DNA of 64,000 nucleotides from Branchiostoma floridae. Lineage: Eukaryota > Chordata > Leptocardii > Amphioxiformes > Branchiostomatidae. The notes under the pieces were generated by a model. That model saw only the letters and a list, made by a program, of their open reading frames with translations. It was not told the DNA's origin and ran no database searches. Where the stretch lies: positions 405,473 through 469,472 of the forward strand of contig NC_049987.1 in assembly GCF_000003815.2 (NCBI RefSeq). Reading direction: 5' to 3'. Below, one piece after another: positions 1 through 64,000 of the stretch (position 1 is its first letter; each line of letters starts with the position of its first letter). The position numbers and the translations under genes are program-made.

Positions 1-88
1 GTTTGTATCCCTGTTTCCAATCTGACAAAGCAACAAAACCGCACTGCTTCACATACATGTATCTATGCTGACCATCCATACAAGATAT

Positions 89-118
89 TGATTGATTGAT
101 TGATTGATTGTTTGATTG
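89..118. repeat. (GATT)n microsatellite in front of the first exon
   Basis: A short run of GATT units sits directly before the splice acceptor at 121-122, so it replaces the usual pyrimidine tract of that intron end. Confidence 0.8.
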
Positions 119-122
119 CCAG

Positions 123-2083
123 AAAGCGTCTCCGTGCCTGCGGTACATCATGGCGCTGCTGTCCCACGTGATGAGCGCGGTCGTTACCGTGAGCCACGAC
201 AAACACAGCAGCGAGGGACAGAGCAAAACAAACAAGCTACACGAGGTAAGTCTGAAGAGTTCCACCACGTTGGTCAGCTAACTGTAGATCACACTTGTAC
301 ACGGCCAAGTTGTGAATAGATAACCTAAATTTAGACAGCGAGGTGTCCATGAACAGTTTTAGGTTGGTAAGTCTGAAAATTAATGTAACCTGAAGTGTCC
401 CTTGTACCCCTACAGATGATCCAGGGAGTGTCTGTCTGAGTGTGTGTTTGTGTGTGTGTGTGTGTCCGTGTGTTTGTCTGTGTGTGTGTCCGTATGCATG
501 ACTTAAGTGTGAGCTAAAGTGTACCATTATTATTGTTCCCCTACAGATTATCCAGGGAGCATGTTTCTGTGTGTGTGTCTGTCTATGTGTGTGTCCTTTT
601 ACATGACTTAAGTTTGTCCCATTGTTCCCCACAGATGATCCAGGGAGCTGTGCTGGGCCTGTGTGTGTGTGTGTCCGTATGTATGACTGAAGTGTTACCT
701 GAAGTGTCCCATTGTTCCCCCACAGATGATCCAGGGAGCGGTGCTGGGCCTGTGTGTGTGTGTGTGTCCGTGTGTATGACTAAGTGTGTCCCATTGTTTC
801 CCTACAGATGATCCAGGGAGCTGTGCTGGGCCTGTGTGTGTGTGTGTCCGTATGTATGACTGAAGTGTTACCTGAAGTGTCCCATTGTTCCCCCACAGAT
901 GATCCAGGGAGCTGTGCTGGGCCTGGCCACCAAGATCCTCCTGGGCTGTCAGGAGGTGAGCTCAGAAAACTTACAGACATGAGGCTTTGTCTGGTGGAGT
1001 TAAAATGCAGTTATGTTGGAAAGATGATAGTTCTTGAATGTAAATCAGTGATGTCTGAAATTTTAACTGTTGATTGTTTAGTTGAGCTCTAAGCCAGATC
1101 ATTGTTTGATAGCACTCCACCTATGAACCCTTGAAATGAATAGCTTGACCTTTGAACTCTTGTAACTGATAACTTGACCTTTGAACTTTTGTAGCTGATA
1201 ACTTAACCTTTGAACTCTTGTTGACCTGACTTTTGAACTCTGACCTGCAGGTGCTGGAGGTTCTGCTGGACGTTTGTCGCTCCTTCTCAGCGAGCGGGGC
1301 GGAGGAGCGGGAATGCAGGTTCCAGGGCCTGGAGCGGGTTGCCAAGGCGACGGTGCTGGGTCACCTCCTGCCCGTGCTGATGACATCACTCACCCACGGC
1401 AACCTGAAGTACCTGCCGCTGGCCGACGCCCTGATGCCACAGCTGGTGCAGCTGGTCGTGCTGTCCAGCCAGGTAACTAACTAGCTAACTAGCTAACTTA
1501 TTAACTAACATCACCATGGCAACCTGAAGTACCTGCCGCTGGCCGACGCCCTGATGCCTCAGCTGGTGCAGCTGGTCGTGCTGTCCAGCCAGGTAACTAG
1601 CTAAGTAACTAACTAGCTAACTAGCTAACTAAGCAGCTAACTAAGCAGCTAACTAAGCAACTAACTTATTAACCAACATCACCCATGGCAACCTGGAGTA
1701 CCTGCTGCTGGCCAATGCCCTATCTTGCTGTCCCATCAGGTAACTTGTTACCTACCTAACTAGCTAACTAAAAAGCTAACTATATCTTTCTAACTTACTG
1801 GCTAATGGGAGTAGGACTTGAGTGTTTGTGTTGTCCAATAAGATAACTAACAAGCTATATTTTACACAGACAGAAGCTGATCACTGCACAGTTCTAACAC
1901 TTCACGTCCTGAGATCTACACATTAGCCATACAATGTTGAGTCTAAGATTCCTGTGCTGTGTGTTTCCCAGTGTGCCTTGCTGCTGAAGACGCAGGCGTG
2001 CCGCCCCGGGGTGGAGGATCCGCCCCCCACCCCCACATCCGACGTGGTCGAGCTCATCGGGGGAGGCAAGCAGACAGACGAGT

Positions 2084-2123
<40 letters not shown>

Positions 2124-2743
2124 GTGTATGTGTGTGCCCCGGGGTGGAGGATCCGCCCCACACCCCCACATCCGACGTGGTGGAGCTCATCGGGGGAGGC
2201 AAGCAGACAGACGAGTAAGTATGTGTGTGCATGCACATGTGCGTGTGTGTGTGCGTAGTGTGGTGCATGGATGTGTGTGTTTGTGCCTTAGTGTAAGTGT
2301 GCATGTGTACATGTGTGTGTGCACATTAGTACTTGTATGTGTGACTGTGTGTGTGTTTACGTGTGAGTGCATGTACACATTGTGCATGTGTGTGTGCATG
2401 ATTGTTTGTGTGTGTTTGCAAACAGAAAAGTTCCCTCCTCTCTTTATTGTTAAGATCTGGCTCAAGCTGTCTAAAGATGAACCAGAAGTTACTATCAGTG
2501 CTTTGATGTAGAAGCTAACTTCTGTGTGACCCCTGACCCAGGATGAAACATGACACCGAGGAGGACGCAGGTTTCCTGTTCGGGGTGAAGGTTCCTGCGC
2601 CCTGGGCCACAGGGAAGTCCGTCGAGTCCATCCACCCCGTCCGGGACAACTACAAGTTCCGCGAGACCGTCCAGATCCCGGGCGCCAGGTGTCTCTACCT
2701 GCGCTTCGACCCTAGGTGTTCGTCTCAGTACGACTACGACAAG
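123..2743 (+). CDS. HECTD4: HECTD4-like E3 ubiquitin ligase, five internal exons
   Basis: Five exons join in frame: 123-245, 899-955, 1251-1472, 1972-2081 and 2542-2743, 714 nt or 238 codons, all with AG acceptors and GT donors and matching phases. The joined product is leucine-rich and helical (LPLADALMPQLVQLVVL in exon 3) and ends with a beta-sandwich-like stretch holding CLYLRFDPRCSSQYDYDK. From memory this combination matches the N-terminal half of vertebrate HECTD4, a HECT-type ubiquitin ligase of roughly 4,000 residues; that is recognition, not a search. ZZEF1-type relatives share the beta-sandwich and are the main alternative. No start codon, stop codon or HECT domain lies in the window. 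Exon 5 ends in phase 0, but no following exon was found on the + strand. Four of the five exons have tandem copies of their own splice junction beside them. Confidence 0.68.
411..898 (+). repeat. Minisatellite repeating the acceptor of HECTD4 exon 2
   Basis: The intron before exon 2 (899-955) carries tandem copies of the exon's own acceptor, each a CCCCACAG or CTACAG followed by the first exon bases ATGATCCAGGGAGC and then a (TG)n stretch. Exon-like starts fall at 416, 547, 635, 726, 808 and the real one at 899, so the last four spacings are 88, 91, 82 and 91 bp. Only the copy at 899 continues into a full exon with a donor. Confidence 0.9.
1140..1240 (+). repeat. 29-bp tandem repeat in HECTD4 intron 2
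   Basis: Four imperfect units built on GACCTTTGAACTC begin at 1147, 1176, 1205 and 1228, just upstream of the acceptor of exon 3 at 1249-1250. Confidence 0.75.
1508..1739 (+). repeat. Two tandem copies of the 3' end and donor of HECTD4 exon 3
   Basis: Bases 1508-1592 repeat the last 80 or so bases of exon 3 almost perfectly and end in the same CAG|GTAACT donor. A third, shortened copy lies at 1675-1739 and again ends CAG|GTAACT. AACTAGCT units fill the spaces between copies. The first copy, ending at 1472, gives an exon whose phase matches exon 4. Confidence 0.9.
2084..2440 (+). repeat. Tandem copy of exon 4 donor within (TG)n-rich intron
   Basis: Bases 2135-2214 repeat the last 80 bases of exon 4 (original ends at 2081), including the GA|GTAAGT donor, 133 bp downstream. 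TG-rich simple sequence lies on both sides and continues to about 2440. Confidence 0.88.
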
Positions 2744-3030
2744 GTGAGACCTTAGGCACTCCTCCTAGTGATATACGACGGTACTGCAGTCAGTGTTTCC
2801 TAGTAATAAGATCCTGGGCGCCAGGTGTCTGTACCTGCGCTTCGACCCCAGGTGTTCGTCCCAGTATGATTACGACAAGGTGAGACCTTAGGCACGCCAC
2901 CTAGGGATACATGACAGTACTGCAGTCAGTGTTTCCTAGTAATAAGATCCCGGGCGCCAGGTGTCTGTACCTGCGCTTCGACCCCAGGTGTTCGTCCCAG
3001 TACGACTACGACAAGGTGAGACGTTAGGCA
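2744..3030 (+). repeat. 136-bp tandem copies of the exon 5 donor
   Basis: The end of exon 5 and the first 65 or so intron bases recur twice more. The AAG|GTGAGAC junction occurs at 2743, 2879 and 3015, exactly 136 bp apart. The copies keep the coding frame of the repeated exon piece. Confidence 0.9.
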
Positions 3031-5632
3031 TGCCTCCTATTGATATACGACGGTACTGCAGTCAGTGTTTCCTAGTGATAGAGGAGGGTACTGCAGTGTG
3101 GGTACTTCAAAGAGGATTATACCTCACTGACTCGACCTTGTTCAGGGAGAGTACAATATGCAGTATTCCTGGGAATCGCTAGATGGTGCACACATACAAA
3201 GAAAAGAAAAGCAAAGCATGATGGGACCTCACGTGATGACGCCCCTTCCCAATCATCATTTCCTTTTGTGCTTCGCGCAAGGTGCACGCATCGAGTTTGC
3301 TCCGGTACGATCCGGTAGTGACTCAGTTTTTCGTTGTTGGCTACGAGAAGAACCACTTTCGGCGCACCATGCCGCCGATAGGGTAAGCCCCTGTCGGCCG
3401 GCTACTATCGTCGCAGCAGGCCGTAAGACCGGGAAGGGTGAAAAGCCCCTATCGGCGGGCTACTATCGGTACTGGCGGTCGAGCTTAGCGCTCAAGGCTT
3501 GCCAGGCGCTGGGAAGGACCAAAAGGCCCTTTCGGCGCAACATGCACGGGAAGAATTGGCCAAGCATGCCGTAGAACCTGGAGGTTATCGGCGAGGCTAC
3601 GTATACAGTCGGCCGTCATACCTTGTGCCTTACACGGAGCTGGCATTATCGGCGCACCAGGCCGAAAAACCTGGAGGATAGCGCAGCCACAGACGGCCGC
3701 TATGGCCATGGTGCCCGAGGTTGAGGCACTGGCCCTTTCGGTGCAGCAGGCACGGAGAATTGAGGTAATTCTTTGCGCCAGGTGACGCTAAAGATTCGAG
3801 AACGGTGGAAGACTGTTCTCGTGGCTCCATCCATATTCAGAAGGAGCGGCAGCCGCCGTGCCACGTGGGCCGATCGGGGTAATCGACATCTCAATGGATA
3901 CTGTAAGTAGATTACGGGCTCCGGTCGCTCCGTTATGGTTGCTCGGATAAGCTTCCATGTTGAACACGCTGTTAGGCATGTTGCCGTTGCATTCTACGCT
4001 CGTCTAGGAGGAGCGTCCAGCAGTTTTCCCCATAATTTAAAGTCGTTTTATGAGCGGTTGACTTAGGAAAGACGTCAATCGGCACAGAAAGGGGCCTCCC
4101 CTTCTTCTTCTGCTGACTATGATACGTCGCAGTTGTCTGACAAGAGTAGCTCCAGGTGAATAAAATATTGGGAGCTTATGTTAAAGCTTGTCCCTGAGGG
4201 AAGCTTTTTTATGGCAATAAAGTTATCAATCATTTAGCCATACTAGAAATGTGTGTCCGTAATTAGCATTATCACGGAGAATGCTCCACAAAGACAATTG
4301 ACGAAATTGAATTCGTCTGGGACGTTGTGTGACTAGTCACGCACGTAGTTAATACACATGTATGTTCAACGTCTGGCTCTTTGTTGTTACTTTAGACAAC
4401 AAGATTTAACATGTTTCATGTTGACGAGTCTAACATGTTTTGGTAGTCTTGATAGAATATTGTTCTTTACGAGGAACACGTGTCCTTTCTAATAAACCAT
4501 TGTTATGCAAACAATGCAAACATTGCGAATGCTGCCGGCAAATGGTCGGCGGTATTCCTCCGAACTCCGCTCACTCAGGATTGACCGTCCCGGGCGTGGT
4601 TGCGGAGCATTCTTATGATTCTACTTCTTCCTGGTAAGTATGTTCCAGAAGATGGGAAGAAGGAGCTCTGTGTGCTTCACGGAACTTCAGGTAACATTAT
4701 TGTGTTTACCTACTTACCGGCTACGATTAAAACGATTGTTTACCTTTTTGCTGTTCGGCACGGCCTTATCACAAGAGCCGACAATGGAGTTTTGTTGTGT
4801 TCATTATAGTGCAAACAGACAATATAGTCTGAACATGGCGGACACTTGTCAGTTATACACTGTTTAGCCTTGCGTCCACATCGCTCGGCTTGAAAGTATC
4901 CTCATCATTCTTAGCAAAATTGTTGGTGTTTGACACCGGAACGTTGTCTTCTTCCTGTTGTTTTAGGATGAAGAAAATATTAACCACGTTCTTTAACTGG
5001 TTGATTAACTATTATATGCCGACCATCTGAGCATTTGTATACAGTTGCTCGTCTTGGCTCGCCACGTGCTCGTCCTGGACTGGCGGGGATTCCCAGTCAC
5101 CAGAGCAGGGGCTATTGAGGTAGCCAATCAGGTAAACTTATCCTCGATCCAATCAAGGACACTACCGTTCGAATATTGTAGACGTTCAATACCTCGTATG
5201 CAGGTGTGAAACCTGTTATTCTTGCCAGTAGACTTACGGTCCTAGTTACCGAATCCACAATCCACAGTCGGATGTTTATAAATACCGATGGCTAATGTTG
5301 TATCAGAAGTGCGATTCTTGTTTAAATCGCTAGAGGACCCCATTAAAGGGTCAAAAGGTCATTGGTTACATTTTGGCCGCCATTATTTACGTTCCAGGCT
5401 CAGGCTACAATACGGCATTTCCTATGCATATGCTTAACAACAGGGATCATGGGAGAAAGAGGCTGTCAAAAATCACCTACCGGACTTTTAGAACATGAAA
5501 AACTCACATTGGCATGGTTGTCAGCCCTCTAAAGATTAATTTGACGGAAAAAAAAAGGAAAAATTTACGGTGGAATCATGTAATACGATATCAAAACATA
5601 GGGGGTGGCCTTTTCAGCCCTTGTGACTGCCT
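3031..5632. other. No firm gene; imperfect GC-rich repeats at 3340-3790
   Basis: No exon of the flanking HECTD4-like gene was recognised here. Between 3340 and 3790 phrases such as CCCTTTCGGCGCA, TATCGGCGCACCAGG and CCTTTCGGTGCAGCAGG recur imperfectly. Short readings of them (LSAHHA, LSAQHA, LSAHQA, LSVQQA) look alike but lie in separate short frames, so a decayed protein-coding repeat or transposon is possible. A stretch ending in a good donor (CTG|GTAAGT near 4632) was seen at 4520-4632, but nothing identifies it. Confidence 0.4.
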
Positions 5633-5732
5633 NNNNNNNNNNNNNNNNNNNNNNNNNNNNNNNNNNNNNNNNNNNNNNNNNNNNNNNNNNNNNNNNNNNN
5701 NNNNNNNNNNNNNNNNNNNNNNNNNNNNNNNN
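5633..5732. other. Assembly gap, 100 N
   Basis: Exactly 100 N, the usual placeholder for a gap of unknown size, so order and orientation across it may be uncertain. Confidence 0.99.
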
Positions 5733-6646
5733 CACAAATATTGCTACAAATCTGGTTTTCAACACAATATAGAAGCTACAACCCTTACCTATAAGATGCA
5801 CCTCCAAAATACAAAAATATCCCAAGGAAAACATTTCTACAGCCACTTTTCCCAAGCCTACCTAAGCATTCTGAGGGCACTAAAACTGGGACATCTGCGC
5901 AAGTCCGGAAATACCGAAATTTGCCCTGTCACCCCCCTGAACTTGAGAATTAACAGATGACAACCCTACCAAACAATGATGAAAGTAGTTTTCAACAACT
6001 TCTCCTTGTTTGAAAAAATTTCAATGAAATATGACTGCGCAGCAATGATTTTCCTGACAAGTGTCAATGGCTGTTTTCAAATGCTGACAAGGCAGTGGGT
6101 GGGGAGGGAAGTGGATCAAAGTGCCAACATGGATGAGGTCAAAAATTGTGAAAAAAAGACACAGACAATGTCAACCACTGGTAACCACTGGTCACTCTGA
6201 TAGATCTACATGCTTTCCTCTGTTTTGGACTTAAAATTTCTTCTTTTTTGAACTTTGGAAATATGTATAATACAAAAATGAATACCAGAATCTCACCTTT
6301 ATGTAATAGATAGATGATGGGCGTGGCTTGATTATGTGGAAATAGGGGTTGCCCCACCCACAAGGGGGTTCTTTTAACACCCGAGGCGAAGCACCTGGCA
6401 CCAGAATTACCACATGGTGTGGTTTATGGCTCCTGGCACCAGATGTGTGTGGTCTTGCAGATTTTCCCGCTAGAATTTTTCTGCTTGTTAAGCCCAGCAG
6501 TCTGCTCCCAGTCTCACACGGGAAGGACACTGTGAGGGAGCGTGGTGTGTCTATCATGGATCTTAACTTCGACTTGGGACTTGACGATTTGTTGAATCCT
6601 GTTGAATCTGAGGATCTCAGCTTTGGTATCCAGTTTTTCCAGTATG
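5733..6646 (+). other. No firm gene; possible start of an ORF at 6556
   Basis: Mostly AT-rich sequence with nothing recognised. At 6556 an ATG opens a short acidic frame (MDLNFDLGLDDLLN and onward) that runs into the gap at 6647. It could be the first exon of a gene or an accessory ORF of the transposon downstream. There is too little sequence to tell. Confidence 0.25.
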
Positions 6647-7084
6647 NNNNNNNNNNNNNNNNNNNNNNNNNNNNNNNNNNNNNNNNNNNNNNNNNNNNNN
6701 NNNNNNNNNNNNNNNNNNNNNNNNNNNNNNNNNNNNNNNNNNNNNNNNNNNNNNNNNNNNNNNNNNNNNNNNNNNNNNNNNNNNNNNNNNNNNNNNNNNN
6801 NNNNNNNNNNNNNNNNNNNNNNNNNNNNNNNNNNNNNNNNNNNNNNNNNNNNNNNNNNNNNNNNNNNNNNNNNNNNNNNNNNNNNNNNNNNNNNNNNNNN
6901 NNNNNNNNNNNNNNNNNNNNNNNNNNNNNNNNNNNNNNNNNNNNNNNNNNNNNNNNNNNNNNNNNNNNNNNNNNNNNNNNNNNNNNNNNNNNNNNNNNNN
7001 NNNNNNNNNNNNNNNNNNNNNNNNNNNNNNNNNNNNNNNNNNNNNNNNNNNNNNNNNNNNNNNNNNNNNNNNNNNNNNNNNNNN
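6647..7084. other. Assembly gap, 438 N
   Basis: A sized gap. The 53-bp tandem repeat that starts directly at its right edge is a likely cause of the failed assembly. Confidence 0.99.
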
Positions 7085-7310
7085 TATGGAAAGCAGTACA
7101 CTAGTTATTTTCTGAAGACCTGGTTCTTTGTAACAGTTATAGAAAGCAGTGACCTTGTTATTTTCTGAAGACCTAGGTTCTTTGTTACAGTTATAGAAAG
7201 CAGTAAACTAGTTATTTTCTGAAGATCTGGTTCTTTGTAACAGTTATAGAAAGCAGTGACCTTGTTAGTTTCTGAAGACCCCAGGTCTTTGTTACAGTTA
7301 TGGAAAGCAT
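7085..7310. repeat. 53/54-bp minisatellite
   Basis: About 4.3 units, each beginning TATAGAAAGCAGT, start at 7085, 7138, 7192, 7245 and 7299. Spacings alternate 53, 54, 53, 54, and alternate units are more alike (CTGGTTC versus CTAGGTTC forms), which suggests a dimeric higher-order unit. It probably continues into the gap on its left. Confidence 0.88.
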
Positions 7311-7403
7311 TAAACTGTTGTTTACTTTTATGACATTGAGTCTTTGTGTCTTAATCCTCTCTAATCCCCTAGGCAATTAGCACAGTGTGAGAGCTGACCA
7401 GTG

Positions 7404-7521
7404 GTGCAGAAAAAGTGTTGGATTATCTAAAAAGTGTGGTACTATCCAAAAAGTGTGGCTTTATTTTATGCAAATTTTAGATAGTACCACACTTTTTGGA
7501 TAATACAACACTTTTCTGCAC
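7404..7521. repeat. Inverted repeat of about 47-bp arms (foldback)
   Basis: The left arm starts GTGCAGAAAAAGTGTTG and the right arm ends CAACACTTTTCTGCAC. The arms pair almost throughout around an AT-rich loop near 7454-7474. Both arms carry AAAAAGTGTGGTACTAT-like text. It may be a tiny foldback element. It lies 440 bp upstream of the transposase start, but nothing links it to that gene. Confidence 0.8.
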
Positions 7522-7956
7522 TATGTGGATATAATCACAGTAATTGAAGGGCTCCCATTGGCTGAGGGATAGTGGCCATGTTCTAAGTTTTTAGAACACC
7601 TTTAATATGATATTTCTGCCTAGTATGCCACTGTCAGTATCTGAAACCAAGTCATGGCACTTGCCTGGAGCTAGTGCTAATACACAAACTCAATTAAAAT
7701 CACTGGAAAGCATCCTTTCTCATGAGAAAATGGCAAGCCACACAGTCACACACCCAGAAACACAGGCAGGCTGTGACACACACTCAGGTGAGAAATGGCC
7801 AAGGCTAACAACTCCATGTGGTACAAATTGTCACTCCCCCTGAGCCGGACTATCTTAAAAGAGCTGGTATGTGACAATTCGGCCCATACCCTGTCTGCCT
7901 GCCTTTCTACCTACCTGCCTACCTACCTACATACCTTCTCACATCAACACCACATC

Positions 7957-10001
7957 ATGCCGAGGAGAAGAAAGAAGATGAGGCTTCGACATGCCGGCCA
8001 GTTCAGGGCGGGAAACAAACCGTGGAACAAGGGTCTTACGATCACGAAGGTAACACCCATTTCTTCATACCATAGGCCAACACAAGACCAGGACAGTCTG
8101 TATGTCAACCGAGATAGGAAGGGAAACATCATACAGAATGACATTGAAACTCTGAATGAAGTGGGAACAACAATGGTGCTCCGTCATACAAAACTGCAAG
8201 GAAGCCGGATTGCGAGATTCATTGGGGAGAAGACAGACAGCGATGAAGTGGAGGGCTACCGCATGTGGCATGCGAAGACAGCGGTCCATGCCTGTGTGAG
8301 TGCACAGAGACACCACGACAAGATCCAAACAGACTGCAAGGGACTGGTCAGAGTGTCAGCCCGGAAGGAGCAGAAGAAAGGCCTGACCACTTCGGAGACA
8401 CTGGTGTGCGACGAGTGCAACTATGAATCGCATCACAGTAAGTTTTATGGGGTGGTGCCGTCAGACGAACCAGGAAAACGAGGACCCAAGGTCGCAGAAC
8501 CTAACATGGCAGCACAAGTCGCCATGTTTAACAGTCCCATAGGACCGCAAGTGCTCAGAGAAGTTGCAGCTGCACTGGACATCTCAGTGCCAACCACGGG
8601 AGGACTCCAGAACTTAGCAAATAAATACAGTGACAAGATGGTTTCCTTAAACGAGAAGGACATGGAAGCTTTGCGAGAGACGGTGAAGGAAGTCCATGCA
8701 GTGAAAGGAAACGAACCGGACAGCGGCATCCCAATAGAAGCCGACTCTCGCTACCAAAGCCCGCTCCGTTCTGGAAGGGGGAAGAAACCAGGTCAACCGT
8801 CTGGCAACTGTGTCACCAATGTAGCTGAAAATGTGACAAAAAGGAAGTGGGTCATCTGCACTCATGTCAAGAACAAGAACTGTCAACAATGTAGCAGAGG
8901 AGAGGGGAAGAAGGAAGTCCCATCCCACAAGTGTTCAGCGAACATCCCACAGTCAGCCGTTATAGGGGATGAAAGACAGGCTGCCATAGAGATTGCCAAG
9001 AAACTGATGTCTGGGCCTAGCAAAACAATTGTTGCTGAGTTAACTGAAGATGGTGATAGCAGCTTCTCCTCTGGAATGAAAGAAGTCATGGAGGAAGCAG
9101 GACTGAATGATCTCAAAGTCTTCAAAGACATTGTGCACCTTTCAAAAGCTATCAGGCGCAAGGTGAGCGGAGGCAAGTGGTCCAAGCAGATGTTTCCAGG
9201 AAAAACCCAGGAAGAGAGAAAGTGGATCAGGGACCGCTTCGGCAATGACTTGGCCATAAGGCTAAATACTGAACACGTCCTGGGACTAAAGAAGTTCCGT
9301 AACCAGAGGGTCATGGCTGGAAAAATGAAACAGGTTATGCAAGCAATTCCATATTGCTATAGTGGAGATCACAGCAGATGTAAGTCCGGTTCCCTCGTGT
9401 GCAGGCACCCATACAAATGGAAGTTTCAAGAGTTACAAGAGAAGGCGAAGGGAAAGCTGGACCCGACCGACGCTGACCTGAAGGAGTTAGGAAAAATCAT
9501 GGAGCACAGGCTAGGAAAGGAGGCTTTGAAGGTGACAAGACGTGGGCGAACCACCAACAAAGTAGAGTCTGTTAATAGACAGATTAGCAAGACATGTCCA
9601 AAAAATGTGAACAGATCTCGTACCTTTCCGGGCAGAGTGCACTCTGGACTACACTCCTCCAACAATGGAACCGGGATGTCGATAGCCCGCAAACGTGCCG
9701 CAGCCAATATACCGTTTTCACCAAACTCCGCGGTCGTTCCTGCATGGAAGGGATGGAAAAGACACAGAACTATCACCGTGCGTACAAGATGGAGGTAGCA
9801 AACCAGAAAAGACAAAAAGCCAAGACATTGAGAAGGTTTGCTTCATATGACAAAAGAAAAGAGCAGGGAACTTACAAAAGCAAGAGAGCAGTGACAGGTA
9901 CAGGTAGGGCACCAAGGAAGAAGAAGAAGGTAGACAACAGAGAACATTCATACACCCGTCCCGCAGAGCAGGAGTCACCAAGTGGATCAGATGCAGACTA
10001 A
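7957..10001 (+). CDS. Mutator-like transposase, one frameshift near the C-terminus
   Basis: A single-exon gene starting with a basic leader (MPRRRKK). The frame is open upstream to 7795, but 7957 is the first ATG followed by family-like sequence. It matches the animal Mutator-like transposase family: a CxxC pair and following histidines (LVCDECNYESHHSKFY), then RGPKVAEPN, then an RNase H-like core with candidate catalytic acids D263 (EADSRYQSP), D365 or D367 (TEDGDSS) and E439 (LNTEHVLGL), then a Cys/His cluster (GDHSRCKSG) and RVHSGLHSSNNGTG. This enzyme would cut and reinsert its own element. Near 9745-9760 the conserved reading passes from the first frame, which stops at 9798, to the -1 frame, which runs to 10001 with a lysine-rich tail. 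The nucleotide text there lacks one base relative to an open frame, and no canonical slippery heptamer is visible. A recent mutation or an assembly error fits best. Otherwise the gene looks young and intact. Confidence 0.88.
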
Positions 10002-10031
10002 GGACTGATAGAATGTAGCTTACCTAAGCAC

Positions 10032-10418
10032 CTACAGAATACAGTCTGGCCAACCTGTATGTGTCCGACATACTCCGCGGCGTCGGCAGGACTTTCTCCC
10101 GTTGTTGACAGACTGAGGCTCGTAAGATAGGTGTAGATAGTTCACACAGAGAGGTTGATGACAGAGATGAGAGACATGTATAGCTTTGTCAAGGTGCAGC
10201 TGGCCAGAATAAACCATGTAAGACACTCTATGTACAGGCCACTTCTTAGTTGTAAAGGCAGGCGTATCAGGGAACCAACAGACATTAATCCCTCCGTAGA
10301 CTGACAAAGCTGATTTCAAACCTCCTTTCCAAAAAATACATGTTGATCCAGGCTCTCTACGTATGTTAGCCTCAATCTTTCTTCTGTATTCCAAGCGCCA
10401 ATTATCTGTTTGACTCAT
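10032..10418 (-). CDS. I-PpoI-like His-Me finger (zinc loop) endonuclease
   Basis: A 128-residue ORF, convergent to the transposase and 30 bp from its end. It carries every key feature of the zinc-bound His-Me finger homing endonuclease fold known from I-PpoI: one zinc site from C27, C86, C91 and H96; a second from C111, C117, H120 and C126; the general base H84 in SHLCHQPLC; and the metal-binding asparagine N105. As I recall I-PpoI (H98, N119, C125), the spacings H84 to N105 (21) and H84 to C111 (27) are the same. HR at 63-64 in the central strand may supply the assisting arginine. It should be a sequence-specific or nicking DNA endonuclease. The start follows a G-rich stretch, and the short N-terminus is typical of this family. 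Its placement suggests a second gene of the Mutator-like element, comparable only in layout to the convergent second gene of maize MuDR. Confidence 0.82.
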   Translation of the reverse strand: MSQTDNWRLEYRRKIEANIRREPGSTCIFWKGGLKSALSVYGGINVCWFPDTPAFTTKKWPVHRVSYMVYSGQLHLDKAIHVSHLCHQPLCVNYLHLSYEPQSVNNGRKSCRRRGVCRTHTGWPDCIL

Positions 10419-10590
10419 GGGGGAGGGGGGCGTGTTACAAACTCAGAAAAACAGCCAAAATGTTGTATAATTTGAATAAACTGGTCTTCAACTAAGCCAC
10501 CATGTGTCCTTGTACTGTCCTTATCTTGTCTAAGGGTATCAAGTATCAAAAAGTTGTGAAAAAACTCACCTCATTGGTGCAACCCGTCGG

Positions 10591-10690
10591 NNNNNNNNNN
10601 NNNNNNNNNNNNNNNNNNNNNNNNNNNNNNNNNNNNNNNNNNNNNNNNNNNNNNNNNNNNNNNNNNNNNNNNNNNNNNNNNNNNNNNNNN
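10591..10690. other. Assembly gap, 100 N
   Basis: A placeholder gap of unknown real size, just beyond the endonuclease gene. Confidence 0.99.
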
Positions 10691-11544
10691 TTGTCCACAT
10701 TTTGTAAGCAAGTTATTTGTCCTTGGTGCTAAACACTATTTCAATAAACACACGAATTTTTCTAGCTGTTTGAATGGGTCAAATATGTTGACCTAACTGA
10801 TCCAAATACACTTTTTTAGCAAAACAACCATGTAAAATTGGAATGCATGAGAAAGACCAGATGTATTTTAGCGTCATATTCGAATAATAAACATGTGCAT
10901 TCTAAAACACCCCGCAAGTTTTTCATCACTCATGATGTTTGACCAAAAGCACCGAAAACTGAACGAAAGGTAATAGTATAATCACCGTGTTCTCAACATA
11001 CTATAGCCATACAAGCATATAGTCATGTTGTTTCACCGGACATTTCAGACATTTTGTTTTCACATTGGGTTGATCTCTAGCTCGTTGCACTAAAAACATC
11101 AGAATTTCTTCGGTTCGTTTTACAGGTCTCTGTTTCTTTGGTCATTCTTTGTTGTTAGCTGATATGTCACAGACCATAGATACAGCAGGTATATATGGAT
11201 GACATACTTCTGCCCATGGGAGACCTAAAACTGATTGGAGCTTGGGAAAAAAAGGTTGGCAAAAATGTTGCCTTCGATAGAAATCATAAGTGGTCAGAAA
11301 GTTTGAACAAATGACTAGACACACAGAGTATGGTGAACCGAACAAAACCTTCTTCATATTTTTTCTTTCACATCTTTTCCTTTGAGTTTGGAATTAACTT
11401 TGAGATTAGTATTCGTTTTATATTTTCTGAGTGTCTTAACGGCATATATTTGCTCATTTGTATCTGCTTAAATAATGGTCAAGCTGTTCAAAACAGACGG
11501 ATTTCAAAAGATTTGTGCCAATGCTTAAGCACGCCTTTTCTTGT
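10691..11544. other. AT-rich intergenic sequence
   Basis: No gene, repeat family or structured element was recognised here. Confidence 0.5.
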
Positions 11545-11792
11545 CTGGAGATTACCTGACATTCCTTACGGATTTCAGGTAATCTCCAGAAGTGAGGTGG
11601 GTTACACTTTGCTATCTTTCGGCATCCACTATATCATCACAATGGTACTGTTACACAAGATTTTTGTTTCCAGAAAAAATGACGTGTTATTTTTACAGAC
11701 AGATTAAAGTCTCGTGGAGTGGGAATTTAACCTCTCCCAGTTGTGAGGAGTTGTCGCACAGGGTGCAGTATAGTAGTCGTAGCACTGTAGAA
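11545..11792 (+). promoter_or_regulatory. Upstream region of copy A, conserved with copy B
   Basis: A perfect 15-bp inverted repeat (CTGGAGATTACCTGA at 11545-11559, its complement at 11575-11589) sits 204 bp upstream of the start codon. From here to the ATG the sequence is recognisably related to the reverse complement of 46428-46660 upstream of copy B, including GGGTTACAC, a TGACGTGTTATTTT box and the GGGTGCAGTA segment near the start. Shared promoter ancestry is direct from the alignment by eye; regulatory function is inferred. Confidence 0.55.
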
Positions 11793-14700
11793 ATGATGGC
11801 GAACTTTCAGCTTGTCTTCTTCTTTTCTTCCACGCTTCTGGTGGCCCTTTCGCCGACAGTTATTACAGCAGCACTAGAGCAAGACCTCGCCGACTTGGAC
11901 AGTTTTATACAATCACTCATGGAGTGTGAGAGTAAACCCATCGTTGGCCTGACCATTTCACTCGTTAAAAACGGAGACGTGGTCTTTTGCAAAGGGTACG
12001 GCAAGCGGGATTTGAACCAAGGTCTCCCGTTGGACAACAGGACTATCTTCGGCCTCGGGTCCATTTCCAAGTCCTTCACGGCGACTCTTCTGGCTAGCGT
12101 TCTCGCTGAGAGAGATGGCGTCACATTGGACACGCCGTTAGTGGACATACTGGGACACGATTTCAGATTTCAAGACGAATTTTTGACGAAGAAGACAACT
12201 CTGCGCGACGTTCTTGCCCACAGGACGGGACTTCAGAGGTTTCCGACCAAATTGTTACAGTTCGGGATGGACATAGACAGAGCGGAGCTGACAAGGTACT
12301 TGTTTTGATTTTTGTCTAGGCCACAGCAAATATTTCTAAAGTGCTTATGTCATTTAAATTCTGTATTTGCAATTTCATCCATGTAACTGGTATGAACTAT
12401 CTTCAAGTCGGTGTAAGAAACCGATTTCTGTAAAACCTCTCGTCGGTTTAACACACCAGCTTCTGTATCTGTATATCCGGTAAAACCTCTCGTCGGTTTA
12501 ACACACCAGCTTCTGTATCTGTATATCCTGTAAAACCTCTCGTCGGTGTAACACACCAGCTTCTGTATCTGTATCCGGTAAAACCTCTCGTCGGTTTAAC
12601 ACACCGGCTTCTGTATCTGTATATCCGGTAAAACCTCTCGTCGGTGTAACACACCAGCTTCTGTATCTGTACCTATAAATATCCGGTAAAACCTCTCATC
12701 GGTGTAACACACCAGCTTCTGTATCTGTATATCCGGTAAAACCTCTCGTCGGTGTAACACACAAGCTTCTGTATCTGTATATCCGGTAAAACCTCTCGTC
12801 GGTGTAACACACCAGCTTCTGTATCTGTACCTATAAATATCCGGTTTAACGACCATCCAATGAATCACACCGGCTTCTGTTTCTGTATATCCGGTAAAAC
12901 CTCTCGTCGGTGTAAAACACAAGCTTCTGTATCTGTACGTATAAATATCCGGTTTAACGACCATCTGATGTAACACACCAGCTTCTGTATCTGTATCCGG
13001 TAAAACCTCTCGTCGGTTTAACACACCGGCTTCTGTATCTGTATATCCGGTAAAACCTCTCGTCGATGTAACACACAAGCTTCTGTATCTGTACCTATAA
13101 ATATCCAGTTTAACGACCGTTCGATGTAATACACCAGCTTCTGTATCTGTATATCCGGTAAAACCCCTCGTCGGTGTAACACACCAGCTTCTGTATTTGT
13201 ATATCCGGTAAAACCTCTCGTCGGTGTAACACACCAGCTTCTGTATCTGTATATCCGGTAAAACCTCTCGACGGTGTAACACACAAGCTTCTGTATCTGA
13301 GTGTATATCCGGTAAAACCTCTCGTCGGTGTAACACACAAGCTTCTGTATCTGTACCTATAAATATTCGGTTTAACGACCATCCGATGTAACACACCAGC
13401 TTCTGTATCTGTATCCGGTAAAACCACTCGTCGGTGTAACACACCAGCTTCTGTATCTGTATATCCGGTAAAACCTCTCGTCGGTTTAACACACCAGCTT
13501 CTGTATCTGTATATCCGGTAAAACCTCTCGTCGGTGTAACACACAAGCTTCTGTATCTGTATATCCGGTAAAACCTCTCGTCGGTGTAACACACAAGCTT
13601 CTGTATCTGTATATCCGGTAAAACCTCTCGTCTGTGTAACACACCAGCTTCTGTATCTGTACCTATAAATATTCGGTTTAACGACCATCCGATGTAACAC
13701 ACCAGCTTCTGTATCTGTATCCGGTAAAACCTCTCGTCGGTGTAACACACCAGCTTCTGTATTTGTATATCCGGTAAAACCTCTCGTCGGTTTAACACAC
13801 CAGCTTCTGTATCTGTATATCCGGTAAAACCTCTCGTCGATGTAACACACCGGCTTCTGTATCTGTATATCCGGTAAAACCTCTCGTCGGCGTAACACAC
13901 AAGCTTCTGTATCTGTATATCCGGTAAAACCTCTCGTCGGTGTAATACACAAGCTTCTGTATCTGTATATCCGGTAAAACCTCTCGTCGATGTAACACAC
14001 CGGCTTCTGTATCTGTATATCCGGTAAAACCTCTCGTCGGCGTAACACACAAGCTTCTGTATCTGTATATCCGGTAAAACCTCTCGTCGATGTAACACAC
14101 AAGCTTCTGTATCTGTACCTATAAATATCCAGTTTAACGACCGTTCGATGTAATACACCAGCTTCTACATGTATCCTTGTCTATTTATCCGGTATAACCG
14201 CTTTTCGATGTAACCGGATAATTTCTATATCTGCATCTATAGCACTCGTTCTTATTGAAATGTAAAAATTTGCAATTTTTTGTTCGAAAAATAAATCAGT
14301 GAAACCTACCTGATTGTTTAGGAAAATTCCTCTTTCAACCTTAGCCAAAAATGGCAACTTATTTATTTCATACAAATTGGTTATGCATTACAGGACGGGT
14401 AACAAACGTTACCGGTAACGTTTGTTACAACAGTAAACCCTTTTTATTCAAAAGGATTAACATTATTGGCTACATCATTTAGGCATAAGTTGACGTCCCT
14501 AGGGACATTTAAAAAGTGGGCAGCATTTTGAATTCTTCGTATTTTCTCAGGCGACAGCCATCTTTTAGTAGTTGAAATCCCACCCGAGGCCAGAATAACC
14601 TTCAAAGTCATTAACCAATATGAATGTTGTGGTGCATCTTTTGTAAAACATTACAGGGGTTGTTGAAAAACAAAGGGACCATGCACTCATGCTGCCTATA

Positions 14701-17700
14701 ATTTGCTCAATATCAAGTCGTAAAGTCAGGCGACAGCATTTTTGAAATTTCAATGAGAACGATATAACCTGTAAAACTGCTATTCAATTAAATACGTTAA
14801 TTGGAGGGTCCCGTTTTTGAGGAGAGCAACACCTCGAGCACGTTAAAGAACCAACCACACTTATCAAAAATAGGGGGGGGGGGGATAGGAGGCATTGTAC
14901 TAACTTGTAGACAACATACTCCATGACTATTAAATTTGTCTGGTGATATGATATACACGTTATTAACCTGCGGGTGGTTTGAAAGAATATTCCTGACAAA
15001 AAGAAATGAAACAACATGCTTCTTAACTTCCTAAGTTCACTCATCACTTCGTCACACCAAAATGAGGTCAAATTTCGAATTAAATTATATTGTAGTTCGT
15101 AGAAGTCCTCATTAAAATAGTTACTTGTTCCACTTTACCATTATCTTTCACTCTACATGTCTGTATACATTTTCTTTATATGGTTTCTTGATACAACAAT
15201 TATAACTTCAAATATGAGCATGATACTCGTTTAACCCTATTCAGACCGGGCTTTTTTGGTCATCCCTGGACGGGGGGGGGCTTTTGAGGCCCTCCACTTC
15301 TAAGTCCTATAACTCTGCAACGACGTGCCGTAGGGCCACCAAATTTTCAAGACATAACATCGACATAATATTTGACGAGTATATGACGTTTGACGTTACT
15401 TTGATGTAAGATGACGTAAGTATGACGTCATCAATTTGATTATATTGGCCAAACCCATGAAAAAAGGGTATTCTCAGAAAACTTCAAGTTATGCGACAAA
15501 AATGTAACAACAAGTGCAGATAACAGAATGATAATGTTTGTTACGCCTTGCTTTGCCAATAGCAACATCAATCACGTCAATATGACGTCATAAATTGACG
15601 TCATGCACATCTAAGATACGAGTTGGGCTCTGCCATATTATATCCACCACATTTAATTTTCAAAAATACTTTTTTTGCAACAAATAATCACAAAGGGCAA
15701 TGGAAATAGACTTAATTAATTCATTTAGATGGTTTTTGATGAAAAAATACCAGGTAGTTACAAATTTTAAGGGATAATTAGCTTGTTTTTCTTGATCTGG
15801 CCATTCGGTCCTCCATCTTTGACTTTGGGCTGATTACGTCATCAAATTAGCATAATTTATGCATATATAATTATATTAAAAAAGGCTAAATAATATAAGA
15901 TTTTTTTTATGTAACAAAATCGCAGTAATATAGCAAATAAATGTGAAAAATACATTGTTAGAACCCAAAAATAGTGATTTTTGGCAAAACTGCCTGTCAA
16001 CAAACGGTTGCCATGGCAACAAGAAAATATGGAAAATTCGGTAAATTGTTGCCAACAATATTTTAGGAAAACTCACCAAATTTGGTGGCTCTAGCGTAAG
16101 CCGTTCTGGCGTTATAGGACATCAAAGTTAGCGCAGGCCTCAAAAGTCCCCCCCCCCCCCCCCGTCTGAATAGGGTTAAGCATTCCGTCCAGCCCGTAAG
16201 GAATTCTTGGACCTTCTGTAAGATCAAACACTCAATTGTCTTAATCTTTATTTGGTTAGCTCATGGCTCAAGAAGAATTGTGTGGGCGCCCTCTGGTTGT
16301 TTTTTTAGGAAATGTAGGGAATATTATGTTTGAGACTTTCTTTTGTACCCATCAGGAGGGTTCGCCACTTCTCCCAGGTCCATCCCTTCCGGTCGGTTTT
16401 CTACTACAACAACTTGCTCTACACTCTCGCGGGACACGTCGCCGAAAGGCTTGCTGGGAAACCATTGAACAGCTGTTACGGGAAAAGATCCTCCTCCCTC
16501 TGGGGAAGGAGACCTTTCAATGTTGGCCCGAGCTACCTGACATACAGTCGGGACGGACATGCTCTTCTCGTTGATCGGGAAGAAACCTTCAGGTTTGTGC
16601 AATCAAAGACTATTTCTTGTCTGTAATATGCATTTATTTACAGTTGTGCTCAGCGCTTATAACAGTTTTTGTTCTGTTTCGTGTCATGAAAGAAAGAACC
16701 ATCCCTCCTCTTAGAACGTCAAAACTCTTGCTCACATCGCTTATGTTGTTTGCACCATGGTCTATTTGTATTGCTAAAGCTGGCGTACAACCACATCATG
16801 TCTTGTCGACCATCCCTGAAGACGTAGACGGGGGATGCCACAAGCTACCTTAGATCCTCATTAGATCCATAATTTGAGTCACATGTGAATAAAGTATTAA
16901 TAAAATCATCATATATAAATGTATCTTCCTCTCACTCTCACATTGTGTGTAGTTATGCGTGCGTACGTGCCTGTGTGTTTCAGTGTCTATATGATATGTT
17001 TGTGTGTGTTTGTGTGTGTGTCGTTGTGTGTGTGTCTGTGTGGTTAATATGTACATGTATGTGTCTGTGTGTCTGCATAGGTGTGTGTGTGTGTTTGTGT
17101 GTGTTTTCATATTCTGCCACAGGGAAGTTTAGTTATTTCAGCCTATCATGGGCCTAGGACCCGTTCCGTTGGAGAAGATGACACCTGGTCAATGAATAAT
17201 GTTATTCTGTCATCAACATAACTTTCAGAATCCAGAAGCTGCATGCTCCTTCTGGAGGCATGGCGTCTAACGCGGCGGACATGGCACGGTACATGCAGCT
17301 CCACCTGAGCGGGGGGAAGGGACCGGACGGACGGACCCTGGTGCCTGATGAACTGTTCAGAGAGTCCCACACGGTACAGTTCTTCAGGCCGTACCAGCCT
17401 GACAAGGAACTCTACCGACCACAGTACCCGGTTGGAGTTAGGAACAACGGAGAAGGGTTCGGTCTGATTGTGGGGGATTACAGAGGTAAAAGTACTGTAC
17501 ATAAATAAGATGTTTGTTAATCCTCAAGGCGCAATCATCAAGATTGACAGCAATAATTTTTGAAGTGCCATCTACGTGATTTTACGTTACTCTTATTTGA
17601 CCATGTTGATGACATCTTTTGGGCACGGCAGAATTGAAGTGAGCATGAGAAAAAAAGTTTTACCCCTTCCAAAAAAGGATACATACGAAACAACAAATCA

Positions 17701-18071
17701 TGGTTGCTTTCAAGCGCAAGCTTGCGTGGCTTAGTACCCGGTAAGTTTCCTATGTATGCCAAGGTGTCATTCAGTTCGTCCTGCATGCAAACAGCCTCTG
17801 GATCGGTTGAGGGTACTTTCTTGCATCATGTATTGCGTCGTCTACAAATGTACAACAGCATCGAAATGCGTCGACGTCGTCAGTGTCCTAATCATTTGGC
17901 CTTGTGTTTTGCAAGTTGTGGAACGGCACCAGGAACGTTGTTCTGTACCGCACTACAGGCTACTACAGCCGCTTGGCGATGTCAATTCTGTTGTGCTCTC
18001 TCTTTGTCTGTTCTCTCTGTCTCTCACTCTCTCTGTCTCTCTCTCTGTCTCTCTCTTTGTCTCTCTGTCTC

Positions 18072-18122
<51 letters not shown>

Positions 18123-20861
18123 GTCTCTCTCTCTCTATCTCTATCTTTGGGGTCGGGGAGGCAAGCACCACTTACTCACTATCACAAGAGCTATCCACCA
18201 CCCAAAGATTACTTCCAGACAATACCATTTTGATAACGCACCTACGAAACGTCTTTGGAATCCATCAACTGGATCTCGAGTTATACCGCCCACAAGCAAG
18301 CAGGCATTTGCTGCAGAACAGTTGGAAGCCGCTAGGACGCCCATACTCAAATTTGACCTACGTCTTAAAAACACCTACCGAATAGCATAAACATCCATTC
18401 ACAGATTTTCGAATTAGTGTGGACCACAAACACACATCCGTTGCGGAATAGCTAGAAGCCGCCGGAAGAATATTTTCAACCTTGACTTCGTGTTATCAAC
18501 AACTACCCACCTACACCTACAAAATGTACCTCGAACATCCATTCACAGCTTCGAATTCTCGAGTTATATACTTCACAAGAACCACACATGCTTTTAAATC
18601 CGCTTCACCATGGCGGAACGGAAAACACAACCCTCTTGCGTAGGTTATATTAACAACGTTTCTAATTTTGTTAATCTCTCGGTATTCCAGGCTACCGGAG
18701 ACTGTTTCGTAGCGGTATTTACACGGGGTTTTCTTCGCTGATGTCGTTATTTCCGGACGCATCAGGGGGTGTGTTCACCAGTTTGAATGGCCCGGCTTTT
18801 CCAAGTCACGTTTACATTGACGTCCACAGCATCCTGCACTATCGTGTTGCGGACATGCTGCTCGGTAAGTCCATCGGCTAAGTCCACAAGCAAAAGAAGT
18901 AAAGAAAAACAGGAACAAAAATATCAGCGGAATGTATGAAAACGTCAAAAGATTATCATAACACAGTATTTTGGTCTTATTCATTCCAAATTGTGAACAT
19001 ATTTTTCCAAATATTCGTCTATCCAATCTAAACAGTACATTTATAGCAAATTGTCTTATTTCTTTTGAATGTACTGATTCATTAACCCTCAAACCACCGT
19101 AACTTTTTTGTGACGTAGATTACCGTATGGGGTCAAAACTGACCCCATAACGTTTTGTACAAATACAGTTTTTTGGGTGACTCTTTATGTGATTTGTATA
19201 TATGTATAGTTTCATTAATCTATGTGGGACAGTTTGACATGATTAGGTGAGAATAATTATTGCTCATTATCATAATTTATGCAAAAGATCATGGGGACCA
19301 CATTTTGCACTGACGCTATTCAGACCGGGTAAGGTTTTTTTTTTATGCCTGCACCAACTTCAAAGTCACATAGCCCCTGAATAGCTTATGCTATGGCCAC
19401 CAAACTTGTTCCCTTTTGAGAAAATGTTGATAGCAATTTAAGTGAATAAAAAAAGTTCATCATTTTTCACGTTGCCATGGCAACGGAATTCTGACAGGCA
19501 TATCTATTACTCAATTTTCTAATTTTGGCTTAAACATTCAAGTAAAACACACTTGTTCATGACATCTTATAAAATTCAACGTAAATTTCATGATTCAATA
19601 TTCATAATTTATGCTAATTTTATGACGTCATCAGTCAAAATCAAATATGGCGGCCAATTTAAGCTAAATGACGTCATAGTGTCGTCATATAACATGATAA
19701 TGACACAAAAGTTGTTACGATAATTTCGTTGCACATGTGCATCATTCTCTGAAAATTTCGTGATCATAACGATAAGTAGTTTAGGTGTGGGTTTCAAAAG
19801 TTTGTTTAAAAAAATGCTGGGGTCAGTTTTGACCCCACTGGACCATACATAAACATTCTATGATAACTTAATCAACAATGATCCAATCTCGGTAAATACG
19901 AATGAGAAGTTATAAGACTTATGTACAAACAAACTTGTAGGAGGAAATTTGTTTTCAACCAGAAATGTCATAATGGCACATTTTGATATACGTCTGGGGT
20001 CAGTTTTGACCCCATACGGTGGTCTGAGGGTTAACGCAATGAAGATTGTTATAAAAGCTTAAAGGGGAAATAATTTTCAAGGTTCATTTCATCGATCAGG
20101 ATTGAAAGATTTTTTTCCGATTATCTCAATTTTACTTGATTATTGTTTAGATTTACATCCACTCATGGTCTTATTTCCTGGTTCGACATAAGACAAAAAT
20201 ACTTGGGCATAAATGTAGATGTATATAGAAATGCATTAAAGAATACTTTACCTTTGATATCATATTGATGCCACTTCCAGCAAATAAATAGACATTAAAC
20301 ACGGACACCAACAGCAACATCGTTATTTGTGCATCTGCAGGTTTGGAGCCATGGCTGAACACTACGACCGCCTGCAGTTTCCCGCAACCCTGGGCCACAT
20401 ATGACGTCAACATGACCATGCCTCCCGCACCTTCTCGCGACTTCCCGCGAGACAAACGAGACTACGAGGGAACGTTCGGTAACCCCTTATTCGGTAACCT
20501 TACCATTCGGCTCAACTCAACGGATGGTACCCTACGCTTTAAAGTTGGTCTGGTTGGCCACGGGATCCTTCTTCCAATAAGCCCTGGTAACCGCGTACTC
20601 ATCAACGGGCCCCCTAGTCAATCTGCGCCAGTAGTTGCTAATTTTGAGGAAACGCAAGGGGGCGCTATCAACCGCCTGGTGATACCAGTCGCGTCTCCAG
20701 AGCCACCAGTGGTGTTTGTTAGAGGCCTGAAGCTTACGGATGTAGACGAGCTACCAACAGAGGAGGGATGTGCTGTCTCTGGTGCTGAAGCTACTGTCTA
20801 TAAGATGTGGTCCTATTGCGTTCAGCTTGGGGTAGCCATTCTAGTTTTCACTTTCATATAG
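11793..20861 (+). CDS. Secreted serine beta-lactamase-like protein, copy A
   Basis: Five coding exons (11793-12295, 16356-16592, 17229-17485, 18691-18864, 20341-20861) join in frame to 563 codons plus stop. Residues 1-26 form a signal peptide. The serine hydrolase core of the class C beta-lactamase/LACTB family follows: SxxK at S90-I-S-K93 (nucleophile and base) and YxN at Y185-N-N187. The third motif, normally KTG or HxG, is replaced by RSG in LFRSGIYTGF. The last exon encodes a separate beta-rich tail ending in a hydrophobic stretch, suggesting a membrane or GPI anchor. The first of two ATGs was chosen because copy B matches it. Related invertebrate proteins (gigasin-6-like) are usually called hydrolases or peptidases of unknown substrate. 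Relative to copy B, exon 2 has lost 36 nt net, with two one-base losses plus a longer deletion that restore frame, leaving a scrambled stretch of about 20 residues. Function may be weakened. Confidence 0.85.
12410..14170. repeat. 50-bp minisatellite, about 35 units, in intron 1 of copy A
   Basis: The unit contains CCGGTAAAACCTCTCGTCGG, then TGTAACACACCAGCTTC, then TGTATCTGTATAT. Most units are 50 bp, some 48 bp (TGTATCCGG for TGTATATCCGG). Every few units a longer variant appears with CCTATAAATATCCGG and TTTAACGACCATC, giving a higher-order pattern. Copies are very alike, implying recent expansion or homogenisation. Confidence 0.95.
15231..16179. mobile_element. TTAA-flanked MITE, family 1 (piggyBac-like), 949 bp
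   Basis: It starts TTAACCCTATTCAGACCGGG and ends with the inverted GTCTGAATAGGGTTAA. TTAA at both ends matches the target site used by piggyBac-superfamily elements. There is no ORF. The interior is AT-rich, includes several TGACGTCA octamers and the palindrome GTTGCCATGGCAAC, and has a 15-base C run just inside the right end. It lies in intron 1 of copy A. Confidence 0.8.
16940..17112. repeat. (TG)n-rich simple sequence
   Basis: An impure TG/TGTGTC tract in intron 2 of copy A. Confidence 0.85.
17995..18145. repeat. (CT)n/(CTCTGT)n microsatellite
   Basis: Long CT-rich tract in intron 3 of copy A. It creates long open frames in all + strand frames that are not coding. Confidence 0.95.
19082..20034. 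mobile_element. TTAA-flanked MITE, family 2, 953 bp
   Basis: It starts TTAACCCTCAAACCACCGTA and ends TACGGTGGTCTGAGGGTTAA. A second inner inverted phrase, GGGGTCAAAACTGACCCC, lies near each end. Family 1-like text (GCTATTCAGACCGGG) occurs at 19315, so the family seems to contain or derive from a family 1 core. There is no ORF. It lies in intron 4 of copy A. A same-length copy in inverted orientation lies at 32108-33058. Confidence 0.85.
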
Positions 20862-22080
20862 TTACACATCTGGAGACTTTAGATCTCCTCTCTAACTCTC
20901 AGTATGGTTTTCGACCAGGTAGATCAACGTCTGACCTTGTCACTGTCATTTCAGAGAAAGGTAACAGAGCTCTATCTAAATGCCAGCGGAGAGGCTCGGC
21001 TCGTTGCTCTTGACATATCCAAGGCCTTCGATAAAGTATGGCACGCTGGACTCCTTAGAAAACTAGTTGCCTGCGGTATCAGGCGCCCTATGGCCAACAT
21101 GCTCTTATCTTTCCTCTCTGACAGAAAGCTAAAAGTTGTCCTCGATGGTCATTCATCTTCATCATATTCAATCAACGCCGGAGGACCTCAGGGCTCAGTT
21201 CTTGCACCAACGTTCTTTCTCATATTCATAAATGACTTGCCTGGCTATATTTTCTGTGAACTTGCTATCTACGCCGATGACTCCACCCTTTATTCTTGTT
21301 CCAACGGTCCATCATCCAATCTAGAAATGGCAGCTTGTTTAGAAAGTGATATTCGCTCGGTTGTGGAATGGGGGGATAAATGGCTAGTTACATTTAAATC
21401 TTTAAAGACCAATCCCCTTTCCGTTAATAGATATCGGGAACCTTTCCTCCCTCCCATATCTATGAATGGAGATGTGCTACAAGATAGTGACGTCTTTCGC
21501 CTGCTCGGTCTCACCCTCTCCAAAAACTTCTCCTGGAGAAGTTAGTATGTACATAGAATCCATATTGCCAAATCTGCAGCTATGAAAGTCGGTTCATTTC
21601 TCCGAGCCAGGAATTATCTCACTCCAGACATAATACTATATCCGTACAAATCCACTATCCTCCCCTGTCTGGAATACTACTGTCATTCCTGGGCAGGTGC
21701 CCCGAATGACTATCTGCAACTTCTACACCACATTCAAGAATTTTTATGGCCATTGGCAATAAGTTAGCATCTAAGCTTGACCCTCTCTCCCACAGGCGAA
21801 ACGTTGCATCTCTTCCCTTTTTACCGGTACTTCCATGGCTGTTGCTCCAATGATCTCATACTACTTGTCCCTCCGATGAGAGCCTTTCAGCGCAACACTA
21901 GGTTCTCTTCAAACTCACATCGCTATACTGTTCAATTGCCGGTTTCCAAGCCCTTTCCCCGGACAGCTAAGTTATGGAACTCTCTCGACGACAACTGTTT
22001 CCCTCCTGTCTTCAACTTATCAGCCTTCAAAACAAATGTCCACCGCTATCTCCATGCACAGTTATTTCCAACTTCTTAGT
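20862..22080 (+). pseudogene. 5'-truncated non-LTR retrotransposon reverse transcriptase
   Basis: This piece starts within about 10 bases after the stop codon of copy A. Readable RT blocks in order are SQYGFRPGRST, ALDISKAFDKVWH, GGPQGSVLAP and the catalytic box IYADDSTLYS, then a C-terminal region ending near PRTAKLWNSL. The frame shifts near 20960, a stop interrupts at 21543, and further breaks follow at about 21765, so it cannot make a full enzyme. Endonuclease and 5' parts are absent, as expected for incomplete target-primed insertion. Confidence 0.85.
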
Positions 22081-23367
22081 TCATTGCCTTTTAGTGGTCT
22101 CTTGACCTTGCTTTGAACAATCTCGTTTAAAAAAGTTACGTAACTTTGAAAAACAACATAAAGACAGAAGGTTATAATACAAATTCATCTCATAGGTTAT
22201 CATATTTAAAATATTCATTTTGGATAGTCTGAGAAAACAAGTATCTTTCTCATATAACTAATTTTGAATAATGTTTTCAGAATTATGTGCTTCATATCCT
22301 CTTTACCAGGAATGACAGATCCTGTTTCCATTTATATCCAGATAGTTGGTCATTATAACATAAAGCAGTGAAGTTACAAAGGCAGAGGTCTAACCGATGA
22401 TTGGAGAATAGATAATTAGTCCCCATAAGGCTGTTGTGTTTCATGTTACAAGTGACCGACTTTAGCAAAAAAACATTCTGAACCTAGCCATTTTGGGGCC
22501 AAATTCTAGCGCTGGTAAGGCCAAGGGACAAAAATTTTCTATCCGACATAAGAGTGATCAAGGACTTTATTCATCAGAATCGTTAGCTTGGACTGAAGAA
22601 ATTAAAAACCAACTTCCCGAATTTTACACTTTATTAACGGACTTTAAACGTTGGATGTGAAGTAAACATTGGTATATAGTTTTTGGGGGTTTACACAATA
22701 AACTTGTGCTTGGACAATCTGTTAAATTACAACAAGATGTTGTAAATACCAGGGTTCTGATGCATGACATTTTTACATGTACTGTATTTGTCGGATGATT
22801 TCGGTCGAAATCTTGCAATTGAAAGGAATAAAAAGCAGAAATAGAGATCATGATATTTTTTTAAGAACCGCGATCATAAATACAATATTTTCCTAGGCCT
22901 AATTGATAAAACATTGGGGGCTGGTTGTGTATGATACCGGCCAATAATATAGAGGCATTCTGCGATTAAGAAATTACCCTAAACCATGCCAGTCGATACC
23001 AGTTTGAAACAAACAAAGTTACTTTGGGAAGAATTGTAGTATTGAACTAAATAAAAAAACAACAACAAATGAGTTAATTAAAGAATATTTTATTTCAAAA
23101 ATTATCGATAAAGTCACCATAAGATCACACAGTAATAACCTGCCATTTCTGTAAGTTCTGAGTTAGGGAATAACCCCCACATATAAAATTCGTTGTGTAC
23201 ACTGTATTAAAATAGACAATCAGCAACCGACAGGAAACAGGAGATTCTGTATCTGATAAAAGGTTATATCTATGAACCTCGGATCTGTATATTGCATATC
23301 CTAACATTGAACATGTGACGCATGATATCGGCATGATTGTAGCATACTCAAATTATTTGGTCCCGAG
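22081..23367. other. AT-rich intergenic sequence
   Basis: I saw no gene, transposon end or tandem repeat in this stretch. Confidence 0.5.
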
Positions 23368-23468
23368 GGATGTCTTGTAGCCTGTGTTGACACAAGCTCT
23401 CGCTGGCTGGGGTTAATGACGACCGGCCGCTAGAAGCGCGATTTTAGTCAGGCTAGGATGTCTTGTAG
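23368..23468. mobile_element. 78-bp MITE (TAGCCTG...CAGGCTA) with direct flanks
   Basis: Element 23378-23455 has 7-bp terminal inverted repeats, TAGCCTG and CAGGCTA. It is flanked by direct copies of GGATGTCTTG (10 bp; 13 bp if the following TAG is counted). A related copy is at 52765-52832. Target duplications of 9-11 bp are characteristic of the Mutator superfamily. Confidence 0.65.
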
Positions 23469-23795
23469 CTATAGACACTCTTCACTACATTCCACCACAG
23501 GTGTTAATTCTTGATTACTACTAATATTTTTTATCCATGACACGTGATTCGGTAGGTATTAACCACAATATAGCAATACAAGGCAAATTCTAAAAAAAAT
23601 GCTTCTCGATTAAAAACACACTTCCATTTGTCATCACAATACCATTAGAGATATTTGTGGCCTTGTAAAGCCTTAATGTAGGTATATGGATTGATAAAAT
23701 TGGTTAGAAATTCAAAAGATATCCGACTTGCAACGGTACAGCGTAACTGAACATCTGGCTGACATCAGCAGGAAAGCAATTTTTCTCGTCAGCAT

Positions 23796-26700
23796 TCAGA
23801 CGGCACCGGTGAACCAATCGGGAAGGTGTGGAAGACCCTTGTGTACTTCACAGGTCACACCCTGCTGTTCTGGTTGGAACAGGTACACAACACTGCCAGG
23901 TATGAGACAAAAAAGTTATGTTAGCATGAAAGCTATATTCTGTGTTCGTACAATCCATGATGGATTCCGATACTTTAGTTCAACACAAAAAAGAATAGCT
24001 CATCTAGTCGAAGGTGTAGCAGCACTTACATATCAAATCATCCATTACTTCGCAAAGGAGTAAATGAGGCCATCTACATTAGTGTCCACAAGGTGACACT
24101 AAACCGAGACGGGGCTGATATTGCTTGCCTGACAATGACGAGTTGTTATTCGAGTAGCCTGTCCCTAAGGTCACGTGCTCAGTGTAATTGAATTAACGCC
24201 ACTGCCGTAGAATGTTGACGTAAGAGCTACTGAAATTTCGAGATGACCTTTACTATTTTAGTCTAAACGAAAGTATCAAAATCCATTTTAAAATGTAACT
24301 ATTGTATAACGTTAATCTGGATTATGAGTTATGATAAAGTACTATCTGTTACTTTTGTGATATTTACTGTTTAATTTAGAAATGATGAATTGATACTACC
24401 TTATATGATGTGATTTCATTTCTCATTTTTAGTAAATATTAACGTACAAAATATACAAACAAAGGCGTTGATTTTTAACCGTTTTAAGCGCATTGAGGTG
24501 TAGTTTACCAAAATTCAAATCATTATCATCATCACTTACAGGCGACACCCAATAACGTCAAAATGGACAATTGAGCTGCGATCTGAGGTGTGCGGGTTAA
24601 CTTGCCCTGCTGAGAGTCAGATAACAACTTCTTCATTAAATACAAAGTGTGTACTCAACCATTTTGACAATATCTTCTTAGATCTTATGGCATGAGGCTC
24701 GACCCATAAGGCTTTGATCACAAATGGGTCACCTAGCTACCGATTTTCTAAAGGACGCTAACTGGACAATAATAGCCACAATGAATCTAACTCATGTAAA
24801 TTTTGATAAAAGCTTTACAACATATAATAATTCCCGAATTTTGTGTACCTTTTTCCACGGAGAGGCACAGGATTTTAATCACCCCTAGTATATACACAAT
24901 ACATGACAGTTGCACAGGGATTCCTTCTTTTTTCATTATATTTCTGGGTGCTGTATGGTCATTTCACGCCCTGTATTTAAATCCAGACAATTAAATGCAA
25001 GACCTTAGTATACTTCGGCCACAATTGCACAACATATAAAATAGTTCTGGTCTGGCTCAGAAGCCACAAATTTGTCCCGGTGGACTGCCAGATGCCGGAT
25101 AGGTCACGGCATCATTTACCGGATTCCGGGTTGATTTTAACTCTGAGTTTTAAAAAAAAACGGTTTCCGGCCAGGCCCAAATATAGCCCGATAGCCTGGG
25201 AAGGGCAGCGCCTTGACGAGACGAGCCCGATAGCCTGGGAAGGGCAACGCCCGAAGGTGCTCGAAATAGCCCGCGAACTGCCCGCCAGGGTCCCATTTTC
25301 CAATTGTAACACACTGTTGACGCCTTGACACGCGATCAAGACGACATGCACCAACTGTCCACCACTGTTGACGCCTTGACACGCGATCAAGACGACATGC
25401 GCCAACTGTCCACCACTACTGACGCCTTGAAACGCGACCTGGAGAAGGAGCGAAGCCGAACCGGCCCCATCTTGGAGCAGCGCCTTGACGAGACGAGCCC
25501 GATAGCCTGGGAAGGGCAACGCCCGAAGGTGCTCGAAATAGCCCGCGAACTGCCCGCCAGGGTCCCATTTTCCAATTGTGATGTAAGCATAAAAAGTATT
25601 TATAAACAGTTCTCCTTTTAAATTCACAAAACCCGCACATAATAGAAAAGGTGGGATCTTTCGTCATCCACTGTCTTCGAAAAAGGAGTCGACCCCAATA
25701 ATCCAGGATCTAGAGTTAGCTTTTACAACTTTTTTTTTTCTTTAGACTAAGTAGACACTTGTGATATTGTATTTTACACTGTTTGAATCTTTTATGTTGC
25801 CTGCAATTAGCCCACGGGCAAAATTTGCAATAAACTTGATCTTATGATTAGATGAATTCGTGTTACCTTGCACCGTCCTCAGTCACACGCATCTTCACCT
25901 GAGACAGAAATTTGTCGCAGAAGTTCATACATACAGATGTCTTCCAGGGACTGCTGCACTGATCCTGTGTGCCGACAAGAAGAGGTATGAAGGAATCTAT
26001 TGATGGAAGTGTGCTTAAGTATATTAAGGAATGGGTGAAGGAACTACTTTCATCCAGAATTCATTCTAACTTTTATTTATTTCCAGTTATACAGTCACTG
26101 ATTGCTTATTTTGAAAGTTACCATAAGCCTCTTATGGTGCAATGCTTCAAAAAGTGATTGTGTTTTTATATTTACCTTCAAGAAGGTTAAAATATTTATT
26201 TTGCTCCGTATCCTATTCTCCATCTCAGAATCAATTAAATCAACGACCTCACCTCAACTCGACAACTGCAAAAAAGTGTTGTTTTTTTTTAATTTCAATG
26301 GCTTGTTTGCACCGAACCATATAGTATCGACTTTCGAGGTATAACATCTTCAGGTAAAAGGTGCCATATAGGTACCAGGTAACACACCATATGCGTTACT
26401 CCCCAGGTGCTGTATAGTACCAGGTAGCGAGCCTAATATGTAGTAACCAGTTGCTCTTGAGAACCCTCCGAGAAGCAATGTTCTTAGGGGGGACGAAAAC
26501 ACTGGCGGGTATGGGGGGGGGGGGCGAAAACGCTAAAGGGGGCGAAAATGCTAGTGATCTCGCCCCTCCCGGGAGGGGGGGGGGCGAGATCGCTGTGACA
26601 CCGGTGCGCTGACAACGAATTTACTGGTAAAGTATCATACGCCGCGATTACATTATGAAGCAAGTCTCAGCACAGAGCTGGATGAACTGTTCAGCATAGA

Positions 26701-29700
26701 TACGAATGTGTTTGAGTAAAACCAGAGCAGAATTTGGTAGGCAAGACCATGGAGGTCAATAAAATATGCCAAAGAAAAGAGGGGAAATATCACTAACCAT
26801 TATGCCAGGTATGTCCTTTGTGCGGATGCGTTCCATACTCCCAACATCGACCACGCCCTGGTCGTCACGGAAACCAAAAACTATTTCCGGCACGCCCACC
26901 AAGTATGACTGCACCCAGCATTTCTGTAACTTGCTAACAACAACGTACAGGGGTCTCACTAAATACCGAAAACAACCGAAAACTACCGAAAACAACTTTG
27001 ACTAATTACCGAAAACAACTTTGACTAATTACCGAAAACAACGGAAAACAACTTGAAACTACCGAAAATAACTCGAAACAACAGATAATCATTTCAATGC
27101 GTTATTCTCTTCGCCAAGAAGAGTATGTTTTTGCCGACTTGGGTCTGTATGTAGGTCAACAGCATATAACTCAAGAAATTGTGGATGGAACTTTGTGATT
27201 TTTGGCAGGTGTGTAGCGGTTGTCGAAAGGAATGCCAAGTTCGAAAACGGTTTACCTGGCGTTTTTCTTACGGTACTGCAGCGAGCTTGGTATGTTTTTT
27301 TGCGGTTTGTTTTGGGCAGCATAAGTCAAAATGTAGCTGGGCGATTGTCACGAAACTTGGTAGGTGTGTAGCGGTTTTGGAGAGGAAGGTCAAGTGCGAA
27401 AATGGTGTACCTGGCTCTTACTTATGGTGCTGTAGCGGGATTTGTATGTAAGTGAGTTTGTCTGTATGCAAGATAACTCGAGAACCCTTGAATGGATCCT
27501 GATGATATTTGTTAGGTGGGTGGGGGTTAGGAAAACGATGGTCAAGTTCGATAATGGGTCCCCTGGTGGCTGTCTAAGGTACTGCAGCAAAACTTTTAAT
27601 TTTGACACTTCGTGTTTTGGACATGCTGTGGTCATGATTTTTAAGTGGTAGATAGCCCTTGGGGCAGAGAGTAAGTGCTGTGAGTTTGGACCCCCTAGCG
27701 GCTTTTTGGGAACTGCAGGAACTGATTTCCATTCAAACTTCGGACGAGAATAACTCGAGAACGTGTTGACGGATCATCAGGATTTTCGGTATGTAGACAG
27801 AATGAATGATAACTTACACAATGTAATACTAATTATGCAGATCAGCAGTTAATTTGCATAAATAATGAGGAAAGTTCATAAATCCATGCCAACAGCATAT
27901 AACTCAAGAAGCTGTGTATGGATTTTCATGATATTTAGTATTTGAGTAGCGGTTGCAGAAAGGAAGGTTGTGTTCGAAAATAGTTGACGTAGCATTTTTC
28001 GTTAGGACGGTAGCGGGCCGAGTGTGTGCGTCCGTTTGTTTGTGGAATGCATAACTCGAGAAGCCTTGAAAAAATCCTGATAATATTTGGTAGGTGGGTA
28101 GGAGTCCGGAAAACGAAGATCGATTATGATAGTGGGCCCCCTAGTGGCTTCCTAAGGTACTGCAGCAAAAATTATTAACAGAAATAAACTGTGCTCTATA
28201 TATCTCGTTTTGACCTATATCTATGGACACAGCTGTTATACAGATGCTTTGCCTTAGCTTGTGAGCTGGACGCCTTTACACTGGGGACAAACTCTTTGGC
28301 AAGCATAAAATTCTGATTGACCAGGGACGCTACCAGGTCGTCACAGTCTGTTTTTTTGGCATTTGCTATTGGGGTAGGTACTATTTAGTAATACATGAAT
28401 TAGACCTTAAAGTCTTAGATAAAGGCATGATTATTTGGCGAAGAGATGTGTTCGTTGAACTCTAGTTATTTAATAATTTTTATTTGATTTTTGACAGGAG
28501 TTAGGCTAGGACAGATTAATTTATTTGACGACCCATGTTATTAATAAAATATTAGTAAGAATAGAGTCAACGGTCTCCTTTGCCTGTTCGAATGTATTAA
28601 TGTTCGAATTCAGATTCACGGATCCTGTTATAAACGGGGACTGCTTGGTCAACTCGCAAACTCATCAATGGATATCTACTACTTGGTATCTATTGTGTAA
28701 CTCCAAGCAGAGGCTACATTTGAGGCGGGATGTAGTAGTGGCCACAACAAGAAATCGCAGTCACTACTATCCTCCGACGAAACCTCTGCTTGGAAACTAA
28801 GTTTGCTTATTAATTACTGCTGGAAAATTCTACTGCCTATTTAGCTAATGTGTACTACATGTGCGTATTTTTTCTAACAACCAAAACAATCCATTGTACT
28901 TCTTGCTCAAATATAACGCATTTCCGCTGCCACAAAAAATGGTTTAAATGGACAAACTACAAACGTGTATTACCGATACCACAGAGGCCCCTTATTCTGG
29001 ATTAAACTAAATGATCAAAATAAGGATTCTGCTCTACACCATAAAACAGCGTGTGATGAAAAGGTGTTTCCACAGGCCACATCCCCTCTGCTGGAAGAAT
29101 CCTTCATTCAGAATCACCTCATTCTCTCCCTCGGCCGTGGAGAAAATAATTCAAGGGATAGTAACCAGTAGATGAAAATAAAATAGAAATAAGTAGTTGT
29201 TTTCGGGTTGTTTTCCAGCTGTTGTCGAGTTCTGATCGGTTGTTCATGCTTGTTTTGACAGGTCTTTGGCGATTTCGAGTTGTTTTCGGTATTTTGCGAG
29301 TTATTTTCGGTAGATTTCAAGTTGTTTTCGGTTGTTTTCGGTTGTTTTTTGTATTTAGTGAGACCGACGTACAACGAGATGTTAGAAGCGAGTATCTCGC
29401 CGAGCCGGGAATCTTGGCGAGTTTCTTGCGTCGCTAAGGGCCCCAACTGGTCACCTGAAATGGCTTTTTTTAGTAATAAAAATGAATTGACAATAAGTTT
29501 GAGAATAAGCGTGGCAGGTACTCTACGAGCAGAGTATTGGCTTGGCCGGCCGACATTATTAACGGTGCAAAATAGAATGTCCGACAAAAACGGATAAAGA
29601 CACGTGTACACGTAAAAAACAGCCGACGTCGATCCTCTGCTTGACGAGTAACCAATAGACCGATTACCGTAAATATCTTTTGGATGAATCATTGTAATCC

Positions 29701-31904
29701 AGTGGTAACACCGTTAATTCCAATGGAGATAAACTGAGAAAGTAACATCATGAGCGCAGCTATTTTGTTGTAGAGGCCACGTATTTTACACGTGTGCCAC
29801 ATGGGGGTGTGACAATAAGGGCAATGTTTTTTAAGGCGCGTTTGTTTTGTCGACAACAGGCGTTACCCCGTGAAATACCTGCTTTATATGTTAAAGAGGA
29901 TGATTTTTGCAATTCACTGTGAAGTTAAGAGCAGCATGGGCACGTGTATATAGCAGTCGCTTAAATAGACAATTAGTTCTCTCCGAGATAGGGGTCTTCC
30001 CGAACCCCCAAAATTCACCTTAGTTACTTATTTACGCCATTCTGTACGTGCAGGTATGTTCTACAACACATAAAACGACTTCTCCCATGACTTTAGTGTT
30101 GATTTTGTGCGTGTGTAGTTTTGCTACGCAAGTGATATTTTTAAGCTCGTTCACCTTTCAGAGTACGCATGCGCACCAACATGAATTGTTGGTACATATA
30201 CTACGTGTTTTGTAAAAGATCAAGGCCCTTTACATATCAACAAAACATGTCTGGACATTGTTATCCAAATTGCGACAATATTGGAGACGACAACTGTTTA
30301 CAAGTCAGGCGTCATCATCTGTGACATATTAACAACAATTCGTGTCGCTGCGCTTGCGTACTCGGCGTGGGGAACGACCTTATTAGCGTTTTATGTTATC
30401 ATTTACCTGCCATAAAAGTATTTCTTGTCTTTACGGTGTGTTTTCATCTCCACGTAACATGCAGGTGGAAGCAGAGTTTCTTTTGTCACCCGGCCGTCCA
30501 CCTCAGCAGAGAACAGGAGGGAGTGGGAGTTCAGCTTGGAGGTCACCACGGTGTAAAATCCTTCATTCAGGTCCACCACAGCATCGCTGATCGGCTTTCC
30601 GCCTTGGACGTCCAGTAAAAGATAATAAGATATTGAAGATCTAAATACTCTCTTTCATGTGAAATTCTTGATGCTATGTCGGGAGCCACCCGGTTGTCCA
30701 AAATTGGATGGAATCTATATTTTTATGAATATGCCAAACTATTTTTTTATAAAGCCAAGGTCGGCCTGAAATGAGACCAACTTTTATATTACATAACGCA
30801 AAAGATGGCTTGCAAACGCGATGAATTCTTCTAGAATGTAGTTAACAGCAATTTTATAACATTATGAAATTTACGAATCATTTTTTTCGTGTTGACAGGC
30901 ATTTTTTTTAAATACAAATTTCGCTGATTTTGGTGACAACAATTTATATAGTTTCCTGGTTTTCTTGATTAATGATACCCATTCTCTCACACCAATTGCA
31001 TCTTATGTAATTCAATAATCAAGATGTGATTACTTAGGCTTATTTGATGACGTCAATAGCCAGAATCCAGTAATTTGCATGTTCCTGCCCAAATGGGCTA
31101 AATGCAACAATTCGATTGTATTAGATGGGACACTAAAAGTACTATTGAATATAGTGTTACAATTGGATAAACAATACAACTGAAGCTATGCTATAACTAA
31201 CAATACACGGCATGATCTTATTGTCCCTTTAACTCGTCACTACCGTGTACTTTTTTACAAAAAGTTTAAAGGAACATGTCCAGTTTATTTCAACAGTGTT
31301 TGGGGTTGTTTTATAAAATAAGTATATTTACTTTTAAACATAAAAGTTGGTGGATCAAAGAAGACGAAACCTCTAGCCACACGATCCAAGGACGTCCTCT
31401 CAAGCCCGGTTTGACTATTGTTAACCCTATTCAGACAGGGCTTTTTTGGTCAATCCGGGACGGGGGTGCTTTTGAGGCCCACCCCTTCTAACTCCTTTAA
31501 CTATTAAACGACTTACTGCAAGGCCACCAAACTTTTAGAGAATGATTTAGACATAATATTTTTAAATTTTAAAAAATTAAATGCTATCATGACGTAATAA
31601 GACGTATTTATGACGTCACCTTTTTAATTGCGTTGGCTGGAACCATGAAAAAAACGGCATTCACAGAAAACTTCAAGGTATGCTACAAAAATGTAACAAC
31701 AAGTGCCGCTAACAGAATAATAATGGTTGTTACGACTTGTGTTGCCAAGAGCAACATTAATTGATTAATCTATTCGCGATTCTTAACCGGGAATACGGCG
31801 GGAAAGGAAAATATGCCGGGAAAGGAAAAAAAATCCAGGAAAGGAATGTATACTGCGAAGCTTGTACTGGCCCCCGGTATATATTCCTTTCACGACATTT
31901 TTCC

Positions 31905-31936
<32 letters not shown>

Positions 31937-33951
31937 GTATATATAGGGTAGTTACCATGATGTTTACCATGATGCTTACACTGGGGTGTCACATGTAGAT
32001 TTAGATACATAAAAGTTTGAGTCCTCATCTGTTTGTAGAAATAATAGTAACGCACTTTTAAAGAGGCTGAGAGGCGCCCCAAGCGAATTGAACTGAGAAC
32101 AATACGTTTAACCCTCAAACCACCGTATGGGGTCAAAACTGACCCCAGACGTATATTAATATGTGCCATTATGATATTTCTGGTTGAAAATAAATTTCCT
32201 TCCATGATTTTGTTTGTATATATGTCTTATAACTTCTCATACGTTTTTACAGAGATTGACTCATTGTTGATTAAGTTATCATAGGGAGTTTGTGTATGGT
32301 CCAGTGGGGTCAAAACTGACATTTTTTTAAACAAACTTTTGAGATCCACGCCTAAACAACTTATCGTATGATCACGAAATTTTTAGAGAATGATGTGCAT
32401 GTCCAACGAAATAATAGTAACAACTTTTGTGTCACTATCATGTTAAATGACGACGCCATGACGTCATTTATCTTAAATTGGCCGTCATCTTGGATTTTTA
32501 CTGATGACGTCATCAAATTAGCATAAATTATGAATATTAAATCATGAAATTTACGTTGAATTTCATAACATGTCGTGAACAAGTGTGGTTTGCCAAGAAA
32601 ACCTTAAAACTTAAATGTTTAAGCCAAAATTCGAAAATTACGTAATAAATATGTCTGTCAGAATTCCGTTGCCATGGCAACATGAAAAATGATGAACTTT
32701 TTTTATTCACTTAAAATGCTTGCTATTAACATTTTCTGAAAAGGGACCATGTTTGGTGGCCCTAGCGTAAGCCATTCGGGGACTATACGACATTGAAGTT
32801 GGTGCAGGCATAAAAATACCTTACTCGGTCTGAAGAGCGTTGGTGCAAAATGTGGCCCTTATGATCTTTTGCATAAATTATGATAATGAGCTAGAATTAT
32901 TCTCACTTAATCATGTCAAACTGTCCCTCATAGATTAATGAAGCTATACATATATACAAATCACAAAAAGAGTCACAAAAAAACTGTATTTGTACAAAAG
33001 TTTTTGACCCCATACGGTAATTTACGTCACAAAAAAGGTACGGTGGTTTGAGAGTTAAAAGCTATTCCTAACGACACAACGTCTGTCCGGCAGTGTGCAC
33101 ATCGGGGGACTCGATCAATCTTTGACCTTTGAGCCTCTGAATTTTGAGCCAACACTCCACCGATACTCGACGCCACACCGCTCAGATAAATCTTAACGCC
33201 GTTGTTACAAGAAAAACAAAACGTCAATTGATAAACTGCCATGTAAAATAAAAACTTCACATTATTTTTGAAGTAAAATTTCCATAGACATCTGGTCCAC
33301 AATGTAAATCACAGGACAGGCCATGTAATACGTATTTTATATATAGCAGCATTAGCAATGTCACTTCTGAGAAGTCGCCTACGTGACGTACCAAAAACTA
33401 AAAATGGCGGATGTTCAGTAATGTTGGCAAGAGCTAATACAGAGTTGACAAGAAAATCGTATCCTATGTACGCTACATGGCAATTTTCCCCAAATTTGGC
33501 GCCGTTTATCAATTATCAAAATCCTACCGGAGATATTTCTGGGTGAAGCTCCCCAAATTATGCTTCGACTCTGAACATTTTTATCGAAATGACTGACTGG
33601 GCATCGAGGCACGTTTTCTCTTATCCACAACCCATGATAACGCATTGCTTACCTCGGGTTCCTTTTAATCCATTCCAAAACAGGGTCCAAGTCGCCTCCT
33701 TTGTCATTCCAGTCCACGAACTTTTTCGGAAACCCCTGTTTCAGGTAGAGCTTTTTGTCCAGTGGCTTCTTGTAGTTCTTCAGGTTTCTATCATCGTTGA
33801 AGAATCTATATTCCTCCCGGCCATCCGCCGTCGGAGATTTTTTCAGCGAGAAAACGCCCACTTGATTTGGTGGTTCGCTGTAGTTTGGGATTCCGCACTG
33901 TTGTTCGGAATAGCATTCGGGGCTAGTATAAAGTGGTGGTGGTGGCTCCAT
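23796..33951 (-). CDS. DXO: DXO/RAI1-family decapping exoribonuclease, incomplete
   Basis: Five - strand exons read in order: 33951-33653, 30602-30435, 26933-26798, 25964-25867 and 23892-23796 (stop). Exon 1 ends in FVDWNDKGGDLDPVLEWI. The second found exon has SHSLLFSAEVDG and CYVEMKT, the EVD and ExK metal and phosphate residues of the DXO active site. The third has QSYLVGVPEIVFGFR, the fourth SVCMNFCDKFLS, the last VVYLFQPEQQG. Each aligns with mammalian DXO by memory, and the last three exons join in phase. DXO removes incomplete 5' caps and NAD caps from RNA and degrades it 5' to 3'. Not found are about 90 residues after exon 1, including the GxxxE catalytic glutamate, and about 20 residues between 30435 and 26933. 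These regions hold transposons, so the exons may be lost, diverged or overlooked. The function of this copy is therefore open. Confidence 0.82.
25185..25582. repeat. Duplicated 100-bp block around 54-bp coding-like repeats
   Basis: A block starting CGCCTTGACGAGACGAGCCC occurs directly at about 25210 and 25480, each ending TCCCATTTTCCAATTGT. Between them lie three 54-bp units that read in one + frame as 18-residue repeats (DALTRDQDDM, then QLSTT), a coiled-coil-like pattern. The block is related, inverted, to part of the element at 36362-37740. It lies in the last DXO intron. Confidence 0.75.
26318..26610. repeat. Composite repeat: block a plus G-rich GCGAGATCGCT block
   Basis: Bases 26318-26460 (CCATATAGTATCGACTTTCG through AACCAGTTGCTCTTG) match the reverse complement of 56505-56667. 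They are followed by a G-run-rich block at 26490-26600 ending GGGGCGAGATCGCTGTGACACC, which matches 57395-57525 in direct orientation. It lies in a DXO intron. Confidence 0.8.
26949..29366. mobile_element. Terminal-inverted-repeat element, about 2.4 kb, hAT-like
   Basis: The left end, CAGGGGTCTCACTAAATAC followed by repeated CGAAAACAAC, mirrors the right end, where GTTTTCGG repeats run into GTATTTAGTGAGACC. The short flanking match ACAACG on both sides and the CAGGGGTC-type terminus suggest the hAT superfamily, which makes 8-bp target duplications, but the duplication is not clean. There is no transposase. The left end starts about 15 bp from the DXO exon at 26798-26933. Confidence 0.65.
27110..28170. 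repeat. Diverged satellite of about 150-bp units inside the hAT-like element
   Basis: Six or seven units share, in order, ATAACTCGAGAA, TCCTGATGATATTTG, GTAGGTG, AAGGTCAAGTTCGA, CCCCTGGTGGC and AAGGTACTGCAGC. Units are strongly diverged, with spacings of about 140-160 bp. No coding frame is shared. Confidence 0.75.
29367..30434. other. DXO intron sequence without recognised features
   Basis: The missing short DXO exon, expected to hold an R/W-rich loop of about 20 residues, should lie here or inside the neighbouring element. I could not identify it. Confidence 0.4.
31421..31770. mobile_element. Partial family 1 TTAA MITE
   Basis: It starts TTAACCCTATTCAGACAGGG like 15231 and follows that element's left half through AATGTAACAACAAGTGC and GCCAAGAGCAACAT, then the similarity stops and no right end is present. 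Confidence 0.8.
31896..31946. repeat. (TA)n microsatellite
   Basis: TATATA run between the truncated MITE and the next TTAA element. Confidence 0.9.
32108..33058. mobile_element. TTAA-flanked MITE, family 2, 951 bp
   Basis: It starts TTAACCCTCAAACCACCGTA and ends TACGGTGGTTTGAGAGTTAA. It is the reverse-complement counterpart of 19082-20034 throughout, including the GTTGCCATGGCAAC core and GGGGTCAAAACTGACCCC. It lies in the first DXO intron, where the missing exon should be. Confidence 0.88.
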
Positions 33952-36361
33952 TTCTTTACCATACCCTAAGACATAGTTTACTGAAATGGGCACAGCGAGG
34001 TGAGCAAAGTACAAATTCCAACCTACCAACACCCGCGCACCGACACAAACAAGACTTTGTACCCATTCTTCCCCCGTACAGCCGCCTCAGCGGAACGCAC
34101 TAACTGGCTCAGTTCACAGTCCGAACTGGGGGCCTGGTCGGCTGGGCAGGTTTGACAAATAAAAAGTCCGAGATGTAAAAAGACAACACAAAAGAAGAAA
34201 CGTACTAAACGATTTTTCTGAGCGTAAATTGAGTGTATTTATCGATATAGATTTTAAATCTTCGTTTCCTCAAACAGCCGGGCCGGGGCACGGATGGGAA
34301 ATGCGACCCTAGCATTAGCCACCCCCCGGGGTAATTTTGTTTGTTTGTTGTTAATTTGGGATTACTTATGAAAAAGAATACCCACAGATTTGGTGCACCA
34401 CCGTGCCATGATTTGCACATTTGCCACGGAGAGCCGTGAAATCCATTCAGGAAAATAATATCATAGCCAATCCGGCCAGACCAGTGCAACTCCAATGTGA
34501 CGTCCGCCCTATATAGTTATGGTACGGCAATTGTGAATCGCCACCGCTTCCAGGTTTTCGTTCGTGACGTCATAGTGTAGTAAAAAAACAAAAGTGGACT
34601 TCGGAACGAACAGAGAGGTAGGGCTAACATAGAGTGGGGGAGGTAGCGCATTGTTTACCGTATACATGCTGAATTCAAGGTTACCTCCTTCGTTCGTTTC
34701 CGTTTCCTTTTTCAATGAATACAATAGAGACTTCTGGGCAGCGACGGTAGTTAGGGTGACAGAAGAGGAGTGAGCGGCACCCGACAAGCGAATTTCCATT
34801 CACAATTCTTTGTGATGATTTTTGAGCATATATAGCAAATTTCACTCCATCTCCCTCCCCATGCGACGAAGGACCGTTCCATAGCAGCCTTTTGCAGACA
34901 TAGACCATCCAAAGTTCTTTTCTGCCCATAGTTTAATTACCCGAGAATCATCCAAATGCAAAATGTATATGGAACGTTCCAAATTTGCCCACCCCACCCC
35001 ACCCTTGCAGCAACGAACTCTAACGAAATGAATGGACCCTTCCAAGTTATTCTACTATCTCTAGGTCATTCGGCTATAACAAATATAATACTGGAACAAA
35101 ACAAAACACAACAAAGGAAACATTATGTTGGGGAATTCGCAAAATGATTCAAAACGCGTACATCTGGCAAATACAAATATTACATATGCTCAAGGCAGCC
35201 AGGAGTCAAATCCCAAGTCATGAACACTTCACTTGAATATCATCATAAAGGATCCCGTGATAGACACGTTTCCACCCAGGTGTGAAATTCAACCTACAAA
35301 TTCGGCCAGCGTTCTTTCTTGTTTGGTAGTCGGGGAGTCAGGGTACTAAACCCTTCAATTGTACCATTTTTGAACCCAAAATTTCAATCAAGTCTTAAGT
35401 TATGTCCTTACATTTTCTCAATATTGATCAATGTTTGTCAATAAAAAGCAAAGAGTCTTGTGAGCATAAAGCGAGTAGAACTCGTTTTATTTTGATGATT
35501 CAATAGAACAACAACATATTTATAGAGGGTGCTAGCATACTATATTTCACGGAATATTTGATTTTACGGAAGCAAAATGATGCACAACGAAAGAAAAAGG
35601 ATTTTATAAAGTACAACGAATACAATGCCGATAGTAGAAAACCTTCAAATTACTGTATAATGTTGACAAATTGACTCTGTTTGCTGCAGAATTTCCTTGA
35701 TGACTGTCATATTAGATTTATTACACAAATCAAATCAAAGTAAAGGCAAATGAGGTGTATAAACATGTTTTATAGAGTGATGAAAGAACAAAATAAACAA
35801 TGTTTTCCGTTTGGGGAATAACGAAAGTTGCAAAAAAGTTTTCAACACAACAAAACTCTCTATGAAGAACCTGTCTAACCCAAATAACTGCAAAATACAA
35901 ATGTGTTTCAATTTAGAATAATCTTCCCCCTCCCTTACGAGTTCTACTTCGTCTTTTCTATCGTTAGAAATGCCCTATAACCCATCTGATAAACTTCTCA
36001 AACACATTTTACTAGACAAATATGTACTTTCTACTTTATCTTACTTAATTCAGACCACTTATATTTGATTTTATTGTATTTATCATGTACTTTATATTTA
36101 CTCTACTTAATTATATACTCCCAACTTATACAACCAATTATTTGATTAACATTATCATATTGCTATGTTATCCTATGTATTAATATTCTCGTGGATTAGG
36201 ACTTCACATTGTTAAGCCACGTGTGTTTTTCTCTTTTTTCTACACTTGTTTTCATTTACCGTTATGTATTTGTATATGTTTTTTTTGGTGTGCGAATAAA
36301 CAAACAAAGTTCAAGGGATTTCGTAAGGCGTCCAAGTAGTTTTATACCCAGTAAATGTTCA
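33952..36361. other. Region upstream of the DXO-like gene
   Basis: No gene was recognised. A possible 5' leader splice acceptor (TTTCAG) for DXO lies near 33980 on the - strand. At 34290-34315 a short end-like phrase, GCGACCCTAGCATTAGCC, resembles the terminus of the element at 36362-37740. The remainder is AT-rich sequence. Confidence 0.4.
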
Positions 36362-37740
36362 GGCTTAGGCTTAGGTCACAATTCGAAAAAGGGGCCCTGC
36401 CGGGCAATTCACGGGCTGTTTTTTGGCACTTTCGGGCGTGACCCCTGCGTTGCCCTGTGGGACACCTCGCGGCTGCCGGGGTATTTTGAGGCCCGGCCGG
36501 GACCCTGGTTCAATTTAAGTCTGAGTTAAAATGAACCAGGGACCCGCTCGTACAACCACCCCGCGACCTAATCGTGACAACACCGAGAGGGACCCCTCCG
36601 GTTGCCGGCAGGCTGTCGGAATAAATTCGTTACGTCAAAGACCAGGTTTACGGAATAAAAGTGTGTAATTCGTAACACCGGGTCAAATATGTGACGTCAC
36701 AGATCACGTGAAAGGACAAAAGCCGTGAACTTACACGTATCACACAGTTCTCGTATTACAGTGGAGTTAAGTGCATAGCGCTATACCAAGGGAAAGGAGA
36801 AGACCAGGGGAAACAGCGCTTAGCCCACTAGGCAGGCGGAAGAATTCAGCAACAGAAACTTCTGCAGACAAGGGCTGAACAGAGGGGGATAGGACAACAC
36901 ACCACGCAACAGACCACATAATAGGCTGCATCACTGAGAAGCAGGACGAACAGATAGCCTCCTTCATAGAAAACTTCTATGTTTTTTACAATATTACAAC
37001 CCCAGACTATAGAAACAAGCTGAAGAAAGATGTTTGGCTGAAGAAGGACGTTTCCTCTGCAATTGGCCGACGGAACGCCAAACTTGCAGTCATTCGGACC
37101 CATAAGCCATTTTTTTCGTTTTACAAATATAAAAATATAGGCCTCAACAGTTTGGCAAGTCATCTGCCGACATTAAAAATTCCAATAACATGTTTATTTA
37201 GTTTAGTTTAGAAACGTAACAGTGCCGCACGTCAGTGCGAGTGCGAGAAAAAGTTGGCGAAAAAAACCGTGCCGCAGTGAACGGACCCCGACGTACCGCA
37301 CCAGTACTCCAAGTTCAATGATGTACTACCTTAAGTGAATGCAGGCAATGCTTGTTTTTATACCCCTTAAAGAGTGCCCACCAGGAGCCTGCCTGGTTCC
37401 CTGCCGTTGTTCGCAGGGCATGCGGCAGGGACCCTACAACTGCCCCACCGGGCTGTGAGAGACAAACGTTACCCTGTCGGACCCCGCAGGGGTGACTACA
37501 GGACACCGTCAGAACATCTGACGGGTGTCTGCCGGAGACGAACCTAGGAAGGTGGAAATTTTTTAAAGAAAAATGACGGGGTGCCCGCCGGAACACTCCG
37601 GGACCCCCATGGGGCAGCGCGAAGGCAACGTTTGATTGTGACCACGACAGCCGGTAAACAGCCGGTGTCCGCCCGACTTCAGAGCCCGGCCGGGGCTACA
37701 TCCCTGACGGGCACCGGGCCAATTGTGACCCTAGCCTTAG
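36362..37740. mobile_element. GC-rich terminal-inverted-repeat element, about 1.4 kb
   Basis: The left end reads GGCTTAGGTCACAATTCG; the right end reads CCAATTGTGACCCTAGCC, its imperfect inverse. GCCGGG-rich direct and inverted modules follow at each end (CCTGCCGGGCA, GGCCCGGCCGGG). The central part is ordinary AT-rich sequence. No transposase is present. The left module matches, inverted, the 100-bp blocks at 25185-25582. Confidence 0.6.
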
Positions 37741-38188
37741 CAGTAAAACATGAACAGTGAGTATATGACGAAATCATTTCGATCAAGTAAAACGAAAAGT
37801 GAATACAGTTGAGCGTTTTTAACATCATTTTCAACAACCCATAAAAAAGTTAACTTAGTGTACAACTACATGCGGTCATGGGACATGTTGTAATAATGTA
37901 CCTTCCCACAAGTACTGATCTGTTTCTCTTTGATAGCAAACAAATATTGTAATTTGGTATATGTACGAAAATTATTTTTATGTCATTTGCTTCCCTGTAA
38001 TGCGGTATGTAAAATAGCGACAGGTTCGGGGTAGCAAAAACTACATTACTTTTAATACTTTTATGTTGCCACCATTTTGTTTCCCTAAGGTCATGTTGAT
38101 TTGATTATATGGATGACATCCTCTGGGAACTACAAAACTGATGCGAGCGAGCGAATAAAAAAATGTTTGGCCAAAAAAAAAAAGTTGC

Positions 38189-38504
38189 NNNNNNNNNNNN
38201 NNNNNNNNNNNNNNNNNNNNNNNNNNNNNNNNNNNNNNNNNNNNNNNNNNNNNNNNNNNNNNNNNNNNNNNNNNNNNNNNNNNNNNNNNNNNNNNNNNNN
38301 NNNNNNNNNNNNNNNNNNNNNNNNNNNNNNNNNNNNNNNNNNNNNNNNNNNNNNNNNNNNNNNNNNNNNNNNNNNNNNNNNNNNNNNNNNNNNNNNNNNN
38401 NNNNNNNNNNNNNNNNNNNNNNNNNNNNNNNNNNNNNNNNNNNNNNNNNNNNNNNNNNNNNNNNNNNNNNNNNNNNNNNNNNNNNNNNNNNNNNNNNNNN
38501 NNNN
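38189..38504. other. Assembly gap, 316 N
   Basis: A sized gap between the last intergenic element and the 3' end of copy B. A poly-A run borders its left edge. Confidence 0.99.
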
Positions 38505-38800
38505 AAATGCCAGTGGGAGTCCAATAATCCACCAAACAGATTCCTTTGTGGCAAAATTGACCAATTAACAATGTTTTGAGTATTGCCAGTTCTCAAGTTT
38601 CCGCAGACAATCAGGTCCAGGTTCAGGACCGGACCTGGAATTGATCCTCTGGACCTGAACGGGACCTATACCTGAATTTTCTGTACTGGTACCTCCTCCT
38701 ACCAACAATAGATTTTTTGTTTTTGTGATTTTGTTTGGACATGATTTTTCTATGTAATGGATATCATCATTACTTGCATTTGCTCTAAACAATAACACGA

Positions 38801-41800
38801 CTAAATGAATTTGAAGGCAAAAACTATAAAGGCAACGCCAAGCTGCAGACCATAGGGCCACATATTATAGAAAGTAGCCTCAGCACCAGAACATCCCCCA
38901 GCTGTTGGTAGCTCGTCTACATCCGTAAGTTTCAGGCCTCTAACAAACACCACTGGAGGCTCTGCAGAGGTGACTGGTATCACCAGGTGGTTAATGGCGC
39001 CCCCTTGCGTTTCCTCAAAATAAGCAGCAACGGGCGCCAATAGACTTATGGGCCCATTGAGCAGTACCCTGTTGCCAGAATTTGTCGCTAGTGGAAGAAT
39101 CATCCCATGGCCAATCAGACCCAGTTTGAATCGTAGGGTGTCATCTGTTAAGTTGAGCCGAATGGTAAGGTTACCGAATATGGGGTTACCGAACGTTCCC
39201 TCGTAGTCTCGTTTGTCTCGCGGGAACTCGAGAGAATATGCGGAAGGCATGGTGTCATCAGTGTCGTCAGCGTCGTATGTAACCGAGGAGCTGGATGTAA
39301 CCCAGGGTTCAGGGAAGCTACAAGCGGTGGTAGTGTTCAGCCATGGCTCCAAACCTGCAAATGCATAGATAATACTGTTGTTGCTGATGTCCTCGTTTAA
39401 CAAGTTTGTTTCTTTGTTAGGCGTGGTCTCAATATGTAAATGTACATGCTATATTGCCACTACTACAGTTGTACAACATAATGTTCATTTACATTCATGC
39501 CGATGGTAGTGTGGACATATATAGAGGAGAAAGAAAAAGAAGGAAGTTTATGAGTGAATGATCACAGTAATAAATGACACCAAAATTTATGGACAATTTA
39601 TGAGGAAATCTGAATGAGATTCTATTTCTACACTCCATTTTTGGCGACGCTTCAGAGGCTAGCCTATCAGTATACAATACGTCCGATTGGCAAAAATTCA
39701 CGGAATTCTACAAAAACTTGTCTGCGTCTGCAAATTTGCATCATCTCTTTCTTGGGAAATAACTTGAGAAAGGATTAACAAATTGACACTATAAAATGAC
39801 ATTTCATCGTCAGAATTATTTTATATTTTATTTTACTTTTTGCTTTGTATTTGCCACCGCCTTGCTTAGTATAGCAGATTTCATACGTTTGAAGACAATG
39901 AACTTACCGAGCAACATGTCTGCAACACGATAGTGCAGGATGCTGTGGACGTCCATGTAAACGCTTAGTGGGAACTCTGGGCCATTCAAAACGGTGAACA
40001 CGCCCCCTGATTGGTCCGGAAATAACGACATCAGTGACGTAAATCCCGCGGAAAGTCCGAAATAATACACCCTTCTGTACCCTGAAATAAAAAAAAAGTT
40101 TTGATTAACATCATGAGAAACGATTCTTTTTCTTAATATCCCTGCCAGAAGATTTTGCTATTGGTTATGCCATGGTGAACTGATTGTCGATGCATGTGTA
40201 TTTGATCAGTACCCAGCGGGTGTCATACATATAATCAAACAAGTGCGACCCTATATTATGTAAATAAAAGCAAATACCACATCGAAGACACTTGGAATCA
40301 TGATTGCCATTATCAATAAGCCTTCAAGGCTTGTGCAGCAAATCCGCCATTATTAAAAAAATCACCAGAAAAGCAAGGCAATCAGAGAAGGTAGACTTAG
40401 CCCCCTTACTTACACATACTGCTTAGCGATTCCTGTAGTTTCAAACTCAGGGCAAAGGCAGCATCGAAATGCTACGTAAGTAATGGGCAACCGAACACTT
40501 TGTACATTGGGGAAAGAATAAGTTACTTACTCACTTGGGGTGAAGTGATAAAAGTTGTGACCAATAAAAAGAACTATAATTGCAAATACAAAATTGTCTG
40601 TCATAAGCAAAAAAAGCGTCATCCTCAATTGAGGTAAAACAAGATGATTTTTAAAGTAAACTGACTCATCCACACAACTGTTTTGGGTTCTTTTTACGTT
40701 CAAATGTTAGGATTATGCCAAAATCTCCCTCATATACGAGGCCGCTGTCTTTACTTCACCATTGAAAACAGTGAATGCAATAGAATACATGGCGTCTAGG
40801 GGTGAGTATCGGTACAGAAATTTCAGGTCCGAAATTTCAGGCCCGAAAAACTTAGTCATTATGTAAAAACTTGTGAATGGACGATACTCAAAACAATGGT
40901 CCATTTCGCTGCAAAGAAGTCTGTTTTTTGAAATATTTGACTCACACTGGCGTTTTAAAATCCTACAAAGCTAACTGCCATTTTACGATTGACAGTATAA
41001 ACTTGTTAGAAAAATGACTATAGACTTTTCTTTACTTCGATCTTGTTATTTTCCTCACCCGTTAAGCCCCCAAAGGTGTAAATGCCTGCTCATATGATCT
41101 GCTCGTTTTCCAATAGGTCCAACATCCGGTCCACCAATTTTTTTCAGGTCCGTTTTTTGTGAACCGTTTCAATAAGAGAAGACGGTTTTGTACCGGAACC
41201 GTACCGGTACCCAACCCTGATGACGTTCAAGCTTTAAACATCAGCCAATGGATGTAGAAGGCTAAGCAGCGGAGTTATCACATGTGCCACGGGGACATAA
41301 CATATTCTAAAACATAATATGCATTAATTTTTACCTCTGTAATCAGCAACTTCCAGACCGAGGGCTTCTCCGATGTTTCTTGCCCCAACCGGGTACCGTG
41401 GCCGGATGAATTCCTTGTTTGGCTCGTACGGCTTGAAGAACTGTACTGTGTGTAACTCTCTGAATAGATCATCGGGCACCATGGTCCGTCCGTCCGGTAC
41501 CTTCCCTCCGCTCAGGTGGAGCTGCATGTACCGCGCCATGTCCACCGCGTTAGACGCCACGCCTCCAAGGGGAGCGTGCAGCTTTAGGATTCTGAGGGTT
41601 GAAATAAAACAACATCAATACTAGCTATAGAAAGGCATCATATTCGAAAAAAATGCAGGATTTTGTCCTCGAGATCCCATTTATTTGCCAATAAGGGAAG
41701 ATCGGACTGGTGCGCATGGCAGAAGAAAAGCTGGATCATGCGAAAAGAACTCTGCAACAGACCTGAGTCAGCTTACAGATGTGCCCTGTGTGGCAGAGAC

Positions 41801-44800
41801 TGTCATTCTCATATAGGACTGCTTAGCCACAGTCGACGCTGTAGGGCTGATATCAATCAGGATTTTACTATAGTCAATATTGACCGAAGGAGGCAATATA
41901 TGATGACAGGTTTTGCTATCATAAACCTGTGATTACATGGCCTGGGTACCATCCGGAAAGTAGCTCGCTCCGTAGTTCATTATATACTATATACAGTCGC
42001 GTCTTGCTCCAACGTTACACTATACAACTGTTACATAGCTTCTCTGCTGTTGAAGATAGCAGAGGCGAACACATAGGAGTGAATTATTATCCGGACTGTA
42101 CCCAGGCTATTGGTTACAGGTATTGCTATCACAAATCTTTATTTACCGACACGAATACAGGTTTTCTTACCGCAAACCTGTAACTGTTCATATTTGCTGT
42201 AGCAGCTAATACTCTGTACATGTGCTTAACAGCTTATACATGCACGCTGCAATTCTAAGCTCTGATTTGGTGATGAAAGAATATGAAGAAGAAGAAAGAA
42301 GCAGAGTAACATAATATTTTGATCAATAACAATGCTTTTTTTTCCTTTTGGGAAATATAACATGGACTTGGTTAAACCTTTAGCATTAACAAGCTGCGAG
42401 CTATCAAAGACACCAAGCTTCATCTCCTCGGACAGTGAGAGCCCATTGATTTGACAAACAGGACTTCCGAGACTTCATACATCTTTGGAATATTCAGAGC
42501 TTTTCTAAATTTCTCGTTTCATCTTTTTGATTGATTATGCGAATTGTTAGCATAATGTTTTTAAATTAACGGCAAAATCCCAAATCAAATATATGTATAT
42601 TGCATTCAGAAAACACACTGTCAGACAGACACATGCACACACACGAGCACAGACACAAAGTGTGGTGATGAAAATGCATTGCCATGGCGACGGAGTTGTG
42701 GTTTATATATACTGAAGTATACATTTGCTGTTGTTGGTGTGTCTTAGTATTAGACTTTCCTCTGGCTCTGGTTACAGCCTGCCAAGTGCTAAAAAGGTTC
42801 TAACTAGCTACTTGATAGATGGGCTATCGACATCTGCCCTGCTATCCAGCAACTCTGACCTCTTCCAGACATCTTGGAATGCCTATCCCGATTCCTCGGA
42901 CTCTAAAGACAATAGGGCTCTATCCTACCTCTCTGCCTCTCTCCATCTCTCAAACAAACACTGTCATTTCTTTTTAACATTGTTGGTCACATCCATCTTC
43001 TGAATATGCCATGGCCACGGAGTTATGGTTTATATGTATTAAATTTGCCTGGTTGTATTTATAAAGGATGTTATCCAGATGTTCTCTAATAATCTTCCCC
43101 TGGCACTCTCCTGGGCACTCAGGTGCATGGGAATTCCCATCGGGGAACGGAAGAATGTAGACCACGCTGACTATAAATTCCTCACATGCCTGTCCAATTC
43201 TGGGAATCCCTGACAAACTGTAGCACACTATACTTTCAGGCGTCGCCACTGAGGCGTCGCCAAAAAAAGGCAAACACACACCACAAACGCACACACAAAC
43301 CGTGACACACATTAAAACAGACACGCAAACACCATAAGCACACACACATACACACAGACCCCCCCCCCCCCCCACACACACACACATGCACTCACACAGA
43401 TGAACAAACTGGACACTACATACGGAGAGAAAAAATAGTCATGTAGCCCCAGAAATTCAGTTCTTTTAACTAAGTGTTCAGGGATGGTCACTTGGACACT
43501 GGCACAAATATAAAAAAACAAATCAAACCACAAACCTGAAGGCTTCTCGATCGAGGGTAAGGGATGATCCATTCTTGTTGTAGGTCAGATAGCACTGGGC
43601 AAAATTCGAAAAGTCACCTTCCTCAAGCGCATCCGCGAGAAACGTGGTGGCATTCATCCCCAGGGGGAAGAGGATCCTCTCCCGTAACAGCTGTTCGAAT
43701 GGCTTCCCGGCAAGCCTTTCGGCGACGTGCCCCGCCAGGGTGTAGAGGAAGTTGTTGTAGGAGAAAACCGAGCGGAAGGGATGGACCTCGGAGAAGTGGC
43801 GAACCCTCCTGAGTTATGTAAGAGAAAAAATGCCCGGTATTGAAAAAAAGTTAACACCTAGCCGATTGATCTTCATGTTCCGACGATTCTAAACCAGTCC
43901 GGGTGGTTGGGACTTATTCCAAAATAAACAGGGGGGGGGGGGGGTTGTTTGTGGGTATCTCATTAGAGAACCGCACACGGCCATGTACCAGTCGCGATGA
44001 CTTTCACATAGTCGAAAGACAGGTGTGAAGTGATGATTCGAGTGCTCCCAACCAACCGCCAACTTGAGGTTAGAAAGGGGATTCTTTTGCGAAATCTTTG
44101 CAGCTTTGGGCGTCTGGAACAGGGCAGACTTAATACGTGCTGTAATAGGTCCTATCCGATATCTTCACGCGTTTACGTAGGGGTCGTAATCGGCTATATG
44201 CAATATGGTGCTACCTTTACAGTCAACACGCGTGCAAGTTGCAGCCGTGTTTCGGGACGTTGTTTACATCGGAAATCTCTGCCGTTTTGTGACCTAAAAA
44301 GTCATATAATAAGACAAGCAAAGGTATACATTTCAAAGCTGATCCCTACTCATAAAAGAGACATTTCACAAAGCGGGAACATGTGTATGCTTTAGCATAA
44401 ATCTAGTAATTTTCAGAAAGTTGGCACATATGAGCATGTACACGATGGTCAAATTTGGCCCAAAAGTTTCCATTCGAACGCAGAGTATCGGGTTACCGGA
44501 GCTCCCGCGCGATCCCCGCGGAGGGCTGACGGTGACTGAAACATCTTCTAAAGGATCAAGATAGTTAGAAAAGCAACCCCTCGCACGTGTCTCGTCGAGA
44601 TTAAATGAAAATTGGCAGTGTGTATACGTCAAATCTTACCGTGTACGTGTGCTGCACAGTTTTGTTTTAATGTTTTCTGAAATATGCCTATTTGGTTGAT
44701 TTAGAAAGAGTGTTTGGTGCACAAAAAAACAAATAGCATATTTAGATCGGTCCTAAATTTGACTGAAAATCCAAATATTTTATATCATATGAGTAATGAT

Positions 44801-46427
44801 TGTAAGATCAAACTTTCTGTCTTAGGGATTTTTAAACTTGTACTTAGAACTATTTTTACAGCCAAGATAAGGTCAAAAAAGCAAGTTTTTCACACTCAAA
44901 GACTCGTAATTCAAAATTGCCTCCATATTCCAAAAATTCCTAAGACACAACCTGGAGATATTAGTTGTCGACAATTTAAGTCCTCAAAGAGTTAATTTGC
45001 ACGCGTTTTGCAAGCGATTTAAATACCATGTTTGGCCGTATGTCGAGTAGCACTGATAGGGACATGGGGTAATTGATACCGCCGTAAACAGGTGTTGTAA
45101 TATTCAAGGTCACCAATAATGACGCCAGCAGCTTTGTTATATGTCACATATTCCAAACTTGGCGGCAGCAAAACTAAGCTTGCCAGATAACGTTTTATAT
45201 TTGCAAAAAAATGTTAGTTTTCCTTCTGACGCACGGCACTGGGGAAAACAAGGGTGTTTTCTGCGCGTTTACTTTAACAACCTGCGGATGACGGCGGGTG
45301 ACCTCTAATAGAACGCCCGTTCTGTTCGATCTCGTCAGCGTTCTGTTCGATTACGTCAGATGGAACATGATTCCTGTTCTTAATCCCCAAATAGAAGTCT
45401 GGAAATTTTGGGGCCAAATTTTACCATCGTGGTACTTAATATCATGTAATTTAGACAGTGTGAGAAAAAATTATAAACTACATTTTCTAGAAAAGAATAT
45501 ACATCATGATAAATTATGGTAATGCCTTTTCATATAGAATATGTTTCATCGTAAATGACCCATTGTGCACTTCTTAAGTTTCGTTTCGCGTGTACGACAA
45601 ATTTGAAACTTTTTCAAACTAACATTGTGGACTTATGACAATTTTCCCAAAAGGTTTTTCAAAACCCATCAAGTGGTTGCTTTATACCCTCAATAATCTT
45701 AAATAAACAGAGTAGTGGTTTAACTTCAGGCATGAAATTAATTTACGGATTACCTTACCGTCCTAGTCCCAGAGTCTTACAAGTTAAACATTTTTACGTC
45801 TTTGTTGATTTTTTTAAACAGCGTTATCGGTTGAATGAAATGTTGAAATTTTGAATTTCGGTGATATGAGCAATTCTATTTGCTGCCATTTATTCACTGC
45901 GGCCTAAATAAAAATCAAAACAAGTACCTTGCGAACTCCGCCCTATCTATGTCCATCCCGTACTGTAACAACTGTAACGAAAAGGTCTGTAGTCCAGTCC
46001 TGTGGGCAAGAACGTCACGCAGGGTTGTCTTCTTCGTCAGATATTCGTCTTGGAACCTGAAATCGCGTCCCAGTATGTCGACTAACGGCGTGTCCCATGT
46101 GACGTCATCTCTCTCAGCGAGAACGCTGGCCAGAAGAGTCGCCGTGAAAGACTTGGAAATGGACCCGAGGCCGAAGATAGACTTGTTGTCCACCGGGAGA
46201 CCCTGGTTCAAATCCCGCTTGCCGTACCCCTTGGAAAAGACCACGTCTCCATTTTTAACGACTGAAATGGCGAGGCCAACGATTGGTTTACTCTCGCACG
46301 TCATGAGTGATTGTATAAAACTGTCCAAGTCGGCGAGGTCTTGCTCTAATGCTGCTGTAACGGTCGGGGAAAGGACAACCAGAAGCATGGAAGAGAATAG
46401 GAACACAAGCTGACGGTTCGCCATCAT
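38801..46427 (-). CDS. Secreted serine beta-lactamase-like protein, copy B
   Basis: Five - strand exons (46427-45928, 43808-43536, 41591-41335, 40081-39908, 39354-38801) join in frame to 585 codons plus stop. Exon number, phases and two exon lengths (257 and 174 nt) are identical to copy A. A signal peptide (residues 1-25) precedes the SxxK motif at S89-I-S-K92. Exon 2 has the YxN motif in SYNNFLYTLAGH and is intact over the part scrambled in copy A, reading PLGMNATTFLADALEEG. The third motif is again absent: YYFGLSAGF stands where KTG or HxG is expected. The tail exon has a FGNLTIRL beta-rich domain with N-glycosylation sequons and ends in a hydrophobic segment after GGCSGAEA, which fits a GPI signal. 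Likely an extracellular serine hydrolase of unknown substrate. It faces copy A tail to tail and looks the healthier copy. Confidence 0.86.
41640..41930 (+). pseudogene. 3' end of a non-LTR retrotransposon (Cys-His tail)
   Basis: An ORF fragment in intron 2 of copy B reads YRCALCGRDCHSHIGLLSHS at 41774-41840, the CxxCGRxCxSRIGLxSH tail that closes the ORF of many invertebrate LINEs. A following phrase with GGAGGCAATATATGATGA resembles such elements' short 3' ends. The rest of the element is absent. Confidence 0.7.
41938..42112. mobile_element. Short MITE with GCCTGGGTACCATCCGGA termini
   Basis: GGCCTGGGTACCATCCGGA at 41940 is inverted at 42090-42112 as TCCGGACTGTACCCAGGCT. The flanks carry small palindromes of the type ACAGGTTTTGCTATC and ACAGGTATTGCTATC, and a related phrase (ACAGGTTTGCGATAGCAAAA) lies at 59976 in the CoA-ligase gene. 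Confidence 0.65.
42682..43045. repeat. Pair of direct repeats 325 bp apart
   Basis: TGCCATGGCGACGGAGTTGT and TGCCATGGCCACGGAGTTAT, each followed by GGTTTATAT, start at about 42681 and 43006. They may mark a tandem duplication or a small insertion in intron 2 of copy B. Confidence 0.5.
43270..43400. repeat. (CA)n simple sequence with C16 run
   Basis: Impure CA repeats around a long C homopolymer at 43359-43373, next to exon 2 of copy B. Confidence 0.85.
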
Positions 46428-46670
46428 TTCTGTAGTGGCACGACTACTGCACCCTGTGTGACAACTCCTAATAACTAAGAGAGAGAGGCTAACTTAGTTC
46501 CCACTCCCTGAGACTTGTGGATTTAAATCTGTCTTTTAAAATAACACGTCATTCTTCTGGAAACAACAACCTTGTGTAACAGCACCATAGTTGAATCCTA
46601 AAGATTGCAATGTGTAACCCATCTCTTTTCTCGAGATTACCTAAAATCCATTGAAATGTCAGGTATTCTT
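46428..46670 (-). promoter_or_regulatory. Upstream region of copy B, conserved with copy A
   Basis: On the - strand this contains, in the same order as upstream of copy A, GGTAATCTC (a less perfect version of the inverted repeat), GGGTTACACATTGC, a TGACGTGTTATTTT box and CAGGGTGCAGTAG shortly before the ATG. A core promoter element such as a TATA box is not obvious. Confidence 0.5.
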
Positions 46671-47274
46671 CAGACTGGGAAAATGTGTACACAAGGCCAT
46701 GTTAATTTGATTATATGGGTGACAACCGCGCGCGCATAGATCCAACCACCCACAAAATATTCGATTATACTCTTACATCGCCAAAGGCAGCTGTATACTG
46801 TCAGGATCAGGACACATACCGTGAATCAAAAAAAGGAAAACAAAAATATCGGAAAATGTTTCCTTTCGTCATAGGAGGACGATTCAAATTCCAAAGTTCA
46901 CGGAGAATATGACAAAGAACAAAAATGACAAATTTTCATTATTCTATAAAGCATACTTGTGTGTTAAGTTCTTTGTTAAACCTTCCTGACCACTAAGATT
47001 ATATGAGAAAAGGCAACATTTTGTTTGCCAAGCTACCTTTATTTTGCAAGCTCTCGTCCCATTCGGATTTTCCAGAGTATAGAATTTTTATAGTTAAAAC
47101 AACATGGCCTAATTGGGAGCTAACCGTGCGTAGTTTTCCCTCCCAAACACTGAGCTTAGTTTTTCCTCTCCAATTGTTATTCTTAGTGTAATGACTGCCT
47201 TGGGGGTGTTTTACCTACTAGTAGCAAGGCGAGAGAAAGGCACCTAAGAACTCTTATTCCCTCTTCAATCAGGT
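46671..47274. other. Intergenic sequence upstream of copy B
   Basis: No gene or recognisable transposon was seen here. Confidence 0.45.
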
Positions 47275-47665
47275 GTAAATAAGCACTTACACGTTTGCAG
47301 CCCAAGCCAACTTTGAGGTCCTATAACGCCAGAACAGCTTATGCTAGATCCATCAAATTTAATGAGTTTTTCTAAAATATTGTTGGCAACAATTTCACGA
47401 AGTTTGACGAATTTTCCATTTTTTGTGTTGCCATGGGAACCGTTTGTTGACAGGCAGTTTTGCCCCAAAATCGCTAATTTCGGTTCTAACAATGTATTTT
47501 TTCGCATTTATTTGATATATTATTGCTATTTTGTTACATAAATAAAATCTTACGTTAATTAGAATATCTTTGGTAATTATATACAAACTGTATGCATAAA
47601 TTATGAGAATACCCTTTTTTCATGGGTCCGGCCAATACAATCAAATTGATGACGTCATAATTACG
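47275..47665. mobile_element. Partial family 1 TTAA MITE, inverted
   Basis: GTCCTATAACGCCAGAACAG through GTTGACAGGCAGTTTTGCC and ATGACGTCATAATTACGTC match the reverse complement of the element at 15231-16179 in pieces. Termini are lost, and it is cut off by the retroelement that starts near 47665. Confidence 0.75.
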
Positions 47666-49080
47666 TCCGTTCCCTCCATTCGTCCCCAACTTTGAACACA
47701 TGTACATGGACTGGTATCCAGAGACCCAGAGGGATCCACGGCCGTGGGTTTCTCCGGAGTTCGCTCATAGTTACCCAGACTGGCGATACTATGAGCACAT
47801 GCGTTACTAACTGGTCACCCTTGAAGGTATGATGAAAGGCGTTTTAATAACAACTATGGAATATTTGAGATGGATAACAGTAAGACATGAGTAGTCAGAT
47901 ACATCCATTATCTTAGTTAATGTAGAGGTAGATCAAACTATTACTAGCAAGGAAACATACTAACATTGTCGTAAAGGTAGGGATAGAATACTGAATTGTA
48001 TATAAGATATGTCCAATGGTTCATTGAACATAGGATTTTGGAATGTGCACGGTTTAGGTCGAAAACTTGAAGTAGATACTTATAGAAGTAGTTTAGAAAA
48101 ACTAGATCTCTTTGCCCTTATTGAAACTTGGAGTAACGAATCATCAGAAGTTGACTTTCCTAATTTTTATCATTTCTCATCGCTTAGACAGAAACAACAA
48201 AAGGTCAGAAGAAACTCAGGAGGTATAATATTTTACGTTAGACAAGAAATGGATAAGTACATCAAAAGAGAACGGGGCACTTCTGATTGCAATGACTTGC
48301 TCTGGGTTCGCATATCAAAAAATCTCTTAGGTTTATCCAAAGATGCTTTTCTATGTATAGTTTATATAAGTCCCATCTATTCGACAGTTCACAAAAGGGC
48401 GGAAGACTCTATCTTTGATGTTTTAGAGCAAGATTTAGCACTGTTTTCCTCCAAAGGTTACGTCATTATGGGGGGGGGGACTTTAACAGCAGGCTAGGTT
48501 CCTTAACAGACTTAAACGAAGATGACCCCTTAGATTCACATCTCAAGCCCGAATTGCTTAGTAATATCAACATTCCTAGAAACTTTTCAGATAAAAATCC
48601 TGCAAATGCTGTCGGCAGAAGCCTTATAGATTTGTGCTAGATTAAGAATCAGTGATCATCCCCTACAAATTGAGGCGGGAAGATACAACCAGACTCCTCC
48701 GAATAATAGACTCTGTACACTTTGTAACTCAAACTGTATAGAAGTCCATTTTATATTAGAGTGTTCTTTATACAATGACATGCGCAACTCTTTCATCAGT
48801 GCTATCAATGTAGATACACGATATAAAGTTTTGTATATATAATGACAACCACAGACAACTTTGTACAACACAGACTCTGTGAGTTCGTATACACGTGTTT
48901 TAAGAAAAGGGAAGAGTCATGTAAATGTTAGATATAGTGATAGCATAGGTGCAGATGTATTGTTTATTCAATTGTAATACTACATGTAATAGTTATTAGT
49001 CTTTAGTATACCATCATGGGACTTGCTGCATTTAGCCCACATGGGCAAGAACATGCAAATAAAGATCATCAGTTAACATC
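47665..49080 (+). pseudogene. Internally deleted non-LTR retrotransposon
   Basis: In order: a short frame closing at 47811 (ends YPDWRYYEHMRY), possibly the tail of ORF1; an AP-type endonuclease frame from 48009 with GFWNVHGLGRK, LIETW and YISPIYST, broken by a 10-base G run at 48470-48479 after VIM; the endonuclease continues in another frame (DFNSRLG); at about 48640 it jumps directly to a C-terminal piece (GRYNQTPPNNRLCTLCN, then HFILECSLYN). The whole reverse transcriptase is missing. The 3' end, with TTTAGCCCACATGGGCAAG and AATAAAG, is intact. It can only be non-autonomous. Confidence 0.8.
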
Positions 49081-49089
49081 AAGGTTACA

Positions 49090-49400
49090 CAAAATTTCAT
49101 AAACTTCAAGGGGGAGCAGATGATGAAGTCGATGGCCGTGTTAGTTCTAGTTGTAAACAAGGGAAGAGAGGCGCCTGTTGTGTCTAGATTTGATTGAGAA
49201 GCAAAGTTACAATTAAAGACATTGGCCTTGGTCTTGTCGTCTGCAATAGTAAATTCACCTTCGACTAAGGGTGGTAACGTTCGATCTATCTTACCCATGA
49301 ATATTTCTTTAGAGACGGACCACCACTTTTTTTGGGGTTCGAGGATGGATTTGCCAGGTCGAGACAAGGCCGAGTCTGTGGTTGTGCTTCGCCTTTCTGA
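49090..49400 (-). pseudogene. Non-LTR retrotransposon fragment (region between EN and RT)
   Basis: A - strand frame reads KKWWSVSKEIFMGK, then IPPLV-like text (RTLPPLVEGEF), then DDKTKANVFNCNFASQSNLD, the linker before the RT domain in many LINEs. It faces the previous element and may be a separate insertion. No RT core follows. Confidence 0.65.
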
Positions 49401-49409
49401 TTAACTTTG

Positions 49410-50402
49410 TACAACTATTGCGGATATGCGGACACACCTCAGAGGCATAGAAACATCAAAAGAACTTTGTATGAATTACATTGCAAGGTTATGTAAAAAT
49501 ATGGGGTTTCGCAACCAAACTAAGTCTTGTCTTATTTAGGTCCTCTCTAATCATCTGAAGGTCATGGCATTATCTTGGGCGAAGCGCTCTATATGCTGAT
49601 GAGGGCGACCAGTATGGAAAGTCTTCTTTATATCATTATGAATACTGCATAAAGTACACATGATATGATATTAATGTGGTCGCTATGTTCATGTTGTGAC
49701 AAAGACATTATGAAGTGAAGGTATTGAAGTCAAAAGGCCAGTAACATTCTGTGCATAGTAAGAAAACAGTTTTTATACATATAGTTGTCAGGCACATGCC
49801 AGTAATCACGCAAACACACACAAATACACAACATCTCAACATATACCAATTACATCTCATGCAGGCCTGAGGTCTACGAACTCTTGTTCATTTTGTGCTG
49901 ATTGATTGAATCCTCCGTCTACCAGACTTAATTCTTAACCTGCCAGCGTTTCAGCCAGGTACTAGTGAAAGGTTGTGAACCTCGAACTCCTTACTGAAAC
50001 CCACCCGAAAGGCCACCCTCCCCCATTACAGTTTCCACACAGCGGGATGCTGATTTCTTCCGGTAAACTAATACAATCTGGCTCGGCACAAAATAGACAT
50101 GTTTATATGCTAGATATGCCCACATCTTGGCACGATTAAGTTTAAATACTAAGGCCATACAAAGTAAATTCGACTGCGTTTCTCGGGGGAACCAAAGCTA
50201 ATGAAAGCCGACGTAGTACAAACAGATATATCAGATTTTGTGGTAGAACATGACGTTTATTAACAAACCCACTCATGCTAGCCTTTTGGACATTAGCAAA
50301 GTTGTTAGTTCCGAGGGATTGCCATTCTAGAACAGATGCTATCCAAGAAATCAAAGCATTGTGACATTATAATATAAGAGGTTATAGGCATTCTCTGTTG
50401 GC
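49410..50402. other. Intergenic sequence
   Basis: I saw no gene or defined repeat here. Confidence 0.45.
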
Positions 50403-51080
50403 TTAAGACGGCCCATGGCCTGGAATAAAATAGTATTCTATACATCGTTCGTAACTTTTGATTGCTCGGTCGCACTACGATGAAACTTCACACAGTTTTA
50501 GTACTACTTTAAACACATTGAATACTTGTGATTTTTTTTTCTACATGCCGGATTTTGGGTTAGAAATAAACATTTTGGTTTAAAAAAGTGTTGCTCAATT
50601 ATGGTATTCTAAAGGATGAAAGCCCACCTTAAACTTGTCATTTTTATCCGAGGTTATTTTGTTTTATATTAGGATAATATTTTTTGGGGGGTCCGAAATC
50701 ATCAGAAACGACCATTTTTTTCAATTTTTTCGTTGTAAATGCACCATAGTCAAAAACATTAAATGATTACTCAAAATAACCTCGGACAATTTTGATTAGA
50801 AAGGGATAATAGGTAAATCTTTAGTACACAAAAGATCAGTACTCTTATTTTGAGCTGGGACTAAAGCCGTAAATGTCATAACTTGACCGCACAGACACCC
50901 ACCAAGGATAAATGGTCCTTACGGTGCCTGTTTACGTTAAAAGGTTGCAAATAACCACAGGTTCGAACGCGCGTTCGGTTCGAATTACGTAATGGAACAC
51001 GTGTTCGAATTCGGCTGGACAAGGGAACACGCGCCCGAATTGAACTCGGACACAAATCGAGCGTGCCTGGGCCGTCTTAG
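50403..51080. mobile_element. MITE with TAAGACGGCCCA termini, about 675 bp
   Basis: TTAAGACGGCCCATGGC at the left is inverted at the right as GCCTGGGCCGTCTTA. The interior is AT-rich, has no ORF, and carries a TTCGAAC-rich stretch near its right end. The immediate flanks share only GCT, so the superfamily is not clear. Confidence 0.65.
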
Positions 51081-51429
51081 CTCAACATAGTTGCGAAGAC
51101 GATAGTCTCTAAGTAGAGATGACCATACAAGGGAAACGATTGAATGTTCCTTTTAAGAAGTTTTTTCTTCGCTATTGACAGGCTGATACTGTTATAAATA
51201 TATTTTTCCAATGATGCTGACAATGCTGTCTAGTATTGGAATTTATCTATATGCACAGTGCACTTTTTTTATTACACGCATACATGTACAGAAATATCAC
51301 ATCTGGCAAACATCTTTGAATGACTATTACCGTGTCTGTAACGTCCATACCCTTCTCACCTACTGTGCCTGTGGAAGGGGGTTTGTTGTCTTTCTTTTTT
51401 TCTTTTTCTATGAATCCGCCTGGAGGTCG

Positions 51430-52957
51430 ACTGGTAATTCCCTGCCTATGTATTCTGGATCATGCTGACTTCCCTGTAGGCTCTGGTCATCATTATCATC
51501 ACCATTGCCGTCATCAGTAGCATTAGCTGTAGTCCAGGAAACATAGAATAAAAGAAAAGATGAAGCTGTTACTAGGTATCCTCCTTCGTAGACTCCGAGA
51601 GGTAGTTATGCCGGAAATAGAGATGGGGTAAAACTTACCTTCCAAGGCAAACTCCCTTCCTCGGCAATTTTTTTTTCCTCGACATAAGAGAAACTAGCCA
51701 ACGTTAAACATCACCGAACAGCGCAGTCACCAATCACCCCCCCCCCAAAAAAATAATAAAAGCCAGCCCCGCTCGAGGAAGAAGAGCATTATAAGGAAAA
51801 TGGAAGTATGTCAGTATTTCTTTAAAACATTGGCCATGTAACTATTCGTAGGTACTATGTATGTTGCAGTTGTGCCTTTACGTTTAATGTGTTGGTGAAG
51901 AAACTTGTAGCCATCCATGATGAACTGATTGTTGTATGACAATATGGGGGCGGCGGCTCCAGTTTTGCTCCTCCTCCTCAACATCATCATTTTCGGTCGG
52001 CTGTAGAGCAGGCGACTGCAAGCTTTCTTCAGTTCCGTTTATCGGCATTGAGTTGGCGCTTGCTCCTCAACAATCTCCCGATTCTGCTTCCTGCGTGGCG
52101 GAAATACCGAGTCATTTGGTTAACTGCAACATTTGATAGAATACAAAGAAAAATGTTATGACTTTTTCACAATGATTAATGGGAAACACATTTTTTACTT
52201 GGAAGCAGGGGAAATGTTCAGTGTTGCAAAATATGTCCTATCTTGCTAAAAATACGAATACTTTTATTAAATATGACAATAAAGTGCTCGCGGAAAAAAT
52301 CAAATTGTAACAGAAAAAAGCACTAACCCTATCGGAAGACATACCATTTTTTTGTTATCTTTATCTGTTAAGTAACAATTAAATACAAGATTTTCTACTC
52401 ACCGGCTGGTAGGGCGCTGTGGATCTTCTCTTTACACGATTTTGTTAAAAAAGAACTCCTGTATATCTTTATTACTTCCTGTCTCTGTTGTTGTAATGCT
52501 CTTGTGACGGATTATCATATAATATTATTAAGCCAAAATCCAGCCAGTCTATCTTCTAGGCCAAGACTCCAGGGGTACTCATAATCTCTCCTAACTGTCT
52601 TTTTGGAAGAGTTAGGCTGGGAGCTACTGGAAACATCTGATTGGTTTTGGTTTATCATAGGTTTGGTCGCTCTTTGTCTGTAGGGGTGAGGGTGAGGGTG
52701 GGGGCTGAAATACCAGCCCGCCAACCAATCCCGTTGCCCCTTTTCTGACCATTGGGTGTCACAGTAGCCTGTCACAATCACCTGCTGGCAATTGTAGACT
52801 CAGCCGCTAGGAGCGCCATTTTAGTCAGGATAGTTGGCATATTGGAACCAACCACGTCATCTGAAGAACCTGCGACTGCTTCCACTGTATTTGCAGAAAA
52901 ATGGGCAGAGGTAGCGACTCCCCCGTCCCTATTCTTTCCTTTCTTGCCCTTGGGTGG
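51430..52957 (-). CDS. Possible multi-exon gene of unknown function
   Basis: Exon-like pieces lie on the - strand. One starts at 52957 (MPPKGKKGKNRDGG) and ends at a good CAG|GTGATT donor near 52790; it reads through the small MITE at 52765-52832. Others have an acceptor followed by SDVSSSSQPNSSKK (about 52640), an acidic serine-poor frame MPINGTEESLQS (about 52050), and NATDDGNGDDNDDQSLQGS (about 51530). Phases between the first two do not match, so they may not belong together. No family is recognised. Confidence 0.22.
52765..52832. mobile_element. 68-bp TAGCCTG-type MITE copy
   Basis: It runs from TAGCCTGTCACAATCACC to TTTTAGTCAGGATA and shares GCCGCTAGGAGCGC-like text with the copy at 23378-23455. 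Confidence 0.6.
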
Positions 52958-53412
52958 CATGGTTCGTGACAAATACAATGTGTAGAAATGAGCGCGCCCT
53001 GAATGTCACCTGTCGTATACAATCAGATACAAGATAATAATAAGATTTGCGGAAGTCGCAATGTTTTCAATCTATAAAAAAACCGCTGCACAATTCTTAC
53101 AAATGCATCCGAAAATCTATTCAGTAAAAGACCAACCTCTATTTCTGATACTTGACGCAAAATATAAAATATATCGCTAAGTGGCAGTACTGTTGAGTCA
53201 CTGTGGGGTAACTATTGGCGCATCTTGCGTTATTTTTTTCCCTTGAAAAAAAAAAAAACAAACAAACAAACAAAAACGTCACGCTTGCAACCGTCACCTC
53301 TAGATTCTGTTGCGTCACTTCTAGCTATAGGTTCCGCTGGGATACATCATTCTGCGTTATCGAACAGATGCAAACAAATAAGGTGAAAGTAGCTATAGCA
53401 CTAAAGTGCAAG

Positions 53413-53452
53413 CCGGTGTGACAAAGATGTCACACCGAGATCACTAGCGTTT
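53413..53452. repeat. GGTGTGACA hairpin next to the LINE tail
   Basis: GGTGTGACAAAGATGTCACACC forms a perfect 9-bp-arm hairpin, followed by GAGATCACTAGCG. The same GATCACTAGC and TGTCACACC phrases end the G-rich block at 57395-57527, so the LINE appears to sit inside another element. Confidence 0.6.
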
Positions 53453-56400
53453 TTATTGTTTATTGTTTATTGTTCATTCACTCCTTTAGTTGTTAACATA
53501 ACAATGCAGCAACTAATCTTCCAGGAGTAATACACATAAAACACATACAGTTTGCAACATACACACATACAACATGTCAATAAAAAATCATTAAACAAAA
53601 CACATGTGCCTTATCCAATAATCATCAATCATCAAGCCCCTCATGTGTCTTTAGCTAAGTCTCGCATATGTTTCACCAGCTGCCGTCTGAAAATCCTGGA
53701 TGTGTTCGTAGTTTGCAGCTCATGTGATAGTTTGTTCCAATCTGTTGCTGCTCTATATGTGAAGGATTTTTTCAGGCTGTTTGTTTTTGGTTTTTCAGTT
53801 CTTAAGTTTTTCCGTGCCGCGTGTCTCGTGTGATAACTATGCTGGTCCGATACCAAATGTAGTCTACTGTACAATGAAGACGGCTCCCTGGCAAGGAGTA
53901 CCTTGTGAAATGTACACATGCTGCTTACATAGAGTCTTTCGCTCACAGTTAACCATGATAAGACATTGTGCATATGCTTGATCGGGGTGCGGTTAGTTCC
54001 CAAGGTAAGTCTGCCTGCTTTATTCTGCATCACTTGTAGCGCGGTGATGTTCTTTTGTGTAGTAGAAGCCCAAACCGCTGCACAGTAGTCAAGATGTTGC
54101 AAGGTAAGTGTTTCTGTTAACATTTTCACTAAGGACTGATCCAAGTATGCTGCACTCCTTCTGATGGCGCCCAGGGACCTAGCCATTTTCTTTATGGTTT
54201 CTTCTACATGAAGGTCCCACGTGAGACACTCATCCAAGGTGCTCCCAAGTAGCTTCATTGTTGTTACTTGTTGTATAGGACATCCGTCAGCAAACAAGGT
54301 GAGTTTCGGTTTCTTTGACATTTTGGGTCTACTCCCAAGCAACATACACATTGTCTTACTTGCATTCAAGAACAGTCTGTTTAGCCTCACCCAGTTACAT
54401 ATATTATTCAAATCTTCCTGTAAATTGACCGTTACTGTCTCCACTGATGGTGAGCACGTGTATGCAGATGTGTCGTCTGCATACATTTCGGGTATCGTTT
54501 CCCTCACGGCAAAAGGTAGGTCATTTGTAAATATTGTGAACAGCAGGGGGCCAAGGCAACTACCTTGGGGTACGCCACAATTAACCTCCCTAAACGGTGA
54601 GTTCGTGCCGTTGAAGTGTACACACTGTTCTCTTCCTGCTAGGTAACTGTCCATCCAATGCACTGCTGTGTCTGAGAAACCGTAGCACGCCAGTTTTTGT
54701 AACAGAAAGCTGTGATCCACCAAGTCAAAGGCAGCGGAAAAATCCAAGAATATGACCCCGACGATGTTACCCTGGTCGATCTTACGATACCAGTCATCTA
54801 CTAGTTGCAAGAGTGCAGTGCATGTCGAGTGATGTTTTCTGTAGGCGTGTTGGTGGGGTGACATCAGGTCATTCACTATGAAATAGTCCGATATTTGAGA
54901 ACTCACAACTTTCTCCATCACTTTACTGAAAGCAGGTAAGAGACTTATTGGTCTGCTGTTCGGCCCGCTTAAGCGAGTCGTAGCCGACTTGGGCAGAGGA
55001 ACAACCTTGGCTCTTTTCCATGCCGTCGGATACTCAGAGGTAATGAGCGATAAGTTTATGATGTAGCAAAGTGGTCTGGCAATTTGATCGGCAGCCAACC
55101 TTAACAGCTTGTTGTCGACATTGTCAAGTCCAGTAGCTTTCCCATCAGATAAGGACAGAAGGTGTTTGTGGATCTGTTCCCAATGTGTAAGTTGGAAGTC
55201 AAAACTACAGTCCTTTCCCACCATGACCTTATCCCTTATCAGCTGGAGAAGGTCCCCGTTTGTTTGGGAGTCCAACCCTGCTCTCAGAGAGTTCACCTTC
55301 TGCGTAAAGAATGAGTTGAAGTAGTCCGCTACGTCACCAGCCTTAGTGAGGATCTCTCCTTCCCGCTCTACAGTACAGGCTGACCGACGATGCCCTCTAC
55401 CCATCATTCCATTCAGTGTTCTCCACATTTCCTTTGGGTCATTTCTGGACTCAGCTATCTTAGATTTGAAGTACGCGGCTTTCTTTTTCCGATTTAGTTT
55501 GACAGCTGCATTCCTTAGTTTCTTGTATATGCAGATGTCTGAAACGAGGCCTGACGCAAGAGCTTCCTTCTTAGCGTCATCTCTGAGCCTCATTACTTCT
55601 CGAAGTTCATCGTCCACCCAACCTGCCGGGTTCGACCTTACAGTCCGTCTTTTAGCAGGAGCATGTTGATCGGCTACATTGCAAAACAATGTTGTAAACA
55701 GGTGCAGTGCTTCATTTACATCTGACTCATCGTATACAATGTGCCAAGGTACCATGCTCATGTCTTGCTGGAAGTCGTCCGGGTTGAACTTACTGTAGGT
55801 TCTTTTATAGACAACATGTGGCTGAGTCTTTGGAACCTTAGTCTTCCTTGTGAGGTAGATGATGTTGTGATCCGTAAAACCCAGAGGCGTTGACTTTGTT
55901 GTTGTGCACCTTTCCTTGCAGTTTGTAAAAGCCAGATCAATACACGTAGATGTTCTGTGGCCGTTCTTGTTAACTGTAATCCTGGTAGGGTCTGACACAG
56001 TTTGAGAAAGGTTGCATCTTACTGCAGTCTGTGCTAGTCGATCCTTCAGTGGACACTCTGAGTTAGACCAATCAACATTAAAGTCCCCTAGTACGAAGAC
56101 TTCTTTGTTCGTGTCTGTTGCGTTGTCAATTGCATCCAAAATGTTATTGAAGTACTGAACTGAAGATCCAGGTGGTCTGTAAACACAACCGATCAGCATT
56201 GGTGCAGACCGCGGTATATTAACCTCTAGCCAGAGCATTTCCACATTATCATTATTCAGTTCATTTCTCTCTTTCCAAGATAGCCCGTCACGTATCAGAA
56301 CGGCCACACCTCCCCCGTGCCGATTCCGATCCTTCCTGACCATTGACCACCCAACCGGACAAAGTTCACTGTCATTAGAGTCCAGATGCGTTTCAGTCAG

Positions 56401-56499
56401 TGCCATTATGTGAAAGCTGTTCTGTTCTAGTAACTCTTGCAGTTCATGAGTCTTATTTCTCAAGCTACAAATGTTCAGATGCCCCCCCCCCCCCCCCAA
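53450..56499 (-). mobile_element. Non-LTR retrotransposon (LINE) with intact EN-RT frame
   Basis: The 3' end is on the left: about 165 bases after the stop comes a short tandem tail, (CAATAAA)n on the - strand at 53452-53476, as in CR1/L2-like LINEs. The 5' end is cut at a 16-base G run (- strand) directly before the endonuclease domain, so the start codon and any ORF1 are missing. Confidence 0.85.
53641..56499 (-). CDS. LINE endonuclease-reverse transcriptase, about 950 codons
   Basis: An unbroken frame with an AP endonuclease domain (HLNICSLRNK, ALTETHLDSND, VFVLGDFNVDW, GFTDHNIIY) over roughly residues 7-220, a linker, a reverse transcriptase (RPISLLPAFSKVMEK, FLDFSAAFDLVDH, CGVPQGSCLGPL, catalytic MYADDTSAYT) around 500-740, and a C-terminal domain ending near TDWNKLSHELQ. 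It would nick target DNA and prime reverse transcription of its RNA. No stop or frameshift interrupts it, so this is a young copy. It begins without an ATG inside the G run. Clade placement by eye is CR1/Rex1/Jockey-like, not certain. Confidence 0.92.
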   Translation of the reverse strand: MGGGGGHLNICSLRNKTHELQELLEQNSFHIMALTETHLDSNDSELCPVGWSMVRKDRNRHGGGVAVLIRDGLSWKERNELNNDNVEMLWLEVNIPRSAPMLIGCVYRPPGSSVQYFNNILDAIDNATDTNKEVFVLGDFNVDWSNSECPLKDRLAQTAVRCNLSQTVSDPTRITVNKNGHRTSTCIDLAFTNCKERCTTTKSTPLGFTDHNIIYLTRKTKVPKTQPHVVYKRTYSKFNPDDFQQDMSMVPWHIVYDESDVNEALHLFTTLFCNVADQHAPAKRRTVRSNPAGWVDDELREVMRLRDDAKKEALASGLVSDICIYKKLRNAAVKLNRKKKAAYFKSKIAESRNDPKEMWRTLNGMMGRGHRRSACTVEREGEILTKAGDVADYFNSFFTQKVNSLRAGLDSQTNGDLLQLIRDKVMVGKDCSFDFQLTHWEQIHKHLLSLSDGKATGLDNVDNKLLRLAADQIARPLCYIINLSLITSEYPTAWKRAKVVPLPKSATTRLSGPNSRPISLLPAFSKVMEKVVSSQISDYFIVNDLMSPHQHAYRKHHSTCTALLQLVDDWYRKIDQGNIVGVIFLDFSAAFDLVDHSFLLQKLACYGFSDTAVHWMDSYLAGREQCVHFNGTNSPFREVNCGVPQGSCLGPLLFTIFTNDLPFAVRETIPEMYADDTSAYTCSPSVETVTVNLQEDLNNICNWVRLNRLFLNASKTMCMLLGSRPKMSKKPKLTLFADGCPIQQVTTMKLLGSTLDECLTWDLHVEETIKKMARSLGAIRRSAAYLDQSLVKMLTETLTLQHLDYCAAVWASTTQKNITALQVMQNKAGRLTLGTNRTPIKHMHNVLSWLTVSERLYVSSMCTFHKVLLAREPSSLYSRLHLVSDQHSYHTRHAARKNLRTEKPKTNSLKKSFTYRAATDWNKLSHELQTTNTSRIFRRQLVKHMRDLAKDT

Positions 56500-56504
56500 G
56501 AGCA

Positions 56505-56667
56505 GCTGGTTACTACATATTACAGGTGTGCTACCTGGTACTTTAATACTGCACCAGGGGAGTAACGTATATGGTGTGTTACCTGGTACCTATATGGCAC
56601 CTTATTACCGTACCGTAAGATGTCATACCACGAAAGTCGATACTATATTGTTCGGTGCAAACATGAC
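56505..56667. repeat. Inverted copy of repeat block a (26318-26460)
   Basis: GTTACTACATATTACAGG through GGTGCCATATAGG-like text, read on the - strand, matches 26318-26460 nearly throughout. It abuts the G run at the 5' end of the LINE. Confidence 0.85.
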
Positions 56668-57394
56668 ATTGAAATGAAAAAAGACAATTTTTGCAGCTGA
56701 GGTGGCATAAAAAACTGTGTGAGTGCTACTGCGAACGTATAAATCAACACCGTCTATGGTACGGAATACGTCAGCTACATGTTTTCAATTTGTCACAGTG
56801 TTTTCTTTCTTGTGCTGGAAACATTTCCAAAGCACTAACAAAAACACACGTGAGTAATAGTTTCTCATTATAAACACTATCTACGCGCAAGTTGATATAG
56901 CTGTTGCTAAATGCTACACAAACACTGGTAAAGTACCAGTCTTAATTAAGAAACACGGGTAAATGCATCAGTTCGTAAATACTAGAAAAAACAGTCGTGT
57001 TGGAGGTGAAGATATCCCTTGGCCAGGTGCATATACCAAAATGTGCGTTATTCTAATTAATACCTAATATTTGCATAATTAATAAAGACATTACATAGTT
57101 CTTTTGTGGTCACTTCATGGTAGAGACTTCATATTGGAGATATATAGGTTGCTTGAGGACAGGTGAATACAATGAAATACATCTTATGTCAAGACTCAGG
57201 TATATGCAATAATGAGAATACAAGGGACCCAACCCCCCTTGTCTGAAACAAGGTCAACTATCTTATTACCATGTAATTACGTTAATATTGATACTATGAA
57301 TGGAGTTATGTATCAAACTCGTGTATTTAAATCATTCTGAAACTGCATTTTGTGATTTATACCAATCAACTTCTAAAATGTCATGTAAACCCGT

Positions 57395-57527
57395 TTTTTG
57401 GGGGGGGGGGTGAAATCGCTAAAGGGGGCGAGGTAGGGGGGCGAGATCACTAGCCGGGGAGGGCGAGATCGCTAGTGATTTCGCCCGGGGCGAGATCACG
57501 GGGGGCGAGATCGCTGTCACACCTGTA
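57395..57527. repeat. G-rich GCGAGATC repeat block
   Basis: Five or so units of GGGCGAGATCNCT with interspersed G runs, ending GCGAGATCGCTGTCACACC. It contains the palindrome-like GCGAGATCGCTAGTGATTTC and matches the block at 26490-26600. Confidence 0.8.
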
Positions 57528-58053
57528 TAATATTTAAATTCCACATACTAATAAACTTAACATAATTGAGAAATAAGTGAAAAAATGGGATTAAATAGTT
57601 CGCTTTTCTATGAGATTAAGGCTATGCTTGAGAAATCATATTGTACTGCGCTGGAATGGACTAATGACCTTAGGTAAGGTCAAGGACAATTTGACAATCC
57701 GAACCAGGACTCTGCTTTGACAACGTCAGCTTATTTATATTACATACATATGCTTCAACCGGCTCTTATCAACACCAAGATAAAAATAAGTACGGAGAAA
57801 ATACAACAATTAGCCCAAAGCCTTAATAAGGTTGTCCAAGCGTTTAGCCGTGGTTTTATTTTGACCCGGAAGTGAAATATGAGTGACCCTATTACGGACA
57901 ACCAGATCAGTTGTTTGGTTGACCTGTCGTCTTTTGTTTCCTGAGTACACAAGCTTCTACATTGGGGTGCCTACATCAAGCGGACACTAGATACGGATAG
58001 TAGCAGCTGTTAAAATACTTCCCTACCAGTTGTATCCGTTTAGTGCCCCAATA
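57528..58053. other. Region upstream of the CoA-ligase-like gene
   Basis: AT-rich, with no defined promoter element. The first in-frame ATG of the gene is at 58054. Confidence 0.45.
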
Positions 58054-59150
58054 ATGCACCCTTTACTCTTGAGACACTGGAGGCCTGCTACATTTTATGT
58101 TCGCCGTCTTCAAGTCAGCGCCTTTTGCACAAGTACTGGTAGCTCAAGGCCATCTGTTTCTTGTTTAGAAAAGTTCCTGCATGCTTCTGAGGTCAGACAT
58201 GTGGCTACAACAAGGTACGTCTTCTTTTCTGTTTGCTGGTAACTTCTGTGTACGAGCTAAAATCTAAGGTGTATGCGAGGAGGGATGTATGTGGTCATGC
58301 TATTTCTCGGGCTTATTTGCATATGAAAACCTCGATTTGTGTTTACTTAGAGGGCACACCTTACGAAAATACGACGAAACCACGATGATAGAGGTAGAGG
58401 GTAGATAGCAAACTAAACTGACCGTACCAGATTAACATGGTATTAAGAAGCACTACAAAACATTGATTGAACTCCATGGGGGGATATCATATTTCATTGT
58501 AGCAAAGCCCGGCCTTCACCCTTTTATTCACGGTTCACTGAGCAAACATAGCGGTGGATAGACTAACAATAGGCTCCGCACTGAATAACATGTTCACAAC
58601 CACCATTTTGAAAATTCCTGACAATTGAGGTCAAATTGACTAAGGATGGTCATTTTAAAATGCAAACTAAAGGTAAACGGATTTATACGTGCCCTTTAAG
58701 TACTTAAAAACATAACCTTAGTTTGTTAATGTATATTCATCATGTATGTTAAATGTGTTTATTCATGGACTTACTTGACTTTACTTATGTCGGGTGTCGA
58801 TCCTCTACTACCACCCGAACCACAATTCATTATTAGGTCCCGACGTTTTTCAAGTGTTGAAAATCCCGGCATACTGAAGAGCAGGTTTCCAGACGTCAAC
58901 ATTCCTGGGAACGAGACCTTGACCCAGTACGTCACACAGCACTTTGATGACTATGGGAACGATGTCGCAATCGTAAGTTTTTTTAACGGCACATATCAGT
59001 TATATACAGTATATTTTTTGTCTGGACTTAGTATAGCTTTCGGGGTGGGGTCAATGATATATATCAATTAATGTCACCTTGCCCATATCCGTATGTCTTA
59101 CACATACACGGTTTGATTAGATAGAGTTAAGGAATCACAACACTTTCACT

Positions 59151-59194
<44 letters not shown>

Positions 59195-62100
59195 TACTCC
59201 ATAACACATAATTATATACAAGGAAATCAGAACAGGGCTTGAAACTAAATGCATAATTGTTATGGGCACCACTATAACGGAAGAACTACTATGTTCAAAA
59301 TCTATCCCTGGAACTACCTAAATGGACAGGCTTGTTCTGAGGGGAAATGCCTCAAAATCCTACACACGTTTGTAGCGACTTTCAAGCAAGGAACTGATAA
59401 AACTTGGAATATTGTTATCAAGTTTTAAAATTTTTATATCTCTTTATCTGACAGTAACATCACATTTACTAAAATTATATGGCTTATGGATACTGCCGCA
59501 AACCCACGGTATCCCTGAACCGTGTGATTGTGGGAAGTTTGCAAAAATTGAAATAACACTATGTGGTTCTTCATGTATTTTGTATGTAACCGGCATACCT
59601 GCCACTCAGTGTAACACAACAAACCTAGGTCTTGGATTGTACAAAGGATTACACCATGGGGCGATAGATAAAACAGCTTGGCATCTGGTAAAACAAATAG
59701 ACGGCTGAGATGCACAAACAGAATGCTTAATAATTGCCTTGCTTTTTTTTTCAGATAAACGGTGTTACCGGGGAGAGTTACACTTATCTGCAGCTGAAAG
59801 ACTTGATTAGACGCTTCGGCAGCGCCCTCACGCGGTTGGGATTCAAACAGCATGACGTGTTGGCTGTCTTCAGTCCGAACGTGCCAGAATACGCCATAGC
59901 GTTCTTCGGGGCTACGTCAGTGGGTGGCGTAGTTACCACTGCAAACCCAGCGTACACAGCAGGTTTGTATATTTTACAGGTTTGCGATAGCAAAACCTAT
60001 ATTGTTTTTGTTGACGTCCATGGAGGCTGCCATGTTGTCTCAAAGGAGTGTTGCGTTTCGTCCATTGGGAATGTTGAAAGGAGGAAAGGGGTGTTGTCAT
60101 TGCAACGTGTTAGTGATGACGTGGAATGTCTTGAGCTTGTTCTTGCGGACTTTTTTGATAATACATTAGATTGAATTTTAGTAATGGTATGTGTCCATTC
60201 TAAGTCATATAATAATGGATAAAATCACTCAATTTGCTCACTTTCTAGTCCATTTATTTTTCCTGAAAATCAAAAATCTATTCTTGCATTAATGCATCCA
60301 TCTAGCAACTCATTCATTCAATAATTTTCTATTCATTTATCAATTTGTTCTCTTGCTCATTCACTTAATGACGAATGCATTACTTAACTCATATACTCAC
60401 CCATTTAGTCATTGTCATTTCTAATATGATAATAAATTCACTCATGCATGTGTCCACTTACTCACTCGTTCACTCTACCTGACTTTCTGTTTGGCGGCCG
60501 AAAAACCTAGTAGACATACAGCTTATACCTTTATGGTTTTCGGTAAAGCTTATTTTGAAAGACAAAAAGACAAACATTGCAATCGACCTCTGCTTTTCAT
60601 CCAACCATTTTTTCTTCTGACATTCTTGGTAGATGAGCTGGCACACCAATTACGACATTCCAATGCACAGTACGTCATCACAGTACCGGAAGTGGCGGAA
60701 ACTGTGAAAGCAGCCAAATACAAATGCCCAAACGTAAAAGTGAGTATTGATTATATGCTCCTACGTATACATATGTTCTTGGCATTCCTTGTCTTTACTA
60801 CCAAATGGAATGTAAAATATAAAAGTGAAATGTATTTCTATACGTAAATGGCCCTGTAAAATTTGCCGTACGCTTGAGTTCCGCAAGTTGAGAGAATAAG
60901 AACCCGTGCAGGAAAAGGTGCTGTCGGTAAGGCCCCGTTCCTCCTAGACGGCGATCAATCTTCGCTGACACTGCGACCTCTATAGGATATGTGTTACCTT
61001 TAATTTCATACTGGGTATATCATACAACGTTTGAAAGTGCGATTGAGAGAACAACAAAACACACAAAGTGTAAAAAAGCGTTTTTTCTATACAATTCGTT
61101 GAGCGAACTGTAAGATTTCAGGTCGCAGAGAAAGGGGGTATAACATATGATATATAGCTAAACATAATGAGGAGATTTTGATTTCTAGTGAACTGTAGCC
61201 AAAAAAACTTTATCGGAGAGTTTCAAACGTTCCTGTCAAGAGAACTGATTATCGTACTGACAATAAGGACATCGTGTTGACATTTTTGTGTGTGTGTGTG
61301 CAATTTTTGAATTAGGAAATCTTCGTTATCGGAAGTGACGTACCAGAGTGCCGATCCTTCTCCGAACTCCTTGAAGATGACGGCTCGGCCTTTCCTGCAG
61401 ACGTGCCCGTGAACGTGACGGAGGACGTGGCGGTACTGCCGTACTCCAGCGGTACCACGGGCTTACCTAAAGGAGTGGTTCTCACCAACAACAACATCGT
61501 CGCCAATCTCAGACAAATCATGTATGTTCTAAAATGCATGCGATAGATACCCATGATGCTGGGCATATTTGCTAACCTGATCCTTTTAAGACTTAGTATA
61601 AAAATTCTTATATCTTCGGTTACAAAAAAGTAAATGTTTATTGATCGACCGCCAACATTAGATATACAAAGCAATGAAGAAAAAACATTATTGAAGTAGT
61701 TTTTCTTTTCATCATCAATGTCTTAATTTAAAATGCTCAACTTTAATTGTTCAAGTAATATAACCAACACTATCGTACCGAACGACCCCATTTTTAGGGC
61801 TGTTAAGTTTAGATATAACACATTTTTAGGCCTAACTTTTATACTTTTCATACATTTAGAAGGCAGTGTCCCATAGGTATCGCAATATCTTTTCCTGGAG
61901 TATGATAAACAAATTTTGCCAAGCAAGCTTGCATAATCCAACGATTTTTAACAACCTCTGACATAACTTGTCTCTTAACTATTTTGCCACAATTTTGAGG
62001 ACTATTGCCATTAGGTTAACCTTGCCTATGGTAGTGGTTTGGTTCTTAATTTGAAATGAATAAACCAATGCAATTTGTTGCCAATCTTTTATTACAGACA

Positions 62101-63072
62101 CAAGGGGATGCTAGAATTTAACCGCCATGAGGACTGCCTGATTGCACAGTTACCGTTCTTCCACATCTACGGGATGGTAGCCGTGCTGTCCTGCTGTCTC
62201 CGGCAGGGAGTCAAAATCGTCACCATCCCTCGGTTTGAGCCCGAGCTGTACTTGCGCGTCATTCAAGACTACAAGGTTATTTCGTATTTGATATTACAGA
62301 AACTGAGACGACGTTTCTTTTGAAAATGACACAAAATAAATGGAGGTATGCTATACCGGTAGTACCATATTACTCATTATGGTGACCTGAATTTAACCCT
62401 CGTAATTTTCCCTTATACCCAAAAGATCGTCAAAGTATATGAATAATACAATGTTATGAAAGTCAAAAAATATCTTTAACACCTTGATATTTAACAATGT
62501 TCTTATTTTAGTGATTACATATGATGCAAACCTCTTTTGTTTTGTCAAATTGTGAAATATTTTAATGATAAGGAAAAACAACAATCATTGTGGTTAATCA
62601 AGAGAATCTTGGCACCACCGTGTTTAAACCGAAAGTAGTTAATTATGAACTTTGCAATTATGTTCATTTCTTAATTCTAAATTATATATTGCCATTATAT
62701 GTTAAGAAAAGTCGATTTTGTAGTTCTAGATCAAGTTGTTCGGCAGCTAAACGACAGAAAATATTGCACAGGTACTTTGTTACCCCCTATGGTCTGGATT
62801 CAGTCATACATTTTTTTTCTGTACCCCCCATGTACCAACGCAGATAAACTTACCTGATTACTTGAATGTCTCTAACAAGCTCCTTCTATGCTGAACACAG
62901 GTAACCCGGGTGATGATGGTTCCTCCTATAGCTCTGTTCCTGTCCAAACACCCGCTAGTGGACCAGTACGACCTGTCTCATGTGAAGGATCTGATGTGCG
63001 CTGCAGCACCGATGGGTATAAACCTCACCATGGCTCTGCGGGATAGACTGAATCCTCAATCTCTAAGACAAG
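58054..63072 (+). CDS. 4-coumarate-CoA-ligase-like acyl-CoA synthetase, 5' seven exons
   Basis: Exons 58054-58214, 58837-58972, 59755-59962, 60633-60739, 61316-61521, 62098-62275 and 62901-63072 join in phase to 389 codons plus one base; the rest lies beyond the window. Residues 1 to about 60 are basic and serine-rich without acids at the very start, like a mitochondrial presequence. The adenylate-forming family core follows: FSPNVPEYAIAFFG, the phosphate-binding loop YSSGTTGLPKG in exon 5, LPFFHIYGM in exon 6, and VPPIALFLSKHPLVDQYDLS then AAAPMG in exon 7. Such enzymes activate a carboxylic acid with ATP and pass it to CoA. Animal members include luciferase-like fatty acyl-CoA synthetases, so a medium or long-chain fatty acid is a likelier substrate than coumarate. 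The C-terminal lid and any PTS1 signal are not visible. The start is the first ATG after the upstream stop. Confidence 0.88.
59153..59195. repeat. (CA)n(TA)n microsatellite
   Basis: A pure CA tract running into TATATA in intron 2 of the CoA-ligase-like gene. Confidence 0.95.
60225..60480. repeat. Degenerate (ATTC)n/(ACTC)n-rich tract
   Basis: CATTCATTCA, ACTCATATACTCACCCATT and similar phrases fill intron 3 of the CoA-ligase-like gene. It looks like an old tetranucleotide array. Confidence 0.6.
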
Positions 63073-63194
63073 GTATCACAAAACAATGTGTATTTCATAA
63101 GAATAGCCTCGCACCATAAACGGTACACCCGAATAAGCATTGATCTACCTAGACATAAAGGTAAGTATGGAATGTAACGACTGGATTGAAAGCA

Positions 63195-64000
63195 CTACAG
63201 TCAAACCTGCCCAAGACGACCAACCGGGGGACCGGGAAAAAACGGTCGATTTGGGCAGGTGGTCGCTGAGAAGAGTATCGACTTAAAACATGCCCGATGC
63301 AAACTGTAAATTTAACCCCAAGCTTTTATCGAGCTTTAATGCGATACAGTGTTTTAAAGCTCAATATTTGTACACTAACGTTTTAGACAGTAAGGGAACT
63401 TTGATGCTGTCAGTTACTATACAAGCCTTCATACGTCGCTGTGTTCTTGATCGCCATATCTGAAATAACTACGGTGCACCTTTCGAATTCGATGCCCGGT
63501 ACGTCCTGATAACGTACTTACCCACGAGGGTGAATGTACAGTACAGTTGGACAAAAGTATTACACAGATCTTTCTTTAAAAAGTATGAGGCTATAAACGT
63601 TTCAGCAGTTGTTCACTTCATGATGATATAGATTTTAAAAAAAAAACTTCTGTAACAACTAAAGTCGGATTTTCTTACAACGAAATTTCCTCCCATATTA
63701 CAGTAGACTGCCCGATTGACCCACCCATTGACCGCTGCCATCCTTATTCTAAACATAACATTGTAATGGCAGTCAAAATCCGACGCAAACTGGCCTATTT
63801 CGGCACAAAATCGCGCTAGTAATCATAAAAAATCGACGAAAACCTCAATTTTGAAAATGATAAGGTCGTTATGGGTCCCAATTTGGGCCGGTCGCGGTCG
63901 CGTTGGCCAGGTGGTCGTTGAGAAAAGGTCGCTTAATGCTTACGTCAATGGGGAAAAAAATCGGGACCGAGAAAAAGCGGTCGAAATGGCCAGGTGGTCG
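63195..64000. mobile_element. Possible DNA transposon with GGTCG-rich ends, running off the window
   Basis: CAGTCAAACCTGCCCAAGAC at 63200 can pair with TTTGGGCAGGTGGTCG at 63250, forming a terminal hairpin. Similar text (GCGGTCGAAATGGCCAGGTG) recurs at 63900-64000, with GGACCG-GAAAAA phrases in both. The CAGTCAAACCTG start resembles ISL2EU/Harbinger-type termini from memory. The right end is not in the window. Confidence 0.45.

Follow-up and report, generated by a model that had tools for sequence, protein, structure and literature searches.

A probable KolobokP transposon pairing a Kolobok-type transposase gene with an I-PpoI-like endonuclease gene in Branchiostoma floridae

Gene pair and layout of the window copy

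The window, i.e., the whole 64,000-nucleotide stretch of B. floridae contig NC_049987.1 that was analyzed, belongs to contig C9 of the 513-Mb assembly (431 contigs) used for the genome searches. A transposase gene and an I-PpoI-like endonuclease gene lie convergently in it, and comparison with a sister copy on contig C146 placed both genes in an element with long terminal direct repeats (LTDRs) and an internal region (INT), as follows.

5402..5925, + strand: left LTDR, starting with AGGCTACAATACGG and ending with AAATTTGCC (matches to C146; ends read by eye)
5926..6304, + strand: INT, part 1 (within the 5733–6304 match to C146, 97.6%)
6305..7583, no strand: sequence absent from C146, read as a nested insertion in INT (break in the C146 alignment)
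7584..10590, + strand: INT, part 2, holding both genes (99.6% identical to C146)
7795..10001, + strand: DDD/E transposase gene, Kolobok type (PF20700, ORFs, indel, and motifs in the alignment of relatives)
10032..10418, − strand: I-PpoI-like His-Me (His-Cys box) endonuclease, 128 aa plus stop, open (PF05551, I-PpoI, alignment)
10591..10690, no strand: 100-N assembly gap, the expected place of the right LTDR (by the C146 copy; not directly seen)

According to Pfam analysis, the frame at 7957–9798 (+ strand, 613 aa) matched PF20700, "Mutator-like transposase," over the full profile (positions 1–357 of 357; E value, 7.6e-66). The open frame extends upstream to an ATG at 7795, and the start is at either 7795 or 7957. 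Compared with the C146 copy, a single indel near 9744 causes a frameshift, and the tail beyond it is read in another frame up to a stop ending at 10001. The nuclease ORF begins 30 bp further on, at 10032, just as the first-pass annotation had described. The same annotation had taken the gene for a near-intact Mutator-family transposase on the + strand; the full-profile match agrees with this, but the frame is shifted by the indel and the type is Kolobok rather than MuDR. Kolobok signatures (D/CxxH and zinc motifs) were taken from Kojima and Bao (2022; PMC9587614). A D-D-E triad, D/CxxH, and a C/H zinc motif before the last E were recognized by eye in all six aligned transposases, the C146 copy included. 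In the window family, the first D is also followed by a CCHC zinc finger, which among the six loci reads CxxC...HxC in four and CxxC...HxxC in L028, the transposase ORF of which is only 456 aa, and is absent from L030 (all by eye). No solved structure matched the transposase, a plasmid search returned no match to it, and no relatives were found in viral contigs for either protein or in genome contigs scanned with the transposase.

The nuclease matched PF05551 (E value, 6.6e-11, Pfam), a PADLOC homing-endonuclease model (1.1e-6), and solved I-PpoI chains (1e-4). A search against phages gave 145 records at E values up to 1, the best at 1e-4, and the annotated ones among the matches listed were HNH endonucleases. 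The complete set of catalytic and zinc-binding residues of the I-PpoI fold that had been claimed for this ORF was found, comprising H84, N105, and eight Cys/His ligands. Zinc site 1 (C27, C86, C91, and H96) retains the I-PpoI spacing. Zinc site 2 (C111, C117, H120, and C126) has its four ligands but a spacing unlike that of I-PpoI, and the claim of I-PpoI spacing at both sites was therefore only partly right. H84, H96, and N105 are separated by 12 and 21 residues, equal to the spacings of H98, H110, and N119 in I-PpoI (PMC9587614). The protein thus shares with I-PpoI the spacing of the catalytic His and Asn, the first zinc site, and sequence similarity, but I-PpoI is an intron-encoded protein of approximately 163 residues, whereas the present protein has 128 residues and resides in a DNA transposon.

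The window nuclease is 100% identical in protein sequence to that of the C146 copy. When nine nuclease ORFs (six distinct sequences) were aligned, the catalytic and zinc-binding residues were invariant; the ORFs had been chosen by a pattern requiring an S/A-H-L-C...C...H core, so the invariance of the core residues is partly by construction, while the catalytic Asn and the remaining zinc ligands lie outside the pattern. The nuclease of locus L027 (S-H-R-C) escaped the pattern and was later found to be open, and it has the catalytic H...N and the eight zinc-binding Cys/His residues, as does the window nuclease.

The window copy extends from 5402 to 10590 and consists of the left LTDR, a nested insertion, the frameshifted transposase, and the intact nuclease. 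The interval first annotated, 7957–10418, covers the coding core only, since the mapped element spans from the LTDR to the end of INT. The left LTDR is broken by a 100-N assembly gap at 5633–5732, and the flanking parts matched the C146 LTDR copies at 99.6% (5401–5632) and 99.0% (5733–5926). Over INT part 2, the window and C146 differ at 12 of 3008 columns, one of which is an indel. Within the 1279 bases at 6305–7583 are a gap of 438 N, tandem repeats with a 53-bp unit, and a palindrome whose arms measure 41 bp. This stretch was read as a nested insertion because its part at 7327–7583 recurs in the genome, with at least 81 matches (40 of 133 first-look candidates scored). We ruled out the palindrome (7411–7515) as a candidate end of the element, as it sits in the stretch absent from C146.

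Repeat searches within the window alone revealed no LTDR pair; the matter was settled by the sister copy, where both LTDRs are present. By that layout, the right LTDR of the window copy should fall in the assembly gap at 10591, beginning about five bases into it. The gap also makes the target duplication unreadable in this copy. The window copy could probably not move by its own transposase, given the frameshift and the insertion in INT. Approximately 1 kb past the element, an open frame at 11583–12305 has a Beta-lactamase family domain (PF00144; E value, 2.1e-21) and probably represents a host-gene exon. At 12430–14117, a 50-bp unit is repeated in tandem about 33 times, and a 306-bp period is also readable in this array.

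Related copies and families in the genome

The C146 copy (L009), one of two loci analyzed among 12 fetched genome stretches, is 99.6% identical to the window copy and consists of a 468-bp LTDR, a 3397-bp INT, and a second LTDR, 4333 bp in total, flanked on both sides by a CAC target duplication (ends by eye). The LTDR of this family has AGG...GCC ends with an imperfect inverted repeat. At L009 and four further loci (L023, L024, L027, and L028), pairs of direct repeats of 470–483 bp with 99.4–100% identity lie outside both genes; when refined, the LTDRs measured 468–479 bp and the whole elements 4333–4987 bp. Target duplications of 3–4 bp were read by eye as CAC (L009), TTT (L023), TTTT (L024), and TTAA (L027 and L028), and the LTDR ends follow RR...YY in four of the five loci, the ends of L027 being CG...CG. 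Shared termini and target duplications of 9–11 bp around both ORFs had been anticipated; the LTDRs do enclose both ORFs at the five loci, and no element end falls between them there, but the duplications are only 3–4 bp long. Apart from short words, most of them rich in A, no internal LTDR motif common to the families was detected.

Other loci retain these features in part. In L010, the second of the two analyzed stretches, which is decayed, both genes are inside a shorter repeat pair with 90% identity. L037 (C13:14032001–14040000) has 483-bp LTDRs of 100% identity and a TAAA duplication but is internally deleted, with an open nuclease and only the C-terminus of the transposase left. L036 and L038 have the nuclease, and no transposase match was detected in 8 kb at E values up to 1e-3. 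L030 (C2:16467001–16477000) carries the nuclease, direct repeats, and a transposase without the CCHC motif. None of L030, L036, and L038 yielded a clean LTDR pair. L031, like L030, is a nuclease-bearing Kolobok-like locus.

Genome-wide searches yielded 66 transposase and 47 nuclease matches, which were merged into 48 and 42 loci by joining same-strand matches less than 700 bp (transposase) or less than 150 bp (nuclease) apart. Of the 14 transposase loci that span 1200 bp or more, 12 had a convergent nuclease downstream within 3 kb, with the nearest gaps measuring 240–831 bp. Sister copies are counted among the 14 long loci, which by our grouping represent about nine families, eight of them with a nuclease. 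When all transposase loci were considered, fragments included, 15 of 48 had a nuclease within 3 kb; conversely, 16 of 42 nuclease loci had a transposase match within that distance. All 18 pairings were convergent, and the two scored as upstream were neighbours in tandem arrays. Transposase copies lacking the nuclease are therefore not the rule, as only two of the 14 long loci are of this kind. One, L025 (C5:28163996), is decayed and retains the left LTDR together with a 41-bp remnant on the right; the other, L029 (C14:19343203), encodes a transposase with 26% identity, has no LTDRs, and is probably another Kolobok lineage. Among the 26 nuclease loci without a nearby transposase match, 18 span less than 290 bp and eight span 290 bp or more, three of which were inspected (L036, L037, and L038). 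The last part of contig C6 (19.7–28.1 Mb) holds 14 of the 48 transposase and 14 of the 42 nuclease merged loci, mostly fragments.

The divergence of the two genes was compared at six loci. Nuclease and transposase identities were correlated, with a Spearman coefficient of 0.90 over 15 non-independent pairs. The nuclease was better conserved than the transposase in all nine pairs involving L028 or L030 (e.g., 0.36 vs. 0.26), and the third codon position was the most divergent in 15 of 15 pairs for each gene. This pattern points to long-term selection on the putative nuclease as a part of the element; it is a sign of selection rather than of activity.

Identity of the element

MuDR/Mutator of maize is characterized by 9–11 bp target duplications, long terminal inverted repeats, and two convergent genes. 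The first-pass annotation had compared the present gene pair with MuDR, and in a MuDR-type reading the nuclease would be an accessory protein akin to the product of the second MuDR gene. Two points are in line with this reading: the Pfam label on PF20700, from which the name Mutator was derived, and the presence of a second, convergent gene as in MuDR. A DDE transposase is likewise common to both. MuDR nevertheless differs in its ends, duplication length, kind of accessory protein, and transposase signatures: neither 9–11 bp duplications nor long terminal inverted repeats are present here, where LTDRs with short inverted ends and duplications of 3–4 bp were found, and the transposases carry the Kolobok zinc motifs and D/CxxH. 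No other MULE model matched at E values up to 1, with the reservation that HMMER filters drop weak matches. A MuDR-type origin is accordingly highly improbable, and the Pfam name "Mutator-like" is corrected here in that it covers a Kolobok-type transposase.

It would be harder still to regard the nuclease as an independent selfish gene that landed beside the transposase, an account that we find scarcely credible. Its relatives are the intron-encoded I-PpoI and, weakly, phage HNH endonucleases, and 26 of the 42 merged nuclease loci stand without a transposase match within 3 kb, as such a gene might. Against this, the place and orientation of the nuclease are constant in 12 of the 14 long loci, it is inside the same LTDRs as the transposase at five loci, and its divergence is correlated with that of the transposase. 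These results support the earlier proposal that the transposon includes the nuclease among its own components; end processing, target cutting, and homing had been suggested as its possible roles.

The gene pair of the window very probably belongs to a single DNA transposon of KolobokP, a composite-like Kolobok lineage with the structure LTDR-INT-LTDR. KolobokP was described as a transposase and a homing-type endonuclease between long repeats, with a set of 228 families, and was reported from seven animal phyla, including three Branchiostoma species (Kojima and Bao, 2022, Mobile DNA 13:24; PMC9587614). Its reported traits are LTDRs of approximately 450 or 660 bp, short inverted RR...YY ends, and target duplications of 3–5 bp, and multimers and abutted INTs were also described (PMC9587614). 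The amphioxus element is alike in its gene pair, LTDRs, short inverted ends, 3–4 bp duplications, and multimers. We found nothing essential that sets the window copy apart from KolobokP as published; it differs in its insertion, its frameshift, and a right LTDR that is unassembled. The pairing is real and has already been described, lancelets included, and the suggestion that it was new to animals does not hold (PMC9587614). The published architecture is here independently reproduced in one genome.

Candidate targets of the nuclease and multimeric copies

The transposase would work on the short inverted ends carried by each LTDR, and insertion of the element would leave a 3–4 bp target duplication. 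The putative nuclease would most likely have its target in the element's own DNA, either within an LTDR or at the junction of two abutting LTDR ends. A cut there could stimulate recombination between LTDRs, giving multimers and solo LTDRs, or could alternatively help to join a circle to an LTDR. Kojima and Bao proposed that cuts within LTDRs or at abutted ends lead to induced unequal crossover or to circle insertion (PMC9587614). We infer both that the nuclease is active and what it would cut; its most likely targets, as in that proposal, are the LTDRs of the element itself or their abutted ends.

The nuclease might instead aid transposition directly, by end trimming or by cutting circles with joined ends rather than by LTDR-internal cuts that induce unequal crossover; this is a less probable option. 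The joined ends of L028 would read GCGACC-TTAA-GGTAGC, with a right half equal to that of the I-PpoI site CTCTCTTAAGGTAGC (PMC6294500), and would contain the I-PpoI-like half site TTAAGGTAGC, and I-PpoI leaves TTAA 3′ overhangs (PMC9587614). The resemblance is confined to this single family, the other families having different ends and duplications. It is also a weak hint because its chance probability is about one in twenty: given TTAA and GG, four further matches would arise by chance at approximately 12/256 over the 12 LTDR ends read. A narrower version, in which the putative self-targeting nuclease would cut the junction of two abutting LTDR ends in a circle or tandem, thereby reopening circles and driving array growth, appears rather unlikely. 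Material for identifying the nuclease target is now available in several families whose nuclease frames are open and whose LTDR ends are defined, among them L028, with ends resembling the I-PpoI site, and L037, which kept its nuclease after losing most of its transposase.

Multimeric arrangements were observed at several places. Past an assembly gap near the C146 copy, an INT-LTDR-INT junction was found; it seems to represent a tandem unit, but with gaps on both sides it may reflect an error of assembly. A tandem is also present on C10, where the LTDR ends were not resolved and one candidate end pair was too weak. At least 40 copies of the window-family LTDR were scored from 341 first-look candidates, with 88–100% identity, and 13 of the 40 occur, by our reading, in groups spaced approximately 1.35 kb apart. 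One such group, an array on C9 (L033–L035; C9:9429501–9445000), is composed of 1347-bp nonautonomous LTDR-INT′ units in tandem, and some INT′ in it adjoin directly with no LTDR between them, which resembles the abutment in KolobokP multimers of other species (PMC9587614).
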